A DNA stretch of 64,000 nucleotides from Liolophura sinensis. Its lineage: Eukaryota > Mollusca > Polyplacophora > Chitonida > Chitonidae. This document shows positions 1 through 64,000 of the stretch, in pieces. Made by a program: the position numbers and the translations under genes. The number at the start of each line of letters is the position of its first letter. Position 1 is the first letter of the stretch. The notes under the pieces are model-generated. The model was not told the origin of the DNA. It saw only the letters and a list, made by a program, of their open reading frames with translations, and did no database searches. Location of the stretch: positions 37,414,458 to 37,478,457 of the forward strand of contig NC_088300.1 in the NCBI RefSeq assembly GCF_032854445.1, in the 5' to 3' direction.

Positions 1-189
1 CAAGGCCATAGCTGCCGATCCGGAAATTAGGTAGCCTTACTTTGGTGACGTCAACTGTGTTAGCTGTGAAAACAAATATGCTAAGGTGAAGAATCTATGC
101 GTCGAAACAGACATTCGTATACCCAATCGTCAACCAATAAGGACGTTCCAGGTCAATAATCTCAAGGCCAGTTCCAAACCGATGTACCG

Positions 190-503
190 GCCCCGATAGC
201 ACAGTTGGTAGAGCGGTAGATCAAGGGTCAATGCTGGATCGAGTCACACCTAAGACGTTAGGTGTTCAGCATGAAGGGGATAGTGCAGCGACTGGTGGAG
301 ACCCGTATCAGTATAATAGCTCGGGCGGGAAGGCTTACTTGCCTTCGGTAAGGCGTCTCAGTGAAGCAGCACTAGATAAAAGAGCGGTGGAAATCCGTCT
401 ACAACAAGAAGGCACATTTCATGCACTCTAAGGATTCCTTCGTCATATGACGGAAAATTGTTAAGTACGACGTTTAAACCCCAAGCACTCACTCACTCAC
501 TAA
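190..503 (+). mobile_element. Family 2 tRNA-derived SINE, near full length
   Basis: The 5' end reads like a tRNA gene: an A-box-like TAGCACAGTTGG near 196 and a B-box-like GGGTCGAGTCAC after about 225. A body with a GGCTCGGGCGG segment follows, and the element ends with TTAAGTACGACGTTTAAACC and an ACTC microsatellite at about 486-503. Five other copies in the window share this body. The 66-residue open frame inside it is a by-product of the repeat and not a gene. Confidence 0.8.
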
Positions 504-683
504 AAAGACCGTTTAACGCAACTACCAAAGAACTAACAAAGTACATCAAGTACGAAAATAGGACAGGGTCATATAAAGAGAAGTAGTCAACAGTTATTCA
601 GTGATGTAGCAAAGACGCAAGGTATGTTCTAGGCCGATTGAGTGAAATCAGCATTCAAAACGGTGTACCATGCTAGAGTATAA

Positions 684-989
684 ATTGTCGATAAAAAATA
701 TGTATCTCAGTTGCGCTTTAATTGCAACTGTTCAAATATCCAGAGCGGCGGTCCAGTTCAACAGGATGAATATATTGCCCCTACGCTCTGGTTAAACGGA
801 ATAAGATACAATCATGAAGCAGAGCGCCAGAGATTTCTGGACGCTCTGTCCATATTTACTTACAAAAGAATTATACTCAAAGCCCGAAATGGGGACGATA
901 AGCTGGTGCCGCGTTCCCAGTATGTTCATCAACGTCATTTTCGAATATTTCTGACAGTTGATGGAAAAGAATCATTATATGAGTGCTGA
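684..989 (+). CDS. Possible terminal coding exon, unknown protein
   Basis: I do not recognise this protein. An open frame runs from just after a TAA at 681 to a TGA at 987-989. An acceptor-like TCTCAG ends at 710, so translated exon sequence could begin at 711. The peptide is mixed and protein-like (for example APTLWLNGIRYNHEAERQRF), with a basic middle, two cysteines near the start and one at the end. It shows no repeat bias. There is no ATG, so if real it is the last exon of a gene starting to the left. It could equally be a chance open frame. Confidence 0.25.
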   Translation: MVDKKYVSQLRFNCNCSNIQSGGPVQQDEYIAPTLWLNGIRYNHEAERQRFLDALSIFTYKRIILKARNGDDKLVPRSQYVHQRHFRIFLTVDGKESLYEC

Positions 990-1409
990 TTAAGAAGTAT
1001 AACATATGCTTTAAAATGAAAATGTTTTTGTCTAATTTTGGGCATTCTTAATATCTTCAGGTTCCTTAAAATCATACTATTCGTTATGCAGTGCCTTTTT
1101 CATATATGTTTTAAATATGGCTTCTTTAACGCACCCTGACAGTTAAACTTGTAGGACTCGGTTAGTTCAATATCGTCCATTCCAATATGAAACTAGTATG
1201 GCATACTTAACACTGCAACCAAGGATTAGTATCTTATTAGTTTTATTAGCGTTAGCCTTCATTCCCCAATGCGCAGAAAAATATAGCTAGATTACTTACG
1301 TTTCTTGCAATATTTTCTAGTCGTTGATTATAGAACAAGATTAGTTGGCTCAGCCAGGAGAGTTACAATGCGCAACAAGGTAACCCAAGATGCAACGTGT
1401 CGTTGTTCT
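990..1409. other. No feature seen
   Basis: AT-rich sequence between the open frame ending at 989 and the 60-bp minisatellite. I see no exon with plausible splice sites and no known repeat. Confidence 0.5.
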
Positions 1410-2035
1410 CGCAGTACGGATTGTCTTCATTGATGTCTTACCACTTCTCAAGTTATCTTACCACCACCTATCGCAACCCGTCCTCTCATTGATGTCATAC
1501 CACATTTCACGTTTGTCTTACAACCACCTATCGCAATCCGTCCTTTCTTTGATGTCTTGCCACTTTCCCACGTTTGCCTTACCACGACTTATCGCGATCC
1601 GTCCTCTCATCGATGTTATACCACTTTCCACGTTTTGTCTTACCACGTCCTATCGCGATCCGTCCTCTCATTGATGTCATACCACTTTCCACGTTTGTCT
1701 TACCACCACCTAGCTATTATGATCCGTCCTCTCACTGATTTTATACCACTTTCCACGTTTGTCTGACCACGTCTTATCGCGATCCGTCCTCTCATTGATG
1801 TTATACCACTTTCCACGTTTGTCTTACCACCACATAGCTATCATGATCCGTGCTCTCATTGATGCCTTACCACTTCCAAGTTTGTCTTCCCACAATTCAT
1901 CACGATCCCTCCTCTCGTTGGATCTCTTACACTTTCCAAATTTATCTTGCTACGACCTATATAGTGAGCCGTCCTCTCATTGATGTCTTATCACTTTCTA
2001 AGTTTGTCTTACCACGACCTATGGCGATCCATATT
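1410..2035. repeat. Minisatellite, about 60-bp unit, about 10 copies
   Basis: A unit containing GATCCGTCCTCTCATTGATG, then TACCACTTTCCACGTTTGTC, recurs every 60-66 bp. Copies in the middle are the most alike, while the right edge (after 1900) is more diverged. Some units carry a 6-bp insertion (CTAGCTATTATGATCC in place of CTATCGCGATCC). Overlapping open frames of 69-94 residues come from the repeat. Confidence 0.9.
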
Positions 2036-2039
2036 TCCC

Positions 2040-3139
2040 CAGGCCTACCGGTTCCACCAATTCATAACAGGAAATAAAGTTATTTACTGGTTGCGATATA
2101 ACTAAAGAATGTCCTCTAATCTGAAATTATACCGTCTTTCAAAGATAAAATGATTGTTTTCTCTTATAAGTTAAACGTCTGCAAGTGTGATTGTTTGATT
2201 TTATTTTCACTGAGGGAAATATCCAAGTTTATGAAAATAAAAGCATCTGATGTCTCAAAAAATCTTCGGTACAATCCATTTGGTGAGGATTAATCCGTTC
2301 CCGTTTACGAAATAACTCGCAATCAGAAACAGATTAATTCATTATTAGGAAGGGATTAATCCGTTAAATCGACGAAAAACGCAATCCGTCATCCCTGAGG
2401 GAATGAAATGGACGGAAAATACTTTTAAGGATAAGAGGGTGGTTTCAATGTTACTGTACATCACAAAGAGCTTACGGGGACGGGATATCAGATCTGGTGC
2501 ATGGAAGCAAACTAAATGAACGTTTGCCTTAGAAGCGCGGTGAGAGATTCATCCTGAAGGTGAGCGAGTGTAGAAATACTGTCCGTGGGAGTGTGGACTT
2601 CGCGGACACGGCAAGCACAGCTTAGGTCCTGACTGCCTCTACATCAAGAACAGCACTTCTTTTCGCTCGATGTTTTGGAAGCATTCAACACCGCCGCGAG
2701 CTATTTTTAGTTTTTTTTTTTTCTCACAGTGCTTTCCACTTATTCGACTGTTTGCAGAGGTAAACACTTTAATTCCAGAAACAATGGGGATTGCCGGTAT
2801 GTTTGACGAGGATTGGGGTTTAAGACAATGCTACGGCTGTATCAGCTCTTTTTAGCCGTCAGTCGCGCTGTTCGTTCACCCTGGCTTCCCACTTCTCCAA
2901 GTTATACACTCATACAGAGACCGGATGTTGGCATCGCGGATACCCTCGGAACCAATCAAATTAAAGATGTTCGAAAGCTGTGAAATGTATCGTGTGCCAC
3001 ATTCTATGACTTAAGTGTATGCCTTCAGCATCACGCTATTCAGCTCTGGAAACTGTTCACTGCATGTATGAAACTCTTCTCATCTCTGTCTTCTCACAAA
3101 TTGCCAGTGGTACCCGGGAGCAAATGAGGTAAGGTATGT
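2040..3139. other. No gene seen
   Basis: Mixed-composition sequence. An open frame at 2670-2855 has no splice or composition support. I see no repeat family. Confidence 0.45.
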
Positions 3140-3144
3140 ATGAT

Positions 3145-3275
3145 TTATTTATTTATTCGTTTATTTATTTATTTATTTATTTATTTATTTGATTGGTGTT
3201 TTATACAGTGCTCAAGAATATTTCGTTTATACGACGGCGGCCAGAATTATGGTGGGAGGAAGCCATCCACAGGTT
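3145..3275 (-). mobile_element. Family 1 SINE, 3' part only
   Basis: In minus orientation: an ATTT-repeat tail (3145-3190), the GTACGGCGTAAAACACC-type tail motif in diverged form, then the GCCGCCGTCGTATAA and CCACCATAATGCTGG body, breaking off near 3275. The tRNA-like head is missing. Confidence 0.8.
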
Positions 3276-3289
3276 GCTGCATATACAAA

Positions 3290-5385
3290 AAATGGATATG
3301 TATATACAAAATGGAATTCTGCTTCTGTAATCGTTGTAATACTTAAGCATATTAAGTCTTGGATTACTCAGTGTACAGTATAGGGGTTTTATGTGTAGGT
3401 CTGGATACATAGTATCCATAGAGAAAATTTTACCATCACTGACTGTTAAGTGATAAAGTTAGACTGTATTTTCCCTTTGCAATGTCACTTATGGATACCA
3501 TCTAGGACCGATATTTGGTTAATATAGTATATTTCATATAAATATCTTCAGTTTCGCCCATTCGAGTGAGCTATACCAAGGCACTAATTTAGAAAATATA
3601 TAACCTTCTACTATTAGGGTGTGATACCATTTACACGACGACAGCAGTATTGTAGTAATATTTATAATAATACGTATCGCTCCCACACATACAAGGTAAC
3701 CAGGCCGTCATAGAATTATAAAATTCAATGCCATGATTCGTTTTGTTTGTTTGTGAGTGTTTGTATTGTTTCTAACCTCGTGCCGAAGGCCTCGTCGCGA
3801 AAAAAAAAACACGGCTTCAGACAATTTTGTGCACGCGTGATCCGTAGAACATGCGTCAGAACAAGACTGAACCAGCGTTGAGGTGTTAAGTAAGAAACTA
3901 ATTTCTCGCAGGTGGGAAAACAAATGTGAATCCATCTATATTGATCGTCTGCCCAAATATTTTGACAACACTTCAGACAATGTCAACTCTAGTCCCATGA
4001 ACATACTTTAGAATGTACATAGCTGCATGGCTCGTGTAAGCATGTATTTTATATACACTATAAACAGCGACAACACTAAAGACCTGTGTTCAAAACGGTT
4101 GGCATGGAGATATGAAAAAAACTGGTATACATACATACAACTTAACCACCAATTAATAGTGGACCTTTTCAGGAGGTATCTATTAATTACTTGGCATTTA
4201 TCATGAAAACAAAACCAAATTTTCACTCTCGTGTCCTGTGAAAACAAGAAGACAATATAATGTCCTTGGCATAAAAAAGAACATGCATGGCCAGTTTACC
4301 CTAAATGGATAAAGTTTATATATTATTTTTCTAAATATAGCATACAGTTTCCATGCAAATTGTGAATTGGTTGCAATATCAGAGTTGCATTGATAGACAT
4401 TCCAGCAGTTAATTACACTTATCCAGCGGTTAATTATTTACAAGTGCTTGTGTTGAGTATAAGTTTTTACATGCCTTTGAACAGACCCAGTGCCATTCTA
4501 TTTGACAGGAACTTCCTTCATATCTGAGGGTACTGATATTCTGCTTCAAGCAGTTGTTCCAGAGTGTATTAAAAGTAGTAAATCTTAATATTCCTCATAG
4601 TACATAAGAGCAGGGAGAAAACATTATTAAAGCTGACTTCAGATCTTTAATAATTTTGATTATCAACAACTTAAAAATCAGCATGGTACACGATTTGGAT
4701 ACTCATTTCACTCATCCACCTTGAAGATCCCCTGCGTCTTTCCAACATCATTGAAAACTGTTGACCGTTTCTCTTTGCATGCATCGGTCTCTTAATATCG
4801 TTCTTTACATACTTTCCTTGTTCTTTGGTAGTTTGTGTTGATCGTTGTTTTGGGAACGGACCGTGCGATTATTGGCCGACAACTTCCATATTGATTGACG
4901 GTTCGTATATAGGAAAATGATTTAACGCCTAGATTTATACAACTGGACCAAAGTTTCATTCTGAACCCAAACTGACCAGGTTTAGATTTTAATTCACTTT
5001 GGAATTAATATTCGATAATTGTGTGAGACGAGTGTTGGAAACAACGCCAAAACAGCAGGTTTCTGTGACATGGTCTTTGACAAACCACAAAGCATTGTAG
5101 CAACTATTTCCTCTGTTGTATGGCGAACTGACAGAGGCCAAGGGAAAACAGTTGGGAACTAAATGCTCACCGCTTAAAATGGCTTTGCTCCTTGTCAGTC
5201 AGTAAAGGTAATACGCAAGGTTAAAATCAGATTACTTTGAAAGTCGCACAGGTTACTGAGTGTGTCAGTGTGCATATATACCAGTATAGCCGTATAAAAG
5301 TCGACTTTACCGGGTTAAAGTGAACCGAGAAATAGCTATATGTTGAAATTAGCATGACGTTATAACTAATATGTTACGTAGATTC
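3290..5385. other. No gene seen
   Basis: AT-rich, with only short open frames of 75-80 residues that lack splice sites or protein-like composition. I found no repeat family here apart from short local duplications, such as the GTTAATTA pair near 4410-4440. Confidence 0.45.
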
Positions 5386-5389
5386 CGGC

Positions 5390-6065
5390 GACGACCCTTA
5401 GTCATCGTGCTCGTAAGTCCAAGAACCTGAGTCATTGTGCTGGTGAAGTCAAGAGCCTGAATCATCGTTCTCGTGATTCTAAGATTCTGAGACATTATGC
5501 TGGTGAATCCAAGAGCATGAGTCAGTGTGAGCCCGAGTCCTCGTTTTCAGAATCCAAGAACATGAGTCGTTGAGCTTTAGTCATTATGCTCTTGAATCCA
5601 AGAGCGTTAATTATTGCGCTAGTGGATCCAAGAGCATGTGTCATTGTGCTCGTGAATCCAAGAGCCTGAGTCATTGCGCTAGTGAATCCAAGAGCCTGGG
5701 TTATTGAGCTAGTGAATCCAAGAGCTTGAGTCATTGAGCTAGTGAATCCAAGAGCCTGAGTCATTGCGCTAGTGAATCCAAGAGCCTGGGTTATTGAGCT
5801 AGTGAATCCAAGAGCCTGAGTCATTGCGCTAGTGAATCCAAGAGCCTGGGTTATTGAGCTAGTGAATCCAAGAGCTTGAGTCATTGTGCAAGTGAATCCA
5901 AGAGCATGTGTCATTGTGCTCGTGAATCCAAGAGCCTGAGTCATTGCGCTAGTGAATCCAAGAGCCTGGGTTATTGAGCTAGTGAATCCAAGAGCTTGAG
6001 TCATTGTGCCAGTGAATCCAAGAGCCTGAGTTATTGCGCTAGTGAATCAAATAGCCTGAGTCATT
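5390..6065. repeat. Minisatellite, 30-bp unit, about 22 copies
   Basis: The unit is GTGAATCCAAGAGCCTGAGT plus a TCATTGCGCTA-like remainder. Several copies alternate in a two-unit higher-order pattern (TCATTGCGCT then TTATTGAGCT) between about 5660 and 5990. The left edge is degenerate. Because 30 is a multiple of 3, the minus strand stays open for 160 residues as a MTQALGFTS-type repeat. I do not regard this as coding. Confidence 0.92.
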
Positions 6066-8100
6066 CCCTTAATTATATCGGGAGGTTTAGGATATACCTT
6101 TAATCTCTTGTCTTTTAGTAAATGTCTTGCTTGTCGGACTGTGCAAATTTAAAAAGTTGGCTATCGTTATTTTCGCTCTTTTGGGGATGCTCTTTATGTC
6201 ATAAAAAGTGGGTCATGTGTCAACGCCGTTTTATAGCCAGGATTATCCCTCTGAGATTAGAAGAGAACAGGGGAATCCCAGAAGTGTAGAGCACGTGTTC
6301 ACAGGAACAAGGTACGTGTTTGAGCGGAGTTAATAGAGATTGTCACCGGAGTCTTGTCCTCAGCTCGTGGCAGCATCCTGGCCTCCCCGGTCGTAACACG
6401 TCTCTCACCTCTTATCCCATGTCCTTCATCACAGGTAGTAAACGAGTTTGCTCGTCAGAGCAATTTCGCGCTCCTTACACCAGACAAAAACTCTGAAAGA
6501 CCACTGAAAAATTCATAAGCTTTATTCATAAGCTAAATTAAGTGACAAAGACCAGGAGCTTCTTAGCAATGTTTATAAAAATAGAAACTTGGCTGAATTA
6601 AAAGTTTTCTGGAAACTCTGATAAATTAACCTAATATTTAGGGAAATTTGTTGGTATCATTTCCTTATTTAATGTATACAGTGTTTGTATACGTGATAGG
6701 CGAAGTGTGCAGTTTGTGAAAATGTCTTTGAAAAGTTTGGCTGCAGGTCTCAGCTTCTCATTCAAGCCCATCCAGTCCCGTGAAAGGGATTCTTTCACAT
6801 GCAGCGTGTTAACAATTGCCCATGTAAACTATCACATGTCGAGGTGATAAGCTGACAGTAAACGATGATCGAATTGAGGGTTCCGTCTATTGACTACGGA
6901 GACGACCGTCTTGTCGCCCTCTGTTCATCATCTATGGGGTAATTTTGGTTCAAGGTCATTCCTGATTCTTGGGTTAGCACACAGTGGTCTTGCCAGCACC
7001 GTCTTAGCACACACCTACCAACCCCACCTCTTATTACAAATGTTAGCCCTATAGAATTCTTTAGGCCCACAAGACGTGTTATTTCTTTTTACCAGAGTTG
7101 ATTTTTCCTTACACACCCATTAAATGTCCTTCATGCTGGGCTGATAATTGGTCTGAAGCCGACAAATGTAAAATCAAACCTTGGAAATACTATCTCCACC
7201 CAGATATACTGAGTATATATATATATATGTATATATATACATGAGGCAACATACATTGCAAGGAACTAACAGCCTCGAAAGGACCGGCATGGTGAGGATA
7301 CGCGACAGTAAATTGGTAAAGACGGTACAAATATTAGTGAAAGGACTGTAGCAGCTAAGCAGGAGTATGCGCCATGAAAGCACTCATTGTCGGGTTTTAT
7401 AATCGATTTACCCTTCTTACGGCATCATCAGATATGATCAGAAGTTATGCTTCTGAACGGTGCACTCACAAATTATTTAATTTAGGATTATCTGTCTAAA
7501 TACTGAAAATTAATGGAATGCTTTCATGTAGTTACGTCTGCAAATGGAGCATCCAAATGCTTTCTAACGAACCCCTTCATAGAGGCCTATTTACCCTCTT
7601 GTTTGTACAGACGTTCATGATAAATATACACTCCCCCACTAACATGTTATCCGTAGGCTTCAAAGAGAATATTTCTTCCACCCAAAATACCTGACGATCC
7701 TAAGCAAACCCTTTCCAATTAAGAAAGCGCGTTTGTCTGCATATCTAGCGTTTTAAAGAAGCAGCCTTTAGACCTTGTAGTACAGAGAAATTCATTCGCT
7801 TCAAACAAATCTCCATGAAGACGGGCTCCATGTAGCTGCATTCTTCCCGCCCATCCTAAACATACGTATAAACACATGCTACATGTTCTTAATAGAACGA
7901 TGGCTTTTTACGACAAAATGTTTCCGACAACTCCGCCAGACAAATGGTACAGACACGATGCTCTACCTTGAAGCATCACATGTTGGATCGAGAAGATGTA
8001 TTTCCGAGCATATTGAAGATTAATATAACGTGCTTTGTAATTATAATAATATCTGAGAAATCAGCATCGTACAATTTGATATATTGGTGATGTATATATT
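6066..8100. other. No gene seen
   Basis: Non-repetitive AT-rich sequence with a short TA microsatellite at about 7213-7242. No exon can be supported. Confidence 0.45.
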
Positions 8101-8106
8101 TATACG

Positions 8107-8265
8107 TGGGAAGGTCTGCAGCAACCTGCGGATGGTTATGGGTTTCCTCTGGGCTCTACCCAGTTTCATCGAACCATAATGCTGGTTGCCGTCGAATATG
8201 CCTGAGTATATAATATAAATCAAATAAGTAAATAATTAAACAAATAAATAATTATGCATGTATTT
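8107..8265 (+). mobile_element. Family 1 SINE, 3' half
   Basis: Starts at GTGGGAAGGTCTG and runs through CATAATGCTGG to a diverged tail with AAAT repeats. The tRNA-like head is absent. Confidence 0.85.
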
Positions 8266-8890
8266 ATGTACCGGTAATTATTTGTCTTTTAAATTAAAGA
8301 GTTTATACTTGGTATTTGCTTTTTAGATTAAAACATCTTTGTCTATCGTATTAACGACATGATATTTCCGGCAGGTGTTGAATGATGTTAGAGCTAGATT
8401 ACCTTCATACCATCACTGTGGACTAAAAATAGATTTCCACGCAACGAAACAATGAAATGTTTAAACTGTATTTTTTAAGTTGGGTAAATAGCCGAGATAA
8501 AAGACTTATCGGATTTGATAGAGCATTGGTCAAATATGAAGGCATCCAGGAACGTTACAAGTGGAGCTTCCTGAACGAGTTTTCAATTACCGTTGTATTT
8601 TTTATGTGAACGTCTCATGGAGTAAGAGTGGTTAGGAGATATCCTGGAAGACAATAATCCGGGCACTTCCTCAAACAAACACGACCCCTGGGGTATTAAG
8701 ACAGTTGACACAGCGGCCGAGATGAACTCGTCTGTACGACTTCATGCCGAGTTACAGGTCTGATCATAGGTACACTGCTCCCCCGCAGCATCCGTGGACA
8801 TCTCTCCGCTCATTACTGTCAACTACGTATATACAAGTCTAATTCTGTGCTTCCTTAACTGTTCCTCATTTTGCTCTTCACCGGAAATAA

Positions 8891-9050
8891 GAATCGACGG
8901 TTATGCAGCGAAATCGGCGTGGATCTTTATCGGCTTGATATTTATATATAGCCAGGGTTGTATTGAACAAGTGTGTGAAGATGATCGGTGTGAACAATAT
9001 ACATCAACAGAGAGTGAGATGAAGACTGGATTAGAAAATGTCGACACACT
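8891..9050 (+). CDS. Candidate exon with hydrophobic stretch
   Basis: An open stretch encodes a hydrophobic segment (AWIFIGLIFIYSQGC), then an acidic, cysteine-containing segment (EQVCEDDRCEQY), and ends at a good donor, CTG/GTAAGC, with GT at 9051-9052. This looks like a signal-peptide or membrane-bearing exon, but there is no in-frame ATG ahead of the hydrophobic part. No partner exon was found. It may be chance. Confidence 0.2.
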
Positions 9051-9119
9051 GGTAAGCACAGTATATAGCGGTGTAACCGACTTAAGCGTTTGGATGTATA
9101 ATGATGTTCCATAAAGGCA

Positions 9120-9714
9120 ATATGCTCACAATGGTTAAGTCATAAAATTTATCTTATAGTAGTCTATCTTTCATGAATTATCAGTGTTTAGTCTGGTTTT
9201 GTTTATAATTGGACAGACATTGTGAGTAATAACGGGATGGCTATATGTAAGAGTGCGCGGATAATGGAACACACATCGATAAAAAATTTCTCCTCATCTT
9301 TTTGTAACTTTTTGGGCTACTGGTATTAGAAAAGTTTCAAAAAGAATCAGGTTACCTTTCATGCCCAAGTACCTGCTTGGGGCTTTAGACTTATAGATAG
9401 CAAATCCTAGGTTCATATTAACTTAGGCTTGCTAGTTATATATACTTATTTTGTAAGAAATGTTAGTAATGGTTCACTGTTCGTGCAAGGAGTATCTATG
9501 CTAAATGCAGGTTGTGCATGTAGTGTTTGATATTAAGTGCAGACTTACGAGTTTGTTATGTTGTGAGTGCATCGGTCATATACTTTATTATATTTAGACT
9601 TTAACTTTAATTGTTCTCGAAATCCCTCTTAAAGAAGCTCACCAGATGAAGCACTCCTAAAGTGAAAATGATGCTACTGATGAAGGCGATAACGCATGTT
9701 AATGACCGATCCCA
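9120..9714. other. No feature seen
   Basis: AT-rich unique-looking sequence between the candidate exon and a family 1 SINE. Confidence 0.45.
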
Positions 9715-9717
9715 CAT

Positions 9718-9935
9718 ATTTACTTATTTATTCATTCATTCATTTATTTATTTCATTGATGTTTTCGCCGTACCCAAGAATATTTCACTCATGGTGGGAG
9801 GAAACCCAGGTTGCAGGCAGATCTTCCCACAGCGGCCGGGGAGGAAGCCAGCGTGAGCTGGATTTGAACTGGGAGGGAGTGTCCTGCGTCAGTGCGCCAC
9901 GCTGGCACCCTAAGCATCTCGGCCACGTAGCCTCG
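9718..9935 (-). mobile_element. Family 1 SINE with internal deletion
   Basis: Tail of ATTT repeats at about 9720-9755, diverged GTACGGCG motif, then body and head ending near GGCCACGTAGCC. The segment between the tail motif and GTGGGAGGAAACC is shortened compared with other copies. Confidence 0.88.
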
Positions 9936-10047
9936 CCATAAATACTTTCATTTACGTAATATGAATACTATATGAAGTCTGCTGAGTACATGTAAATATG
10001 TAGATGTATGCATGTTAGCTTATCTGTAAGATGGTTTTTATGATATA

Positions 10048-10305
10048 GCTCATTTGGTTAGCGCGCTAGCGCAGCGTAATGACCCAGGAGTCTCTCACCA
10101 ATGCGGTCGCTGTGAGTTCAAGTCCAGCTCATGCTGGCTTCCTCTCTGGCCGTACGTGGGAAGGTCTTCTAGCTACCTGCGGATGGTCGTGGGTTTCCCC
10201 CGGGCTCTGCCTGATTTCCACCCCCCATAATGCTGGCCGCTGTCGTATAAGTGAAATATTCTTGAGTACGGCGTAAAACACCCATCAAATAAATAAATAA
10301 ATAAA
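10048..10305 (+). mobile_element. Family 1 SINE, nearly complete
   Basis: Runs from GCTCATTTGGTTAGCGCG (A-box region) through the B-box AGTTCAAGTCC, GTGGGAAGGTCT, CATAATGCTGGCCGC and AGTACGGCGTAAAACACC to AAAT repeats. Target duplication TTTATGATATA lies at 10037-10047 and 10306-10316. The first dozen bases of the head are missing. A 65-residue frame (starting MTQESLTNAV) recurs in other copies. Confidence 0.95.
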
Positions 10306-10754
10306 TTTATGATATAAAATAGTTGAAACTTCTCTCTGTGTTTACATGTGTATGTATATTTGATCGTTCCTCCGCTTACTATTCAGCAGTGTGAACAGTG
10401 CACAAGCTCAAGCGTAGGTGGGTCAATTCTGTAAGCCACATACATGTGAAAAATACTTCAGGTGAAAGTAGTTAGCAAATGAACGCTGTTATAGCCAATT
10501 TAATGACTGCATGGGGTCGGGAAGGGTTTTTCATTCGTCTACCGGTATAACACTTTAGTTAAGTTACCACTTAGATCACGATGAAGGAGTGGAGAAGGAA
10601 GAAGACTTAGTGATCGGCTTGGAAAGAAATTAATTTTTTGGGGGTAAGCTATTCAGAATATTAGGAAAAGTTGTCATTTGCATATACATGTACAAGCATC
10701 AAATGACCGATTTAGATCCTGTGGCTGGTTTGTATATACTGACTCCATGCCTTT

Positions 10755-11640
10755 GTGTATACTACACGTTGTAATCAGTTTACGTGCACTACACTTAGCG
10801 GTCAGTTTGAGTACACTACACTTAGCGGTCAGTTTGAGTACACTACACTTAGCGGTCAGTTTGAGTACTCTACACTTAGCGGTCAGTTTGAGTACTCTAC
10901 ACCTAGCGGTCAGTTTGAGTACTCTACACTTAGCGGTCAGTTTGAGTACTCTACACCTAGCGGTCAGTTTGAGTATACTACACTTAGCGGTCAGTTTGGG
11001 TACAGTACACTTAGCGGTCAGTTTGAGTACACTACACTTAGCGGTCAGTTTGAGTACTCTACACTTGGCGGTCAGTTTGGGTACACTACACTTAGCGGTC
11101 AGTTTGAGTACACTACACTTAGCGGTCAGTTTGAGTACACTACACTTAGCGGTCAGTTTGAGAAAGCTACACTTATTGGTCAGTTTGAGTACTCTACACT
11201 TAGCGGTCAGTTTGAGTACACTACACTTAGCGGTCAGTTTGGGTACACTACACTTAGCGGTCAGTTTGAGTACACTACACTTAGCGGTCATGTTGAGAAC
11301 GTTACACTTATTGGTCAGTTTGAGTACACTACACTTAGCGGTCAGTTTGAGTACACTACACTTAGCGGTCAGTTTGAGTACACTACACTTATTGGTCAGT
11401 TTGAGTACACTACACTTATTGGTCAGTTTGAATACACTGCACCTAGCGGTCAGTTTAAGTACACGACATTTATTGGTCTGTTTGAGTACACTACACTTAC
11501 CGGTCAGTTTGAGTACACTACACTTAGCGGTCAGTTTGAGAAAGCTACACTTATTGGTCAGTTTGAGTACACTACACTTAGCGGTCAGTTTGGGTACACT
11601 ACACATTGCACTTAGTGGTCGACTGGAGTATTCTGCACAT
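10755..11640. repeat. Minisatellite, 27-bp unit, about 32 copies
   Basis: The unit is CACTTAGCGGTCAGTTTGAG plus TACACTA, repeated with point variants (TACTCTA, CCTAGCGG, TTATTGGTCAG). A two-part block with GAGAAAGCTACACTTATTGG occurs twice, near 11160 and 11538, hinting at block duplication. Since 27 is a multiple of 3 and the unit has few stops, frames of 286-346 residues stay open on both strands. They start and end with the array, so I treat them as artefacts. Confidence 0.95.
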
Positions 11641-11691
11641 TATGATCAGTTTGAGTGTACTACACTTTCTAGTCAGTTTTATACCACACAT

Positions 11692-11806
11692 GGGGCTCCG
11701 TGGCCGAGGTGGTTATAGAGTGTAGGCGCGGTGTAATGACCCAGGAGCCTCTCACCAAAGCGGTCGCTGTGAGTTCAAATCCAAGGCATGCTGGCCTCCT
11801 CTCATA
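11692..11806 (+). mobile_element. Family 1 SINE, head only
   Basis: GGGGCTCCGTGGCCGAGGTGG (A-box region) to the B box AGTTCAAATCC, then cut off at CTCCTCTCA. It lies just beyond the 27-bp array. Confidence 0.85.
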
Positions 11807-11809
11807 TTT

Positions 11810-13150
11810 TATATTTAAGATCTGAGCCACATTCAGCAGCCATTGTAGTTGGCAAAAGTCAAAGTATAAGAGCAGCAAATTCATTTCATATTTAATAAAC
11901 TGTTACGCAATTATTTTTTGACTTTGTACAAAACTGAATATACTTGGCTTAAAAATCTTGTATTAAGTTATAAACAACCAGGCCCAGTTCAGCTCTTCAT
12001 CTCTACCAGAGACTAGATATCAAGCCAAATGGCCAAGTATTAAGATGTCATCCACATGTGAGCGGGTGAGGCTGCCCTTCAAAAGATGGTTTACCAGCGG
12101 ATTAGGTTCAGAGGTCAGTCCAGGTATTTATGGGTCAGTGTAGCTTAACCCTGGATCAGTGATCACCTCACGTGCCACATATGTCGCCGGCAGCTTTTCA
12201 CATGTTCCCATTTCTGCATATCTGGACTCTTACCTGGTGCAGATAAACCTCAATGCACAAGCCATCGCTGCTTGACCTCGTTTTTCTGGCCATTCTGACT
12301 GGCCCGGTTCGTCCATAGACAAATTGGGTTATTGTGTTAGTGTCTGATTATTTTTACCGCAGACCGCAACAAAATTAAGACAATGTTTTGAAACTTTTTT
12401 CTTTTCGTGTACGTGTTTTCGTAGGGTTTATATGAAAAGGGGGCCCTAAACAATACAAACAAGTTGAATTACATGGCACGAGCTAGATTTTTATGTCTTA
12501 TTGTAAATGTTTTTATATTATTTTTTTACCTGGTATTTTGTGCTTTACTCATGAATCTACCGATCATAATGCCAACAGTCAGATTTATATATGGAAGAAA
12601 TCGAACAGATCACACAGAAATTCACTGCGCTCTTTATTTGTTAGCTCTATGAAAAACTTCTTATAACACACATGGCGCCAGCCGAACCAAGCTACTGGAC
12701 AAGACGTGATCTTTCCAAGATCAAATGATATTGTAGATATGCAAAGCGATTCAGTATTAATCAATCCATGGTACGTTACACTGTAACAGACTTCTGGAAG
12801 AGAGCGTTATCTATATGTCTTAAGGGCTACGATTTGTGCTCAAGATCACTGACTTCAATCAGTAAAAAATAAAATATTGCGTAATTGTAATTTCTACACT
12901 GGTCACGCATTGTGAAATGTCAATGGTTCAGTAATACCAAAATATAACCACTGTTTTCATTGCGATGAAAACATTTCAGAAAGCCACCTCGTATTCTCAA
13001 ATAAACTGTGTTGGTCAAAATATAACACGAAAGACTACAGCGTACAGAGTAAAGCTAGAACAAAGACGAAAGTGTGCACATGTAATAGGTGAAATCCGTC
13101 CTCCGGGCTTCTTGTCGTCTTACCTCAGTTACTGTTTTGTAACTGTTCGT
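11810..13150. other. No gene seen
   Basis: Small open frames only, for example 12464-12652 (hydrophobic, no splice sites). I see no known repeat family. Confidence 0.4.
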
Positions 13151-13154
13151 GTAA

Positions 13155-14945
13155 AAAGGCATTAAATTTACCATTGTCCACCTTCATCGTAATTCCTGTT
13201 TAAGATGGATCTTTGTATCCTATCGGGACCGTCGTTCTATATGAATTTATTTAGCAGTACGTTTATTTCTTTCAGAGTACTATCAGGTGGGTTGGGGTGG
13301 GAAAGAAACAAGTGAATTAATTCTGACAAAGCTAGGGATTTTATAACTGTTATTTTTCCAAGTAATGATAGGTTCCTGATTCTCCATCTTCGAAGGTCAT
13401 TTTTCAAGTCTTCTCTTCTGGCAAGATAATTTATTTTCCATATGTTGTTAAAATCCACCGTTGAAAAATTTATGCCCAGTATGTTTAGTTTGTCGACCCA
13501 ATCTAATTTAACCAAGTGACATAATTTTACATATGAGCCCGAGAGAGATCCTATCCATGCAGCCTTGGTTTTTTCTATGTTCATTTTTAATCCTGAGTAT
13601 TCATAATATGTACCTAAGCAAGTTAGTGCCTCCGAAAGTGACTTTTCAGATCCATCCAAAAGTATCTGAGTATCATCAGCATATAGGCTTATTGTATGTT
13701 CTGTGTCGTTTATGGATAGTCCCTTTATGTTATGGTTGCTTCGTATCATTGAACTCAAAATCTCGGCACATAAGAGAAAAAGATATGGAGGAATGGGATC
13801 GCCTTGCCTACAGCCCCTGCTAATATTAAACACAGAAGACACAGTGCCATTTTGAAGAATGCGAGCAGAGATATCTGTATGAAACAATTTAATCCATGAT
13901 CTCATATCAGTTCAAAAATTGAACGTCATAAGCACTTCTTCCATGAATTTCCATGAGATAGAATCGAAGGCTTTCTCAAAATCGACACAGATGGTATAAG
14001 TCCCGGGATTCCCTTTTCTTTGGTTTCGAACATGATGTCGTAAATTAGACGTATATTTTCTACGATACATCTTCCGGAAATAAAACCTTTCTGGTCTTCA
14101 TTGATGTCATCAAGGACAAGTTTTAGTCTATTTGCAATGCAAGCACTGTATATTTTATAGTTTACGTTTAACAGAGTAATGAGGCGCCAGAGTTTTTAAG
14201 TTGTCTCTTGGTTTCTTTGGTTTAGGTAAGCATGTTATAATTCCTTGCTTTTGAGATATTGACATTTCGCCTTTTGCGAAACCTTCATTGCAGGCAATGA
14301 GAACAAATTGTCCAACGTCTTTCCAGAACATCTTATAAAATTCAACCGGAAAAACCTCCATTCGTGGAGTTTTGTCGTTTTTCATATTTCTCCAGGCTGT
14401 CGTTAACTCTTTGAAGGCCTTCTAATTTGGCTGCCTCCCTATTTGAGAGTCCCTATTTGTCTAGTTTTATATCTTTCAAAATCCCCTAAGGCCATTTCTC
14501 TCCTTATCTATTTTCCCTTACAGATTTGAGTAATAATTTGTTTGTGTCGCTAAAATTTCTGTCGTTTGATATATTTCTTTTCCATCATCAAGTGTTAATT
14601 TTGAAATCAATTTGTTTGTATAATTTCTCTTCTCCAGTGCCAAAAAATATTTTGTCGGTTTTTCTCCACATTCAATTTTGTTTTCCTTTGATCTGATTAA
14701 TATACCTTCCATCTCTTTTTATCTCAGCTTTTTTATCTCAGCTCCTATAACGTGGAATGATTTCCACTTTTGTGGAGATATTGAAAATACCCTTTGACAC
14801 CAAGAAAAAATCGAGTCTAGCTTGGTTTTTTCGGATTCTTGCGTTGTCATGTGTATCGTCTGTCTCCTTCATGCATTTGCCTCCAAACATCTGTATATTC
14901 ATTTTTGTTTATGAGATTCAGTACTTTCTGTCTGGCCATAGGATT
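13155..14945 (-). mobile_element. L1/Tx1-like LINE relic, endonuclease end plus reverse transcriptase
   Basis: Reading leftward on the minus strand, broken frames give parts of one polyprotein. First comes an endonuclease C-terminal segment (DVWRQMHEGDRRYT, about 14900-14780). Next is a linker with CGEKPTKYFLALEKRN (about 14630), then KQGIITCLPKPKKPRDN, then QKGFISGRCIVENIRLIYDI (about 14080), FEKAFDSISWKF (about 13970), RGCRQGDPIPPYLFLLCAE, and the YADD box in ISLYADDTQILLDGS (about 13680). It ends with NDGPDR and NYDEGG motifs near 13200. Stops and frame changes interrupt it throughout. Both ends are truncated: there is no ORF1, no start of the endonuclease and no poly-A tail. It is dead and not a host gene. 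Confidence 0.88.
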
Positions 14946-15224
14946 ATTTACATGCTGATAATTATCAGTGTCTTTTTCAGGATCGATAACTAAATTTTAT
15001 TAAACATTTAATTTAATAAACAATCACACGAAAATAATGCGAGAGGATCTGGCTTAGTCCACCAACAGAATCAACACCAACAGAATTATGGGTAGTGCAG
15101 AAATACAATATCCGGGACAAACACCATGGATATTAAACCAGAACAGCGAAGAGAGTGTTTAGTGTAGAGTTTTATTCTAATTGTTCATATAGATGCGTAA
15201 CTAAAAAAATAGTAACTTACTCCT

Positions 15225-15490
15225 TACTCATGAATATTTCCATTATATGGCGGTGGCCAGCATTATGGTGGGAGGAAACCGGGCAATGCTCGGGGTAACC
15301 CATGACCATATCCCCAGACGTTCGCACATACCACTGGAGAGAAAGCTAGCATGAACAACCATACTGGCGAAAGGCTCCTTAGTTGCGGAATGTAACTCTT
15401 ACATCGAGCAAAAGTTCGATGTCAGAGTTAAATTCCGCAACCATAAGAGGCTTCTGAGTCATTGGAGTGCTGCGCTGATTGAGGAGAGAT
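15225..15490 (-). mobile_element. Family 1 SINE carrying a nested hairpin insertion
   Basis: Tail remnant CTCATGAATATTTC at about 15227, body CAGCATTATGGTGGGAGGAA, then head pieces split by a 68-bp insertion at 15380-15447. The head resumes at AGGCTTCTGAGTCATT and continues with GCTGCGCTGATTG. The AAAT tail is lost. Confidence 0.85.
15380..15447. mobile_element. 68-bp hairpin insertion, MITE-like
   Basis: Arms at 15383-15407 and 15416-15440 pair at 23 of 25 positions around an 8-nt loop, and weaker pairing continues outward. The insertion is flanked by AGGCTCCT (15372-15379) and AGGCTTCT (15448-15455), an 8-bp duplication with one mismatch, inside a SINE whose consensus has only one copy of that site. 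The 8-bp duplication would suit a hAT-mobilised element, but this is inference. Confidence 0.75.
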
Positions 15491-15499
15491 GAACATGTA

Positions 15500-16339
15500 T
15501 GGATTCTAGGTCTTGAATCATAGTTCCTATGACCAAAAATGTGAAAAACGTTATCAAGTTGTCCATCAGTTCAATCAAACACTGACTATACCCCGTGCAA
15601 TGTGCCACCTGGAGCCAAACTGGTCAAATACAAAAGCGTAAGTATAGAGAAGGCTTGCGATACATGTTCATGTACACATCATCTTGACATCTGCTTCTCC
15701 TGGTCAGGCAAAAGTGTTACACATTCGTGACGTCATAGCACGTGTTGCATTCACATTTGATTTACATTTGAGTCATTTGGGTGACGTATTTGAGTACGGC
15801 GTGAAACTCAAATAAAAACATGGATAAACTGTGGGCGCAACAGTTGATTACGTCAAGAGGGTAATATTCAGAATTTCTTTGTATTTTTTTCATCATTGTT
15901 ATTGTATTTGTTATTATTTCCGTATACTTCTTCAGTCTTAATTACTCCCAGATTTGTCTTGGTAAATATGTACCCAAGTCAAGTGGATATTTCACATATA
16001 ACACACGCCCAGATATCACGAAACCATCTTAGACTTAAGGCAAAATTTCAGTCATTAAATTTTTGGTTTGTTCCTTTCCGTTATTTTAGTTGAAATTTGT
16101 TGTACGATAAACCAGAGTTTACAAGCTTTCGAGCAAATTTTTGACCTTGTAATATAAGAAACAACAATTTTAAAGTGATTTGAGTCTGAGATTGGTTCGT
16201 GATGCCGGGGCGAGTCGTGTATTTTGGTCAATCGCTGAACTGCCCTGTTAAATCATATAAGATAAAGATATGATTTTTAAACAGTTTGTTTTTAAAGAAA
16301 TACCATATCATTTACTCTGCCTATAGATTTGGGAACTTA
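15500..16339. other. No gene; one SINE tail fragment
   Basis: Contains a family 1 tail scrap at about 15782-15825 (GAGTACGGCGTGAAACTCAA then ATAAAAA). The rest is unassigned AT-rich sequence. Confidence 0.5.
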
Positions 16340-16351
16340 TTTTAAACTTTC

Positions 16352-16615
16352 GGGGCCTCCATGACTCAGTCGGTTAGCGCAGCGTAATGACCCAGGAACC
16401 TCTCACCAATGCGGTTGCTGTGTGTTCAAGTCCAGCTCATGCTGGCTTCCTCTCCGGCCGTAAGTGGGAAGGTCTGACAGCAACCTGCGGATGGTCATGG
16501 GTTTCCCCCGGGCTGTGCCCGGTTTCCACCCACCATAATGCTGGCCGCCGTCGTATAAGTGAAATATTCTTGAGTACGGCGTAAAACACCAATCAAAAAA
16601 ATAAATAAAAAAATG
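16352..16615 (+). mobile_element. Family 1 SINE, complete
   Basis: Head CGGGGCCTCCATGACTCAG, B box GTTCAAGTCC, body and tail motif AGTACGGCGTAAAACACC, then an A-rich tail. Target duplication TTTTAAACTTTC at 16340-16351 and 16616-16627. A short stretch between the A box and GCGTAATGACCC is missing relative to copies with GCGCGCTAGCGCAGC. Confidence 0.96.
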
Positions 16616-16627
16616 TTTTAAACTTTC

Positions 16628-17390
16628 AAAGTTTTGTCTTTCAAAGCGTATGTTCAACAAAAGTGTTTCTATGAAGAAAGTTAGCATTCAGCTAATTTAC
16701 AGTCATTATAAGTTTTACGCATCTGGCAAGCGTGGGTATGGAGTAATGTTCAAAGCTGTTCTCGGATTGATAGCCAACTACGCAGAGTTTTAGGGGTAAA
16801 TCAGTGAGGAGTATGAAAGCGTCACTGAAAATTGCTGATGTTGAGGCCTAAATATAATTTGTCGCCCACAATCACAGACTTCATAGACCAGGTGACACCA
16901 GGTGTTCAGTGCGTAGTGGTAACTATGCCATTGTTTTATACAATATATTTATTCTTGCGGCGTCGGACGAGATTACTTCGATGGGAAGCTGGTAAATCTA
17001 CTGTGTATATATAGGACTACGGTATGAGGCACAAGTCTGCGCCATGCGTGTTTTGGCCTAATCATGGACTGAACATCTTGAAAATGACGACATGATCGTG
17101 CTAAGAATACACATAGTTGTAAAAGAGAAATTTGTCAAAATCTTCTCAGTTCATGCATCACCGTGTTGAACTCGAGCTTGACTGCTACTTAAGAGTTTCA
17201 CATATAGGCTATAGCCTTATAAGAATTTGGATTCCTGAATCAGAATGATTGCTAATACAAAATTGAAGACATATGATAATCAAGGATGCTATGTCAGTTG
17301 AATCACTCTGACTGAGAGCACATTAACCAGACTAACGCTGTCTCCTGCCTTCAACAATATTCACATCACATAAAACTGCACATAATAACA
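16628..17390. other. No feature seen
   Basis: Unassigned AT-rich sequence with only a 60-residue open frame at 16832. Confidence 0.4.
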
Positions 17391-17545
17391 TTTGTGTTGT
17401 ATAAACACAAAACTTGTATTTTTCTAGCCAAAAAATTGTGTTGAATTAACACCAGGTCTTGACTGTGTTTTTTTAAATTTATTTTGCAACACGAATATGT
17501 GTACTTTACATTTATTTAACACATGTTTGTGTTGGGGTAACACAT
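17391..17545. other. Cluster of three GTGTT-N5-AACAC palindromes
   Basis: Three interrupted palindromes with identical 5-nt spacing sit at 17394-17408, 17438-17452 and 17529-17543. The first extends to an 8-bp stem (TTTGTGTT / AACACAAA). The spacers differ (GTATA, GAATT, GGGGT), so this is not a plain tandem copy. Function unknown; it could be a protein-binding cluster or a decayed repeat. Confidence 0.5.
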
Positions 17546-17699
17546 TTCTGTGATGAATGAAACATCATGAAGTTGTTATGTTAGATTTGAACACAAGTGT
17601 GTGTATACGGTAGAATGGGGGTATTAAATGCGTTGTTTCAACGTTTTCTTTGTGGTTTACATAGTCATATGATTTAATAATAATTTCGAGTTGAAAACT

Positions 17700-17832
17700 T
17701 AGCAACCAGTCTTGTTTTCTTGCTCTAACCTCTCAGCGCTGAGCGCCAACTCCAGGCTTGATCCCAGATCACCCCACTTCATGGCGGACGCTCTAACCAT
17801 TAGGCCACCCAAGCGGTCGCGATGAGTCAAAT
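17700..17832 (-). mobile_element. Family 3 tRNA-derived SINE, head part
   Basis: On the minus strand it reads GGTGGCCTAATGGTTAGAG (A box), then GGGATCAAGCCTGG (B box), then GGTTAGAGCAAGAAAAC. It matches the first third of the copy at 45110-45480 and lacks the tail. Confidence 0.8.
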
Positions 17833-17936
17833 GAACTGACAGCTCCATAAAGCTCCAAATTGAAGCTCTGCTTCTTTCTGCCCTCTCTTCTGCAAAGCGC
17901 TAAAACAGAGTTTTATAATTTCGTGACCTTGAATGA

Positions 17937-18000
17937 AAATAAATTTATTGAAGTATTTGATTGGTGTTTTACGTCGTTCTCCAGAATATTTCACTTAAAG
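17937..18000 (-). mobile_element. Family 1 SINE tail fragment
   Basis: AATAAATTTATT, then TTTGATTGGTGTTTTACG and AGAATATTTCACTTA. Only the last 60 bp of the element remain. Confidence 0.7.
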
Positions 18001-18184
18001 TGTCACCAAGGTGTTACCAACTGTCACACTGCCGTCGCTGCTTTTGTTGCGAGCGGCTACACTCGCTTCGCTGCACTTGTTTTACTGACTGTGTTGTAGT
18101 CTTTCACAGGGAATACGTTTGCTATCATTGAATAAAGGGCACACGTTTTAATTCACAATTATGCTTGTAAAGCCTCTAATACGT

Positions 18185-18560
18185 GAAGTGTATGGAAGGG
18201 GGAAGGACTTGCTCACGCAGTGATCATGTGCAGTATTGTATATATGGAAGGAGGGGGGCACTTGCTCACACAGTGATCATGTGCAGTATTGTATATATGG
18301 AGTGCGGGCACTTGCTCACGCAGTGATTATGTGCAGTATTGTATATATGGAGGGGGGCACTTGCTCACGCAGTGATCATGTGCAGTATTGTATATATAGA
18401 GTGGGGGGCACTTGCTCACGCGATGATCATGTGCAGTATTGCATATCTGGTGACAAAGGAGATATGTTCACGCATTGATCATGTGCAGTATCCATCAGTA
18501 TATCGAGTTGGGTGGGGGGGGGGGGGGTACACGCAATGATTGTGTGCAATATTGTGTATC
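18185..18560. repeat. Minisatellite, about 50-bp unit, 7 copies
   Basis: GATCATGTGCAGTATTGTAT recurs at intervals of 48-59 bp, preceded by CACTTGCTCACGCAGT and separated by G-rich stretches of variable length. The right end includes an uninterrupted run of 14 G at 18514-18527. Confidence 0.9.
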
Positions 18561-18564
18561 AGGT

Positions 18565-20492
18565 GACAGTGGGAAATATGGATAAAATATGGGTTCTGTA
18601 CTAATTCCATGGAGACTATAAAACACTTGTTGCACTTGAATAGCCACACACGTTTCACATTAAGTCAGTAATTTTAAGATACAACTTTAGTGTATTGAAA
18701 AGTGAGATAAGATATTGAGAAAAACACATTTTCAACAATTTTCAGACTTTATTTTTTGCATTACAAAAAACAATTAACTTTTAGTTAAGTTTTTGAGTGT
18801 GATATGTGAAAGCTGTAGCTTACACCAATCAAATAAATAAGTAATTACATGTGGCTTTGTTTTATAAAAGACCACTATGAAGACTTGACCTTCTTTTCCA
18901 TTACATAACAGACAAAAATATAAAACAAAGAAAACAAAGAATAGTACGTTTAGTGGCTGTCACTTGTCATTAAATTTATTCAACATCATTTGTGAAGGCA
19001 GGTTCTCTCTCATCGTTAAACGGAATGGGGCGAATACAGATTCAACCATGTCAGCGGTCAACACAGCAGCTGTTAGACATCTGCAATTCGCGTGGTTTTA
19101 AATATAAGCATGACACCTGTTGATCTCCGCGTCATAGCTTTCTGGAAATACCCAGTATGGTTGTATCACCGAGCATGCAGGTGTCACCATAACCTGACCT
19201 GACAGTAAATATCCAGGAACGTAACAATACTGACTTAGGGTAGGGTCGCTTCAAAAAAGTGTATTGTAGGACAGACTCAATAACAAGCATTTACTGAATG
19301 CTTTCCGATATATTTGAGTTCAAACTAAAGATTATGTTGGTTTTCGCTCATAATCACATGTGTATTAATACATGTATAAATAAGGAAGTGGCATTATCTA
19401 ATATGCGAGGGTGTAGACACAAGTCTTTGGAATATGAATCGCCTTCATCAAAATTTTTCGAGAAAAAAAGAAGATATGAAATTAAACTTCGACTAAGTAT
19501 TTACAAATAGTATAGGTAATCCTGACCTCACGCCATGGACTGTGTTTAGCCTGGTTAGCACTTAATACCCGAGGAGTCTTGTTAAATCAGGCGAAAATGT
19601 GGCCTCTGGGCACGTCGTCTTTACATAATGATGTTTTTATTATGTTATCAACACAGGAACCAAGCAACCATAGCGCTCTTGAACTTCATCATCACAGTCA
19701 TTAAATAGACGCTTCCTTTTTACAATATACTATTTATTTACGACCTTTTGCTTACTTATACCTAAGAACTGTTCCGTTACATAAGCTCCGTGGGGTATCC
19801 AGAAGGAAAAACGAAACAGTGTAAAATCGTTATTGACATGTGAACCAGTAGCGGGGAAACTAAGTGTAAATGTGTTTCTCGTGTAATCCTACTTCCTCGT
19901 GGCTGAAAAACAACAAAAAAAGCGTTAGATGACGAGTGACCTTACAGCTGTGAACAAAGCAGCAGTGAGTGTCGATTAGAGTATCCGCGTGTGACAAAGA
20001 ACTTATGACCATGACTAGACATCAGAGAGCAAATGCCACACATCTGATTCACTGGTTCATAATTTTCCTTTCTGTTTTTATGTCACCATAGGGACAAGAC
20101 TCATTGAAGACGAGTGGCAGGAATCTGGAGGGTGGAATGCTAAATAACCTGACAAAAGTTGACGATAAGCTGGACATGTTTCCAGCGAAGACCAGATGGT
20201 GTTGCGGATTCCGAAACAGGCATCTGTAGGAAATACGACTGGCTGAATATATTATCGGTGATGATGAGCAGATTTCCTGATACAACGTTTGAAGAAGAAT
20301 GCTGTGAACAGTTATTAACTATGCCTTTAAATATCATAAACCTCTACAGTAGAAAGCTTAAATGGGAGGGAATCAGTTCTTCATCTTCAAATCCCTGTCT
20401 TGTGGCACTGCAAGTCAAGAAAGAGTAGTCACGTATTGGACAAGCCAAGACATTCGAGAACAAGTCCTTACGCTGCTAACGGGAGATCCAAA
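18565..20492. other. Upstream region of the GPCR; no exon assigned
   Basis: Includes a family 1 tail scrap at about 18820-18840 (ACACCAATCAAATAAATAAG). The frame of the receptor gene is open back to 20400 without an ATG before the M at 20493, so part of 20400-20492 is probably 5' leader or follows an upstream intron. Nothing else is recognisable. Confidence 0.4.
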
Positions 20493-21980
20493 ATGCCTGT
20501 TGTCAAAATGATCTCCCCTCCGAGCAACGCCAGCGGACTTTCAGAGAACGCCACAGGGGCGAGTATTCTCGGCACGGATATCACGACCCCTGGTCATAAT
20601 ATGGGACACCCGTGGATGGCGGAGGAAGTTGTAGGAATCATCATTACGGCCATCTTGGTGCCCCTGATCCTGAGCGGGAACACCCTGGTCATCCTCGCCG
20701 TCATTCGCTACCGCCGCCTTCAGATCCCCACCAACTACTTCATTGTCTCCTTAGCTGTTGCGGACATATTCATCGGCTTAAGTATTCCTTTCTTCACAGC
20801 CATTGAAATTACACATCAAAGAATCTCTAGTATCTTCGTCTGTTTCTCCCCCAATCGTGTCTTGACTACGGGCTGTGCAGTGTCCATACTGACTATGGTT
20901 ATGGTGGCCTATGACAGGAAAACCGCTTTACTCTATCCCTTGGAGTATATCAAACTCATGACATGCCGGAAACTTATGGCACTGATGGCATTTGTATGGA
21001 CCTACTCTATCCTGGCATCATGGCTTCCCATTGGTCTGGGGTGGTATGCCGAGGAGTTTATGTACGTGGATCTGAACACGACCCATGCCTGTTCCTTCCA
21101 ACTGTTACATAGGAACACTCATTTCTTGTCTCTGGGTGGCGTCTTCCTGCCGTCCTGCCTGGTCATACTCTACTGTTATTCGCGGATCTATTTGCTTGCC
21201 AGACACCATGCCCGAGCCATCGCAGCAGTAGAGACATCAGTCAGGCAGAATCTGCAGATTAAGTACATGATGAAGGACACAAAATACGCCAAGACGTTAG
21301 CCATCCTTATAGGTACTTTTCTCTTGCTCTGGTTGCCTTTCCAGATTGCCTTGTTCCTTGAATCGGCGACAAGCGTCGTCTTGCAAAGCTGGACAAGAAA
21401 CTACCTGGCTTATTTGGCCTTCCTTAACAGCGCTTTGAATCCGTGGATATATGCCTACAAGAACAGCGAGTTTCGTGTGGCTTTCAAGCGCATTTGTAGA
21501 ACTTGGTGTGGAAGAAGTTGTTGGAAGTCTGACAGGAGGACGAGCATGATCTCAGAGAACAGTATGGGCGCTATATCAAATAGTACACTAGGTCTGAACA
21601 AACCTAGCAGCCGCCTATTCGCAGGTGATCGAATAGAAGTGCTGTGCAGCCAAACCCAGCTAAGTGAGGACGCCGCTGTTCACATCAGAGACCATTTGGA
21701 CAGGACTAACACTCGCATTCTCGTATCGGACATCATCCGCCTATATTTGAATTCGTGCGGCGATGAGACGGACGAGGAATTCTTTAAAAGATGCCAGGAG
21801 ACCATGGCAAGAAATCTGGGTGTGCATGTTACAAATGAATCTGGGATAGCGGCCGGTTGTTCGTATCAGACTAAAATTAAAACGTCAGACTTACCCAATG
21901 TGGTGCCAGAAATTGACCGATTAGAAAGTGGCTGTAGGGCCGAGATTGTGGGCACGTCCACCGCTTGTCTTCACTCCTAA
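20493..21980 (+). CDS. Class A (rhodopsin-family) GPCR, adenosine/aminergic-like
   Basis: A 495-residue seven-helix receptor in one coding exon. The N-terminus has two glycosylation sites (NAS at 12, NAT at 19). Family landmarks, numbered from this M: N63 in helix 1 (SGNTLVILAV), D91 in helix 2 (SLAVADIFIG), C117 and C200 for the extracellular disulphide, DRK at 141-143 in place of DRY, LLWLPF at 278-283 in helix 6, and NPWIY at 316-320 in helix 7, followed by a short helix 8 (KNSEFRVAFKRI). Cysteines at about 335-345 could be palmitoylated. A long Ser-rich intracellular tail of about 150 residues follows. The helix 2 and helix 7 wording resembles adenosine receptors, but the ligand cannot be told from sequence. 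The ATG at 20493 is chosen because residues before it lack a start and are basic and leader-like. An aminergic or orphan receptor is the main alternative. Confidence 0.93.
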   Translation: MPVVKMISPPSNASGLSENATGASILGTDITTPGHNMGHPWMAEEVVGIIITAILVPLILSGNTLVILAVIRYRRLQIPTNYFIVSLAVADIFIGLSIPFFTAIEITHQRISSIFVCFSPNRVLTTGCAVSILTMVMVAYDRKTALLYPLEYIKLMTCRKLMALMAFVWTYSILASWLPIGLGWYAEEFMYVDLNTTHACSFQLLHRNTHFLSLGGVFLPSCLVILYCYSRIYLLARHHARAIAAVETSVRQNLQIKYMMKDTKYAKTLAILIGTFLLLWLPFQIALFLESATSVVLQSWTRNYLAYLAFLNSALNPWIYAYKNSEFRVAFKRICRTWCGRSCWKSDRRTSMISENSMGAISNSTLGLNKPSSRLFAGDRIEVLCSQTQLSEDAAVHIRDHLDRTNTRILVSDIIRLYLNSCGDETDEEFFKRCQETMARNLGVHVTNESGIAAGCSYQTKIKTSDLPNVVPEIDRLESGCRAEIVGTSTACLHS

Positions 21981-22400
21981 AAGTATCACCCTGTTAGTGA
22001 ATGGGGTAATTGCATCGTAAACGGGACATTAAAATCCATTTTGTATACATACCGCTATTATTAATTTAAGAACAAAAAAGTCTTGTCTGACTAGGTTATG
22101 ATATCAAACTCTTTATACAAAAATATATTTTTCCTATAAAAGACTTTTTCGATGCTATTAAAACAAAATATTCTCCACGGTGGATATATATTAGTTAGTT
22201 TCATTCATACTATATATTATTTATTCTTGAAACATGGGTGAATACTTGATATATTTTTGTGTATGATTCAACTTTTTCTTAAGTAAACATTGTTTGTTAG
22301 CAGATCCATTTGTTATTGTTTTTTTTCTTCGTTATAGTACTATTTTATATTACTATTAATCAAATAACTACAATCAAATAAATACAAGGACACGTGTGTG
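21981..22400 (+). other. Probable 3' UTR and poly(A) signal of the GPCR
   Basis: AT-rich sequence after the TAA at 21978-21980. A canonical AATAAA lies at 22377-22382. The true cleavage site is not visible. Confidence 0.5.
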
Positions 22401-23087
22401 GCCTTCAGCGAGAAAATTGCACACATTATGTTACACAGGCTGCATACCGTGGATTTTTGGCGAAAACTCCATACATATGTATTTCATATCAAACTTTCTT
22501 CACTTACCAAGAACATCCCAAATTATTGCTTTTCCGCGAGTATCAGAAAGACCCACTTTTTAGGAATCTTATTTCCGAGTTTGAACGGTAACACGTGCAC
22601 AGATAAGACTGGTATTTTGTGAAAGGCAAGTGGGCTATTTTAAAACAGTGGCAAAAGATTGGGTTTGCACTGATCATTTATTTCTTTGCCCCAAATCTCC
22701 CGGTACAGCCCCTTTGAAATTAACAATTAATGTATATCATAAAATATGAAAATCTTGGCTTCTCGTCAGACATCGATGTACATGGTCCAGTGACAACCCG
22801 CCTCGTTTGTGAGATTATGGGATGCATTGTAGAGTAACCTAAGTTTACTCGAGCTGGTTGGATTGTTGGAATGCGGATCAAACTTACTCCGTTACTCTGC
22901 ACGACTTGTGAACAATTACTTCACGAGCACCACTGTACAGAAACAGGATGCATTACAGATAAGAAGTCAACAAACTGGTGTAGCGGTTGCGCCGAATTAT
23001 TTTGGTCAGACCTCAATGATGATAAAGATTTCCGTACAATTTAATCATTAATGCACACATTTGCATCGTTATATATTGACCGTACAG
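22401..23087. other. No feature seen
   Basis: Unassigned sequence with only short overlapping open frames. Confidence 0.4.
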
Positions 23088-23222
23088 TGGAAGGTCTTCC
23101 TGCAACCTGTGGATATGCATGGGTTTGCCCCGGTCTCTGCCCGGTTTCCTTCAATAATAATGCTGGCCGCGGTTGTATAAGTGAAATATTCTTAAGTGCG
23201 GCGTAAAACACGAATCAAAGAC
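23088..23222 (+). mobile_element. Family 1 SINE, 3' half
   Basis: GTGGAAGGTCTTCCTGCAACC through AATGCTGGCCGCGG to AAGTGCGGCGTAAAACACG. No AAAT repeats remain. Confidence 0.88.
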
Positions 23223-23261
23223 TAACATACTGAATGAAATGAGCATGGTGATAATATGTTG

Positions 23262-23588
23262 ATGAGTGAGTGAGTGAGTGAGTGAGTGCTTGGGCTTTAA
23301 CGTCATTCTCAAGAATTTTTCAGCCATATGACGACGAAGGAATCCTTAGGGTGTATGTGATTTCCACCGCTCTTTTATCCAGTGCTGCTTCACTGAGACG
23401 ACTTACCGAAGGTAAGTAAACTGCCCCGCCCGAGCCATTATACTGATACGGGTCAACCAGTCGTTGCACTATCCCCTTCATGCTGAACGCCAAGCGAGGA
23501 AATTACAACTTCCTCTTTCAGTCTTAGGTGTGACTCGACCCAGGATTGATCCCGGATCTACCGCTCCCGAAGCAGGAGCTCAACCATA
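23262..23588 (-). mobile_element. Family 2 SINE, nearly complete
   Basis: On the plus strand it starts with a GTGA microsatellite and TGCTTGGGCTTTAACGTC (the tail reversed), continues through GGTCAACCAGTCGTTGCAC, and reaches the head with the reversed B box TGACTCGACCCAGG. It ends at the A-box region near 23585. Confidence 0.88.
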
Positions 23589-23929
23589 TGTTCACGAAAA
23601 CAAGTAACCAATTAACCTTAATTAATGAACTCTGTATATAAATAACAATAAGCCCTTACGTTATCCACCTTTAAACAATAGTAATATGTGAATAAAACTC
23701 GATCGGCATGCGGATTTCAAATATTTAAATGCGTTTATCTTCATTGAAATTTGTTAAAGTAATTACAAAATAAGTCAATGTATCCTTAGTTCGGGTTTTA
23801 ATGCTTTTAATGACATTTGTCTTTGTTGTCTATTCCTTCTTAAATGTGGAGCTTACACGAAAGTTGAGTGAGAAACATATGATAAAGAGATATCCAGACA
23901 CATTTGCACTTATTTGTAAAATTTATATT

Positions 23930-24197
23930 CATCTATTTATTCGTTTGATTGGTGTTTTACGCCGTACTCAAGAATATTTCACTTATACGACGCCGGTCAG
24001 CAATATGGTGAAAGGAAACCGGACAGAGCCCGGGAGAAACCCTCGACCATCCGCAGGTTGTTGGAAGGCCTTCCCACGTACGGCCGGAAAGGGAGCCAAC
24101 ATGAGCTGGACTAGAACTCACAGCAACTGCATTGGTGGGAGGCTCCTGTGTCACTGCGCCGTGCTGGCCTGCTAACCCCTCCGCCACGGTCGCCCCG
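23930..24197 (-). mobile_element. Family 1 SINE, complete
   Basis: ATTT-type tail, ACGCCGTACTCAAGAATATT, body, reversed B box GAACTCACAGC and head ending GCCACGGTCGCCCC. Imperfect flanking duplication (TAAAATTTATA / TTAAATTTATAA). Confidence 0.93.
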
Positions 24198-24199
24198 TT

Positions 24200-25070
24200 A
24201 AATTTATAACGGACAAACTTATGGTATATAGCCTCCGAGCAGCGGGTTTTAAACAGTAAGTTGACATGTCTTTGTGAACCTGTATATACACATACGACAA
24301 AAGGACAAAAGTTGACAAGGGGTGAGTGAAAAATCACACAAGATCCAGCATAGCAATTTTATATTTATAATAAGAATTTCAAGTGATTCGTATAGGCACT
24401 GGTGTGTATATATTGAACTCTTCTGCATCGCCTTAACCCACGTACCAAAAGTGACGAAACTTCTTTTACTTAAGAGAATCTTAATTCTGCAATAGGTTAA
24501 ACGTAAATCAATGCTAAACCTTTCTTCATTACGTGTTCTGGTTTCGAGAATTATTCAAGTGACAGACAGGATCGATCATAAAACAGAAAGCAGGGAAATT
24601 GGGGAGCTTTGTTTCTTACTTGAACAGAGAGAAAGAAATAATGTGAAATGCGATACACTCAAAAAATTAATCCGTTCAATTTAACAAAAAGTCTGTTATC
24701 TGGGTCGCGCTAGAAGTATTGTCATTGCAGCAGATTATTTTGTTACAACACACACATTCTATTACTTCAACGAAACCATTCTATCAGACTAACAGGGTAT
24801 TATGTTAAATATGACACAATATTGTATTATAATAATAGAATCACTCCGACACCAGACTCTATTGACTTTAACAGATTGACTTTTTGAGTGTACCGACAAT
24901 ACATAAAATATAATCAATCCTCTTGACTGCAATGAAAGTCCAGGTACATGCCGGACAGACACGCTCTTTATTCGGCGTCCAGCTGAATATATTATCTCGA
25001 TGATCAACAGGCATTTGAGCAAGCGGATCCATATTTTTGAAATGTCACAGATTCCACTATTATCTGTTTA
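24200..25070. other. No feature seen
   Basis: AT-rich sequence downstream of the cytochrome b5-like gene on its strand. It probably contains that gene's 3' UTR, but no single poly(A) signal stands out. Confidence 0.4.
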
Positions 25071-26688
25071 TCACGTAGCCAGTTTCCCCACGAGCCGTTC
25101 TTGTAGAATCTGCGCAATCAATCCACTGATGATTGTATGTGATCTCTGTCTATTGAAGGCGACAGTCGCGTCTTGACCGAAGTATCGGCTAAGGGCGTCT
25201 CCGCCTGGATGGTTGCTAAGGTAACCACTGATGTCGTATACCTATAGAGAAGGCATATGAAAAAAGGTCAAGTTATGGGTGTGTATGGGGATTTAAGAAC
25301 AAAACAATACATAAAAACGAAAACGTATCAGTTTAACAATGTACATGTATCTCATCAGTATTTTTATTTTTTAAACACCATACTCAAAAACTTCACTTAC
25401 ACATATCTGCTTATTTGACTATTACTTAACGTCACGCTCAAGAATTTTTCACTTGCGCCATGACCGCAAGTCCCGGGTAAACCACGACCTTTGGTAAGTT
25501 ACTGACGAACTTTCTCACCTATGACGGAGATTTTCTAACCATACGGGTAAAGGGCAGGTGTTTTTCGACGGGCGTTAGACGACGTAAACCACATCAGCGT
25601 CATTGACCGCTCATTGTCACCAAACAGTAACGGTAATTGAAAGGTATGCGTCTTTTTACAACTCTACCATTGCAGTCGCTATTGTGGATAGAGGAAACTG
25701 GAGCTTCCGGGGTAAACCATGCACATAGCTCAGAGTGATAATTAAGGCATAGAGTACGTAATGACGAGCTCTGACGCTGGTATTGGAGCCATCTATGGCT
25801 GAAGAAAATTCCGCCAAAGCCAACGTCAGAGCAACCTGTGACTTATTCTAGCCTGGGTGACTAGAAACTGGCTTCGATCTTTTATATCTGTTATGGCGCT
25901 CGCATAGCCTTGGTTTGCTCCCACTCACACCGGTAGGAAGCATCGCAAAAATTTCGAAAAACGGTCGTTTGCTAGCCTTCCTAGCCTGTTCAGTCACTCC
26001 TTTACAATACCTTACAAGCGTGGCCATCCGAGGCTAGACTATAATTTGACACCAAAAATGACTACCTGAAAAAACAACTAATTATGTACATATTAACGCA
26101 AGTTCCGGCGACGTTAGCTCTGTAAATCTGTGATTAAGTATACTAGCACAACCTTACTGAGCTAGTTTGCATTAAAGTTAGTTTACCGGTCAGCTAGCAT
26201 TTATTTACTTTTTTCTTTTGCGGCAGGTCTGTTGGCTGGATTGACGATCAAAACTGCTGATAATGGGCTTACATATATATAACTGGCGATCCGACATCTG
26301 GATATCATAGGTCACATGGTCCCAATCTCGTATCAAGTGATTTCCACTTGAAAGAATTATCGTAGAAAGACTAACAACAAAGTGTTACCTAACAGTGGCT
26401 TGTTATCGAGTCAAGACAGCATGCATAGATCACAAAAGTAAACATTGAGCATGCAATAGAGCAATATTAGCGGCTCCTCTCTGAAAGGGGAGGTAACCCA
26501 TGACAACACAATGACATGGTCGAAATAGGTCGTGTGTCGTAAACGTTATGATCACAGTACGCTGATGTTATGAAAAGACTCACATAATCATTCAGTGCAA
26601 TCCACCCATCGGTTTGGTGGTTATGATTACTAAGCTCCGACTTCGTGATGATAGTTATCTGATCTCCAGCTCTTTGACGATCCATCAT
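25071..26688 (-). CDS. Small cytochrome b5-domain protein, two exons
   Basis: Exons at 26584-26688 and 25071-25241 join to a 91-residue protein. The donor is TAT/GTGAGT and the acceptor TATAG/GTATAC; both exons meet in phase 0. The domain follows the cytochrome b5 order: SELSNHNHQTDGWIALNDY, then VYDISGYLSNHPGG, then GQDATVAF, then RSH, then ERLVGKL. The two haem-ligand histidines are H46 (in HPGG) and H70, 24 residues apart as in known b5 proteins. Such domains carry electrons to desaturases, hydroxylases or reductases. There is no C-terminal membrane anchor and no fused enzyme, so it would be soluble. The first ATG follows an in-frame stop closely, which supports the start. The second exon is short and easy to miss. 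A recently duplicated or decaying copy is the alternative. Confidence 0.78.
25845..26050. repeat. Dispersed repeat shared with 41990-42145
   Basis: Shares with the second site TTGCTCCCACTCA, a GGAAGCATCG/GGAGGCATCG block, a run of A/T, and CAGCCTGTTCAGTCACTCCTTT-type sequence (CCTGTTCAGTCACTCCTTT here). Lies in the intron of the b5-like gene. The family is unknown to me. Confidence 0.6.
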
Positions 26689-26699
26689 GACATGTACGT

Positions 26700-28415
26700 A
26701 GGTCTACTAGCTAGCCTGGCCTCCTGTTCGGTGCCGTAGAAGCGATTAGTCTGGTAGTATCTGACCTACGTACTGTAGATATCTACACTGGGTCAGGTAT
26801 ATTCCTACTCTCCTAATGCAGAGGACCCTATAAGTCTACTCAACCGGTAAATTGGGACGGTCTGGTTTAGAGAGACTAGTATATCCCGAGCCGAAAGATA
26901 CATACTGTAAACTATTTCTTCTAAAGCCCACCACCCCAACCCAGAAATTAAAGTAGGAACGCTAAAAAAAAGTTGTTTTTTTTTCTACAGACCAAATGAT
27001 ATCAGCTAAGCAATTTGAATAAAAATGCTTAATAAACAAAGGGCAACGTGTAGTTTATCCTGAATTTATCACAATTTTTTCACCAGAAATCGTTCCAAGA
27101 TGTTTGCTTTGCCAATCGATAAGAAATATACTCATTATAAAAGCTGTCGCTCCTTTCAAACTCCGAGGGCAAATTCACAGGTCAACGGTCACCATTTACT
27201 CCAATTGGTTAAATACGGGGATAAAACTTGTTTTCGATGTTACTGCCGACTTGTTTCTCAAGCACGAAAAGCCGGGTCTTAAGTTCCCATCTCATGCACA
27301 AAGACTAAAAACTTCCTAATTAACGCTACATAGTTTACAAAAATGCTGATTCTTACACTCCAACAAAATTACACAAAGTTACACAAGAATGGATCAAAGG
27401 TCAACATTTGGGCTATGTTTCTGTTAAACATATAAAAAGAATTTGCTTGGAACGATTTTTGTACGTAACTGAAGTTGTGTCAAGCCAATCTTAATATGGG
27501 AGACAATAAATGTCCGATTTGTTTGTACATCTTTCAGTGTTTTTGCAATAAGCTGGCGAATCCCTAACGATATACAATTGTGACCTAATTTAAGTTTCGT
27601 TGCTTATTTTATGGGACTGTGTGGTCGCCATGCATATAGCACTAGGCCACAAAACACAGTTCTAATTTGCTGCTAATGATATTATATTGATACTTAGTAA
27701 GCCATATTTAAACCAACAAGAAAGCAACGCCTCATGTTTATGTTTTACTTCGGATGAATTTTTCTTACGTTAGCATGCAGCACGTATTTTTTTATATTAA
27801 AATTAAATAATCAACATTTTATAGCCAGCAAATTTTGTGGTTTAGTTCATTACTTTAGATAACTGCACTTTTTAGCACTGATGTCCGCATAAACTTAGTT
27901 TAGACCTCGAACAATGTCACTGACTGTGAAACGGAGCTATTTAACTGGGGGGAGGGGGGGGGGGGAATTGCACATGATGTTTTTTAAAAGTGATGTTCTC
28001 CCATGTAAGACATTTTAATGCGGTGTGTGTGGTGAGTGGGTGGGGGGAGTCGACATTTCGTCGTTCCTCTGTCTTTCGTTGACAGTTTTATCAAATTTTA
28101 TACTTTATTTAACAAATTTTGATTTGTTCTCGAAATTTTTACATTATTTCCCAAACATAATGAATCTTTTGTAAACATGGGTTCTATGCGACAGCAATAC
28201 CCTCACAGAACAATAGGCAGTCAGCCATATCGGAGTCCTGTTTACACTGGCTGGCATAGCCACAGTACAGATATATCCAAACGACTTCAGTACTGTAACT
28301 GTCGTGCACATTTTACACCCTAAACGAAAGGGACGGCATGGTTTTAGTATCTGGGTTAAGAATAAACCATGCATATATTTACGTGCCATATGATTGCATT
28401 TGGTTCAGTAACCAT
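26700..28415. other. No gene seen
   Basis: Unassigned AT-rich sequence with G-rich runs near 27948-27966. It includes whatever promoter serves the b5-like gene, but no motif is convincing. Confidence 0.4.
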
Positions 28416-28417
28416 GT

Positions 28418-28571
28418 TGTACGTGGGAAGGTCTGGCAACAACTTGCGGATGGTCATGGGTTTCCTCCAGGCTCTGCCCGGTTTCCTCTCACCCTAATGC
28501 TGGCCGCCGTCGTATAAGTGAAATATTCTTGAGTACGGCGTAAACACCAATGAAATAAATAAATAAATCAC
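28418..28571 (+). mobile_element. Family 1 SINE, 3' half
   Basis: GTACGTGGGAAGGTCTGG through CTAATGCTGGCCGCCG and AGTACGGCGTAAACACC to an AAAT tail. Confidence 0.9.
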
Positions 28572-28619
28572 CATGTGGTGGTGGTGGTTGGGCGGATGGG
28601 GGTTGGGGTTGGGGGGGGG

Positions 28620-28686
28620 GGCTTCGTGGCCGAAGGGGGTAGCACACCAGCATGGCGCAATGACCCAAGCATCTCTTTCCCGTACC
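28620..28686 (+). mobile_element. Family 1 SINE, head fragment
   Basis: GGCTTCGTGGCCGAAGGGGG then GGCGCAATGACCCAAGCATC. It follows a G-rich stretch and breaks off before the B box. Confidence 0.65.
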
Positions 28687-28689
28687 ATC

Positions 28690-28990
28690 GATATTAAACA
28701 ATGTGACAATCAGAAAATACCAACAAAAACACCTGATACCCAACCAAAGAGTATCAGGTCTGTTCCATGTTCAAAGGGCTGATGTTTCTTTTAGTTTGGC
28801 GCTCAGTCAGGGCAATGTTCACAAACACAAGCGTCGTGTTTTGGCGGTCCTACTCGTCCTGCATGGGTGTAAGCATTTGGCCTAGCTGAACTTCATCTTC
28901 TTGGCTTTCAAAACTTCAAAGAATTTTTTACATATTTTTCTGTGATAACTGTGTCCTATATCATTTTTTCTGTATATACATAGTGGCAGA
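28690..28990. other. No feature seen
   Basis: Unassigned sequence between two SINE pieces. Confidence 0.4.
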
Positions 28991-29007
28991 CTTCGTGTTC
29001 AATTTAA

Positions 29008-29267
29008 TTAATTTATTTGTTTATTTGATTGGTGTTTTACGCCGTACTCAAGATTATTTCACTTATACGACGGTGGCCAGCATTATGGCGGGTGGAAACC
29101 ATGCAGAGCCAGAGGAAAACCCACGACTATTCGCAGGTTGTGGCAGACCTTCCCAAGAAAGGAAGACAGCATGAGCCAGACTTGAACTCACAGCGACTGC
29201 ATTGGTGAGAGACTCCTGGGTCATAACGCTGCGCTAGTGCGCTAACTAACTGAGCCACGGAGGCCCC
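29008..29267 (-). mobile_element. Family 1 SINE, complete
   Basis: All parts present on the minus strand. The flanking duplication is about 15 bp: TCGTGTTCAATTTAA (28993-29007) and TTGTGTTCAGTTTAA (29268-29282), with two mismatches. Confidence 0.95.
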
Positions 29268-29575
29268 TTGTGTTCAGTTTAAGAATCGGCTTTCAGTGAC
29301 AAGGTTGACACGGAGGTAGGGGCCTACACATAAAAGAATTGACAAATTCTTGAGGTGAAGCGCAAATTGACCTTTCTTAAGTGGATTTGCGCATGGGCTT
29401 TACAATTACTAAATATATATCATGGTATCTGTTTTAAAATCTTCATATATCTTAGCACTCAATTAACCGCGACAAGAACCCCTTCTTTTGTGTTAAGCGC
29501 AAATATCGTGACCTTTACATCTGGACTGTAACACATGAACTTTGAACTTAGAAGAATTAGCATTTCATAATCACA

Positions 29576-29736
29576 ACCGCTTCTGTGGCCTAAGGGCTAA
29601 ATTAGAGCGTCTAAAAGACTTTAAAAATGGTACTTTCATCTGCCGCGCATGGCGCTGCTGACACTTAATGACTCCATGTCGTTATAGGACTGAAAAATTG
29701 TTAAGTACGATCGTAAACCCTAAGCAGACATACTTT
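29576..29736 (+). mobile_element. Family 3 SINE, internally deleted
   Basis: CTGTGGCCTAAGGGCTAAAT (A box), then AAAGACTTTAAAAATGG, then the tail AAAATTGTTAAGTACGAT and AACCCTAAGCAGACATAC. The B-box segment and much of the body are gone. Confidence 0.7.
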
Positions 29737-29739
29737 ATA

Positions 29740-31390
29740 ATCACTATAGCTCAAGGTATATTTTGGTGAAAAAACCATCGTTGTGTACGTGATATGACCG
29801 ATAAAAGTGTTAATTAGCGTTAATTCAGTAGATCGTTCTCAGCTATGTACTTTAAAATCGACATCTTACAAAACCCTGACCGTTGTCCTTTTTTTGTAAT
29901 TTAGCAGAGCTTTTAGCATGAGCTACATGTGCTTTTCGTTATAAGACTGTCGTGAGGAACGTATGAAATAAGTTTGGCTTACTACACCGTGATGGAGTCT
30001 CCCCCTAAGTCTCTTGTGTCAAACCCTTCTTACGCGACTAGACCGATTAACCTCAGCTAGCTCCTGGACTACAAAAATAGGTTCATTTATCTTCTATTAT
30101 ATAGTATTGAGCACCCGGGCTCATCACCAGGAGGTGATAAATAACGAGTTAAATGGGCGAAATGGCGATTTTGGCAGATTTCTAAAGTTTAATGCGCTTC
30201 AGGACAACGAACGTCTCACATTGGAATGTTTTGTATATTCTGATAACTATTCCAGAAAAAATTTTTACCTAAAAGCTATATTTTTCATTATTCATGCCAA
30301 AATAGTATGGAAGGCCTATCTCGGCTAGTTTATATTTGGGTTTTTTTTACCTTCAATTCTCTAGTAACGTGACTAAAGAATGTGCTAGTGATTGACTCAG
30401 GCAGTTGTAACACCACTTCAAAACTATGATATAGCCTATATAATCAGAAAATCTTTTGAAAGCAAGGGAGGCGTACATGGTAAATGCAGCAAGCACATAT
30501 ATACTGTATTTAGTGCACAAAAAAGCTTGGAATTTTTAAGAGTTCCTCGAGTGGTATGCTGTGGATTGTTAACTTGACATGGGACTAATATAACAGCTCA
30601 GCACAAATCAAACATCACGAAAATCTAGAAGTATAGATATGTTCTCTACAAAGGCCTAGTCCATGTGCACATTGCATATTCCTGGGGCAATGATATTTTA
30701 TAATCCAACGAAGTAAATGTACATGCTTAAGATTCGTGCTGCTCACTGAAGTTTATGATTGTCCAAGTAAAGTCAAGTTTATCAAGTCAACATATGAACG
30801 GCTGACTGTCACATATACTTATTTAAGTTTCCTCTCAGTACGTGAATTCAATCGGATAACAGCGTAAAACTTAAAAATGAGAAACATGTACCACATAATT
30901 CAAAATTTAACATTTCATTAATTTATTCTTCATTTTTTTTTTAAACATGATCAATGTTACAAGGGCAACAGAACAAAATTCCAACTGATGGTCTTTGCCT
31001 TGAATATTCTGGATAGCTGTATTATACAGTGGATTTCAGCGTGAGAACTAACATAGAAATGTCCCAGTAGTGAAGGCCACTGACAGCCAGCTGTACAACT
31101 CTCGCTGATTGTTCATGCTGACACATTCACAATAACATATCACTCACATGGCATCCATATCAATCACTGCAAACCTCGCATACAGTCTGTGTCTTGTAGA
31201 TAAATATACTTATGTCATTAAAGCAATAAAGCATGTTACACTTATTACACCACTGTACATATCCACATGTCTAGCATGGTCATTTAAAGTGTTAAACTTT
31301 TTCACCTGCACCAACAAAAACAAAAGATAAACAAGAGTTCAGCCGAGTTACACCACGACAAATGCCTTTGTTTGAAATATATACAGGAAT
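29740..31390. other. No gene seen
   Basis: AT-rich. The 104-residue frame at 30014 has no splice sites and biased composition. The minus-strand transcript of SLC39A9 may end in the right part of this stretch. Confidence 0.4.
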
Positions 31391-31394
31391 ACCA

Positions 31395-31925
31395 GCAGCA
31401 CTGTGGTGAGTATAAACACTGAGGGGTATCTTCATGGGTGTTGATGATAGGTATGTGGTTACCAAGACAACTGCGCAATTTGACAAATACGTCCACCACA
31501 AATGAAAACTTAATGCGGAAATCAGCTGGAGCTATAGACCGGACATGAAATTATATCTATTCATATAGTATATATAAGAAAAATGGCTATCTGGTTGCCA
31601 TGAAAACTGCAAAAATATGACAAATTTGAGTCTTGACACAGTCATCTGTGTATCTATGTGTCCACCAAAAATTGAAACTCTTTGTGGAAAATTGTTGAAG
31701 TTATAGAGGAAATCATATCTATTTATATGGTATACATAGGAAATGGCAATCTGGTAACCGTGTCCACCCTTGAAATGGACGCGCGTGAGTCGCGATATAG
31801 AGTCATCTGTGCATGTATGTATCCACCGAAAATTAAAATTCTATGTGGAAAACGCTTCGAGTTAAAGCCAGGACACAAATACGAACGGACAGACAGACAG
31901 ATAGACAGACGAACGTCGTTATAAC
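31395..31925. repeat. Three diverged tandem copies ending in a GACA-rich tract
   Basis: A block reading GTCCACCA, AAATTGAAA, GTGGAAA, GTTATAG, ATCTATT, ATATGGTATA, GGCAATCTGGTAACC recurs near 31490, 31660 and 31820. The array ends at about 31880-31915 with ACGGACAGACAGACAGATAG. The end tract resembles the 3' ends of interspersed elements. The comparable stretch at 40425-40735 ends the same way. Confidence 0.65.
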
Positions 31926-31929
31926 ATAA

Positions 31930-32755
31930 TACATAGCGCCTAATGGCTAGAGCACATCAAAAGTGACACTAAGTACATAAGTACACTGTACACCTAATTT
32001 GTAACCTGGTTTACATGCACTCTTATATAAACAATTAATAATCAGTATTTTTCAAGAGAGCAGTTTGCACAACAGCAAGACGGTGATGAGCAAAATGAAA
32101 AAAAAAACAAACAAACAAACATACGAAAGACAACAAAAAGATATGAAAATCTTTTTCAAAACTTACCTGAAATTTGCCACATTTTATGAGTGACAAATGA
32201 AATTAGATTTTCATATTACAAACATGCCAGTAATCAAACGCATATTGACGCAAATCTGATGCCTTCTACTATTAATGTGTACTTGTGGTGCATAGAAAAA
32301 GTATGTCAGATGTCGTGACAAAAATAACCGCTTATTAAGAATTAAAACATCCTTCAAGTTCAGACAATATTTCCACAGCAACAACATACATATGTGTATG
32401 TACAGTACGAAAGGGAGCTTAAGTGATGTATGAAAACGCAAAGCTCAGCATATTTACCTGCAATTTCTGTGAGCAAAAAATTATTTTCCTTCCAATCTTC
32501 GATATCAATGCTTACGTGCTAAAACAGTTCTATGCAAAGTAAACAGATAATATCAACAAAAATTTAGGTAAAAATTCATTTCTTAAATTTGTTATCATTA
32601 ACTTTGACATTATACTTGACAGAGTTGACCTTATAGTACACATTAAGAGTTTCATACAACTGATACTCGCACGTGAATGGTTTCATACATTCATAACTGG
32701 TAACAGTGCAGGAGTGTCTTTACATACAAGCCATCAGTGGCTAAAACACAGAATC
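31930..32755 (-). other. Probable 3' UTR of SLC39A9
   Basis: Follows the SLC39A9 stop on the minus strand and contains no other recognisable gene. I cannot fix its end. Confidence 0.4.
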
Positions 32756-35700
32756 TCAGTGGCTATGGCCTAAGGACAGAATCACGGGTATAACAGCACC
32801 AACCACCATAGCCGCTAGCTCAGTCTTTGTGAAGCCTTTCTGGACTTCGCCTGAAGGCGACTTTCCCATATTGGCTATCTCTGGAAGCACATGTACAGTG
32901 GCCACGTACAAGAATGTCCCGGCACTAAATAACATGGCTATTCCAGTGGCATTAAGGTCAGATAAAGACTCTTTGTTTTGCTGAAAAAGAAAGCAGTAAT
33001 AAGACATAAGACTGTACAGTATACATGTATATAGGTTGCATGTAATAGCTTTATCACAAATATCACCTACATAGTGATATCTAGAAATGCTTAATTATTC
33101 ATGTGATTTGTGTTTATTGTGCCATACTTAAAGGAGAAGAAAATTTAAATATCAATCAAACACCATTGAAAAGTGTATGCATTTCCTCGCAAGTGCATGC
33201 CATAAAAACATTCTAATATGTACCTCAAGTTGATAAATTATAAATAAAGTCAGTGCCAAAATCTGCTGTGGGCGACTCCATTTTGCCTAAGAACTAGTCC
33301 TGAAGTCTTCTGTGTTAGGAGAATTGCCGTTGGAAACGGCCGAAGTGCAGTTTGTACATTTCGAGTAGAACTCTTTTTCCCAGAAGGTAAAGAACAGTAC
33401 AGTTCGTTTTCCGCTTGACAATTGGGAAACCAGAATGTTTGATGTAGGTTCCGGCAGCATTAAGGACTCTCACTGGCATTATGTGCGTGGCGGGAAAAAT
33501 CGCAAAATCTGTAGTTGGCACAACCAGACAGAAAAAAAAATGTGCTCTTTTCAGCCTCTAGTGTCATTTTTTAAAGTTTTCTTCTCCTTTAAGAATATTT
33601 CATTTATACAATAAGAGACAGGCTTATGGGTAGAGTAGCGCAAGAATTTAAGTGTATCAGGAATGAACAGAACATTGCCACATCTGGTTACCTTTAAATA
33701 AATGTTAAATTTGGGGGGGGGGGGGGGGTTCTAGCTACAACAAGTGACTGACACTAATCACTAATCAACCATTCCCTTCAACAGCATTCTGAAAAGTGTA
33801 GGCATAAAGATGGGGTGGAGGTTGAGGGTAGTTGAAAGTGTTCAGATAATTAGAGCGTCCACAGAATAAGAACAATTATTGTATATTATTTGTTGTCTTT
33901 TCTTTTGACAATTGTAATCATTAACCATTTCAGACAACCAATCCTTTAACATGTGGCTTCTGTGCAGAATAACACTGCTTTTTTTTTTTTGGGAAGTCGC
34001 AGCTATTAGAAATTCACACTTATTTGTAAATAACTGCCACAGTTAGAATATTGCATAAAGGTGATGTGATTTGTGACAAGTAGTAAGTAATTTAAACCAA
34101 ATGTCTGCAATGTTTAAGGTGGGCTTCATGGACCCTATAGACACTATTACGTCCAATGACGACAAGCACATTATTTCCTAGCCCAAATCAATTTATTTGT
34201 TTATTTGATTGTTGTTTTACGCCGTACTGAAGAATATTTCTTTTATACGATGGCCGCCAGCATTATGGTGGGAGGAAACTGGGGGAAACCCACGACCGTC
34301 CGCAGGCTGCTGGAAGACCTTCCCGCTTACGACCGGAGAGGAAGCCAGCATGAGCTGAACTTGAACTCACAACGACCGCATTGGTGAGAGGCCTCTGCGC
34401 TAACCAACTGAGCCACAGAGGCCCCCAGCCCAAATCAAGCATTTTATGTCAAAATAACGTTTTTATATTAACGGTGAAATTTAAATATATACATAAGACC
34501 TAATTATAAGCAAGTCAATAAAGTCCACATAACAATTCAAACCTCATGTTATTTCCATGACAAATGCTAGAATAAATTCTAAATAAAAAATTAAAATATT
34601 TCTTTTTTCATGGTCTATCAGATGATAAAAAAATTATGCTGAAGAAACATTGCCCAAATAGTGTACAGAATATGTATGCTCTTTCACTCACCGTACTTAA
34701 AGTGAAATATGTGACTAAGGATAGAAATGGAGCTGCCAAGGCAAACACTGCTAAATGTTTCCGGATACGATTCCTGTCAAATCCTTCATGGAGAAGGAAA
34801 GAAACCAGGCCAAATGCTGCTGGAGCCTGAAAATAGCCAGCGACGTCAAAGAAATTTTACAAAAACATCACCACATAGATATAGCAACACTTTCTAAATA
34901 GGCTAACAGTTAGAAAATGGTAAACATGTCAATATGCTTAAAGGGATACACAATCGTTTCTGATTGGCTGACGTGGGAGACGGGTATGTCAGGGCTATGC
35001 CCAGCCTAATCTTAATTTCAGGTATGGCCGATTTATTCAAACATGCACAAAGCAGCATGGTTTAACCCAGGAAATTCTGTCTCCACTTTCAGCCAACAAT
35101 TCTGTGTCCCTTTAAGCAGAGGTTGTCAACAGATAAAACAGTAAATATTAACAGTAGAGTGAGATGACCATCTGAGCAAAAAAGAGCATAATGACCAAAA
35201 AGACAATATCAGTGAGGTGAAAATCAGCTACCCACCTTGTGAAGCATAAGATCCATGAAGACAATACCAGTGAGGTGAAAATCAGCTACCCACCTTGTGA
35301 AACATAATGACCAAGGAGACAATGACAGCGAGGTGAAAATCAGCTACCAGCCTTGTGACGAATAATAGCCAGGGAGACAATACCACTGAGGTGAAAATCA
35401 GCTACCCACCTTGTGAAGCATAAGATCCATGAAGACAATACCAGTGAGGTGAAAATCGGCTACCCACCTTGCCAAGCATAATAGTCAGGAAGATAATACC
35501 AGTGAGGTGAAAATCAGCTACCCACCGAGGCGAAAATCAGCTACCCACCTTGTGAAGGATAATAGCCAGGAAGACAATACCAGTGAGGTGAAAATCAGTT
35601 ACCCACCTTGCGAAGCATAATAGCCAGGAAGACAATACCAGTGAGGTGAAAATCAGTTTGCCAGCTTGTAAAGCAAAACGAGCAGGAAGGCAATGCCAGT

Positions 35701-38700
35701 GGGGTGAAAATCAGTTATCCACCTTGTGAAGCATGATGGCCAGCAGGGCAATACCAGTGAGGTGAAAATCAGCTACCCACCTTGTGAAGGATAATAGCCA
35801 GGAAGACAATACCAGTGAGGTGAAAATCAGTTACCCACCTTGCGAAGCATAATAGTCAGGAAGACAATACCAGTGAGGTGAAAATCAGTTAGCCAGCTTG
35901 TAAAGCATAATGAGCAGGGAGGCAATGCCAGTGAGGTGAAAATCAGTTACCCACCTTGTGAAGCATGATGGCCAGCAAGACAATACCAGTGAGGTGAAAA
36001 TCAGCTACCCACCTTGTGAAGGATAATAGCCAGGAAAACAATACCAGTGAGGTGAAAATCAGTTACCCACCTTGTGAAGCATAATGGCCAGAAAGACAAT
36101 ACCAGTGAGGTGAAAATCAGTTACCTACCTTGTGAAGCATAATAGTCAGGAAGACAATACCAGTGAGGTGAAAATCAGTTACCCACCTTGTGAAGCATAA
36201 TGGCCAGAAAGACAATACCAGTGAGGTGAAAATCAGTTACCTACCTTGTGAAGCATAATGGCCAGAAAGACAATACCAGTGAGGTGAAAATCAGTTACCC
36301 ACCTTGTGAAGCATAATGGCCAGAAAGACAATACCAGTGAGGTGAAAATCAGTTACCCACCTTGTGAAGCATAATGAGCAGGGAGGCAATGCCAGTGAGG
36401 TGAAAATCAGTTACCCACCTTGTGAAGCATAATGGCCAGAAAGACAATACCAGTGAGGTGAAAATCAGTTACCCACCTTGTGAAGCATAATGGCCAGAAA
36501 GACAATACCAGTGACATGAGCCTCCGCTGTGGATACAGCAGCTCCCAGGGCCACGCCATCAGCTGTACAGACAACAAACACACCTTATATAATCTCAGCT
36601 TAGCTTCTTTTCAAGTTAGACACTCAATTTTCATGCTGAAGTGAAACGATTTTGGAATTAGCTACTCTACTGCAACAGGTCACATTTTCATACCCTTTTG
36701 GACACCCAAATTAAACCGAAAACAATGAAATTAAGATTAGATCAAAATTTTAGAAATATGTTTATACATATAAAAAATTATTTAATTTAATGCTAAAAAT
36801 CTGTGATTTAATCCTATATAATACGTAACCAATGTCTTTTGTTCGTATTTGCATAATTTGGCTTGAAGTTACATATGTTTTAACAATTACTTGTTCTTTT
36901 GCCCAAATTATGACTCAAAAGGCGCCCAAACTAAGAAGCCATATCTGACTAGCTGTCACTGTACTAGCACATGACACGTACTTTAAGTGCTAAATGTCCA
37001 CTGAGGCACGAGATGAAGCATTTGATATTTCCTCTTTGTAGCGGCAGAAATTTAGCAAAGCATTTCAGATTACATTTTACAGCAAAAAAACATAACTGAG
37101 AAGAACAAATCTTCACACAAGGACAATTCATGAGCATAAACAAGGTTTCACGATCAGAACTTTGTACCTTGTTAAGCAAATCCATATACCTACCTGCTGC
37201 ATGAACAACTAGTCCCAGGGTGGCTGTTATTTTATTTCTGTTTTGAACTGCTGGTTGACTTGGGGTCTCTGAATCAACTGTAGGACAGCAAGAAAAAAAA
37301 CCAAAAAAACAAAGTTGTATAGATTACCACCTATTCAAAATTCGTCTGAAAAATATATCACACTAATTTTTCAAAGGAATTCATTAAGAATTAAAGTATA
37401 TAAGTTTGTCATTTTGCCCAAGACACATTTTACTTCATTTCGAGCAAAGAGATATAAAGAAAAGTTTTTTTGTGAAGTTTGATTAATTTCGTATGAGAAA
37501 AACGTAATTTTCATTTCAGGTCCTTTATGTGCTTCTGAAAGTGTATTTTTATGTTCCAGATTTTAAGTGAAATACGGTAAGCTTAATAATAGTCAATGTT
37601 GAGGAAAACTTGTGGCCACTCACCTGTGGGTGCGTGGGAGTGGGACCCCCCACCAATCTGATCCACAAGTAACATGAAGATGAAGCCTACAACTAGAGCA
37701 ATGCCGATAGTTGTATGTGTGTCTATCCTACTGTGGGTGTGGGGATGATGATGAGCACTAGTGTCTTGTCCAGCCTCTCCCTGGGTCAGTTTTTCTGCTG
37801 TCATATGCTTGGACTCATCCTCATGGTGGTGTTCACCTTTTAAAAGAAACAGACTAATATATATGGCTGTACAATTTTCCACATGTTGGATAAAAAAACA
37901 TGTGCTTGTGTTATGATGGTGTAAGAACTGCCTTTGCCTAAATACATGTCATATCAATGTTAATCTTTTAATCAGTATTTTACTCCCTTCTTTCTTATAT
38001 TGTTACCTGTTTTTCGCCTAGTTCAAACATGATCAGTCCATACTGGGATTAGCTATGGCAACCCTCTGTCAATCAATCCATGCATGGACCAACATATAAA
38101 CCCTTCCAGACTTCATTCTAGAGAGTAAAATGTACAGTTAATAAACGGAAGTAGAACTTTAAAGCTAAGTGTCCAGAGTCTTTACTTGATGTCATCAACA
38201 CTTTGAAGACCAAAATCTTTGTTGATAAATGGCTGTCTAACAAGGGTCATACCAGAAATACAAGTACATATAATACAGTGAAGTTTGCCACTGCATTATT
38301 TAGTACACATAGTTTGTGTGATCTGGTAGGTCAATGTGGGCGATGGTGCTAACAATACACAAGGTGCTACTGAGGAATTATGGGAAATAATTTGTAGTCT
38401 GCATGGCATGGTCAGTGAGTACGGTCAGATTCATTAGAATGCATTGTGAAGCATTCTTCTAGAAACACAAATGTCCGATCAGGTATTGCTGAGACTGTAT
38501 GAACCAATCAATGTGGAGTGGGAGTACCAAGATGGGGGATCGTATAAAGAGAGCGTGGCACACCTCTCTCTTTTTATATACTTCTGGAAATACTAAAACA
38601 TGAAAGCAAATACATGTAAAATACACAGTGAATAAGCTACAACATTATGTTGTATCAACATTTTACACGCAAAATTTGGTCAATATTTTGATGGTTTATG

Positions 38701-41186
38701 TTTTTATCATGTTAACACCTCCACGTTGTGATTTAAACCCTTGACCTGAGATCACAGAGAGTATTAAGGTAAAATCTCTGTTTGATGTGAACAGTTTTCT
38801 GTGTGGTGATATTAATAGCCTACATTTTATGTATTGAGCCACTATTAAAGTCTGAATGCAGTGAAAAGTACAGCAATGTTACTGGCGACCAGTATTATGG
38901 TGGGAGGAATCCAGGCAGTGGCCCGGAGAAAAATGTCAACATTCTGGTGTTCATGTCATTCAATAAAAGTATGCATGTGTTATGCCCAATATCAAACTAA
39001 GTGTTGCACTAATGTTTGTGTACCATTGTACTGATCCAATTGTAAGAGAGTTGGTATGCAAGCAATTCCAAACATGGATGATGCCAAAGTTACATCTGGA
39101 CTGCATGTTTGCTGAACACAGATGGAGACCTACATAATGCACATGTATTTGTTAGGGCTATCATTAATAATATATCCATTGGGGGAATCTTGATTGATCC
39201 TCCAAAAAAAAGGCCTGGGATTCAATTTCTTTTTTATTATTACTTTTATCTCAGTGTTAATTTCATTAAAATCCCCATAGTTTCCCGAATCAGCCAGAAA
39301 AATACTTTCCTACCAACCAACATTTTTACCAACATTTTTTTATGCCATGGTCAGGTTACCGACGACAAAGAATGTGTACTTAAAATCTGTTATTTTTTGC
39401 TGGCTGACTCACCTTGATGGGAAGAATACATATTATGTACAGCCTCAGGTATTATGACAGCCAGAGATGTTCCCACGAGCAGTCCTGCACCCAAAACCGT
39501 CACCAACTTCAACTTTTCCTACAGCAAACAAGCCCCACAAATAATTCTTGGTTTCAGTGCAATTACATCTGTCTCACTTCCTATTTGATGATGCTAGCTT
39601 TGATTTTGGCATCATCTCTCAGAACTGTAATAATAACATTTATTATACAGCTACAAATTTGTGGCTAGATGACATAAGAATGTACTAATTCTTCAAGCAT
39701 CAAATAACATAGATGTAACCAGTTTGTAAGAGTTGCCAACAGAAAATCAGCAAATATCTCTTTAATTACATCAAAAATAGAAAAAATAAGAGGTGCAGCT
39801 TGATTGTTGTGAATTTTCTGAAAATTTACAAAGCAAGTCTTTGCAATTCAAATAACAACACGAAATACGTGAGTGACTGCTTGGGGTTTAACAGTGTACT
39901 TAACAATTTTTCAGTTGTATGACGATGAAGGAATCCTTAGAGTGCATGTAACGTGCCTCCTTGTTGCAGGACAGATTTCCACCACTCTTTTATCTAATGC
40001 TACATCATGGAAGCGCCTTACCGAAGGCAAGTAAGCCGCCCCGCCTGAGCCATTACACTGATACAGGTCAACCAGTTGTTGCACTATCCCCTTCATGCTG
40101 AACACCAAGCGAGGAAGTTACAACTCCCTCCTTAAAGGTCTTAGGTGTGACTCGACCCAGGAATGACCCTGGATCTACCCACTCCCGAAGTGGACACCTA
40201 CTGTGCTATCAGGGCAGGTACAAGAAGTGAGAGTCACAAACACAATCCCACAGCACTAGTGGATTTAACAGCTTTGTACTTGTATGTGTGTGTGCCGAAC
40301 TCAGTTGTTTGCTTTCCAAACCATAAATCTGATTGGCTCAGCATTATGGTGGGAGGAAACTTGGCAGAGCCCGGGGGAAACCCACGATCATCACCACATT
40401 GAAACTTACTACTTCCTGTCAACTGACATGGAAACCAGAAATCTGATCAAAATAGTTACAGTTTGAATAGGTACCAACTTTAACTCAGTATGAGCCTGCA
40501 TATGAACTATGAAATCCTTATCTGACACGGTTTTACTTTTACTGCGATCACGTCATTGCTGTTTTCAATGTTTTGCCGTGGAAACCAGAAGTTTGATAGA
40601 ATTAGTCCCCAGTTTGAATGGAAATCTCCATATGAACCTTCATACCAAATATGAAATTCTATCTGAAATGGTTTGACTTCTCTTACAATCATCTCGTTCA
40701 TGCCATCGGCACGGATAGACGGACAAATGTGATGACTTACTCCTTTGACTTCGGCCTAATATGCTCATGGGGTTAATGTTTTGTGTGACACTGCATCTTT
40801 AATGCTTACTGCTCTTAGAATTCTTCCTATAAGTATGATGTATTTTGTACCGAATTTGTAATGGCTTAGGTGGGGCAGCTTATTTGCCTAAGTCGTCTCA
40901 ATGAAGCAGCACTTGGTAACACAGCGGTGGAAATCCGTCCTGCAACAAGGAGGCACATTACATGTACATGCACTCTCGTGACTCCCTCATCGTCACATGA
41001 GTGAAATATTGTTAAGTATGACGTTAAACCTTAAGCACTTTCTCACTCATTCACAATATGTACATTAACCTGTCATAATTCTCTAATTACCTCGGAAAAG
41101 GTAAACGCTAGTGGGATAAGACCAGCCACATAACATCCTACTAGCATAGCCAGAGAGAGAATGATTACAGTCCACAATTCATCCAT
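32756..41186 (-). CDS. SLC39A9: Zinc transporter ZIP9, complete, seven coding exons
   Basis: Coding exons: 41091-41186, 39413-39518, 37624-37836, 37194-37277, 36477-36562, 34692-34826 and 32756-32980. All have GT-AG ends, and their phases join to 314 residues (human about 307). Zinc importer of the ZIP family; in vertebrates the homologue sits in Golgi and plasma membrane and is also reported as a membrane androgen receptor. Helix 1 is [15 protein letters not shown] and helix 2 [19 protein letters not shown] His-rich loop (residues 69-110, with HHH twice) precedes [20 protein letters not shown]. The metal site is HAAADG (H164, D168) and HKAPAAFG (H194). The last exon gives [20 protein letters not shown] and ends GHSH. 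The gene is head-to-head with ERH. Intron 5 begins with a minisatellite made of copies of its own exon/intron junction, so donor choice for exon 5 is uncertain: the copy next to the exon is assumed. Confidence 0.96.
33713..33728. repeat. Run of 16 G
   Basis: Uninterrupted G homopolymer in SLC39A9 intron 6, seen as C on the transcript strand. Confidence 0.9.
34192..34426 (-). mobile_element. Family 1 SINE in SLC39A9 intron 6
   Basis: Nearly complete with a small deletion in the GGGCTCTGCCCGG area. Perfect target duplication AGCCCAAATCAA at 34180-34191 and 34427-34438. Same strand as the host gene, 265 nt below exon 6. Confidence 0.95.
35208..36510 (-). repeat. 58-bp minisatellite built from the SLC39A9 exon 5 / intron 5 junction
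   Basis: About 23 tandem copies. Read on the gene strand, each 58-bp unit holds the last 32 nt of exon 5 (GTATTGTCTTTCTGGCCATT then ATGCTTCACAAG), then 26 nt of intron starting GTGGGTAACTGATTTTCACC. Most units keep an intact CAAG/GTGGGT donor. The copy touching the exon (36477) is the one used in the gene model. Copies become less alike away from the exon, and one unit near 35521 is a short partial. The array lies within intron 5 and overlaps the 3' end of exon 5. Confidence 0.95.
37837..39412. other. SLC39A9 intron 2
   Basis: No gene inside. It contains one scrap of family 1 SINE (38876-38935) and an AT-rich remainder. Confidence 0.6.
38876..38935 (-). mobile_element. Family 1 SINE body fragment
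   Basis: GGCGACCAGTATTATGGTGG then GGCAGTGGCCCGGAGAAAA. Both ends are missing. Confidence 0.7.
39868..40205 (-). mobile_element. Family 2 SINE in SLC39A9 intron 1
   Basis: Tail GAGTGACTGCTTGGGGTTTA at the left, then GGTCAACCAGTTGTTGCAC, the reversed B box TGACTCGACCCAGG, and the head near 40200. Same strand as the gene. Confidence 0.88.
40341..40395 (-). mobile_element. Family 1 SINE body fragment
   Basis: CAGCATTATGGTGGGAGG through GGCAGAGCCCGGGGGAAACC. No head or tail. Confidence 0.8.
40425..40735. repeat. Two diverged tandem copies ending in a GGACGG-like tract
   Basis: GGAAACCAGAAATCTGAT at 40430 is matched by GGAAACCAGAAGTTTGAT at about 40580. Both are followed by CAGTTTGAAT, CATATGAAC and a GACACGGTTT/GAAATGGTTT block. 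The second copy runs into GGCACGGATAGACGGACAAA. Confidence 0.65.
40868..41052 (+). mobile_element. Family 2 SINE, 3' half
   Basis: GGTGGGGCAGCTTATTTGCC, then AATGAAGCAGCACTTGG, then the tail ATTGTTAAGTATGACGTTAA. It ends 35-40 nt from the exon 1 donor of SLC39A9 (GT at 41089-41090). Confidence 0.85.
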
Positions 41187-41669
41187 TGTCGTACTCAGGT
41201 GCCCAAAGAAACTGTCAGATTTGTTTTGATGACGCTAATTTCCACAGATCACCTGTTTCAGTGTTTCTGATACTGCCAGTCGACCGGAAAAGCTACGGGC
41301 CGCTGCGCGTAATGCATGGTATAATTCTCAAGCTATGCCACATGTCCACAGATGCAACAGATAATCTTTCTGCCAGGTGATTCCTTTAGATCGGTAACGG
41401 CTTTCAATCAATCAATGGAAGCTTGATCAGTACGTGGCAGCTATGACAGTCGGCTTTCTTCTCACATTGTGTTTTGTTGATGGTGCGCACGCGCAAGCCA
41501 GGCTTACCATTACCACCAGATGGCGCTAATGTAAAAAGTCTCCACGCAGATATACTGCAGATGCGTCTTTAGCCAATAAGATAGATCTGCTGGAGAACAG
41601 ATTGCCATTTCAGTGTGTACAGCAGCAAGTGCGTTGAAGATCCATTCAGCGTCTTTTCAAAGTGTCAGA
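41187..41669. promoter_or_regulatory. Shared bidirectional promoter of SLC39A9 (-) and ERH (+)
   Basis: Only 483 bp separate the two start codons, so both transcription starts must lie here. Visible motifs: a perfect NRF-1-type palindrome TGCGCACGCGCA at 41484-41495 and a CTCF-like CCACCAGATGGCGC at 41513-41526. There is no obvious TATA box at a suitable place for ERH. This pattern is typical of paired housekeeping genes. Start sites are not visible in sequence. Confidence 0.8.
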
Positions 41670-44600
41670 ATGGTAATTTATGATTTTCGTTTATGTGTTA
41701 ATGTTATGTGAGTCATTGTGTAAAATTTGTAAATGTGCATAATAACCAGTTTGCCCTCATCGATAGAAATGTGAAGGGACAGAACTGTACAGAGTTGCGT
41801 GCGCCTATACCTGATAGCCTATCACAACAACAACAGTGTGAGAATCTCACATCCATGTGACTGATGTGGCGCTGCTAATAGAGACACTCTCCACCAACAC
41901 CACGAGAGCTTCCAGTATGCTAAACTCGGAATAGTGTAGGCAGATCCAGACTGCACAACTTGTAGGGAAATAACCCTCTAGTCCTATACCATATATCCCT
42001 GGATGATTACACTTCACTCACTTATATTTGTACAAGAGTTTGCACAGTCATGGATTGCTCCCACTCAATCCTAAAGGAGGCATCGTAAAATTTCATACAA
42101 CAATTACTAACCTTCCCAGCCTGTTCAGTCACTCCTTTGCATGCTGAGGTTTCTGGACTGCCAGATAGATAAAATCCCTAGCTGTGGATCATCTCAGAGG
42201 CAAATATCCATCCATCCATGTTACAGTAAGTTCAACTTCTCTGCTCGCTTGAACTACACAAAAGTGGCAGCCCATAATGTGCACCTTCAGGGCTCGTGGG
42301 CCACTTCGTTTGCAGTTGCGAGGCCTGGGAACCAGGATAACCATTGTACCTAGGTGGCTACTTTATACTTTATATTTGGCTGGCAGAGTATCGTAGCCAC
42401 AGGGGGAACCAATGGTAAACCATACACCGATTCATGCCTTGTCCGATAAGTCGTCTGGGAATCTGGGAAGTAGCATATGCGGGCGAGAAATTCTTTTTGT
42501 TGATAAAGTCAAATCTGTGTCTTTGTGTTGATAAACCCAAATCTGCGTCTAAATCCTGCTAGCACACCACACTGGCTGTTCAAGATACTGCCTAGCGTCA
42601 TGCACAGGTCAGCTTCCTGTTAATCATTTCCAGCTTGACAAGGGACCTTCACCAGACCGCTGGTTGGCACTGATTGACATGGACGTCAAGGAAAACATAA
42701 ATTCATTCAGCGGCCAAGTTCTATCCAAACTCAGAATATTAACTTTAAAAAGAAAACAAGACAAACTTATCAGAGACAAAATTATAACTTCTAAGAAGTT
42801 TGCCGATGGGCGCATATATGTTTTCCTCAACATCCATGTCGATTGGTCGGCTGGCGGTTTGGCAATTATTTACTGAAGGTCCCATGTCAAGCTGGGAAAT
42901 ATTGACATGCACGACTTTGGCTTTATCCCAGTATCCAATTAATATTGTGTTGGACAATATACCAGACGCATGTTGTTAAGAGGTAGGTGGTTTTCGAGCA
43001 GGAATAATATAACATGATGATATGATTCTGCCTCAAGCCAGGACAATAAAACATAGTCAAATTGTATACGAATAGTCAACTACAAACACTATAGCCCCAA
43101 AAGACTTCCTTTTCTTATATTGATTTACTTTTTTATGTGATTGGTGTTTTATGCTGTGTTCAAGAATATGTCACTTTCTACGACAGCGGCCAGCATTATG
43201 GTGGGAGGAAACCAGGCAGAGCCAGCGGAAAACCCATGACCGTCCGCAGGTTGCTGGCTGACCTTTCCACTTACGGTTTTCTTATATTGGCCTAGCGTCT
43301 TTGGAGTCTTGACGCTAACAGTATTAATTTTGTACTCAATGAAGGTCCAGGCCGATTCTCTTTGTTATTGAACAAGTCTCGTGCAAATAAAACATACCAC
43401 CTAAAGATGCTCCTCTGCCGTAGCCGCTGTGTTGAGCAGCTACATGTAGGTCTTCATGCAGGTCTACACGCATGTCCTGGAAGCCTTCATGGCTATAATA
43501 AATCTATCCTAAAGCCAGTAGGAGCATCTGGTGGTGGTGTGGTGGGTGTGGAAAGCAGGTCTTTAGGTTGGTGTATTTTATTTGCTCGAGACTTGTTCGA
43601 TAACAAAGAGAATCTGCCTCAATCTTCTTTGATTGATTTATTTATTTGATTGGTGTTTTAGGCCATACACAAGAATATTTCACTCATACGACGGTGGCCA
43701 GCATTATGGTGGGAGGAAACCGGGCACAGTTCGGGGGAAACCCACGACCATCCGCAGGTTGCTGGCAGACCTTCCCACTTACGGCCGGAGAGGAAGCCAG
43801 CATGAGCTGGACTTGAACTCACAGCGGCCGCATTGGTGAGAGGCCCCTGGGTCATTACGCTGCGCTAGCGCAATCTTCGTTGAGTACGAAATTAGTACTG
43901 TTAGCGTTGAGACTCCCTTAAGAAAAGGGAGTTGAGTCTTTTAGGGCTACAAACATTAGTATGTAACAGGTCATTCAGCGGAAACAGAGAAGTCACCAAA
44001 TATCAGGCTCTTCACCAATAAGGTCACATGCTTGAATCTAACTGTTCCTGTTTCGGCTGTGGCTTTAAGGGTGGTTGGGTGGGAAGGTCTGCCAGCAACC
44101 TGCAGATGGTCGTGGATTTTCCCCGGTTTCCTCCCACGATAATGCTGGTTGCTGTTGTATAAGTGAAATATTCTTGAGTACGGCGTAAAAATTCAATCAA
44201 ATAAATCAAGGGTGTTTGTGGGTGAGGAGTTTACCAAGTTTGTATTTCTGCTATTAAGGTATTATCTGTTCAACATTGCAGTCTCACACCATATTGCTCG
44301 TACAGCCGAACACCCGTCCGGAGACCAGAACCTACTCGGATTATGACTCTGTCACAGAGTGTCTGGAAGGTAAGTTTTCTCTGTTGACAGGCTTCATTGT
44401 ACCAGTAGCATGTTGAAGTTATCTTTGCAAGAAATGTCTGTGTGCTGTAACTGCTGTTTGATCATATCAGTGTGCTGGATGGTTTGTGCAATTCACAGAG
44501 ATAACCTGATTTTAGCACAGAGCAGCCAGCTGTTAAGTCCATGTGTAATCATGAATATGTAATGCTTATGTATGTAATAAAACCACTTGAATATGCTTTA

Positions 44601-45715
44601 TATTAGTTTATTGTGTCGGATGTTCACATTCTCAGATATTGTAATTCTTTACATTTACTCTCGTTACAGGGGTATGTAAGATCTATGAAGAACATTTAAA
44701 GAGGCTAAACCCAGATTGCCCCTCCATAACATATGACATCAGCCAGTTATTTGACTTCATTGACCAGCTCACAGACCTTTGCTGTTTGGTGTAAGTATCT
44801 ATGGTGTAAGAGTGCAGAGGATATTTTCTCCAACAGAATGAAAAGCATTTATTACAGTGCTTAGTGATGTGGACTGGCAACTCTGCTTAAATGTGGGGAA
44901 TTTTATTCTTTATAAAATTGAAAGGCCAATAATCTTTTCAAGGTGATTAGATTAAAACTTTTTTGTTAGGTTGATTTGATGTTTTTGTTTTTAATGTTTT
45001 GCAACAGTTTGTGGAGGTTCTTCAGAAAATGTGAATTGTGTAGGAATAGCGAGACCCAAAAAAAACAAATACAGTTATGAAATGGTTTCAACACTAACAC
45101 ATATAATCATGACCACTTTGGTGGCCTAATGGTTAGACAGTCGGCCTTGAAGCCAGGAGACCCCAGGATCAAACCTGGGTTGGGTCGTACCAAAGACTTT
45201 AAAAATGGCATTTGCTGCTGCCTTGCTTGGTGCTCAGGTTAGAGCAAGGAAACATGACTGATTCGATCAGTGTCAGTATAATGTGACTGGGCCGGGGGTG
45301 TCATGTGAAGTTTGGTGTCTTCGGCATGATACTTCAGTGGCAGTAGCACTTTGGCGGCATGGACTCTCTCCGTCACAAGAAGACACAGTATATGCACACA
45401 AACCTATAAAGACTCCTCGTCGTTTTGTGACTGCAAAAATTGTTAAGTACAACATTAAAGCCAAGCATACATACATCTGTGTAATCATCATTCAGAGCTG
45501 GTGGTTAGGCAGACAGTTCATCTGAAATTCATTTTAGGTGAAATAAGTAACTACTGTTAGTCTGTATATGTATAGCTGTGTAACTATTAGTGGCTGTTTT
45601 TTTTGTTAATTTGTCTAGATATCAGAAATCCCTTGGAACATATGTGCCCCATAACAAGGACTGGCTGAAAGAGAAAATCTACATCATGCTGAGGAAACAG
45701 GCAGGAAAAGTGTGA
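41670..45715 (+). CDS. ERH: Enhancer of rudimentary homolog, complete, four coding exons
   Basis: Coding exons: 41670-41672 (only the ATG), 44282-44369, 44670-44790 and 45619-45715. Donors are ATG/GTAATT, GAAG/GTAAGT and GGT/GTAAGT, and all acceptors are AG. The product is 102 residues (human 104): it starts [20 protein letters not shown], continues [15 protein letters not shown] and [19 protein letters not shown], and ends [18 protein letters not shown] is a small, very conserved nuclear protein that dimerises and works with RNA-processing and decay factors. The segment [15 protein letters not shown] is shifted relative to the vertebrate YRADTQTYQPYNKDW. A first exon that codes only for methionine is, as I recall, also the human arrangement. 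Intron 1 (2.6 kb) carries two inverted-repeat elements. Confidence 0.97.
41990..42145. repeat. Dispersed repeat, partner of 25845-26050
   Basis: TTGCTCCCACTCAATCC, AGGAGGCATCGTAAAATTTC and CAGCCTGTTCAGTCACTCC match the other site in the same order. In ERH intron 1. Confidence 0.6.
42625..42900. mobile_element. Imperfect inverted repeat, arms about 105 bp
   Basis: The arm at 42625-42727 matches the reverse complement of 42795-42900. Both contain CAGCTTGACA, GGGACCTTCA, TTGACATGG or TCGACATGG, and GAGGAAAACAT or AAGGAAAACAT in the same order. The spacer is about 67 bp. Weaker similarity runs outward to about 42600 and 42913. It looks like a foldback or MITE-type element, or an inverted duplication; no target duplication was confirmed. 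Confidence 0.7.
43126..43276 (-). mobile_element. Family 1 SINE, 3' half
   Basis: TTTATGTGATTGGTGTTTTA tail side, body GGCCAGCATTATGGTGGG, and stops at GACCTTTCCACTTACGG. Confidence 0.88.
43302..43917. mobile_element. Foldback element in ERH intron 1, split by a SINE
   Basis: The left arm at 43302-43413 pairs with a right arm in two pieces, 43521-43627 and 43871-43917. Shared blocks include GACGCTAACAGT, GTACTCAA, GATTCTCTTTGTTATTGAAC, AAGTCTCG and ACCTAAAGA. The loop is about 43414-43520. The right arm is interrupted by a 243-bp SINE. Confidence 0.85.
43628..43870 (-). mobile_element. Family 1 SINE nested in the foldback element
   Basis: Full 3' and body parts; the head stops at TACGCTGCGCTAGCG. 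Target duplication CAATCTTC at 43620-43627 and 43871-43878. Removing the SINE restores pairing with the left arm. Confidence 0.95.
44030..44207 (+). mobile_element. Family 1 SINE, 3' part with deletion
   Basis: GGGAAGGTCTGCCAGCAACC, a shortened GGGCTC region, AATGCTGGTTGCTG, and tail GAGTACGGCGTAAAAATTC plus AAAT. Ends about 75 nt before ERH exon 2. Confidence 0.88.
45110..45482 (+). mobile_element. Family 3 SINE, complete, in ERH intron 3
   Basis: tRNA-like head with A box TGGCCTAATGGTTAGAC and B box AGGATCAAACCTGG, a body unlike families 1 and 2, and the tail AAAATTGTTAAGTACAACAT followed by ACAT repeats. It is the most complete copy of this family in the window. Confidence 0.85.
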
Positions 45716-46585
45716 GCTGGGAAATAGTACAGAAGTGTGCCAGGAAAAGACTAGGAAAAGTTAGATTCATGGGAATCATTCTCATCATCACTTATTGTCT
45801 TCTGGTGAAACTAGGCTGGACATTCAAGTTGCCTCCCCTGTCAACCATCAAAGCTTGAAAAATTGCTTTTCCACATGCCTCATTTTTTGACATACAACTC
45901 GTAAAGCTGTTTCCCTATTGAACTTTTTTATGTTAAAATTTGAAAGATGCATTCATCAGCAGGCTATTCTCGACTTCTGAACTGGCTTTAAGCGAGTCAT
46001 TTTGAGATGGTGTACTTAATTCATGGCTTCTTGCGGTGCGATACGCCAGTTTTACGTCTGTGTGTTGAACTGAAGATGTCACCGTGGTTGTGTTTGATTG
46101 ATTAGCAGCTCCTGTATACTCATTGCGCACTATACCATGCAAGCTCTTGTTTAATTCCAAAAGTCCAGCTTTTGTAGTGATCTCAAAGGGTTGGTCAGTA
46201 ATTTCCAGTAATAATAAAACCATTTATTGGTGTTAGTAAATTGTAATTTTAGCTTGATGCAATTTGGCATTTTTTCGGGGGGGGGGGGGGATAATACCTT
46301 ATATAGAGCTTATATTTTCAGTTTGTCTATGTCAGATTGTGTTTCATCTGTTCATCACATGTAGATAACCAGTGTTCAACAGGTCTGTAGAAAATTAAGT
46401 TTTCAATCTATGTAAGTTAGCATGTTAAGATGTTAAATGCCATAGTTTATTTTTACCGGTAACTTTGGTTTTATTGTATTACTTTGATAGAGGGTATGTC
46501 TGTAGCAATTATGTATATAGCCTAGTGTCATGTTCATCCATCATACATGCATAACTTTGTCACCTTTGTTTATAAAAAATGACTA

Positions 46586-46608
46586 AATAAAATTAAGGAT
46601 TTAATAAA
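46586..46608 (+). terminator. ERH poly(A) signals
   Basis: Two AATAAA hexamers at 46586-46591 and 46603-46608, about 870-890 nt beyond the ERH stop, within AT-rich 3' UTR-like sequence. The UTR also holds a 14-G run at 46277-46290. Confidence 0.65.
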
Positions 46609-46624
46609 GTACATCTGTGTGTTG

Positions 46625-46995
46625 GTGATTTAGTAATGAAGCAAAAACGATAGATCTACGACATTGTCTATAGTGTACTATAGTACACTGGAGAACAAAC
46701 AGTGTTAAAAAGAAAAAGATGTAGTGTCAATAGTATTTAGCTGCTAGCAGTGTCCCTCTTACATTCACGTTCTTGGGTAATATTTCTGAGAAAATTCACT
46801 TTGCACAATCCTTACACTGATTAATCCATGGTGTCTAGTATTATTTTGCGTGAACAAGAGCACCTTACATGTAGAAAAACCTGACCGAGAAGGGAGGGAT
46901 AAATAAACACTATCAGATGTCCATAATGGTGTGCAAAACAAAGCCCCAGCTGGCCCTCCACTTGATTGTTGTGCACGCAGGTCAGGAATGTGTTA
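46625..46995. other. No feature seen
   Basis: Unassigned sequence after the ERH poly(A) signals. Confidence 0.4.
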
Positions 46996-46997
46996 CT

Positions 46998-47158
46998 TGA
47001 CCATTACTTGCCCAAGGAATGGTTGACTTCACCATTACTTGCCAAAGGAATGGTTTACTTCACCATTACTTGCCCAAGGAATGGGTTACTTCACCATTAC
47101 TTGCCCAAGGAATGGTTGACTTCGCCATTACTTGCCCAAGGAATGGTTTACTTCACCA
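46998..47158. repeat. Minisatellite, 31-bp unit, 5 copies
   Basis: ACCATTACTTGCCCAAGGAA then TGGTTGACTTC repeats with few changes at 47000, 47031, 47062 and on. Confidence 0.92.
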
Positions 47159-47159
47159 A

Positions 47160-48045
47160 TTCATACAGACTGCCTACACAGAAGTGACATATTCATGAGT
47201 AAGGTGATCAACACTGATCAAATCAAACCTTTGGCTGGCTCAGTCTTACACGTGCATGGGTGTGTGCATATCTTTATGCTATCAAAACAACTGCACATGC
47301 ATGTTTTGTCATCACAAAATGGTTTAGAACCCTAATATGTGATTTGTGTGTACATGTCCTGTAAAAGTATCGGGATTTCGCTCCACCGCAGTTGTATTTC
47401 ACGCAACATGTAAACAAGATCAAAGATTGGCTGGACACGAGCTTCTAGGTCAATAAGATTGTTGACAAAAAAACCTGTAACTTAGATACTTTTAATGTAA
47501 TGTGGAATGTGTATTATGGTAGGAAACCAACCCTCGGTCTGGGAATGCTATATGAATGAAACCACATGACATTCAACAATGATCCGTCTTTAATTATGTT
47601 GGACAGAAACACCAAAGTTGGTCATGGTGTGACAAACTGCTCTCTTGAAGAGGGGAGGGGAGAGGGAAGGGGGGTCATGAGTACTAAATATTTATCCCCA
47701 ACACAAATTTCAATACACGTAGCTTGACCTTCATGAAATCTATTAATAAACCAAGAATGGTACCTACTAATCCCCATAATGACACGAAACTATCTTTAGC
47801 TTTGATTTTAGATGGATTGATTCTTTTCTTTAAATGGAATAATCAAAAACTTTTCACCTATGCAGTGGTGATCGCTTTTGTATGTCAAAGAAACTGGAGG
47901 GCTTGGTGTCGACTAATGACCTATGGCAAGTTGTTTGGGAACCTTTTCATTTGTGACATAATATTCAAAATATAGACTGGTGCTTAACTTTTTTCAAAGT
48001 ACATGTATTATATATAATTCACTTTAAACACAGCAGTCAGGGCCC
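47160..48045. other. No gene seen
   Basis: Unassigned. The 83-residue frame at 47724 has no splice or family support. Confidence 0.4.
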
Positions 48046-48048
48046 TAT

Positions 48049-48308
48049 TATTTATTTATTTATTTGATTTTACGCAGTACTCAAGAATATTTCACTTATA
48101 CGACGGCGGACAGCATTATGGTGGGTGGAAACTGGGCACAGCCCGGGGGAAACCCAAGACCATCCGCAGGTTGCCGCAAGACCTTCCCACGTACGGCCGG
48201 AGAGGAAGCCAGCATGAGCTGGAATTGAACTCACAGCGACCACATTGGTGAGAGACTCCTGGGTCATTACGCTGCGCTAGCGCGCTAACCAACTGAGCCA
48301 CGGAGGCC
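48049..48308 (-). mobile_element. Family 1 SINE, complete
   Basis: All segments from the ATTT tail to the head GCCACGGAGGCCCC. Flanked by GGGCCCTATTA and GGGCCCCTATTA, a duplication differing by one base insertion. Confidence 0.95.
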
Positions 48309-48440
48309 CCTCGGGCCCCTATTAGTCAAATGACTCTGACCAGTCGAGTGAAAACCGTGAATACTAACTACCAGTGTTCCTATCAAGTAGTTAAAACATA
48401 AAAGCAACCAAAAAAAATAAAGTCTTCAAATATACATATA

Positions 48441-49363
48441 TTTATTACATCCTTAAACAATAGTACAAGTTGTTAACCACTGCTGTCCCAAGGAGTATTT
48501 TTCACATGATCAACAACACCATGAATTCACGGACCACTAATATTCTACATACACAAATTCACACAAAAAACAAATATTTGGGACACCAGTTTGTAATCTA
48601 TAAAGGACTTGGTAAAAAAAAGTAAGCTTAAGCTCTCTTCTTATGAAGTAAATAAAGAAATCAACTACACTATATACATGTGGGTCCTGACAATTCTGAA
48701 TCCCTGACACTGCATTTGGTCTAACTTCAGGTTTTCATCAGGCCACATTTAGGGGCACTCAATAAAGTACAGAGAAACGGAAACTTTCAAAACCAGGTGT
48801 GTCCATAATTCATCAACGTTAGTATCTAAAGAAATTCTAAGCTTACCAAGAGAGGGGATCTGAGCAGATACCCTTGTCACACTGCGCTCGACACAAGAAA
48901 CAAAGTTTATGAACTACCTTTAATTCTTGGGGATCATTTTATGAAGACGCAAGACAGGCTTGGTGTACATCAGTGTGGACAAGGCTATATTGAACCGCTT
49001 AACAAAAACACAATGTCTTACCAAACATACAGAAGCTGAGGAGATCTGGGAGACATGAGAAGTGAGTGTGACTTGTACACAAGTGAAAAGGTTCCAAATG
49101 AAGGGTGCATCCACTTTCTAGACACTGAACCATTTTGAAAAATCTGGATACAAAACATTTTACCTCCAAAATTTGCTACAAATTTGTTCATGTGGCTGAA
49201 CCTAGTATCATCATAACTGTAATGATTTTGACTGGTGATTAGGAGCTTTAGGTTCTGAGATATAACCTTCATACATGTATATACTACACGTTTTTGTGAA
49301 AGGCACACAAAGTTCCATGGCCAGTTATTAGCCTTCCTTCGTACACTATGACTGAGATTCCTC
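48441..49363 (-). other. Probable 3' UTR and poly(A) signal of the sororin-like gene
   Basis: Follows the stop at 49364-49366 on the minus strand. A canonical AATAAA (reverse strand) lies at 48441-48446, which would give a UTR of about 0.9 kb. The 118-residue frame at 49018-49374 falls in this UTR. Confidence 0.5.
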
Positions 49364-52300
49364 TCAGCCCTCAATGCTCAATTCAAAGTTTTCTAGCTCA
49401 GCAAATTCCTTGTTCATTTTTTCTGCCCACTGAATTGCCTTCTGAGACACCTGAAATGAGAGTACATACAGTTAATCCAACAGATAAATTAGCCAGGTTA
49501 TTTCCATCCAAACAGCTGTTAGCTACAGATACATTGGTTTTCATCTTCTTTTCACACTTCCCTTTATGAAATAAATCCCCACGATGACGCAGGTTTTACA
49601 CAGTAATTCTTTTGATGGTTTTCAAGAAAGTGCAACAAATCAAGAAAGGCTTAGAAGTGAACCACAAAACTGTGAATTTCACTATAGGATCAGTTAAAGG
49701 ATACAAGTAAAGCTACCCCAAACACAGATTTATTTCAAAATAATAATAATAATAATATATTGTTTTTATATTTTTATTATTTTATATCTCTTCACAACCC
49801 CAGTATTTTATGCATATTTTCTGTCAATGGTCAGGATTTTTTTTTGGAAATCACATCATCGGTGAACTTACTGGGAACCCATGGCAGTTTAGCGCCCCAT
49901 GCTGAATCTACCCCCTACACACTTGTTTTTACAGCTATTACCGTTGCAACAGCCACATCAGGCTGCAGCTTAGAATTAATTTCCAGATTACCACTTAGGA
50001 AGACAGTATTTTAAATTTTTAGTCCCAAAGAAGAAAGTGGAGAAGCTTTTTAGATCCGCAACTTAGGACACAACTTAAACTGCGTATTAGGGAAAAGAAA
50101 AAATCATTGATTGTTTTCACAACAAACAAATATTTGTATTTATTTTTTTATGATTCTGGTGTTGAATCATACTGAGACTTTTGTCCAAGATGGAAATGTC
50201 TGACCTCTCAGTGCAGTACCAAGTCTTTGGTATGTTATTTATTTATTTATTTGATTGGTGTTTTACACCGTACTCAAGAATATTTCACTTATACGACGGC
50301 GGCCAGCATTATGGTCGGTGGAAACTGGGCAGAGCCCGGGGGAAACCCATGACCATCTGCAGGTTGAAGCCAGACCTTCCCACGTACGGCCGGGGAGGAA
50401 GTCAGCATGAGCTGGACTTGAACTCACAGCGACCGCATTGGTGAGAGACTCCTGGGTCATTACGCTGCGCTAACGTGCTAACCAACTGAGCCACGGAGGC
50501 CCTGTCTTTGGTATGACCTGACCCGGGTTTCATTCCAGGTTTCCGGACCTTGTAAAGGGAAAGAAAACACTCAATAAAGTATATATCAGATGACCATTAG
50601 ATAAGACCATTAAACGCTGTACAAGAAAATAGTTCACTTTGTTTATTCTAGTCTTTCAAACATCATATTCTATGGTGGTCTGTAGTGACCCAGAAGGATC
50701 AGCGATGTCACATCTATATTTTTGCTTGAAATAGTTCTCTCCAATCATGAAGTGTATTCGTAGATCTGTATGTATAAGTATTTTGAATCATGATACATAG
50801 CAGTATATCCGGGGTTAAGTGGCAAAAAACCTGATGGTCAGAAAAGGCTGCCATTGATTCCAAATGTTCAAATACAATTGAATTCTAAAAAAATAAATGA
50901 AACTATTTTTATGAATAGAGTTTAATGGTCTTTCATCTGACATATACTTTATGTTCGTGTTAGTCTTTGTATTGAACCTAGACCACGATGTTCGGTTTGG
51001 TCATGATGTCCCTCTAAGGGAGCTGTATACTTTTTTACATGTAAGGCTTTACATACATATATGCAGCTAAGACTGAAGTGTTCACCTATACTGCAAGGCT
51101 ATGGAAACTAGTGCTATATTGCCCTCATAACCTTGTCTTACATAACCATTTTACGTAACTGAACAGCTACTGTGAGTTCATCTCATTCTGGCTTCTTCCT
51201 TGGTAAGGTGGGCAAGTCTCAGCAACCTCCGGATGGTTGTGGGTTTCCCCCTGGCCACCATAATGATGGCCGCCCTAGTATAACTGAAGTACATGTACTC
51301 TTGTGTACGCCATAAAAACAATAATCAAATAAATAAATAAATCTTTAAATTTTAATTTAAAGGTCATGCAAATAATTAAACGGACAATGGATTACCTGAA
51401 GCAATTTCCAGGTAACCTTTTTACAGGTGAAGACCTGCAAACATACATACTTCTGACCTAAGATAATTGTACATTAAGTGAACATTGGTTACCTCTTTGG
51501 CTTTCTTGGGCTTGTGGACTTTACTGGCAACTTTTGGTAGTTCTGAAAAGAAAAACATCATTACTTTATTACCAGAAGATTACTGGCTGTTCGATTATTC
51601 TTGTAAAAGTGCTTAAGGTTGCAGAGTATCACAACATCATTAACAAAAAAAAGACTTTTGGTTGAAAGTGTGTGAAATTTGGTGCAAATTGCAACTTGTT
51701 GTTCATAAGATCAAATGTGCAATCCATCTGTTTTTTTTTTCATCCATAAAATGCAATAATGCCTTTGGGCCAGAATGTTGGAATGATTACTGAATGAGGA
51801 GTCCAACTGATCACTGGCATGACTAGCAGTATTTGAGCTGTAGTGTGGGGAGAACTAGTAAGAAATAGAGAACACTTACAGCTTTCACACAAGAATAAAA
51901 CATCCAAAATCAGAAAAAAGAGGTGTTATATATCAACCCCGCCCCCCCGCCAACCAATCTGTAAAACTTCAAGGAGCATTAAATATACATGTAGCTGAGT
52001 GTTCATATACAATATCTGTAAACATTCAACTACAGCTTGGCCTGCAGCTAGCAACTCTGTCAAACCAATACAAGAAAGCTCCAGATTAGTCACCGTGTAA
52101 ACCATATGTCAAATCTGCTTAGAAGGCACAAGTAATGCTCTTTTCCCAACAGAGACGCCAAAGGGAAGGGCAAGTATGAAAGTTGGACTGGTGGATACTA
52201 GTCACATGCCTTAACCACTGAGATAGATCCCAATACCTGTGGTTACAAGTCACACAGCTTACCACTAAGATACATCCCACTTGTGTGCTGAAGGCTACAA

Positions 52301-55300
52301 GTTACACAGCTTACCCTTATTGGTAAAGTGAGTTGCTTACATTTAAGTGTTGCTTACCTTCTTGTAGAACAAAGGGAAAGCCTTGCTTGGCTGTTATTCT
52401 GAAGTTGAGGTTGTCCATTGATGTGAGTGTGAGGATGACATGGAGCAATAGTCAGACATGGGCGTGACTGAACGTTTTTACAGGAGACACGCCCAGAGCA
52501 GGGGAGTCTAAAGTGTCATAACCGTAACGGGAATCCTCCAATGCTTTCAGGGCAAGTTTCTGAGCTCGACTTTCTGAGCTTGGTGTTGAAGTTGCCTGCT
52601 GTCCACTGCCAAGCTTTGCTCGTTTCCGTAAAGGTGGAGAGATAAATACACCACTGTCTCTCTTCACGTCAATGCACTGCCTTATTTTTGTTCAAATCTG
52701 TCATCCGCGGAGAGGATCTTTGGCTTCCTAAGGTTGTGTCTACAGATGTTGAGGACGCTGTATCAGAGGTATTGTTTGATTTTCTCTTCCGCAAATTCTG
52801 TCGCTGTGATGGTGTTTCTTTAATACTAGAGTTCCCAGAGACATCTACAGACATCTGGTTGGATGACATTCTAGTCATCCTGCTCTTTTGAACAATTTCA
52901 ACTGTTTTTGTGCTTATTTTTGGCTGTTGTTTCTTTAACACTTCCTGCTTTTTGGAACGTGAATGGGGCTTTCCTGTTTTGCTTCGTCTGCTTACAACTG
53001 ACTGAGAGCTGACCAGCCTTTACAGGTGACAAAATTAAACGCGGGTTAGAAAGACCTTCATTACTGTCAAAGTCGTACGCATCATGTGGTTGAGGAAAGG
53101 TAATACTCCCATCTGACTGGCCGGTTGTGTCAGGACTGTTCTCCTCATCACCATAGTATTCCTCCTCAGTCTCCTACACCACAATCAATCAATCAAACTT
53201 CAATCTTAATACCAATTCAACATAACATTCAATTTAGCTAGCAAGCAAGCGCATTTCTTTAAACAGGAACAGCATGGTTTACTTTCCGGGAATCAGGGAA
53301 TGGGAATCTAATCATCAGACTTTTTGCAAACAAAAACTACAGGAATCTGCATGTCTTGCTCAGTTGCTGGCCACAGTCATCAAATATTCCTGAGTATGGC
53401 TTGAAAAATCAATCAAATTAATAAATAAACTTTAAAAAAAAGCAAACAAGTGGGATTCACATGAAATTTTGTGCAAATGTTGACACTGAGCACAGGGCCA
53501 GTCAAATAAATTTTGGTGATCAAGACTGGTTCCAGAAATTTTTTAAACAATTTTTTTTCAACACTGACAGAAATGCAGAGTATTATCCCTTTGTTTGTAG
53601 TGATGGAATTTGTACTTTTAGCTGCAGGGAGGCTAGAGATCTCAAAGTACTCTTTAGTTGTAAGTCATCAGGTAGGCTTGATGTCATCCATATTCTCAAT
53701 TCATAGATTTGTCCTTTAAATTGTAACTGATAAGACACACTACGTACATAATGTCTCTTGGTAAGTCCAAACACTCTCTCACTTGGCAAGGATCAATGAT
53801 ATATTTGAAACAGGAAGCATGCATAAACAACAATAATCTAAAATCATGGATAATAGGATACAGACGCCAAATTCCAAACTACTCACTGTGAAAGCCGAAC
53901 TTTGAGAAGTTGATCCAGGTGTCGCTCTTGTTGTCTGCGAAAGACAGAGGAAGAATCATCATTATGTTTGATACTCTGACTCCTGAACCTGAGTCAAAAC
54001 ATGCAGGTTACATGTGAAGACTTGTGAACCCGAGTCATACTACACATGTAACATGTAAAAACACAGAACTCGAGTCATCCTATTTACATGATATGTGTAA
54101 TGACTCCTGAACCAGAGGTTATTCTACATATATACAAGTTTGTCAGGAACTTGCCACAGGTCCGGGGTTTGACGGCAGGTGTCCCAGTTTACTCTACCCA
54201 TAAAACTGGCCAACGCTGACTGTAGAAGTGTAAAATTCTTGAGTGTAGACTGTAGTGGTAAACAACAATCAAATAAATACATATATTCATCATCATCGCA
54301 GGATGATCATCATGACTAATCATCGCAGAGGATACTACCTTCCCAGCACACACAAGAAGGATTACATGCACCTATGACACAGCACATCTATTCTCTTGGA
54401 TAAGACCTTCAACTGAGGCAGCATTATATCTACATGGAGTATGAAATTAGAACGGGCCTGGTATAAAGTAACTCAATCTCTATGATACGACATATGTTAT
54501 GCTATCTTGAAAGCAAGCCATAATCCCCAACCCAAGGAAACAGTTTCAACAATGTGATGGACACTACTATTAGAGCTCTTACCAAGTATTTCTGAGAAAG
54601 TCGGGTTATTATTCGCATAGTTTGCTGGTGCTCTGTGTCTTGCACAGGTGTATCTGAAACATAGCCAACAAGGGATTGAAACCAACAACACACTTTTCAT
54701 ATGAAGGGAATGATGACAAAGATGTTTGGTACAGGTCTGAACCATTTATTCTGGCAACAGTATAATATGTTCCACTCACAGAAACTTCAACATATAAAAA
54801 GTGCAAGCTAAGCAGACACATATATATATATATACATATATATAAAAATAAAATGGTGGGCCCTTAAATCCACTCTACAACAGCAGCAATTTGTTGTATC
54901 CTCAATTTCTATTGAGGTTCGAAGAGAGAAGGATCTTTCAATTACTCATACATGTGTAAATCCATTTCACACTAGTTTTATGCAGAAAGTCCAATAAAGT
55001 GTTGATTTTTCCCTCTTCCAACTCGCGTTGTGCACATGTAATGCGTTGGGTGCATCCAAAATCCAGAATGTATCGGTGGCCATGGGTAGAAATCATGGAT
55101 AAAACAAAAACGGATGTGCATGTGATAACTGCAAGCCTTGAATGGAACCTTTAGAATTAATTTTTCTTGTTCGACTGAAAGGGCAAATTGTCCTTTCTAT
55201 TCTACATGCATGATGACTGATGAAATCATCACTAAGGCTCTTGAGATTTTAGTACACCAAACTTGCCATGATGAATTATTTTTGACGAGTAAGAAAGAAA

Positions 55301-56515
55301 TATTTCTGTGGATTTCAACGAGATTTCAACTTGGGAATGGATTTACACTTGCAGGCGTGGTAATTAAGTCATATTCTCTTTAATGTGCATAAAAATTGGC
55401 ATGTCAAGCCGCTTTAAAGTGAATTTAAGGCTGTAGGCTGTTAATCAGTAAAGGTAAGGCTGCCAAAATGGTAGCGCCCACAATTGTGGAGGTCTGTATT
55501 TTCGCATGAGACAAAACATGAGTTAAGTAGCTCTACTGTGGATCGTTAGCAAAGGTAAAAGTAAGTACAGTTCAATTAAATTAAATGTTTAGGTCTATTT
55601 TCAACAATTTTTGATATTTACCTGCGTTAACATTTAATTGTTGAATTCAAAAACGTGGTAGGTCTATTCTGCGAGGATAGATGGCCGGTAAATTCCACTC
55701 CACACGCTGATTTCTGATGTGGACTGAGAAGATATCGGTCTTTTCAATAACTCCTGCAAGTTTCAATCAATTCCAGACCAGATACATGCAGAAAATCTGA
55801 TAAAGTGTTGATGATGAGCTCATCGCTAAAATTGTTATTTAAGATTGTCTTGTCTTGTTAAGTTGATTTCCGTATCTTCTGGTGCACGGTTCTGAGATTT
55901 TAGTACACCCAACTAGCTATGACCTCATGACAGCACAAAGTTATTTCGACTCAAGAATGGATTTACACTTACAGGAGTGGCAATAAAGGTTCGGTTCTCA
56001 GCAATGCACGCCAGAAAATCGGCGTGTCGCAGTTTTGCAGTGGATTTAACAGCCAACTTCGTTCCGCAAAGTGCCTTGCGGAACGGACCTACCATGTTTT
56101 TGAATTCAATGATTAAAGGTTGAGACAGGTAAAGATGAGGAATTGTTGAAAACTGACTTCAACGTTTTGTTCAATTGAACTACAGCATGTCGAGGTATAT
56201 AATTTCTTGAACGTGCAAACCAATGGCGCTATTACTAAAATGCGTACACGTAAATTCCATGGTGAAGTACAGCAGGTATTACATCGTCGCTATGTGCGCC
56301 TTGTCACTCGGGGCCGGTAAGAAAACGCGAAACAGGTGCTTGCAAGTCGCAATAATGTAGGTTGTTGTTGTTGTTGTCCACTTACCATTGTTGTCGGTGG
56401 TCACTATTCATAAAAAGCTTTCAATCACTTCCATCTTCTTACCTGAATCAGATGTTCCATATCTTTCAGCCTTGTTCTTGGCTTGTCGACTATATTTTTT
56501 CCGTCTTGTGGACAT
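49364..56515 (-). CDS. Sororin (CDCA5)-like cohesion protein, central exon disrupted
   Basis: Exons: 56443-56515 (starts MSTRRKKYSRQAKNK), 54583-54653, 53887-53934, 52358-53173, 51493-51542 and 49364-49450, all with GT-AG ends. The C-terminus WAEKMNKEFAELENFELSIE matches the sororin domain (human ends AMNAEFEAAEQFDLLVE). Near 52510, YGYDTLDSPALGVSPV parallels human FGFEGLL...GVSPV, and SQRSSPRM parallels RRSPRI. Sororin holds cohesin on chromatin by opposing Wapl at Pds5. Outer exons join in phase. The 816-nt exon does not: the frame changes at a CAGTCAGT duplication (52997-53004) and at a run of five A (52685-52689), and a TGA lies at 52452-52454, possibly inside a missed short intron. Assembly errors, an unannotated intron or a decaying allele are all possible. 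Confidence 0.7.
50235..50503 (-). mobile_element. Family 1 SINE, complete and young-looking
   Basis: Perfect 12-bp target duplication GTCTTTGGTATG at 50223-50234 and 50504-50515. Contains tail, body, both box regions and head GCCACGGAGGCCCT. Lies in the last intron of the sororin-like gene, same strand. Confidence 0.97.
51170..51343 (+). mobile_element. Family 1 SINE, diverged 3' part
   Basis: From a B-box remnant (TGTGAGTTCATCTC) through GCAACCTCCGGATGG and CCACCATAATGATGGCCG to an AAAT tail. Confidence 0.85.
53365..53431 (+). mobile_element. Family 1 SINE tail fragment
   Basis: GCTGGCCACAGTCATC, TATTCCTGAGTATGGCTTG, AATCAATCAAATTAATAAAT. Confidence 0.7.
54930..56181. repeat. Complex repeat in the sororin-like intron 1: direct and inverted copies
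   Basis: Direct copies: about 54930-55440 and 55725-56060 share TTTCAATAACT/TTTCAATTACT, AATAAAGTGTTGAT, GAGATTTTAGTACACC and AATGGATTTACACTT in the same order. Inverted arms: 55569-55710 and 56035-56181 share CAGTTCAATT, TTCAACAATT, TTACCTG, TTGAATTCAAAAAC and GGTAGGTC. A perfect 9-bp hairpin (GTTCCGCAA / TTGCGGAAC) sits at 56061-56084. Confidence 0.7.
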
Positions 56516-56559
56516 TGTAAATTCAACAATTATACTTCAGCAAACACTCACGCGATAAC

Positions 56560-56605
56560 GTTCTATTTGAAAATCGAGCGCAAATGACGCACGCATGCGC
56601 TCAAG
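56560..56605. promoter_or_regulatory. Candidate cell-cycle promoter motifs of the sororin-like gene
   Basis: Upstream of the ATG at 56515: TTTGAA (CHR-like) at 56566-56571, an E2F-like TTTGCGC on the minus strand ending near 56577-56583, and an NRF-1-like CGCATGCGC at 56592-56600. These sit 50-90 bp from the start codon. Motif matches this short are suggestive only. Confidence 0.4.
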
Positions 56606-57021
56606 GGGAGTAACGCCTAGAGAAATTATGTCCCCTGTCGCTTTCGTTTGAACTATTTTCTTCTCGCTCTTATGTCCTGTTGTGAAAGCTGCAGTTGAAC
56701 CTGGGATTAAGATACAACTGAGACTAATTTGTTTTAATCTCATGTTGAACATTCAACGTCACTGAAATGACGTAATCCGTTCCTTTACAGACATCTGTTG
56801 GTATCCCATTTCGATGAAATATTTTAGAAAAAAAAAGTTCATGTCTTAGAGGACTCTAAAAGGGAATTGCGAAAAAAAACACACACACACACAAAAAAGG
56901 TTTTCAATCATAATACTCCTACTCATAAAAAATATTGGTACCGGTAGTTTCTCTCACTGTGTGATAACTAAGTCAAGATGTGAGATAAATTCCGACATTT
57001 TCGGGAGGGATTGGAGGCCTT

Positions 57022-57400
57022 TATGATTGAGTGAGTGAGTGAGTGAGTGAATGCTTGGGGTTTAACGTTGAACTTAACAATTTTTCAGCGATATGATGAC
57101 AAAGGAGTCCGTAGAGTCCATGAATGTGTAATGTGCTTCCTTGTTGCATGACAGACTTCCATCGCTCTTTTACATAGTGCTGCTTCACTTATTTAAGGCA
57201 AGTAAGGCTCCTCGCTTGAGCAATATACCGATAAGGGTCAACCAGTCGTTGCACTATCCCCTGAATGCTGAATGCCAAGCGAGGAAGCTACAACTTCCTC
57301 TTTTAAGGTCTTAGGTGTGACCTGACCCAGAATTGACCCTAGATCTGCTGCTCCCGAAGCGGACGCTCTACCAGCTGTGCTCTCTGGGCCTCTGTGACCT
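57022..57400 (-). mobile_element. Family 2 SINE, complete
   Basis: GTGA microsatellite at the left, GCTTGGGGTTTAACGTTG (reversed tail), GGTCAACCAGTCGTTGCAC, then the head with ACCAGCTGTGCTCTCTGGGCC near 57370-57392. It lies between the sororin-like and CRIPT genes. Confidence 0.9.
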
Positions 57401-58720
57401 AGTGTTCAACCTGCTAGCGTAACAAAATGACCCATGCAGGAGCCTCCGAGGTTGTGTAATTATTTCACATAACATCAGTCCAACAATAAAAACATAATGT
57501 GTACACAAATTACCCTTTTAGTATGTTTGGTTTTATTCTCATAAGTAACAGATATACAATGACATAACGATCTTAGTTTTTCCACAAAACACACAAAGCA
57601 CAGTTATGTTCTGTGTATCTGTAGGCCTACTTGTATGACTGGGGCACAGGTATTCATAATGCAAGGCTGAAAATGTCTAGCCTCAGCTAGCATCAGATCT
57701 ATATGTTTTCTTACTATTAATACACTTGTCTTGGCACTATTTTTTTCATTTGACAAAGCCTATTCTTCATGCCAAATTACCTCAAGAAACTTGTAATTTT
57801 TTTTCATTGACTTGATTGTTTTTTAACGCCCTACTGAAAACTACCACAAATTTGTAACTTCACCAGTCAAATACACTGCAAATAGCAGAAGAAACTTTAA
57901 AATGGCTAAAAGCAATCAAAATTCACAGTTCAAAACAAGCACTAATCTTGTATTGCTGACATTTAACATGCTTTAACAAGTGAACCAGTCTGACTTTATT
58001 TGCAAAGGGAAAGACTTCAGTTTATGTCCATTGGGGGGAAAAAGGGCTTCAAATTTCTCCAAACTGGGTATTTATATATTAAGGCTCACCTAAAGAAACT
58101 GCCATGTCACCTGAGACAAACTGAAATATATTTCGTTCAGTCAAAGAGTACTGAAGCCACATTTCGGATGTTTGCATCAAATCTTGTCCCCTTGAAGGAT
58201 AATTAACTTCTCCAACAAGTCTCACCAAATCTCACTCAGATTCTGGAATTTTTGCAGTCCTTTTAGGTATGTGAATGATATCCAAAAGCTCCACCTTCAA
58301 CTCATTAATAAGTTAAAGACTTTCAGAAATTCTATCATGCTAAAGAACTATCCAATCAGGGAATACAGTTACACGTAAACCATTTCCTTCACGGCTTTAG
58401 GCAAATGTTGTTGAGAATTCTACTGTGCGTTGTGAAGCAGAAGTACAAAAAAACATTGTTGAAACATTGTTAAATGTTAAAACCGAAAGCCTACAGACAG
58501 ACTTTTCACAATAATGATCACTGAATGCATCCAACATTTCCATAATGAAATGAGTAGATTACTGGTGGAACAATATGCTGTTAAATAGCATACAATAAAC
58601 TGATATCAGTAGACTGATCTTTTTTTACACATCAAACATTTACATCCTATGTTAAGGACCATCATGACAGTGGTAAGACGCGGGTACATATTTTCAACTC
58701 GATCACAGGAGCGCAAAGAA
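57401..58720 (-). other. Probable 3' UTR of CRIPT plus spacer
   Basis: No other gene seen. Poly(A) signals on the minus strand appear at 57995-58000 and near 57532, so the UTR is about 0.7 kb or 1.2 kb. The 68-residue frame at 58000 falls inside it. Confidence 0.45.
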
Positions 58721-61700
58721 TCAGACTGATGTTTGTCGATAGTTTTTTGTTTCAATGACTTTCTTCCCACACATGGCACAGATTCCTAAAACAGAAATTA
58801 CACAGTGACACTATGGTTAGAAATAAACTTGTACAAAAAAAGTGCAGTAGTACAAATGAAAAACCTCAGTATGAAGTACTTAAACCTTCACCTTAACATG
58901 GATTCTAATACACAAAAGAGATGTGAAGGTCATCAGTTTGGTAATTTACAGTAATTAATATGTATACAAAGTACCAAAAATGAAACATCCCTCTCATTTC
59001 TATGCTTTACATGTACGCAAAACCGGTTTTCAATACATGTAGTATTTTTTAAAAAGCACCGTTAATATTTACCATAACATTCCAATACAGAAGAGGCTAA
59101 GTTGTGAATTTAGAACAGCTGCAGAACCCTCACTTTTTTGTGCTAAGACACTGTAAACAATTTCCCACCCACCCTCTACAACAACACCATATACTATTGA
59201 ACACATTCTGTCCAACAGCCATTAGCCATAATTTTTTTATGAGCATTAATGATGTAAACTCTCAAAGTTTACGAACACTGAACATATATTGTAATTATGA
59301 CACATACCTTTTTTGTATGCACAACCTGGAAAAAAAAAAGTTATTGTGAGAGAGTGCTTGCAATGTGCATGTAATGTGCCTCCTTGTTGCAGGATGGATT
59401 TCCACTGCTCTTTTATCTAGTGCTGCTTCACTGAGACGACTTACCGAAGACAAGTAAGCCGCCCAACCCAAGCCATTATACTGATACGGGTCAACCAGTC
59501 ATTGCACTATTCCCTTAATGCTGAAAGCCAAGCAAGGAAATTACAACTTCCTATATTAAGGTCTCAGGTGAGACCCGACCCAAGATTGACCCTGGATCTA
59601 CCTCCCCTGAAGCCGGTGCTCTACTGAGCTATCGCTGCCAGTCATAGTGTTATTATAAAAAATGTAAAGTATTACAATGTGAAATGTGTACTCAGTATAG
59701 GTCATTGAAACATGGTTCAACAACTTTCAATTTCTCTGGTCTCCCACTTCATAAACTAACCATAAGTTTGATTTCCTCTGTGAAAACCATTTTCTCAAGA
59801 AAACTCAAGTTGATCTCAAGATTTTACAGTTTATAGAGAGAGGGAGTGTTTGAAAGTTTTGCATTAAAAGGGAAAGTCTTAATTTGACGAGACATATTAG
59901 TTAACCTACCTTGACAGTAATGAGATCCAACCTGGTGTACTGACGACTTACATATTCTACATTTCGCAAAAGTGGAGTACGGCGCAAATCTGAAACCAAA
60001 ACAAATAGAAAACAACCAATAAGGGAAGGCCACATAAAATTACACCAACATCACAATTAAAGTTTAAAAGAAGCTACTCAGTGAATTTATTAGGATTCAT
60101 AATTTAAAAGCGTGCAGAGACACATGAACGTCAGGTCCCTGTTTCACGAAGTGCACTGTAAAAGCTAAGTGTGCCCTTCCAATAGGACAGCGTACTTGTT
60201 GTTTAAGATATGAAGTACACTGTAAAAGCTAAGTGTGCCCTTCCAATAGGACAGCGTATCTGTTGTTTAAGATATGAAATGCACTGTAATAGCTAAGTGT
60301 GTCCTTCCAATAGGACAGCGTACTTGTTGTTTAAGATATGAAATGCACTGTAATAGCTAAGAATGCCCTTCCAATAGGACAGCGTACTTGTTGTTTAAGA
60401 TATGAAATGCACTGTAATAGCTAAGTGTGCCCTTCCAATAGGACAGCGTACCTGTTGTTTAAGATATGAGGTGCACTGTTATAGCTAAGTATGCCCTTCC
60501 AATAGGACAGCGTACTTGTTGTTTAAGATATGAAGTGCACTTGGCTAAGGACTACATAATACTAAGTAGGCTACGCTTCAGGACATCAGTCTATTACAAA
60601 ATAATCAATATTTATTTCACCACATCATTTCTCAACAGAATTTTCTTTGTACACAAAATGCGTTAAAAGACACATTTACAATCACAACTAAATTTAAAGA
60701 ACATACCTATTTTTCTTAGCTGTCAAGGCTTTGTTTTCTCCCACTGTTCGTCCCCCTCCTTCTGTAAACAGATCAGGTTTTCACATGTAGTCAGTTTGCA
60801 CTGAATAAAGTTTTCAATGCACCTAACTACCCAAAAACATGCAAAAAAAATATGCATCTTGTTAAAGGTGAGTAGGCCTACTCTGACAACCCCCATGCAG
60901 TTTTTCCACCTATAACAATCACTACACAGACTAAGAGACAACTTTTTCTGAATACCATGCCTCACGAATTTGAAGTCCTAGTCTACCAAGCTACCTTAAC
61001 CTAGGTCGGTAAACCACTACATACAAGTTTATAAGAGTTTACTTTAATATAAACAGTTTACTTTTATGGAGGCTCAGTGTGTTAATTAGCATACACCACA
61101 AAGGTATTATTGAATTGTCTCTTGTGTTTAAAATAGATACTAACAGTTTCAAATTTAGTCCTGCAGGATACCAAAGTAGAGCAGGGAACTTGCAAATTTC
61201 ATTTCCTAATCACATTTCACGCCAAACGCAAAATATAACAATCTTGATGATCATAACATATCTCTCAAATATAGAGCAGCAATATAATTAAGCTTGATGT
61301 AAGTAAACATTACACACACTAAAAGTTGTCCAGCTCAAGTTGATGAACGTGCCTAAAATTGGGCTTGTCAATTTCACACAGCACATGATGTAAGGTCTGG
61401 GAAGTACACTCATTATGTGCAATGTACAGCTTCAGTATAGTGAAATTCACACAATGATGTGAAATATTTAATGCCGCACCTGGTTTCTCATCAGTGAAAT
61501 GACCTGAACAGGTAGACAAGAGATATCATTTAAGATATCATTAAAAATATTTACAAATGTATCGCACACACTGGGCAGGTCATTTTATAAAAAAAAAAAA
61601 TTTGGAACCACTGTAGAACAAGAACAGACCAATGAAATATCAAGACAGCTTGATGAATATTCATAAGGTATCATGATCATGAGCAAATGGATGTCACTAA

Positions 61701-62802
61701 GATGTCTAACATCTTCAAAACCTGAAACAGTTATATTAATTAGCATACCTGTTGTATTTCTTGCACCAGATTTCCATGGATCTGGAGTAATTACTTTTCC
61801 CAGCTTTTTCTGACCTATAATGAAAAAAAAGTGTATAAATTGTACCACATACCCAGCACATATAATCAGAGGATAATTATCTGATACTGGACCAGTAGGT
61901 GTATAAATTGTGATGTGGTAAAGGAGGAAACATGAAGATTATGTCATAACCTTTCCATCACATACCCAGTACATATAATCAGATGACAGTTATCTGCTAC
62001 TGGTTTAGGTTGTGCCAAACACTTCACATGGGGTTGACAGCAAATTACCTCCAATTGCTCCAACCATTGTGGAATGTGAAAATAATATCTGGTTAAAGAA
62101 AAACATCCTACTTTAGTATCTGAACATCAAATAACGAGAAAGGTATGAGCTCAAATCATCCAACAAGCACTTAGTTTAATGCAAATAATTTAATAAGCTA
62201 GCTTTGTTTGATAATCATTAGATTTTACTTATATGATGGCAGCCAGCATTTTCTCAGGGAAGACCCTCCCATGGACAACCATAAGGATGATTTATGCCAT
62301 ACTCAAGAATATTTCACTTATACAACGGCGGCCAACATAATGGTGGGAGGAAAGTGGGCCGAGCCAGAGGGAAAGACATGACCATCTGCAGGTTGCTGCC
62401 ACACCTTCCCAGGTATGACCGGAGAGGAATCCAGCACGAAATGAACTTGAACTCACGAGTTGAACTCACACGTTTTTTTAAGATATCCTGCTCACAACAA
62501 TGGGCAAAAATCTAGCAAAATAAGATCAGCACGCCTTCGCAATAATCATTTCGTATACCGGTATTCATTTATTTAAAGCACAGAACGGAAACATAGCTAG
62601 TCTAAAACTTCTACGTTACATTCAAAGAATGGGTGTCGAAAATAGGTGCGCTAGTAATACTTGTGCATTGTGATCGCCCCAGATTGTCACAATCGACGAG
62701 TAATTTAACTGAACTAATTAATACCGTGTAGTCTTTCAGCACATTTAACCCTTCTCTGTTATCAGACTTAAGGCTTCCCAACTTACATTTTTCACAAACC
62801 AT
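58721..62802 (-). CDS. CRIPT: Cysteine-rich PDZ-binding protein, complete, six coding exons
   Basis: Coding exons: 62787-62802, 61749-61814, 60707-60761, 59910-59989, 59308-59325 (18 nt) and 58721-58785, all GT-AG, joining to 99 residues (human 101). The protein starts MVCEKCQKKLGKVITPDPW. It carries four CxxC pairs (CEKC, CRIC, CQGC, CAMC) expected to bind zinc, and ends QTSV, a class I PDZ ligand. In vertebrates CRIPT binds PSD-95 and microtubules and is also linked to the minor spliceosome. The middle segment TEGGGRTVGENKALTAKKNRF is shorter than in human. The first exon ends one base into codon 6 and is only 16 nt of coding. All cysteines of the family are kept, so it should be functional. 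Confidence 0.97.
59345..59642 (-). mobile_element. Family 2 SINE in CRIPT intron 4
   Basis: GAGAGAGTGCTTGCAATG at the left (reversed tail), GGTCAACCAGTCATTGCAC, head with a reversed B box GAGACCCGACCCAAG. Its tail end lies within about 20 nt of the acceptor of the 18-nt exon. Confidence 0.88.
60150..60545. repeat. Minisatellite, 64-bp unit, about 6 copies, in CRIPT intron 3
   Basis: CCCTTCCAATAGGACAGCGT then ACTTGTTGTTTAAGATATG and TGCACTGTAAAAGCTAAGTG repeats at 64-bp spacing with over 90 percent visual identity. Confidence 0.93.
62225..62462 (-). mobile_element. Family 1 SINE, rearranged, in CRIPT intron 1
   Basis: A short piece (ATGATGGCAGCCAGCATTTT then AGGGAAGACCCTCCC) precedes a longer one from GCCATACTCAAGAATATTTC to TTGAACTCACG. 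This suggests two overlapping fragments or an internal duplication. Confidence 0.8.
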
Positions 62803-64000
62803 TTTATTCTACCGGGATGTTTTCTCTGTTGGAATCAATAATAAACACTTTATGACAAATCGGTATCCGAGAGAGCGCTTTTGGAAGGGAGATAACCGGA
62901 CAATATTTTTCTTCCTATTTTTTTTCTTTCTTCATGACCCAGTAAGAAAGGATCCTGAATGATCAGAAATGTTTTTCTTCCTATTTTTTTCTTTCTTCAT
63001 AACCCAGTAAAACAGGAACTAGAATGATCATTCTTCGTCTTTGTTTCCATATGTTCAGAAACCTACAGTGTGAGTGTTTCTTCTTCCATGATTGTGTCTG
63101 ACCATAAAGGCCTACTCTTAGGTCGGAATCTCTTTTTTAGCAGCAACAGGCATCAGTGTAAGTTCCTCCGTCTGTACGTCTGACGGCCGATTGGTCAAGT
63201 CCTTGACATAGTATCTTTTAACATGGACTATTCACTTAACAAGAGATCTGAGTGTAAGGTGACATAAACTTCGCATGTCATCGCATCTGCTGAGAATTGA
63301 GTTTACTCCCATGCCCGCAGGAAACTTTAGCCAGGCTTAATTCAGAATAGGGACTATCTTGTTCTGATATAAAATCAGTTGGACTTTATTCAGGACTAAA
63401 GATTAATTTCAGACCTAATTTGCTAATATACATATAATCTTTTTGGCCTGAGGATTGTGATGCCCAGCCTAGTTCTAGTTCCTTTGACCATGAATTAAGC
63501 TATCTAATAGGTGATATCCATTAAGACGCCCAAGGCTGAATCACTTGTATCATAAGGGTCAGCTTTCTTGTTAATTTCAACAACCATTACAAGCTACATT
63601 TACAAGGATGTCAATTACTTATGTTTATTTAACCTGTCCCCTGCACCTCAAACCTGTCCCACATGGGCAGTTCAAGTATAGTTAATTGCTAGGTGGAGGA
63701 ATTAATCATCAATTCACGAGTCTGAATGAGAAAGTCTGCTTCACCACACAAACAAACAATCCATTAGGTACAGAATTTTAAAATTTAAACTGCATTCAGG
63801 TCAATTTAACCTGGGACTATTATATAATAATCCCAGATTTAACTGAACTGTTACAAAGCGTTTCAAGGTGATGCTTGTTTTTAACACTAGGAACAGACAA
63901 AACAAAATAAATATTTGATCAAGAAGTTAATGTTTATTTCACTTTAGATGTGTAATATATTTACACTTTAAAATATGTGTACACTATATCCTACAGGTAC
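62803..64000. other. Upstream of CRIPT; no gene seen
   Basis: Holds the CRIPT promoter region. A 30-bp stretch rich in TTTTTCTTCC and CTTTCTTCAT is duplicated at about 62906-62946 and 62970-63008. Nothing else is recognised up to the window end. Confidence 0.45.

Follow-up and report, generated by a model that had tools for sequence, protein, structure and literature searches.

The locus of SLC39A9, the gene for ZIP9, in the chiton Liolophura sinensis raises a simple question. The donor of exon 5 is repeated over and over along intron 5, and it may be asked which of these donors the spliceosome takes, and whether the array does anything for the gene. We approached this within the window, that is, the whole stretch of 64,000 nucleotides that was analysed. 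Exons were located by tblastn with a human ZIP9 sequence, which served as a query only. All seven exons of the L. sinensis gene were found, and with GT/AG joins they form a single open frame of 314 codons. The original prediction had named SLC39A9 as the host gene, and the seven exons with their intact frame bear this out. Directly after the CTT CAC AAG that ends exon 5, the sequence reads gtgggtaactga.

The minisatellite has a unit of 58 bp and extends from 36514 to 35185 on the minus strand, exon 5's own copy included, occupying the first 1.29 kb of intron 5. It comprises 22 full copies, 21 of which are intronic, plus a partial copy of 23 bp and a decayed terminal copy (Table 1). An array of about 23 units at 35208-36510 had been predicted; it is real, with its limits and copy number now adjusted to the values given here. 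The proposal that it arose when the donor boundary of exon 5 was duplicated in tandem also stands, as copy 1 is the end of the exon itself. Six other minisatellites, with units of 27-64 bp, lie in the window (1427-2030, 5396-6065, 10775-11604, 18191-18491, 46984-47158 and 60148-60541).

Table 1. Features of the SLC39A9 locus (positions in the window) and exon-boundary arrays in other Zip genes (positions in the locus named)
Feature	Position	Strand	Basis
SLC39A9 (ZIP9) coding gene, 7 exons	32756..41186	-	tblastn and spliced frame
SLC39A9 exon 5, 86 nt, end ...CTT CAC AAG, phase 0	36477..36562	-	tblastn; intact spliced frame
Intron 5, 1650 nt, array ~78%	34827..36476	-	exon boundaries with GT/AG ends
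SLC39A9 exon 6 (APAAFGLV...)	34692..34826	-	tblastn; spliced frame
Copy 1, authentic exon 5 end and donor AAG/GTGGGTAA	36457..36514	-	unit alignment; U1 duplex -11.5 kcal/mol
Copies 2-17, 16 full 58-bp intronic copies, 2 without GT	35529..36456	-	unit alignment
Copy 11, CTGGCT at donor position, no GT	35934-35877	-	unit alignment
Copy 15, CTGGCA at donor position, no GT	35702-35645	-	unit alignment
23-bp remnant, exonic part mostly deleted, GTGGGT retained	35506..35528	-	unit alignment
Five more full copies, among the most decayed	35216..35505	-	unit alignment
Copy 21, GCTGGT, GC instead of GT	35389-35332	-	unit alignment
Degenerate last copy without donor; original distal breakpoint lost	35185..35215	-	unit alignment
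Strong cryptic acceptor TTTTTTGCTCAG/ just beyond the eroded distal array end	35172..35185	-	crude acceptor matrix
Zip gene L012, acceptor side, 92 bp x 2, identical	L012:1692-1876, contig C13, ~3.387 Mb
Zip gene L016, donor side, 89 bp x 2.8	L016:1342-1587, contig C6, ~39.726 Mb
Zip gene L030, acceptor side, 119 bp x 6.4	L030:800-1560, contig C6, ~73.2025 Mb

The unit had been described as 32 exonic plus 26 intronic nucleotides, with a microhomology at the first duplication breakpoint. This is a possible cut, but a unit of 38 exonic plus 20 intronic nucleotides is equally valid, and plain tandem duplication of the latter, which begins with TCACTG, yields an identical array. The motif TCACTG is indeed shared by exon 5 and the joins between units, yet the phase of the unit is ambiguous. 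No microhomology can be deduced from it, because TCACTG can simply belong to the duplicated unit (TCACTG...CACC) and the distal breakpoint has been eroded.

The first point to note about the donors is that most of them have survived. Among the 21 full copies within the intron, all but three (copies 11, 15 and 21) retain GT, so the predicted figure of about 20 extra donors is roughly right and comes down to 18. The fuller motif AAG/GT is likewise present in 18/21, and copy 14 has a GT in a weak donor. For 17 of the 21 intronic copies, pairing with U1 is at least as strong as for the authentic donor (-11.5 to -11.9 kcal/mol), a strength reached by just 0.66% of GTs on the minus strand, the array's own counted in. 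Reading through the first donor gives HK/VGN and a stop inside unit 1, just as had been claimed, and any distal donor cuts ZIP9 after 195 codons plus 3 (VGN-stop). Since this stop already falls within unit 1, it is irrelevant that the unit, whose length of 58 bp was given correctly, is not a multiple of 3. As the junction of exons 6 and 7 is far downstream of the VGN-stop, an mRNA made with a distal donor would be an expected target of nonsense-mediated decay.

These donors had led to the proposal that the array is a decoy, in which the extra sites compete for U1, distal choice leads to an mRNA that is truncated and liable to decay, and the number of copies acts as a dial that sets ZIP9 output. 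In its favour are the 17 intronic donors that match or beat the authentic one and the VGN-stop that follows from every distal choice. A further point comes from the human IFI6 (6-16) minisatellite, as described from Turri 1995 in PMC4526556, which offers several donors, with downstream units used, and so shows that minisatellite donors are usable. IFI6 resembles ZIP9 in that a minisatellite lying at the end of an exon provides multiple donors, but its downstream units, used as donors, encode protein isoforms, whereas distal donors in ZIP9 would add VGN-stop. Against a decoy, the ZIP9 donors are preserved no better than the other columns of the unit, the exonic parts are neutral, and the array is one of several exon-boundary arrays, which occur at the background rate expected from the genome's high minisatellite density (both points are taken up below). 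Nothing in the sequence indicates that the array governs splicing, and we regard the decoy as improbable. It is similarly improbable, on the features described here, that the 17-18 intronic donors are used at a rate that depends on copy number and that the share of truncated ZIP9 mRNA varies between individuals.

The history of the copies can be followed in their differences. Copies 2, 4, 6 and 8 equal the exon copy over the full 58 bp, and divergence from the exon copy increases along the array (Spearman 0.67, p = 0.0009), with the copies next to the exon edge most alike and the distal edge most decayed. Identity is highest between copies four units apart (0.911). These patterns fit local tandem turnover near the exon. 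Of the 29 variants counted in the exon-derived codons, 6 are synonymous (8.0 expected by chance) and 23 are replacements (20.8 expected); by this measure the exon-derived segments are drifting neutrally. The notion that the units serve as alternative coding exon ends was considered and rejected: the variants look like conservative changes in a TM helix, but the synonymous and replacement counts are those of neutral drift.

We saw no sign, at the given sample size, of selection keeping the donors, whose columns differ in 5.3% of cells versus 7.7% elsewhere (p = 0.29). The intron-derived and join columns vary ∼8-fold less than the exonic core (1.4% versus 11% of cells; 36514-35216). For differing cells, several window sizes give a permutation p of ∼0.008-0.03, and the effect is weaker on other measures. 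Pure neutrality does not account for the low variation of the intron-derived part.

The reading that we prefer, and consider likely from the sequence, is that the array is a minisatellite of the mirage type, most likely neutral and spliced at its first donor. A segment across the exon 5 donor underwent tandem duplication, and unequal exchange or slippage would then have multiplied and turned over the unit until the 22 copies, which drift neutrally, were reached. The spliceosome would mainly take the exon-proximal donor, and the whole array would be removed with the intron. Use of a distal donor would give rise to rare transcripts whose reading frame is cut short after VGN, and nonsense-mediated decay would probably remove them. 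Proximal use is supported by the ZIP9 frame, which is intact via the proximal donor and acquires a stop with any distal one. Given 17 intronic donors of equal strength, the choice of the proximal donor is an assumption on our part. The use of downstream donors in IFI6 and the low variation of the intron-derived and join columns also count against this reading.

Mirages are tandem repeats across exon–intron boundaries, named in amphioxus Adh3 (PMC3087553, PMC3902484) and found also in the BflGb6 and BflGb9 globins, TnC (troponin C) and PGBD5 of that animal (PMC3087553, PMC3902484). Judged by its layout, the ZIP9 array is a mirage in anatomy. Both are minisatellite-like tandem repeats that span an exon–intron boundary and carry AG/GT in many, though not all, units (GT in 18/21 in ZIP9), and amphioxus mirages lie at donor or acceptor boundaries, as do the chiton Zip arrays described below. 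The ZIP9 array differs in being in a mollusc, in another gene and in having more units (22) than those of the amphioxus globins. Splicing of amphioxus mirages with repeated splice sites is reported to be undisturbed (PMC3087553; PMC3902484). Length instability is reported for amphioxus as well, and together with correct splicing it rounds off the picture of mirages in that animal. A further trait of mirages is concerted evolution within the cluster that passes over its edges; in ZIP9 the distal edge is the most decayed, and the copies close to the exon edge are the most similar.

The recurrence of AAG/GT in most units also brings to mind a dual-specific or recursive splice site, with the AG/GT of each unit acting in both directions. 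Splicing from unit to unit would then shorten the array or repair the products of distal donors, and the final mRNA would be normal. There is a precedent in the human polyubiquitin gene UBC, where tandem AGGT sites are spliced both ways (PMC10809524) and where, as in ZIP9, a tandem array has an AG/GT in each unit. However, UBC has coding units that keep the frame, whereas those of ZIP9 are intronic and neutrally drifting, with AGs that are weak acceptors. Scored with a crude acceptor matrix, the unit AAGs are mediocre, mostly within the top 10-20% of all AGs, as against the top 0.2-4.4% for the six real ZIP9 acceptors. We think this mode of splicing very unlikely.

The same crude matrix picks out the cryptic acceptor TTTTTTGCTCAG, which outscores the real acceptor of exon 6. 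This strong site at 35172 makes it conceivable that the array is an intermediate in intron or exon gain, in which a cryptic acceptor or mutated units may turn array copies into new exons. Tandem duplication crossing a boundary is a documented source of introns (PMC4974935), seen in potato, and the same idea has been proposed for the amphioxus mirages (PMC3087553). As in the case of PMC4974935, the splice signals in ZIP9 were duplicated by tandem duplication over an intron/exon boundary, but in ZIP9 there are many copies and a new intron is not seen in the sequence. The exon-derived parts, moreover, are without coding constraint, and nearly all units contain an in-frame stop. There is thus only a slight chance that the array is such an intermediate.

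To place the ZIP9 array in its genomic setting, a base rate was taken from one gene family: Zip-family exons of the same genome were searched for boundary arrays. Three further Zip genes have them, one on the donor side and two on the acceptor side (Table 1), so that with ZIP9 included, boundary arrays are present in 4 of ∼10 multi-exon Zip genes. In the gene with 6.4 copies, these are 99% alike mutually, and ∼10 differences per 130 bp separate them from the real exon boundary. The donor-side array has a second, distinct array within 0.3 kb of it, with a 44-bp unit and ∼30 copies (L016:1869-3231), which reaches the end of that locus. No boundary array was found in the kinase and sugar-transporter loci, the kinase loci being mostly single long exons. 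The share of sequence taken up by arrays is 9.2% in the Zip loci and 5.1% in the remaining window. Three of the 46 other Zip exon edges fall inside arrays, where 2.3-4.2 are expected by chance. Special targeting of exon boundaries was accordingly rejected, 3/46 edges being what array density predicts. The position of an array at a boundary needs no special explanation, because the genome is rich in minisatellites (5-9% of gene DNA).

Tandem arrays are sometimes mis-sized, and it could be that the array was falsely expanded in the assembly. The assembly, published under the name Liolophura japonica, rests on PacBio HiFi reads with a mean length of 8.3 kb (PMC11068029); the same authors have since placed it in L. 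sinensis (PMC12441733). Its mitochondrial gene order, read from contig C632, is the ancestral one of molluscs, which chitons have, and along with the assembly statistics this points to a chiton. Amphioxus was rejected as the source; a search for the GFP family gave no match, which is weak evidence since the control genomes gave none either. The assembly does contain a mitochondrial concatemer, contig C99. This contig, of 108,685 bp, repeats the 15.2-kb mitochondrial genome head to tail, with seven COX1 matches at a spacing of ∼15.5 kb, and is probably a product of assembly. At the ZIP9 locus, in contrast, the mean HiFi read is longer than the 1.3-kb array, and the copies bear distinct substitutions arranged in a gradient, which makes an artefact extremely unlikely. 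Collapse of the array is also unlikely, because the reads exceed its length and its sequence matches a single place in the whole assembly.

In the open-access literature we found no earlier report of such an array in a mollusc, although this does not prove that none exists. With the ZIP9 array, exon-boundary minisatellites are known from a chiton as well as from amphioxus and human. Its run of ∼18 competing donors, all nearly equally strong, is unusually long and provides a natural test of spliceosome choice between identical donors. If the genome-wide frequency of boundary arrays matches that of the Zip sample (4/∼10), chitons would be well suited to watching the gain of introns and exons by tandem duplication.
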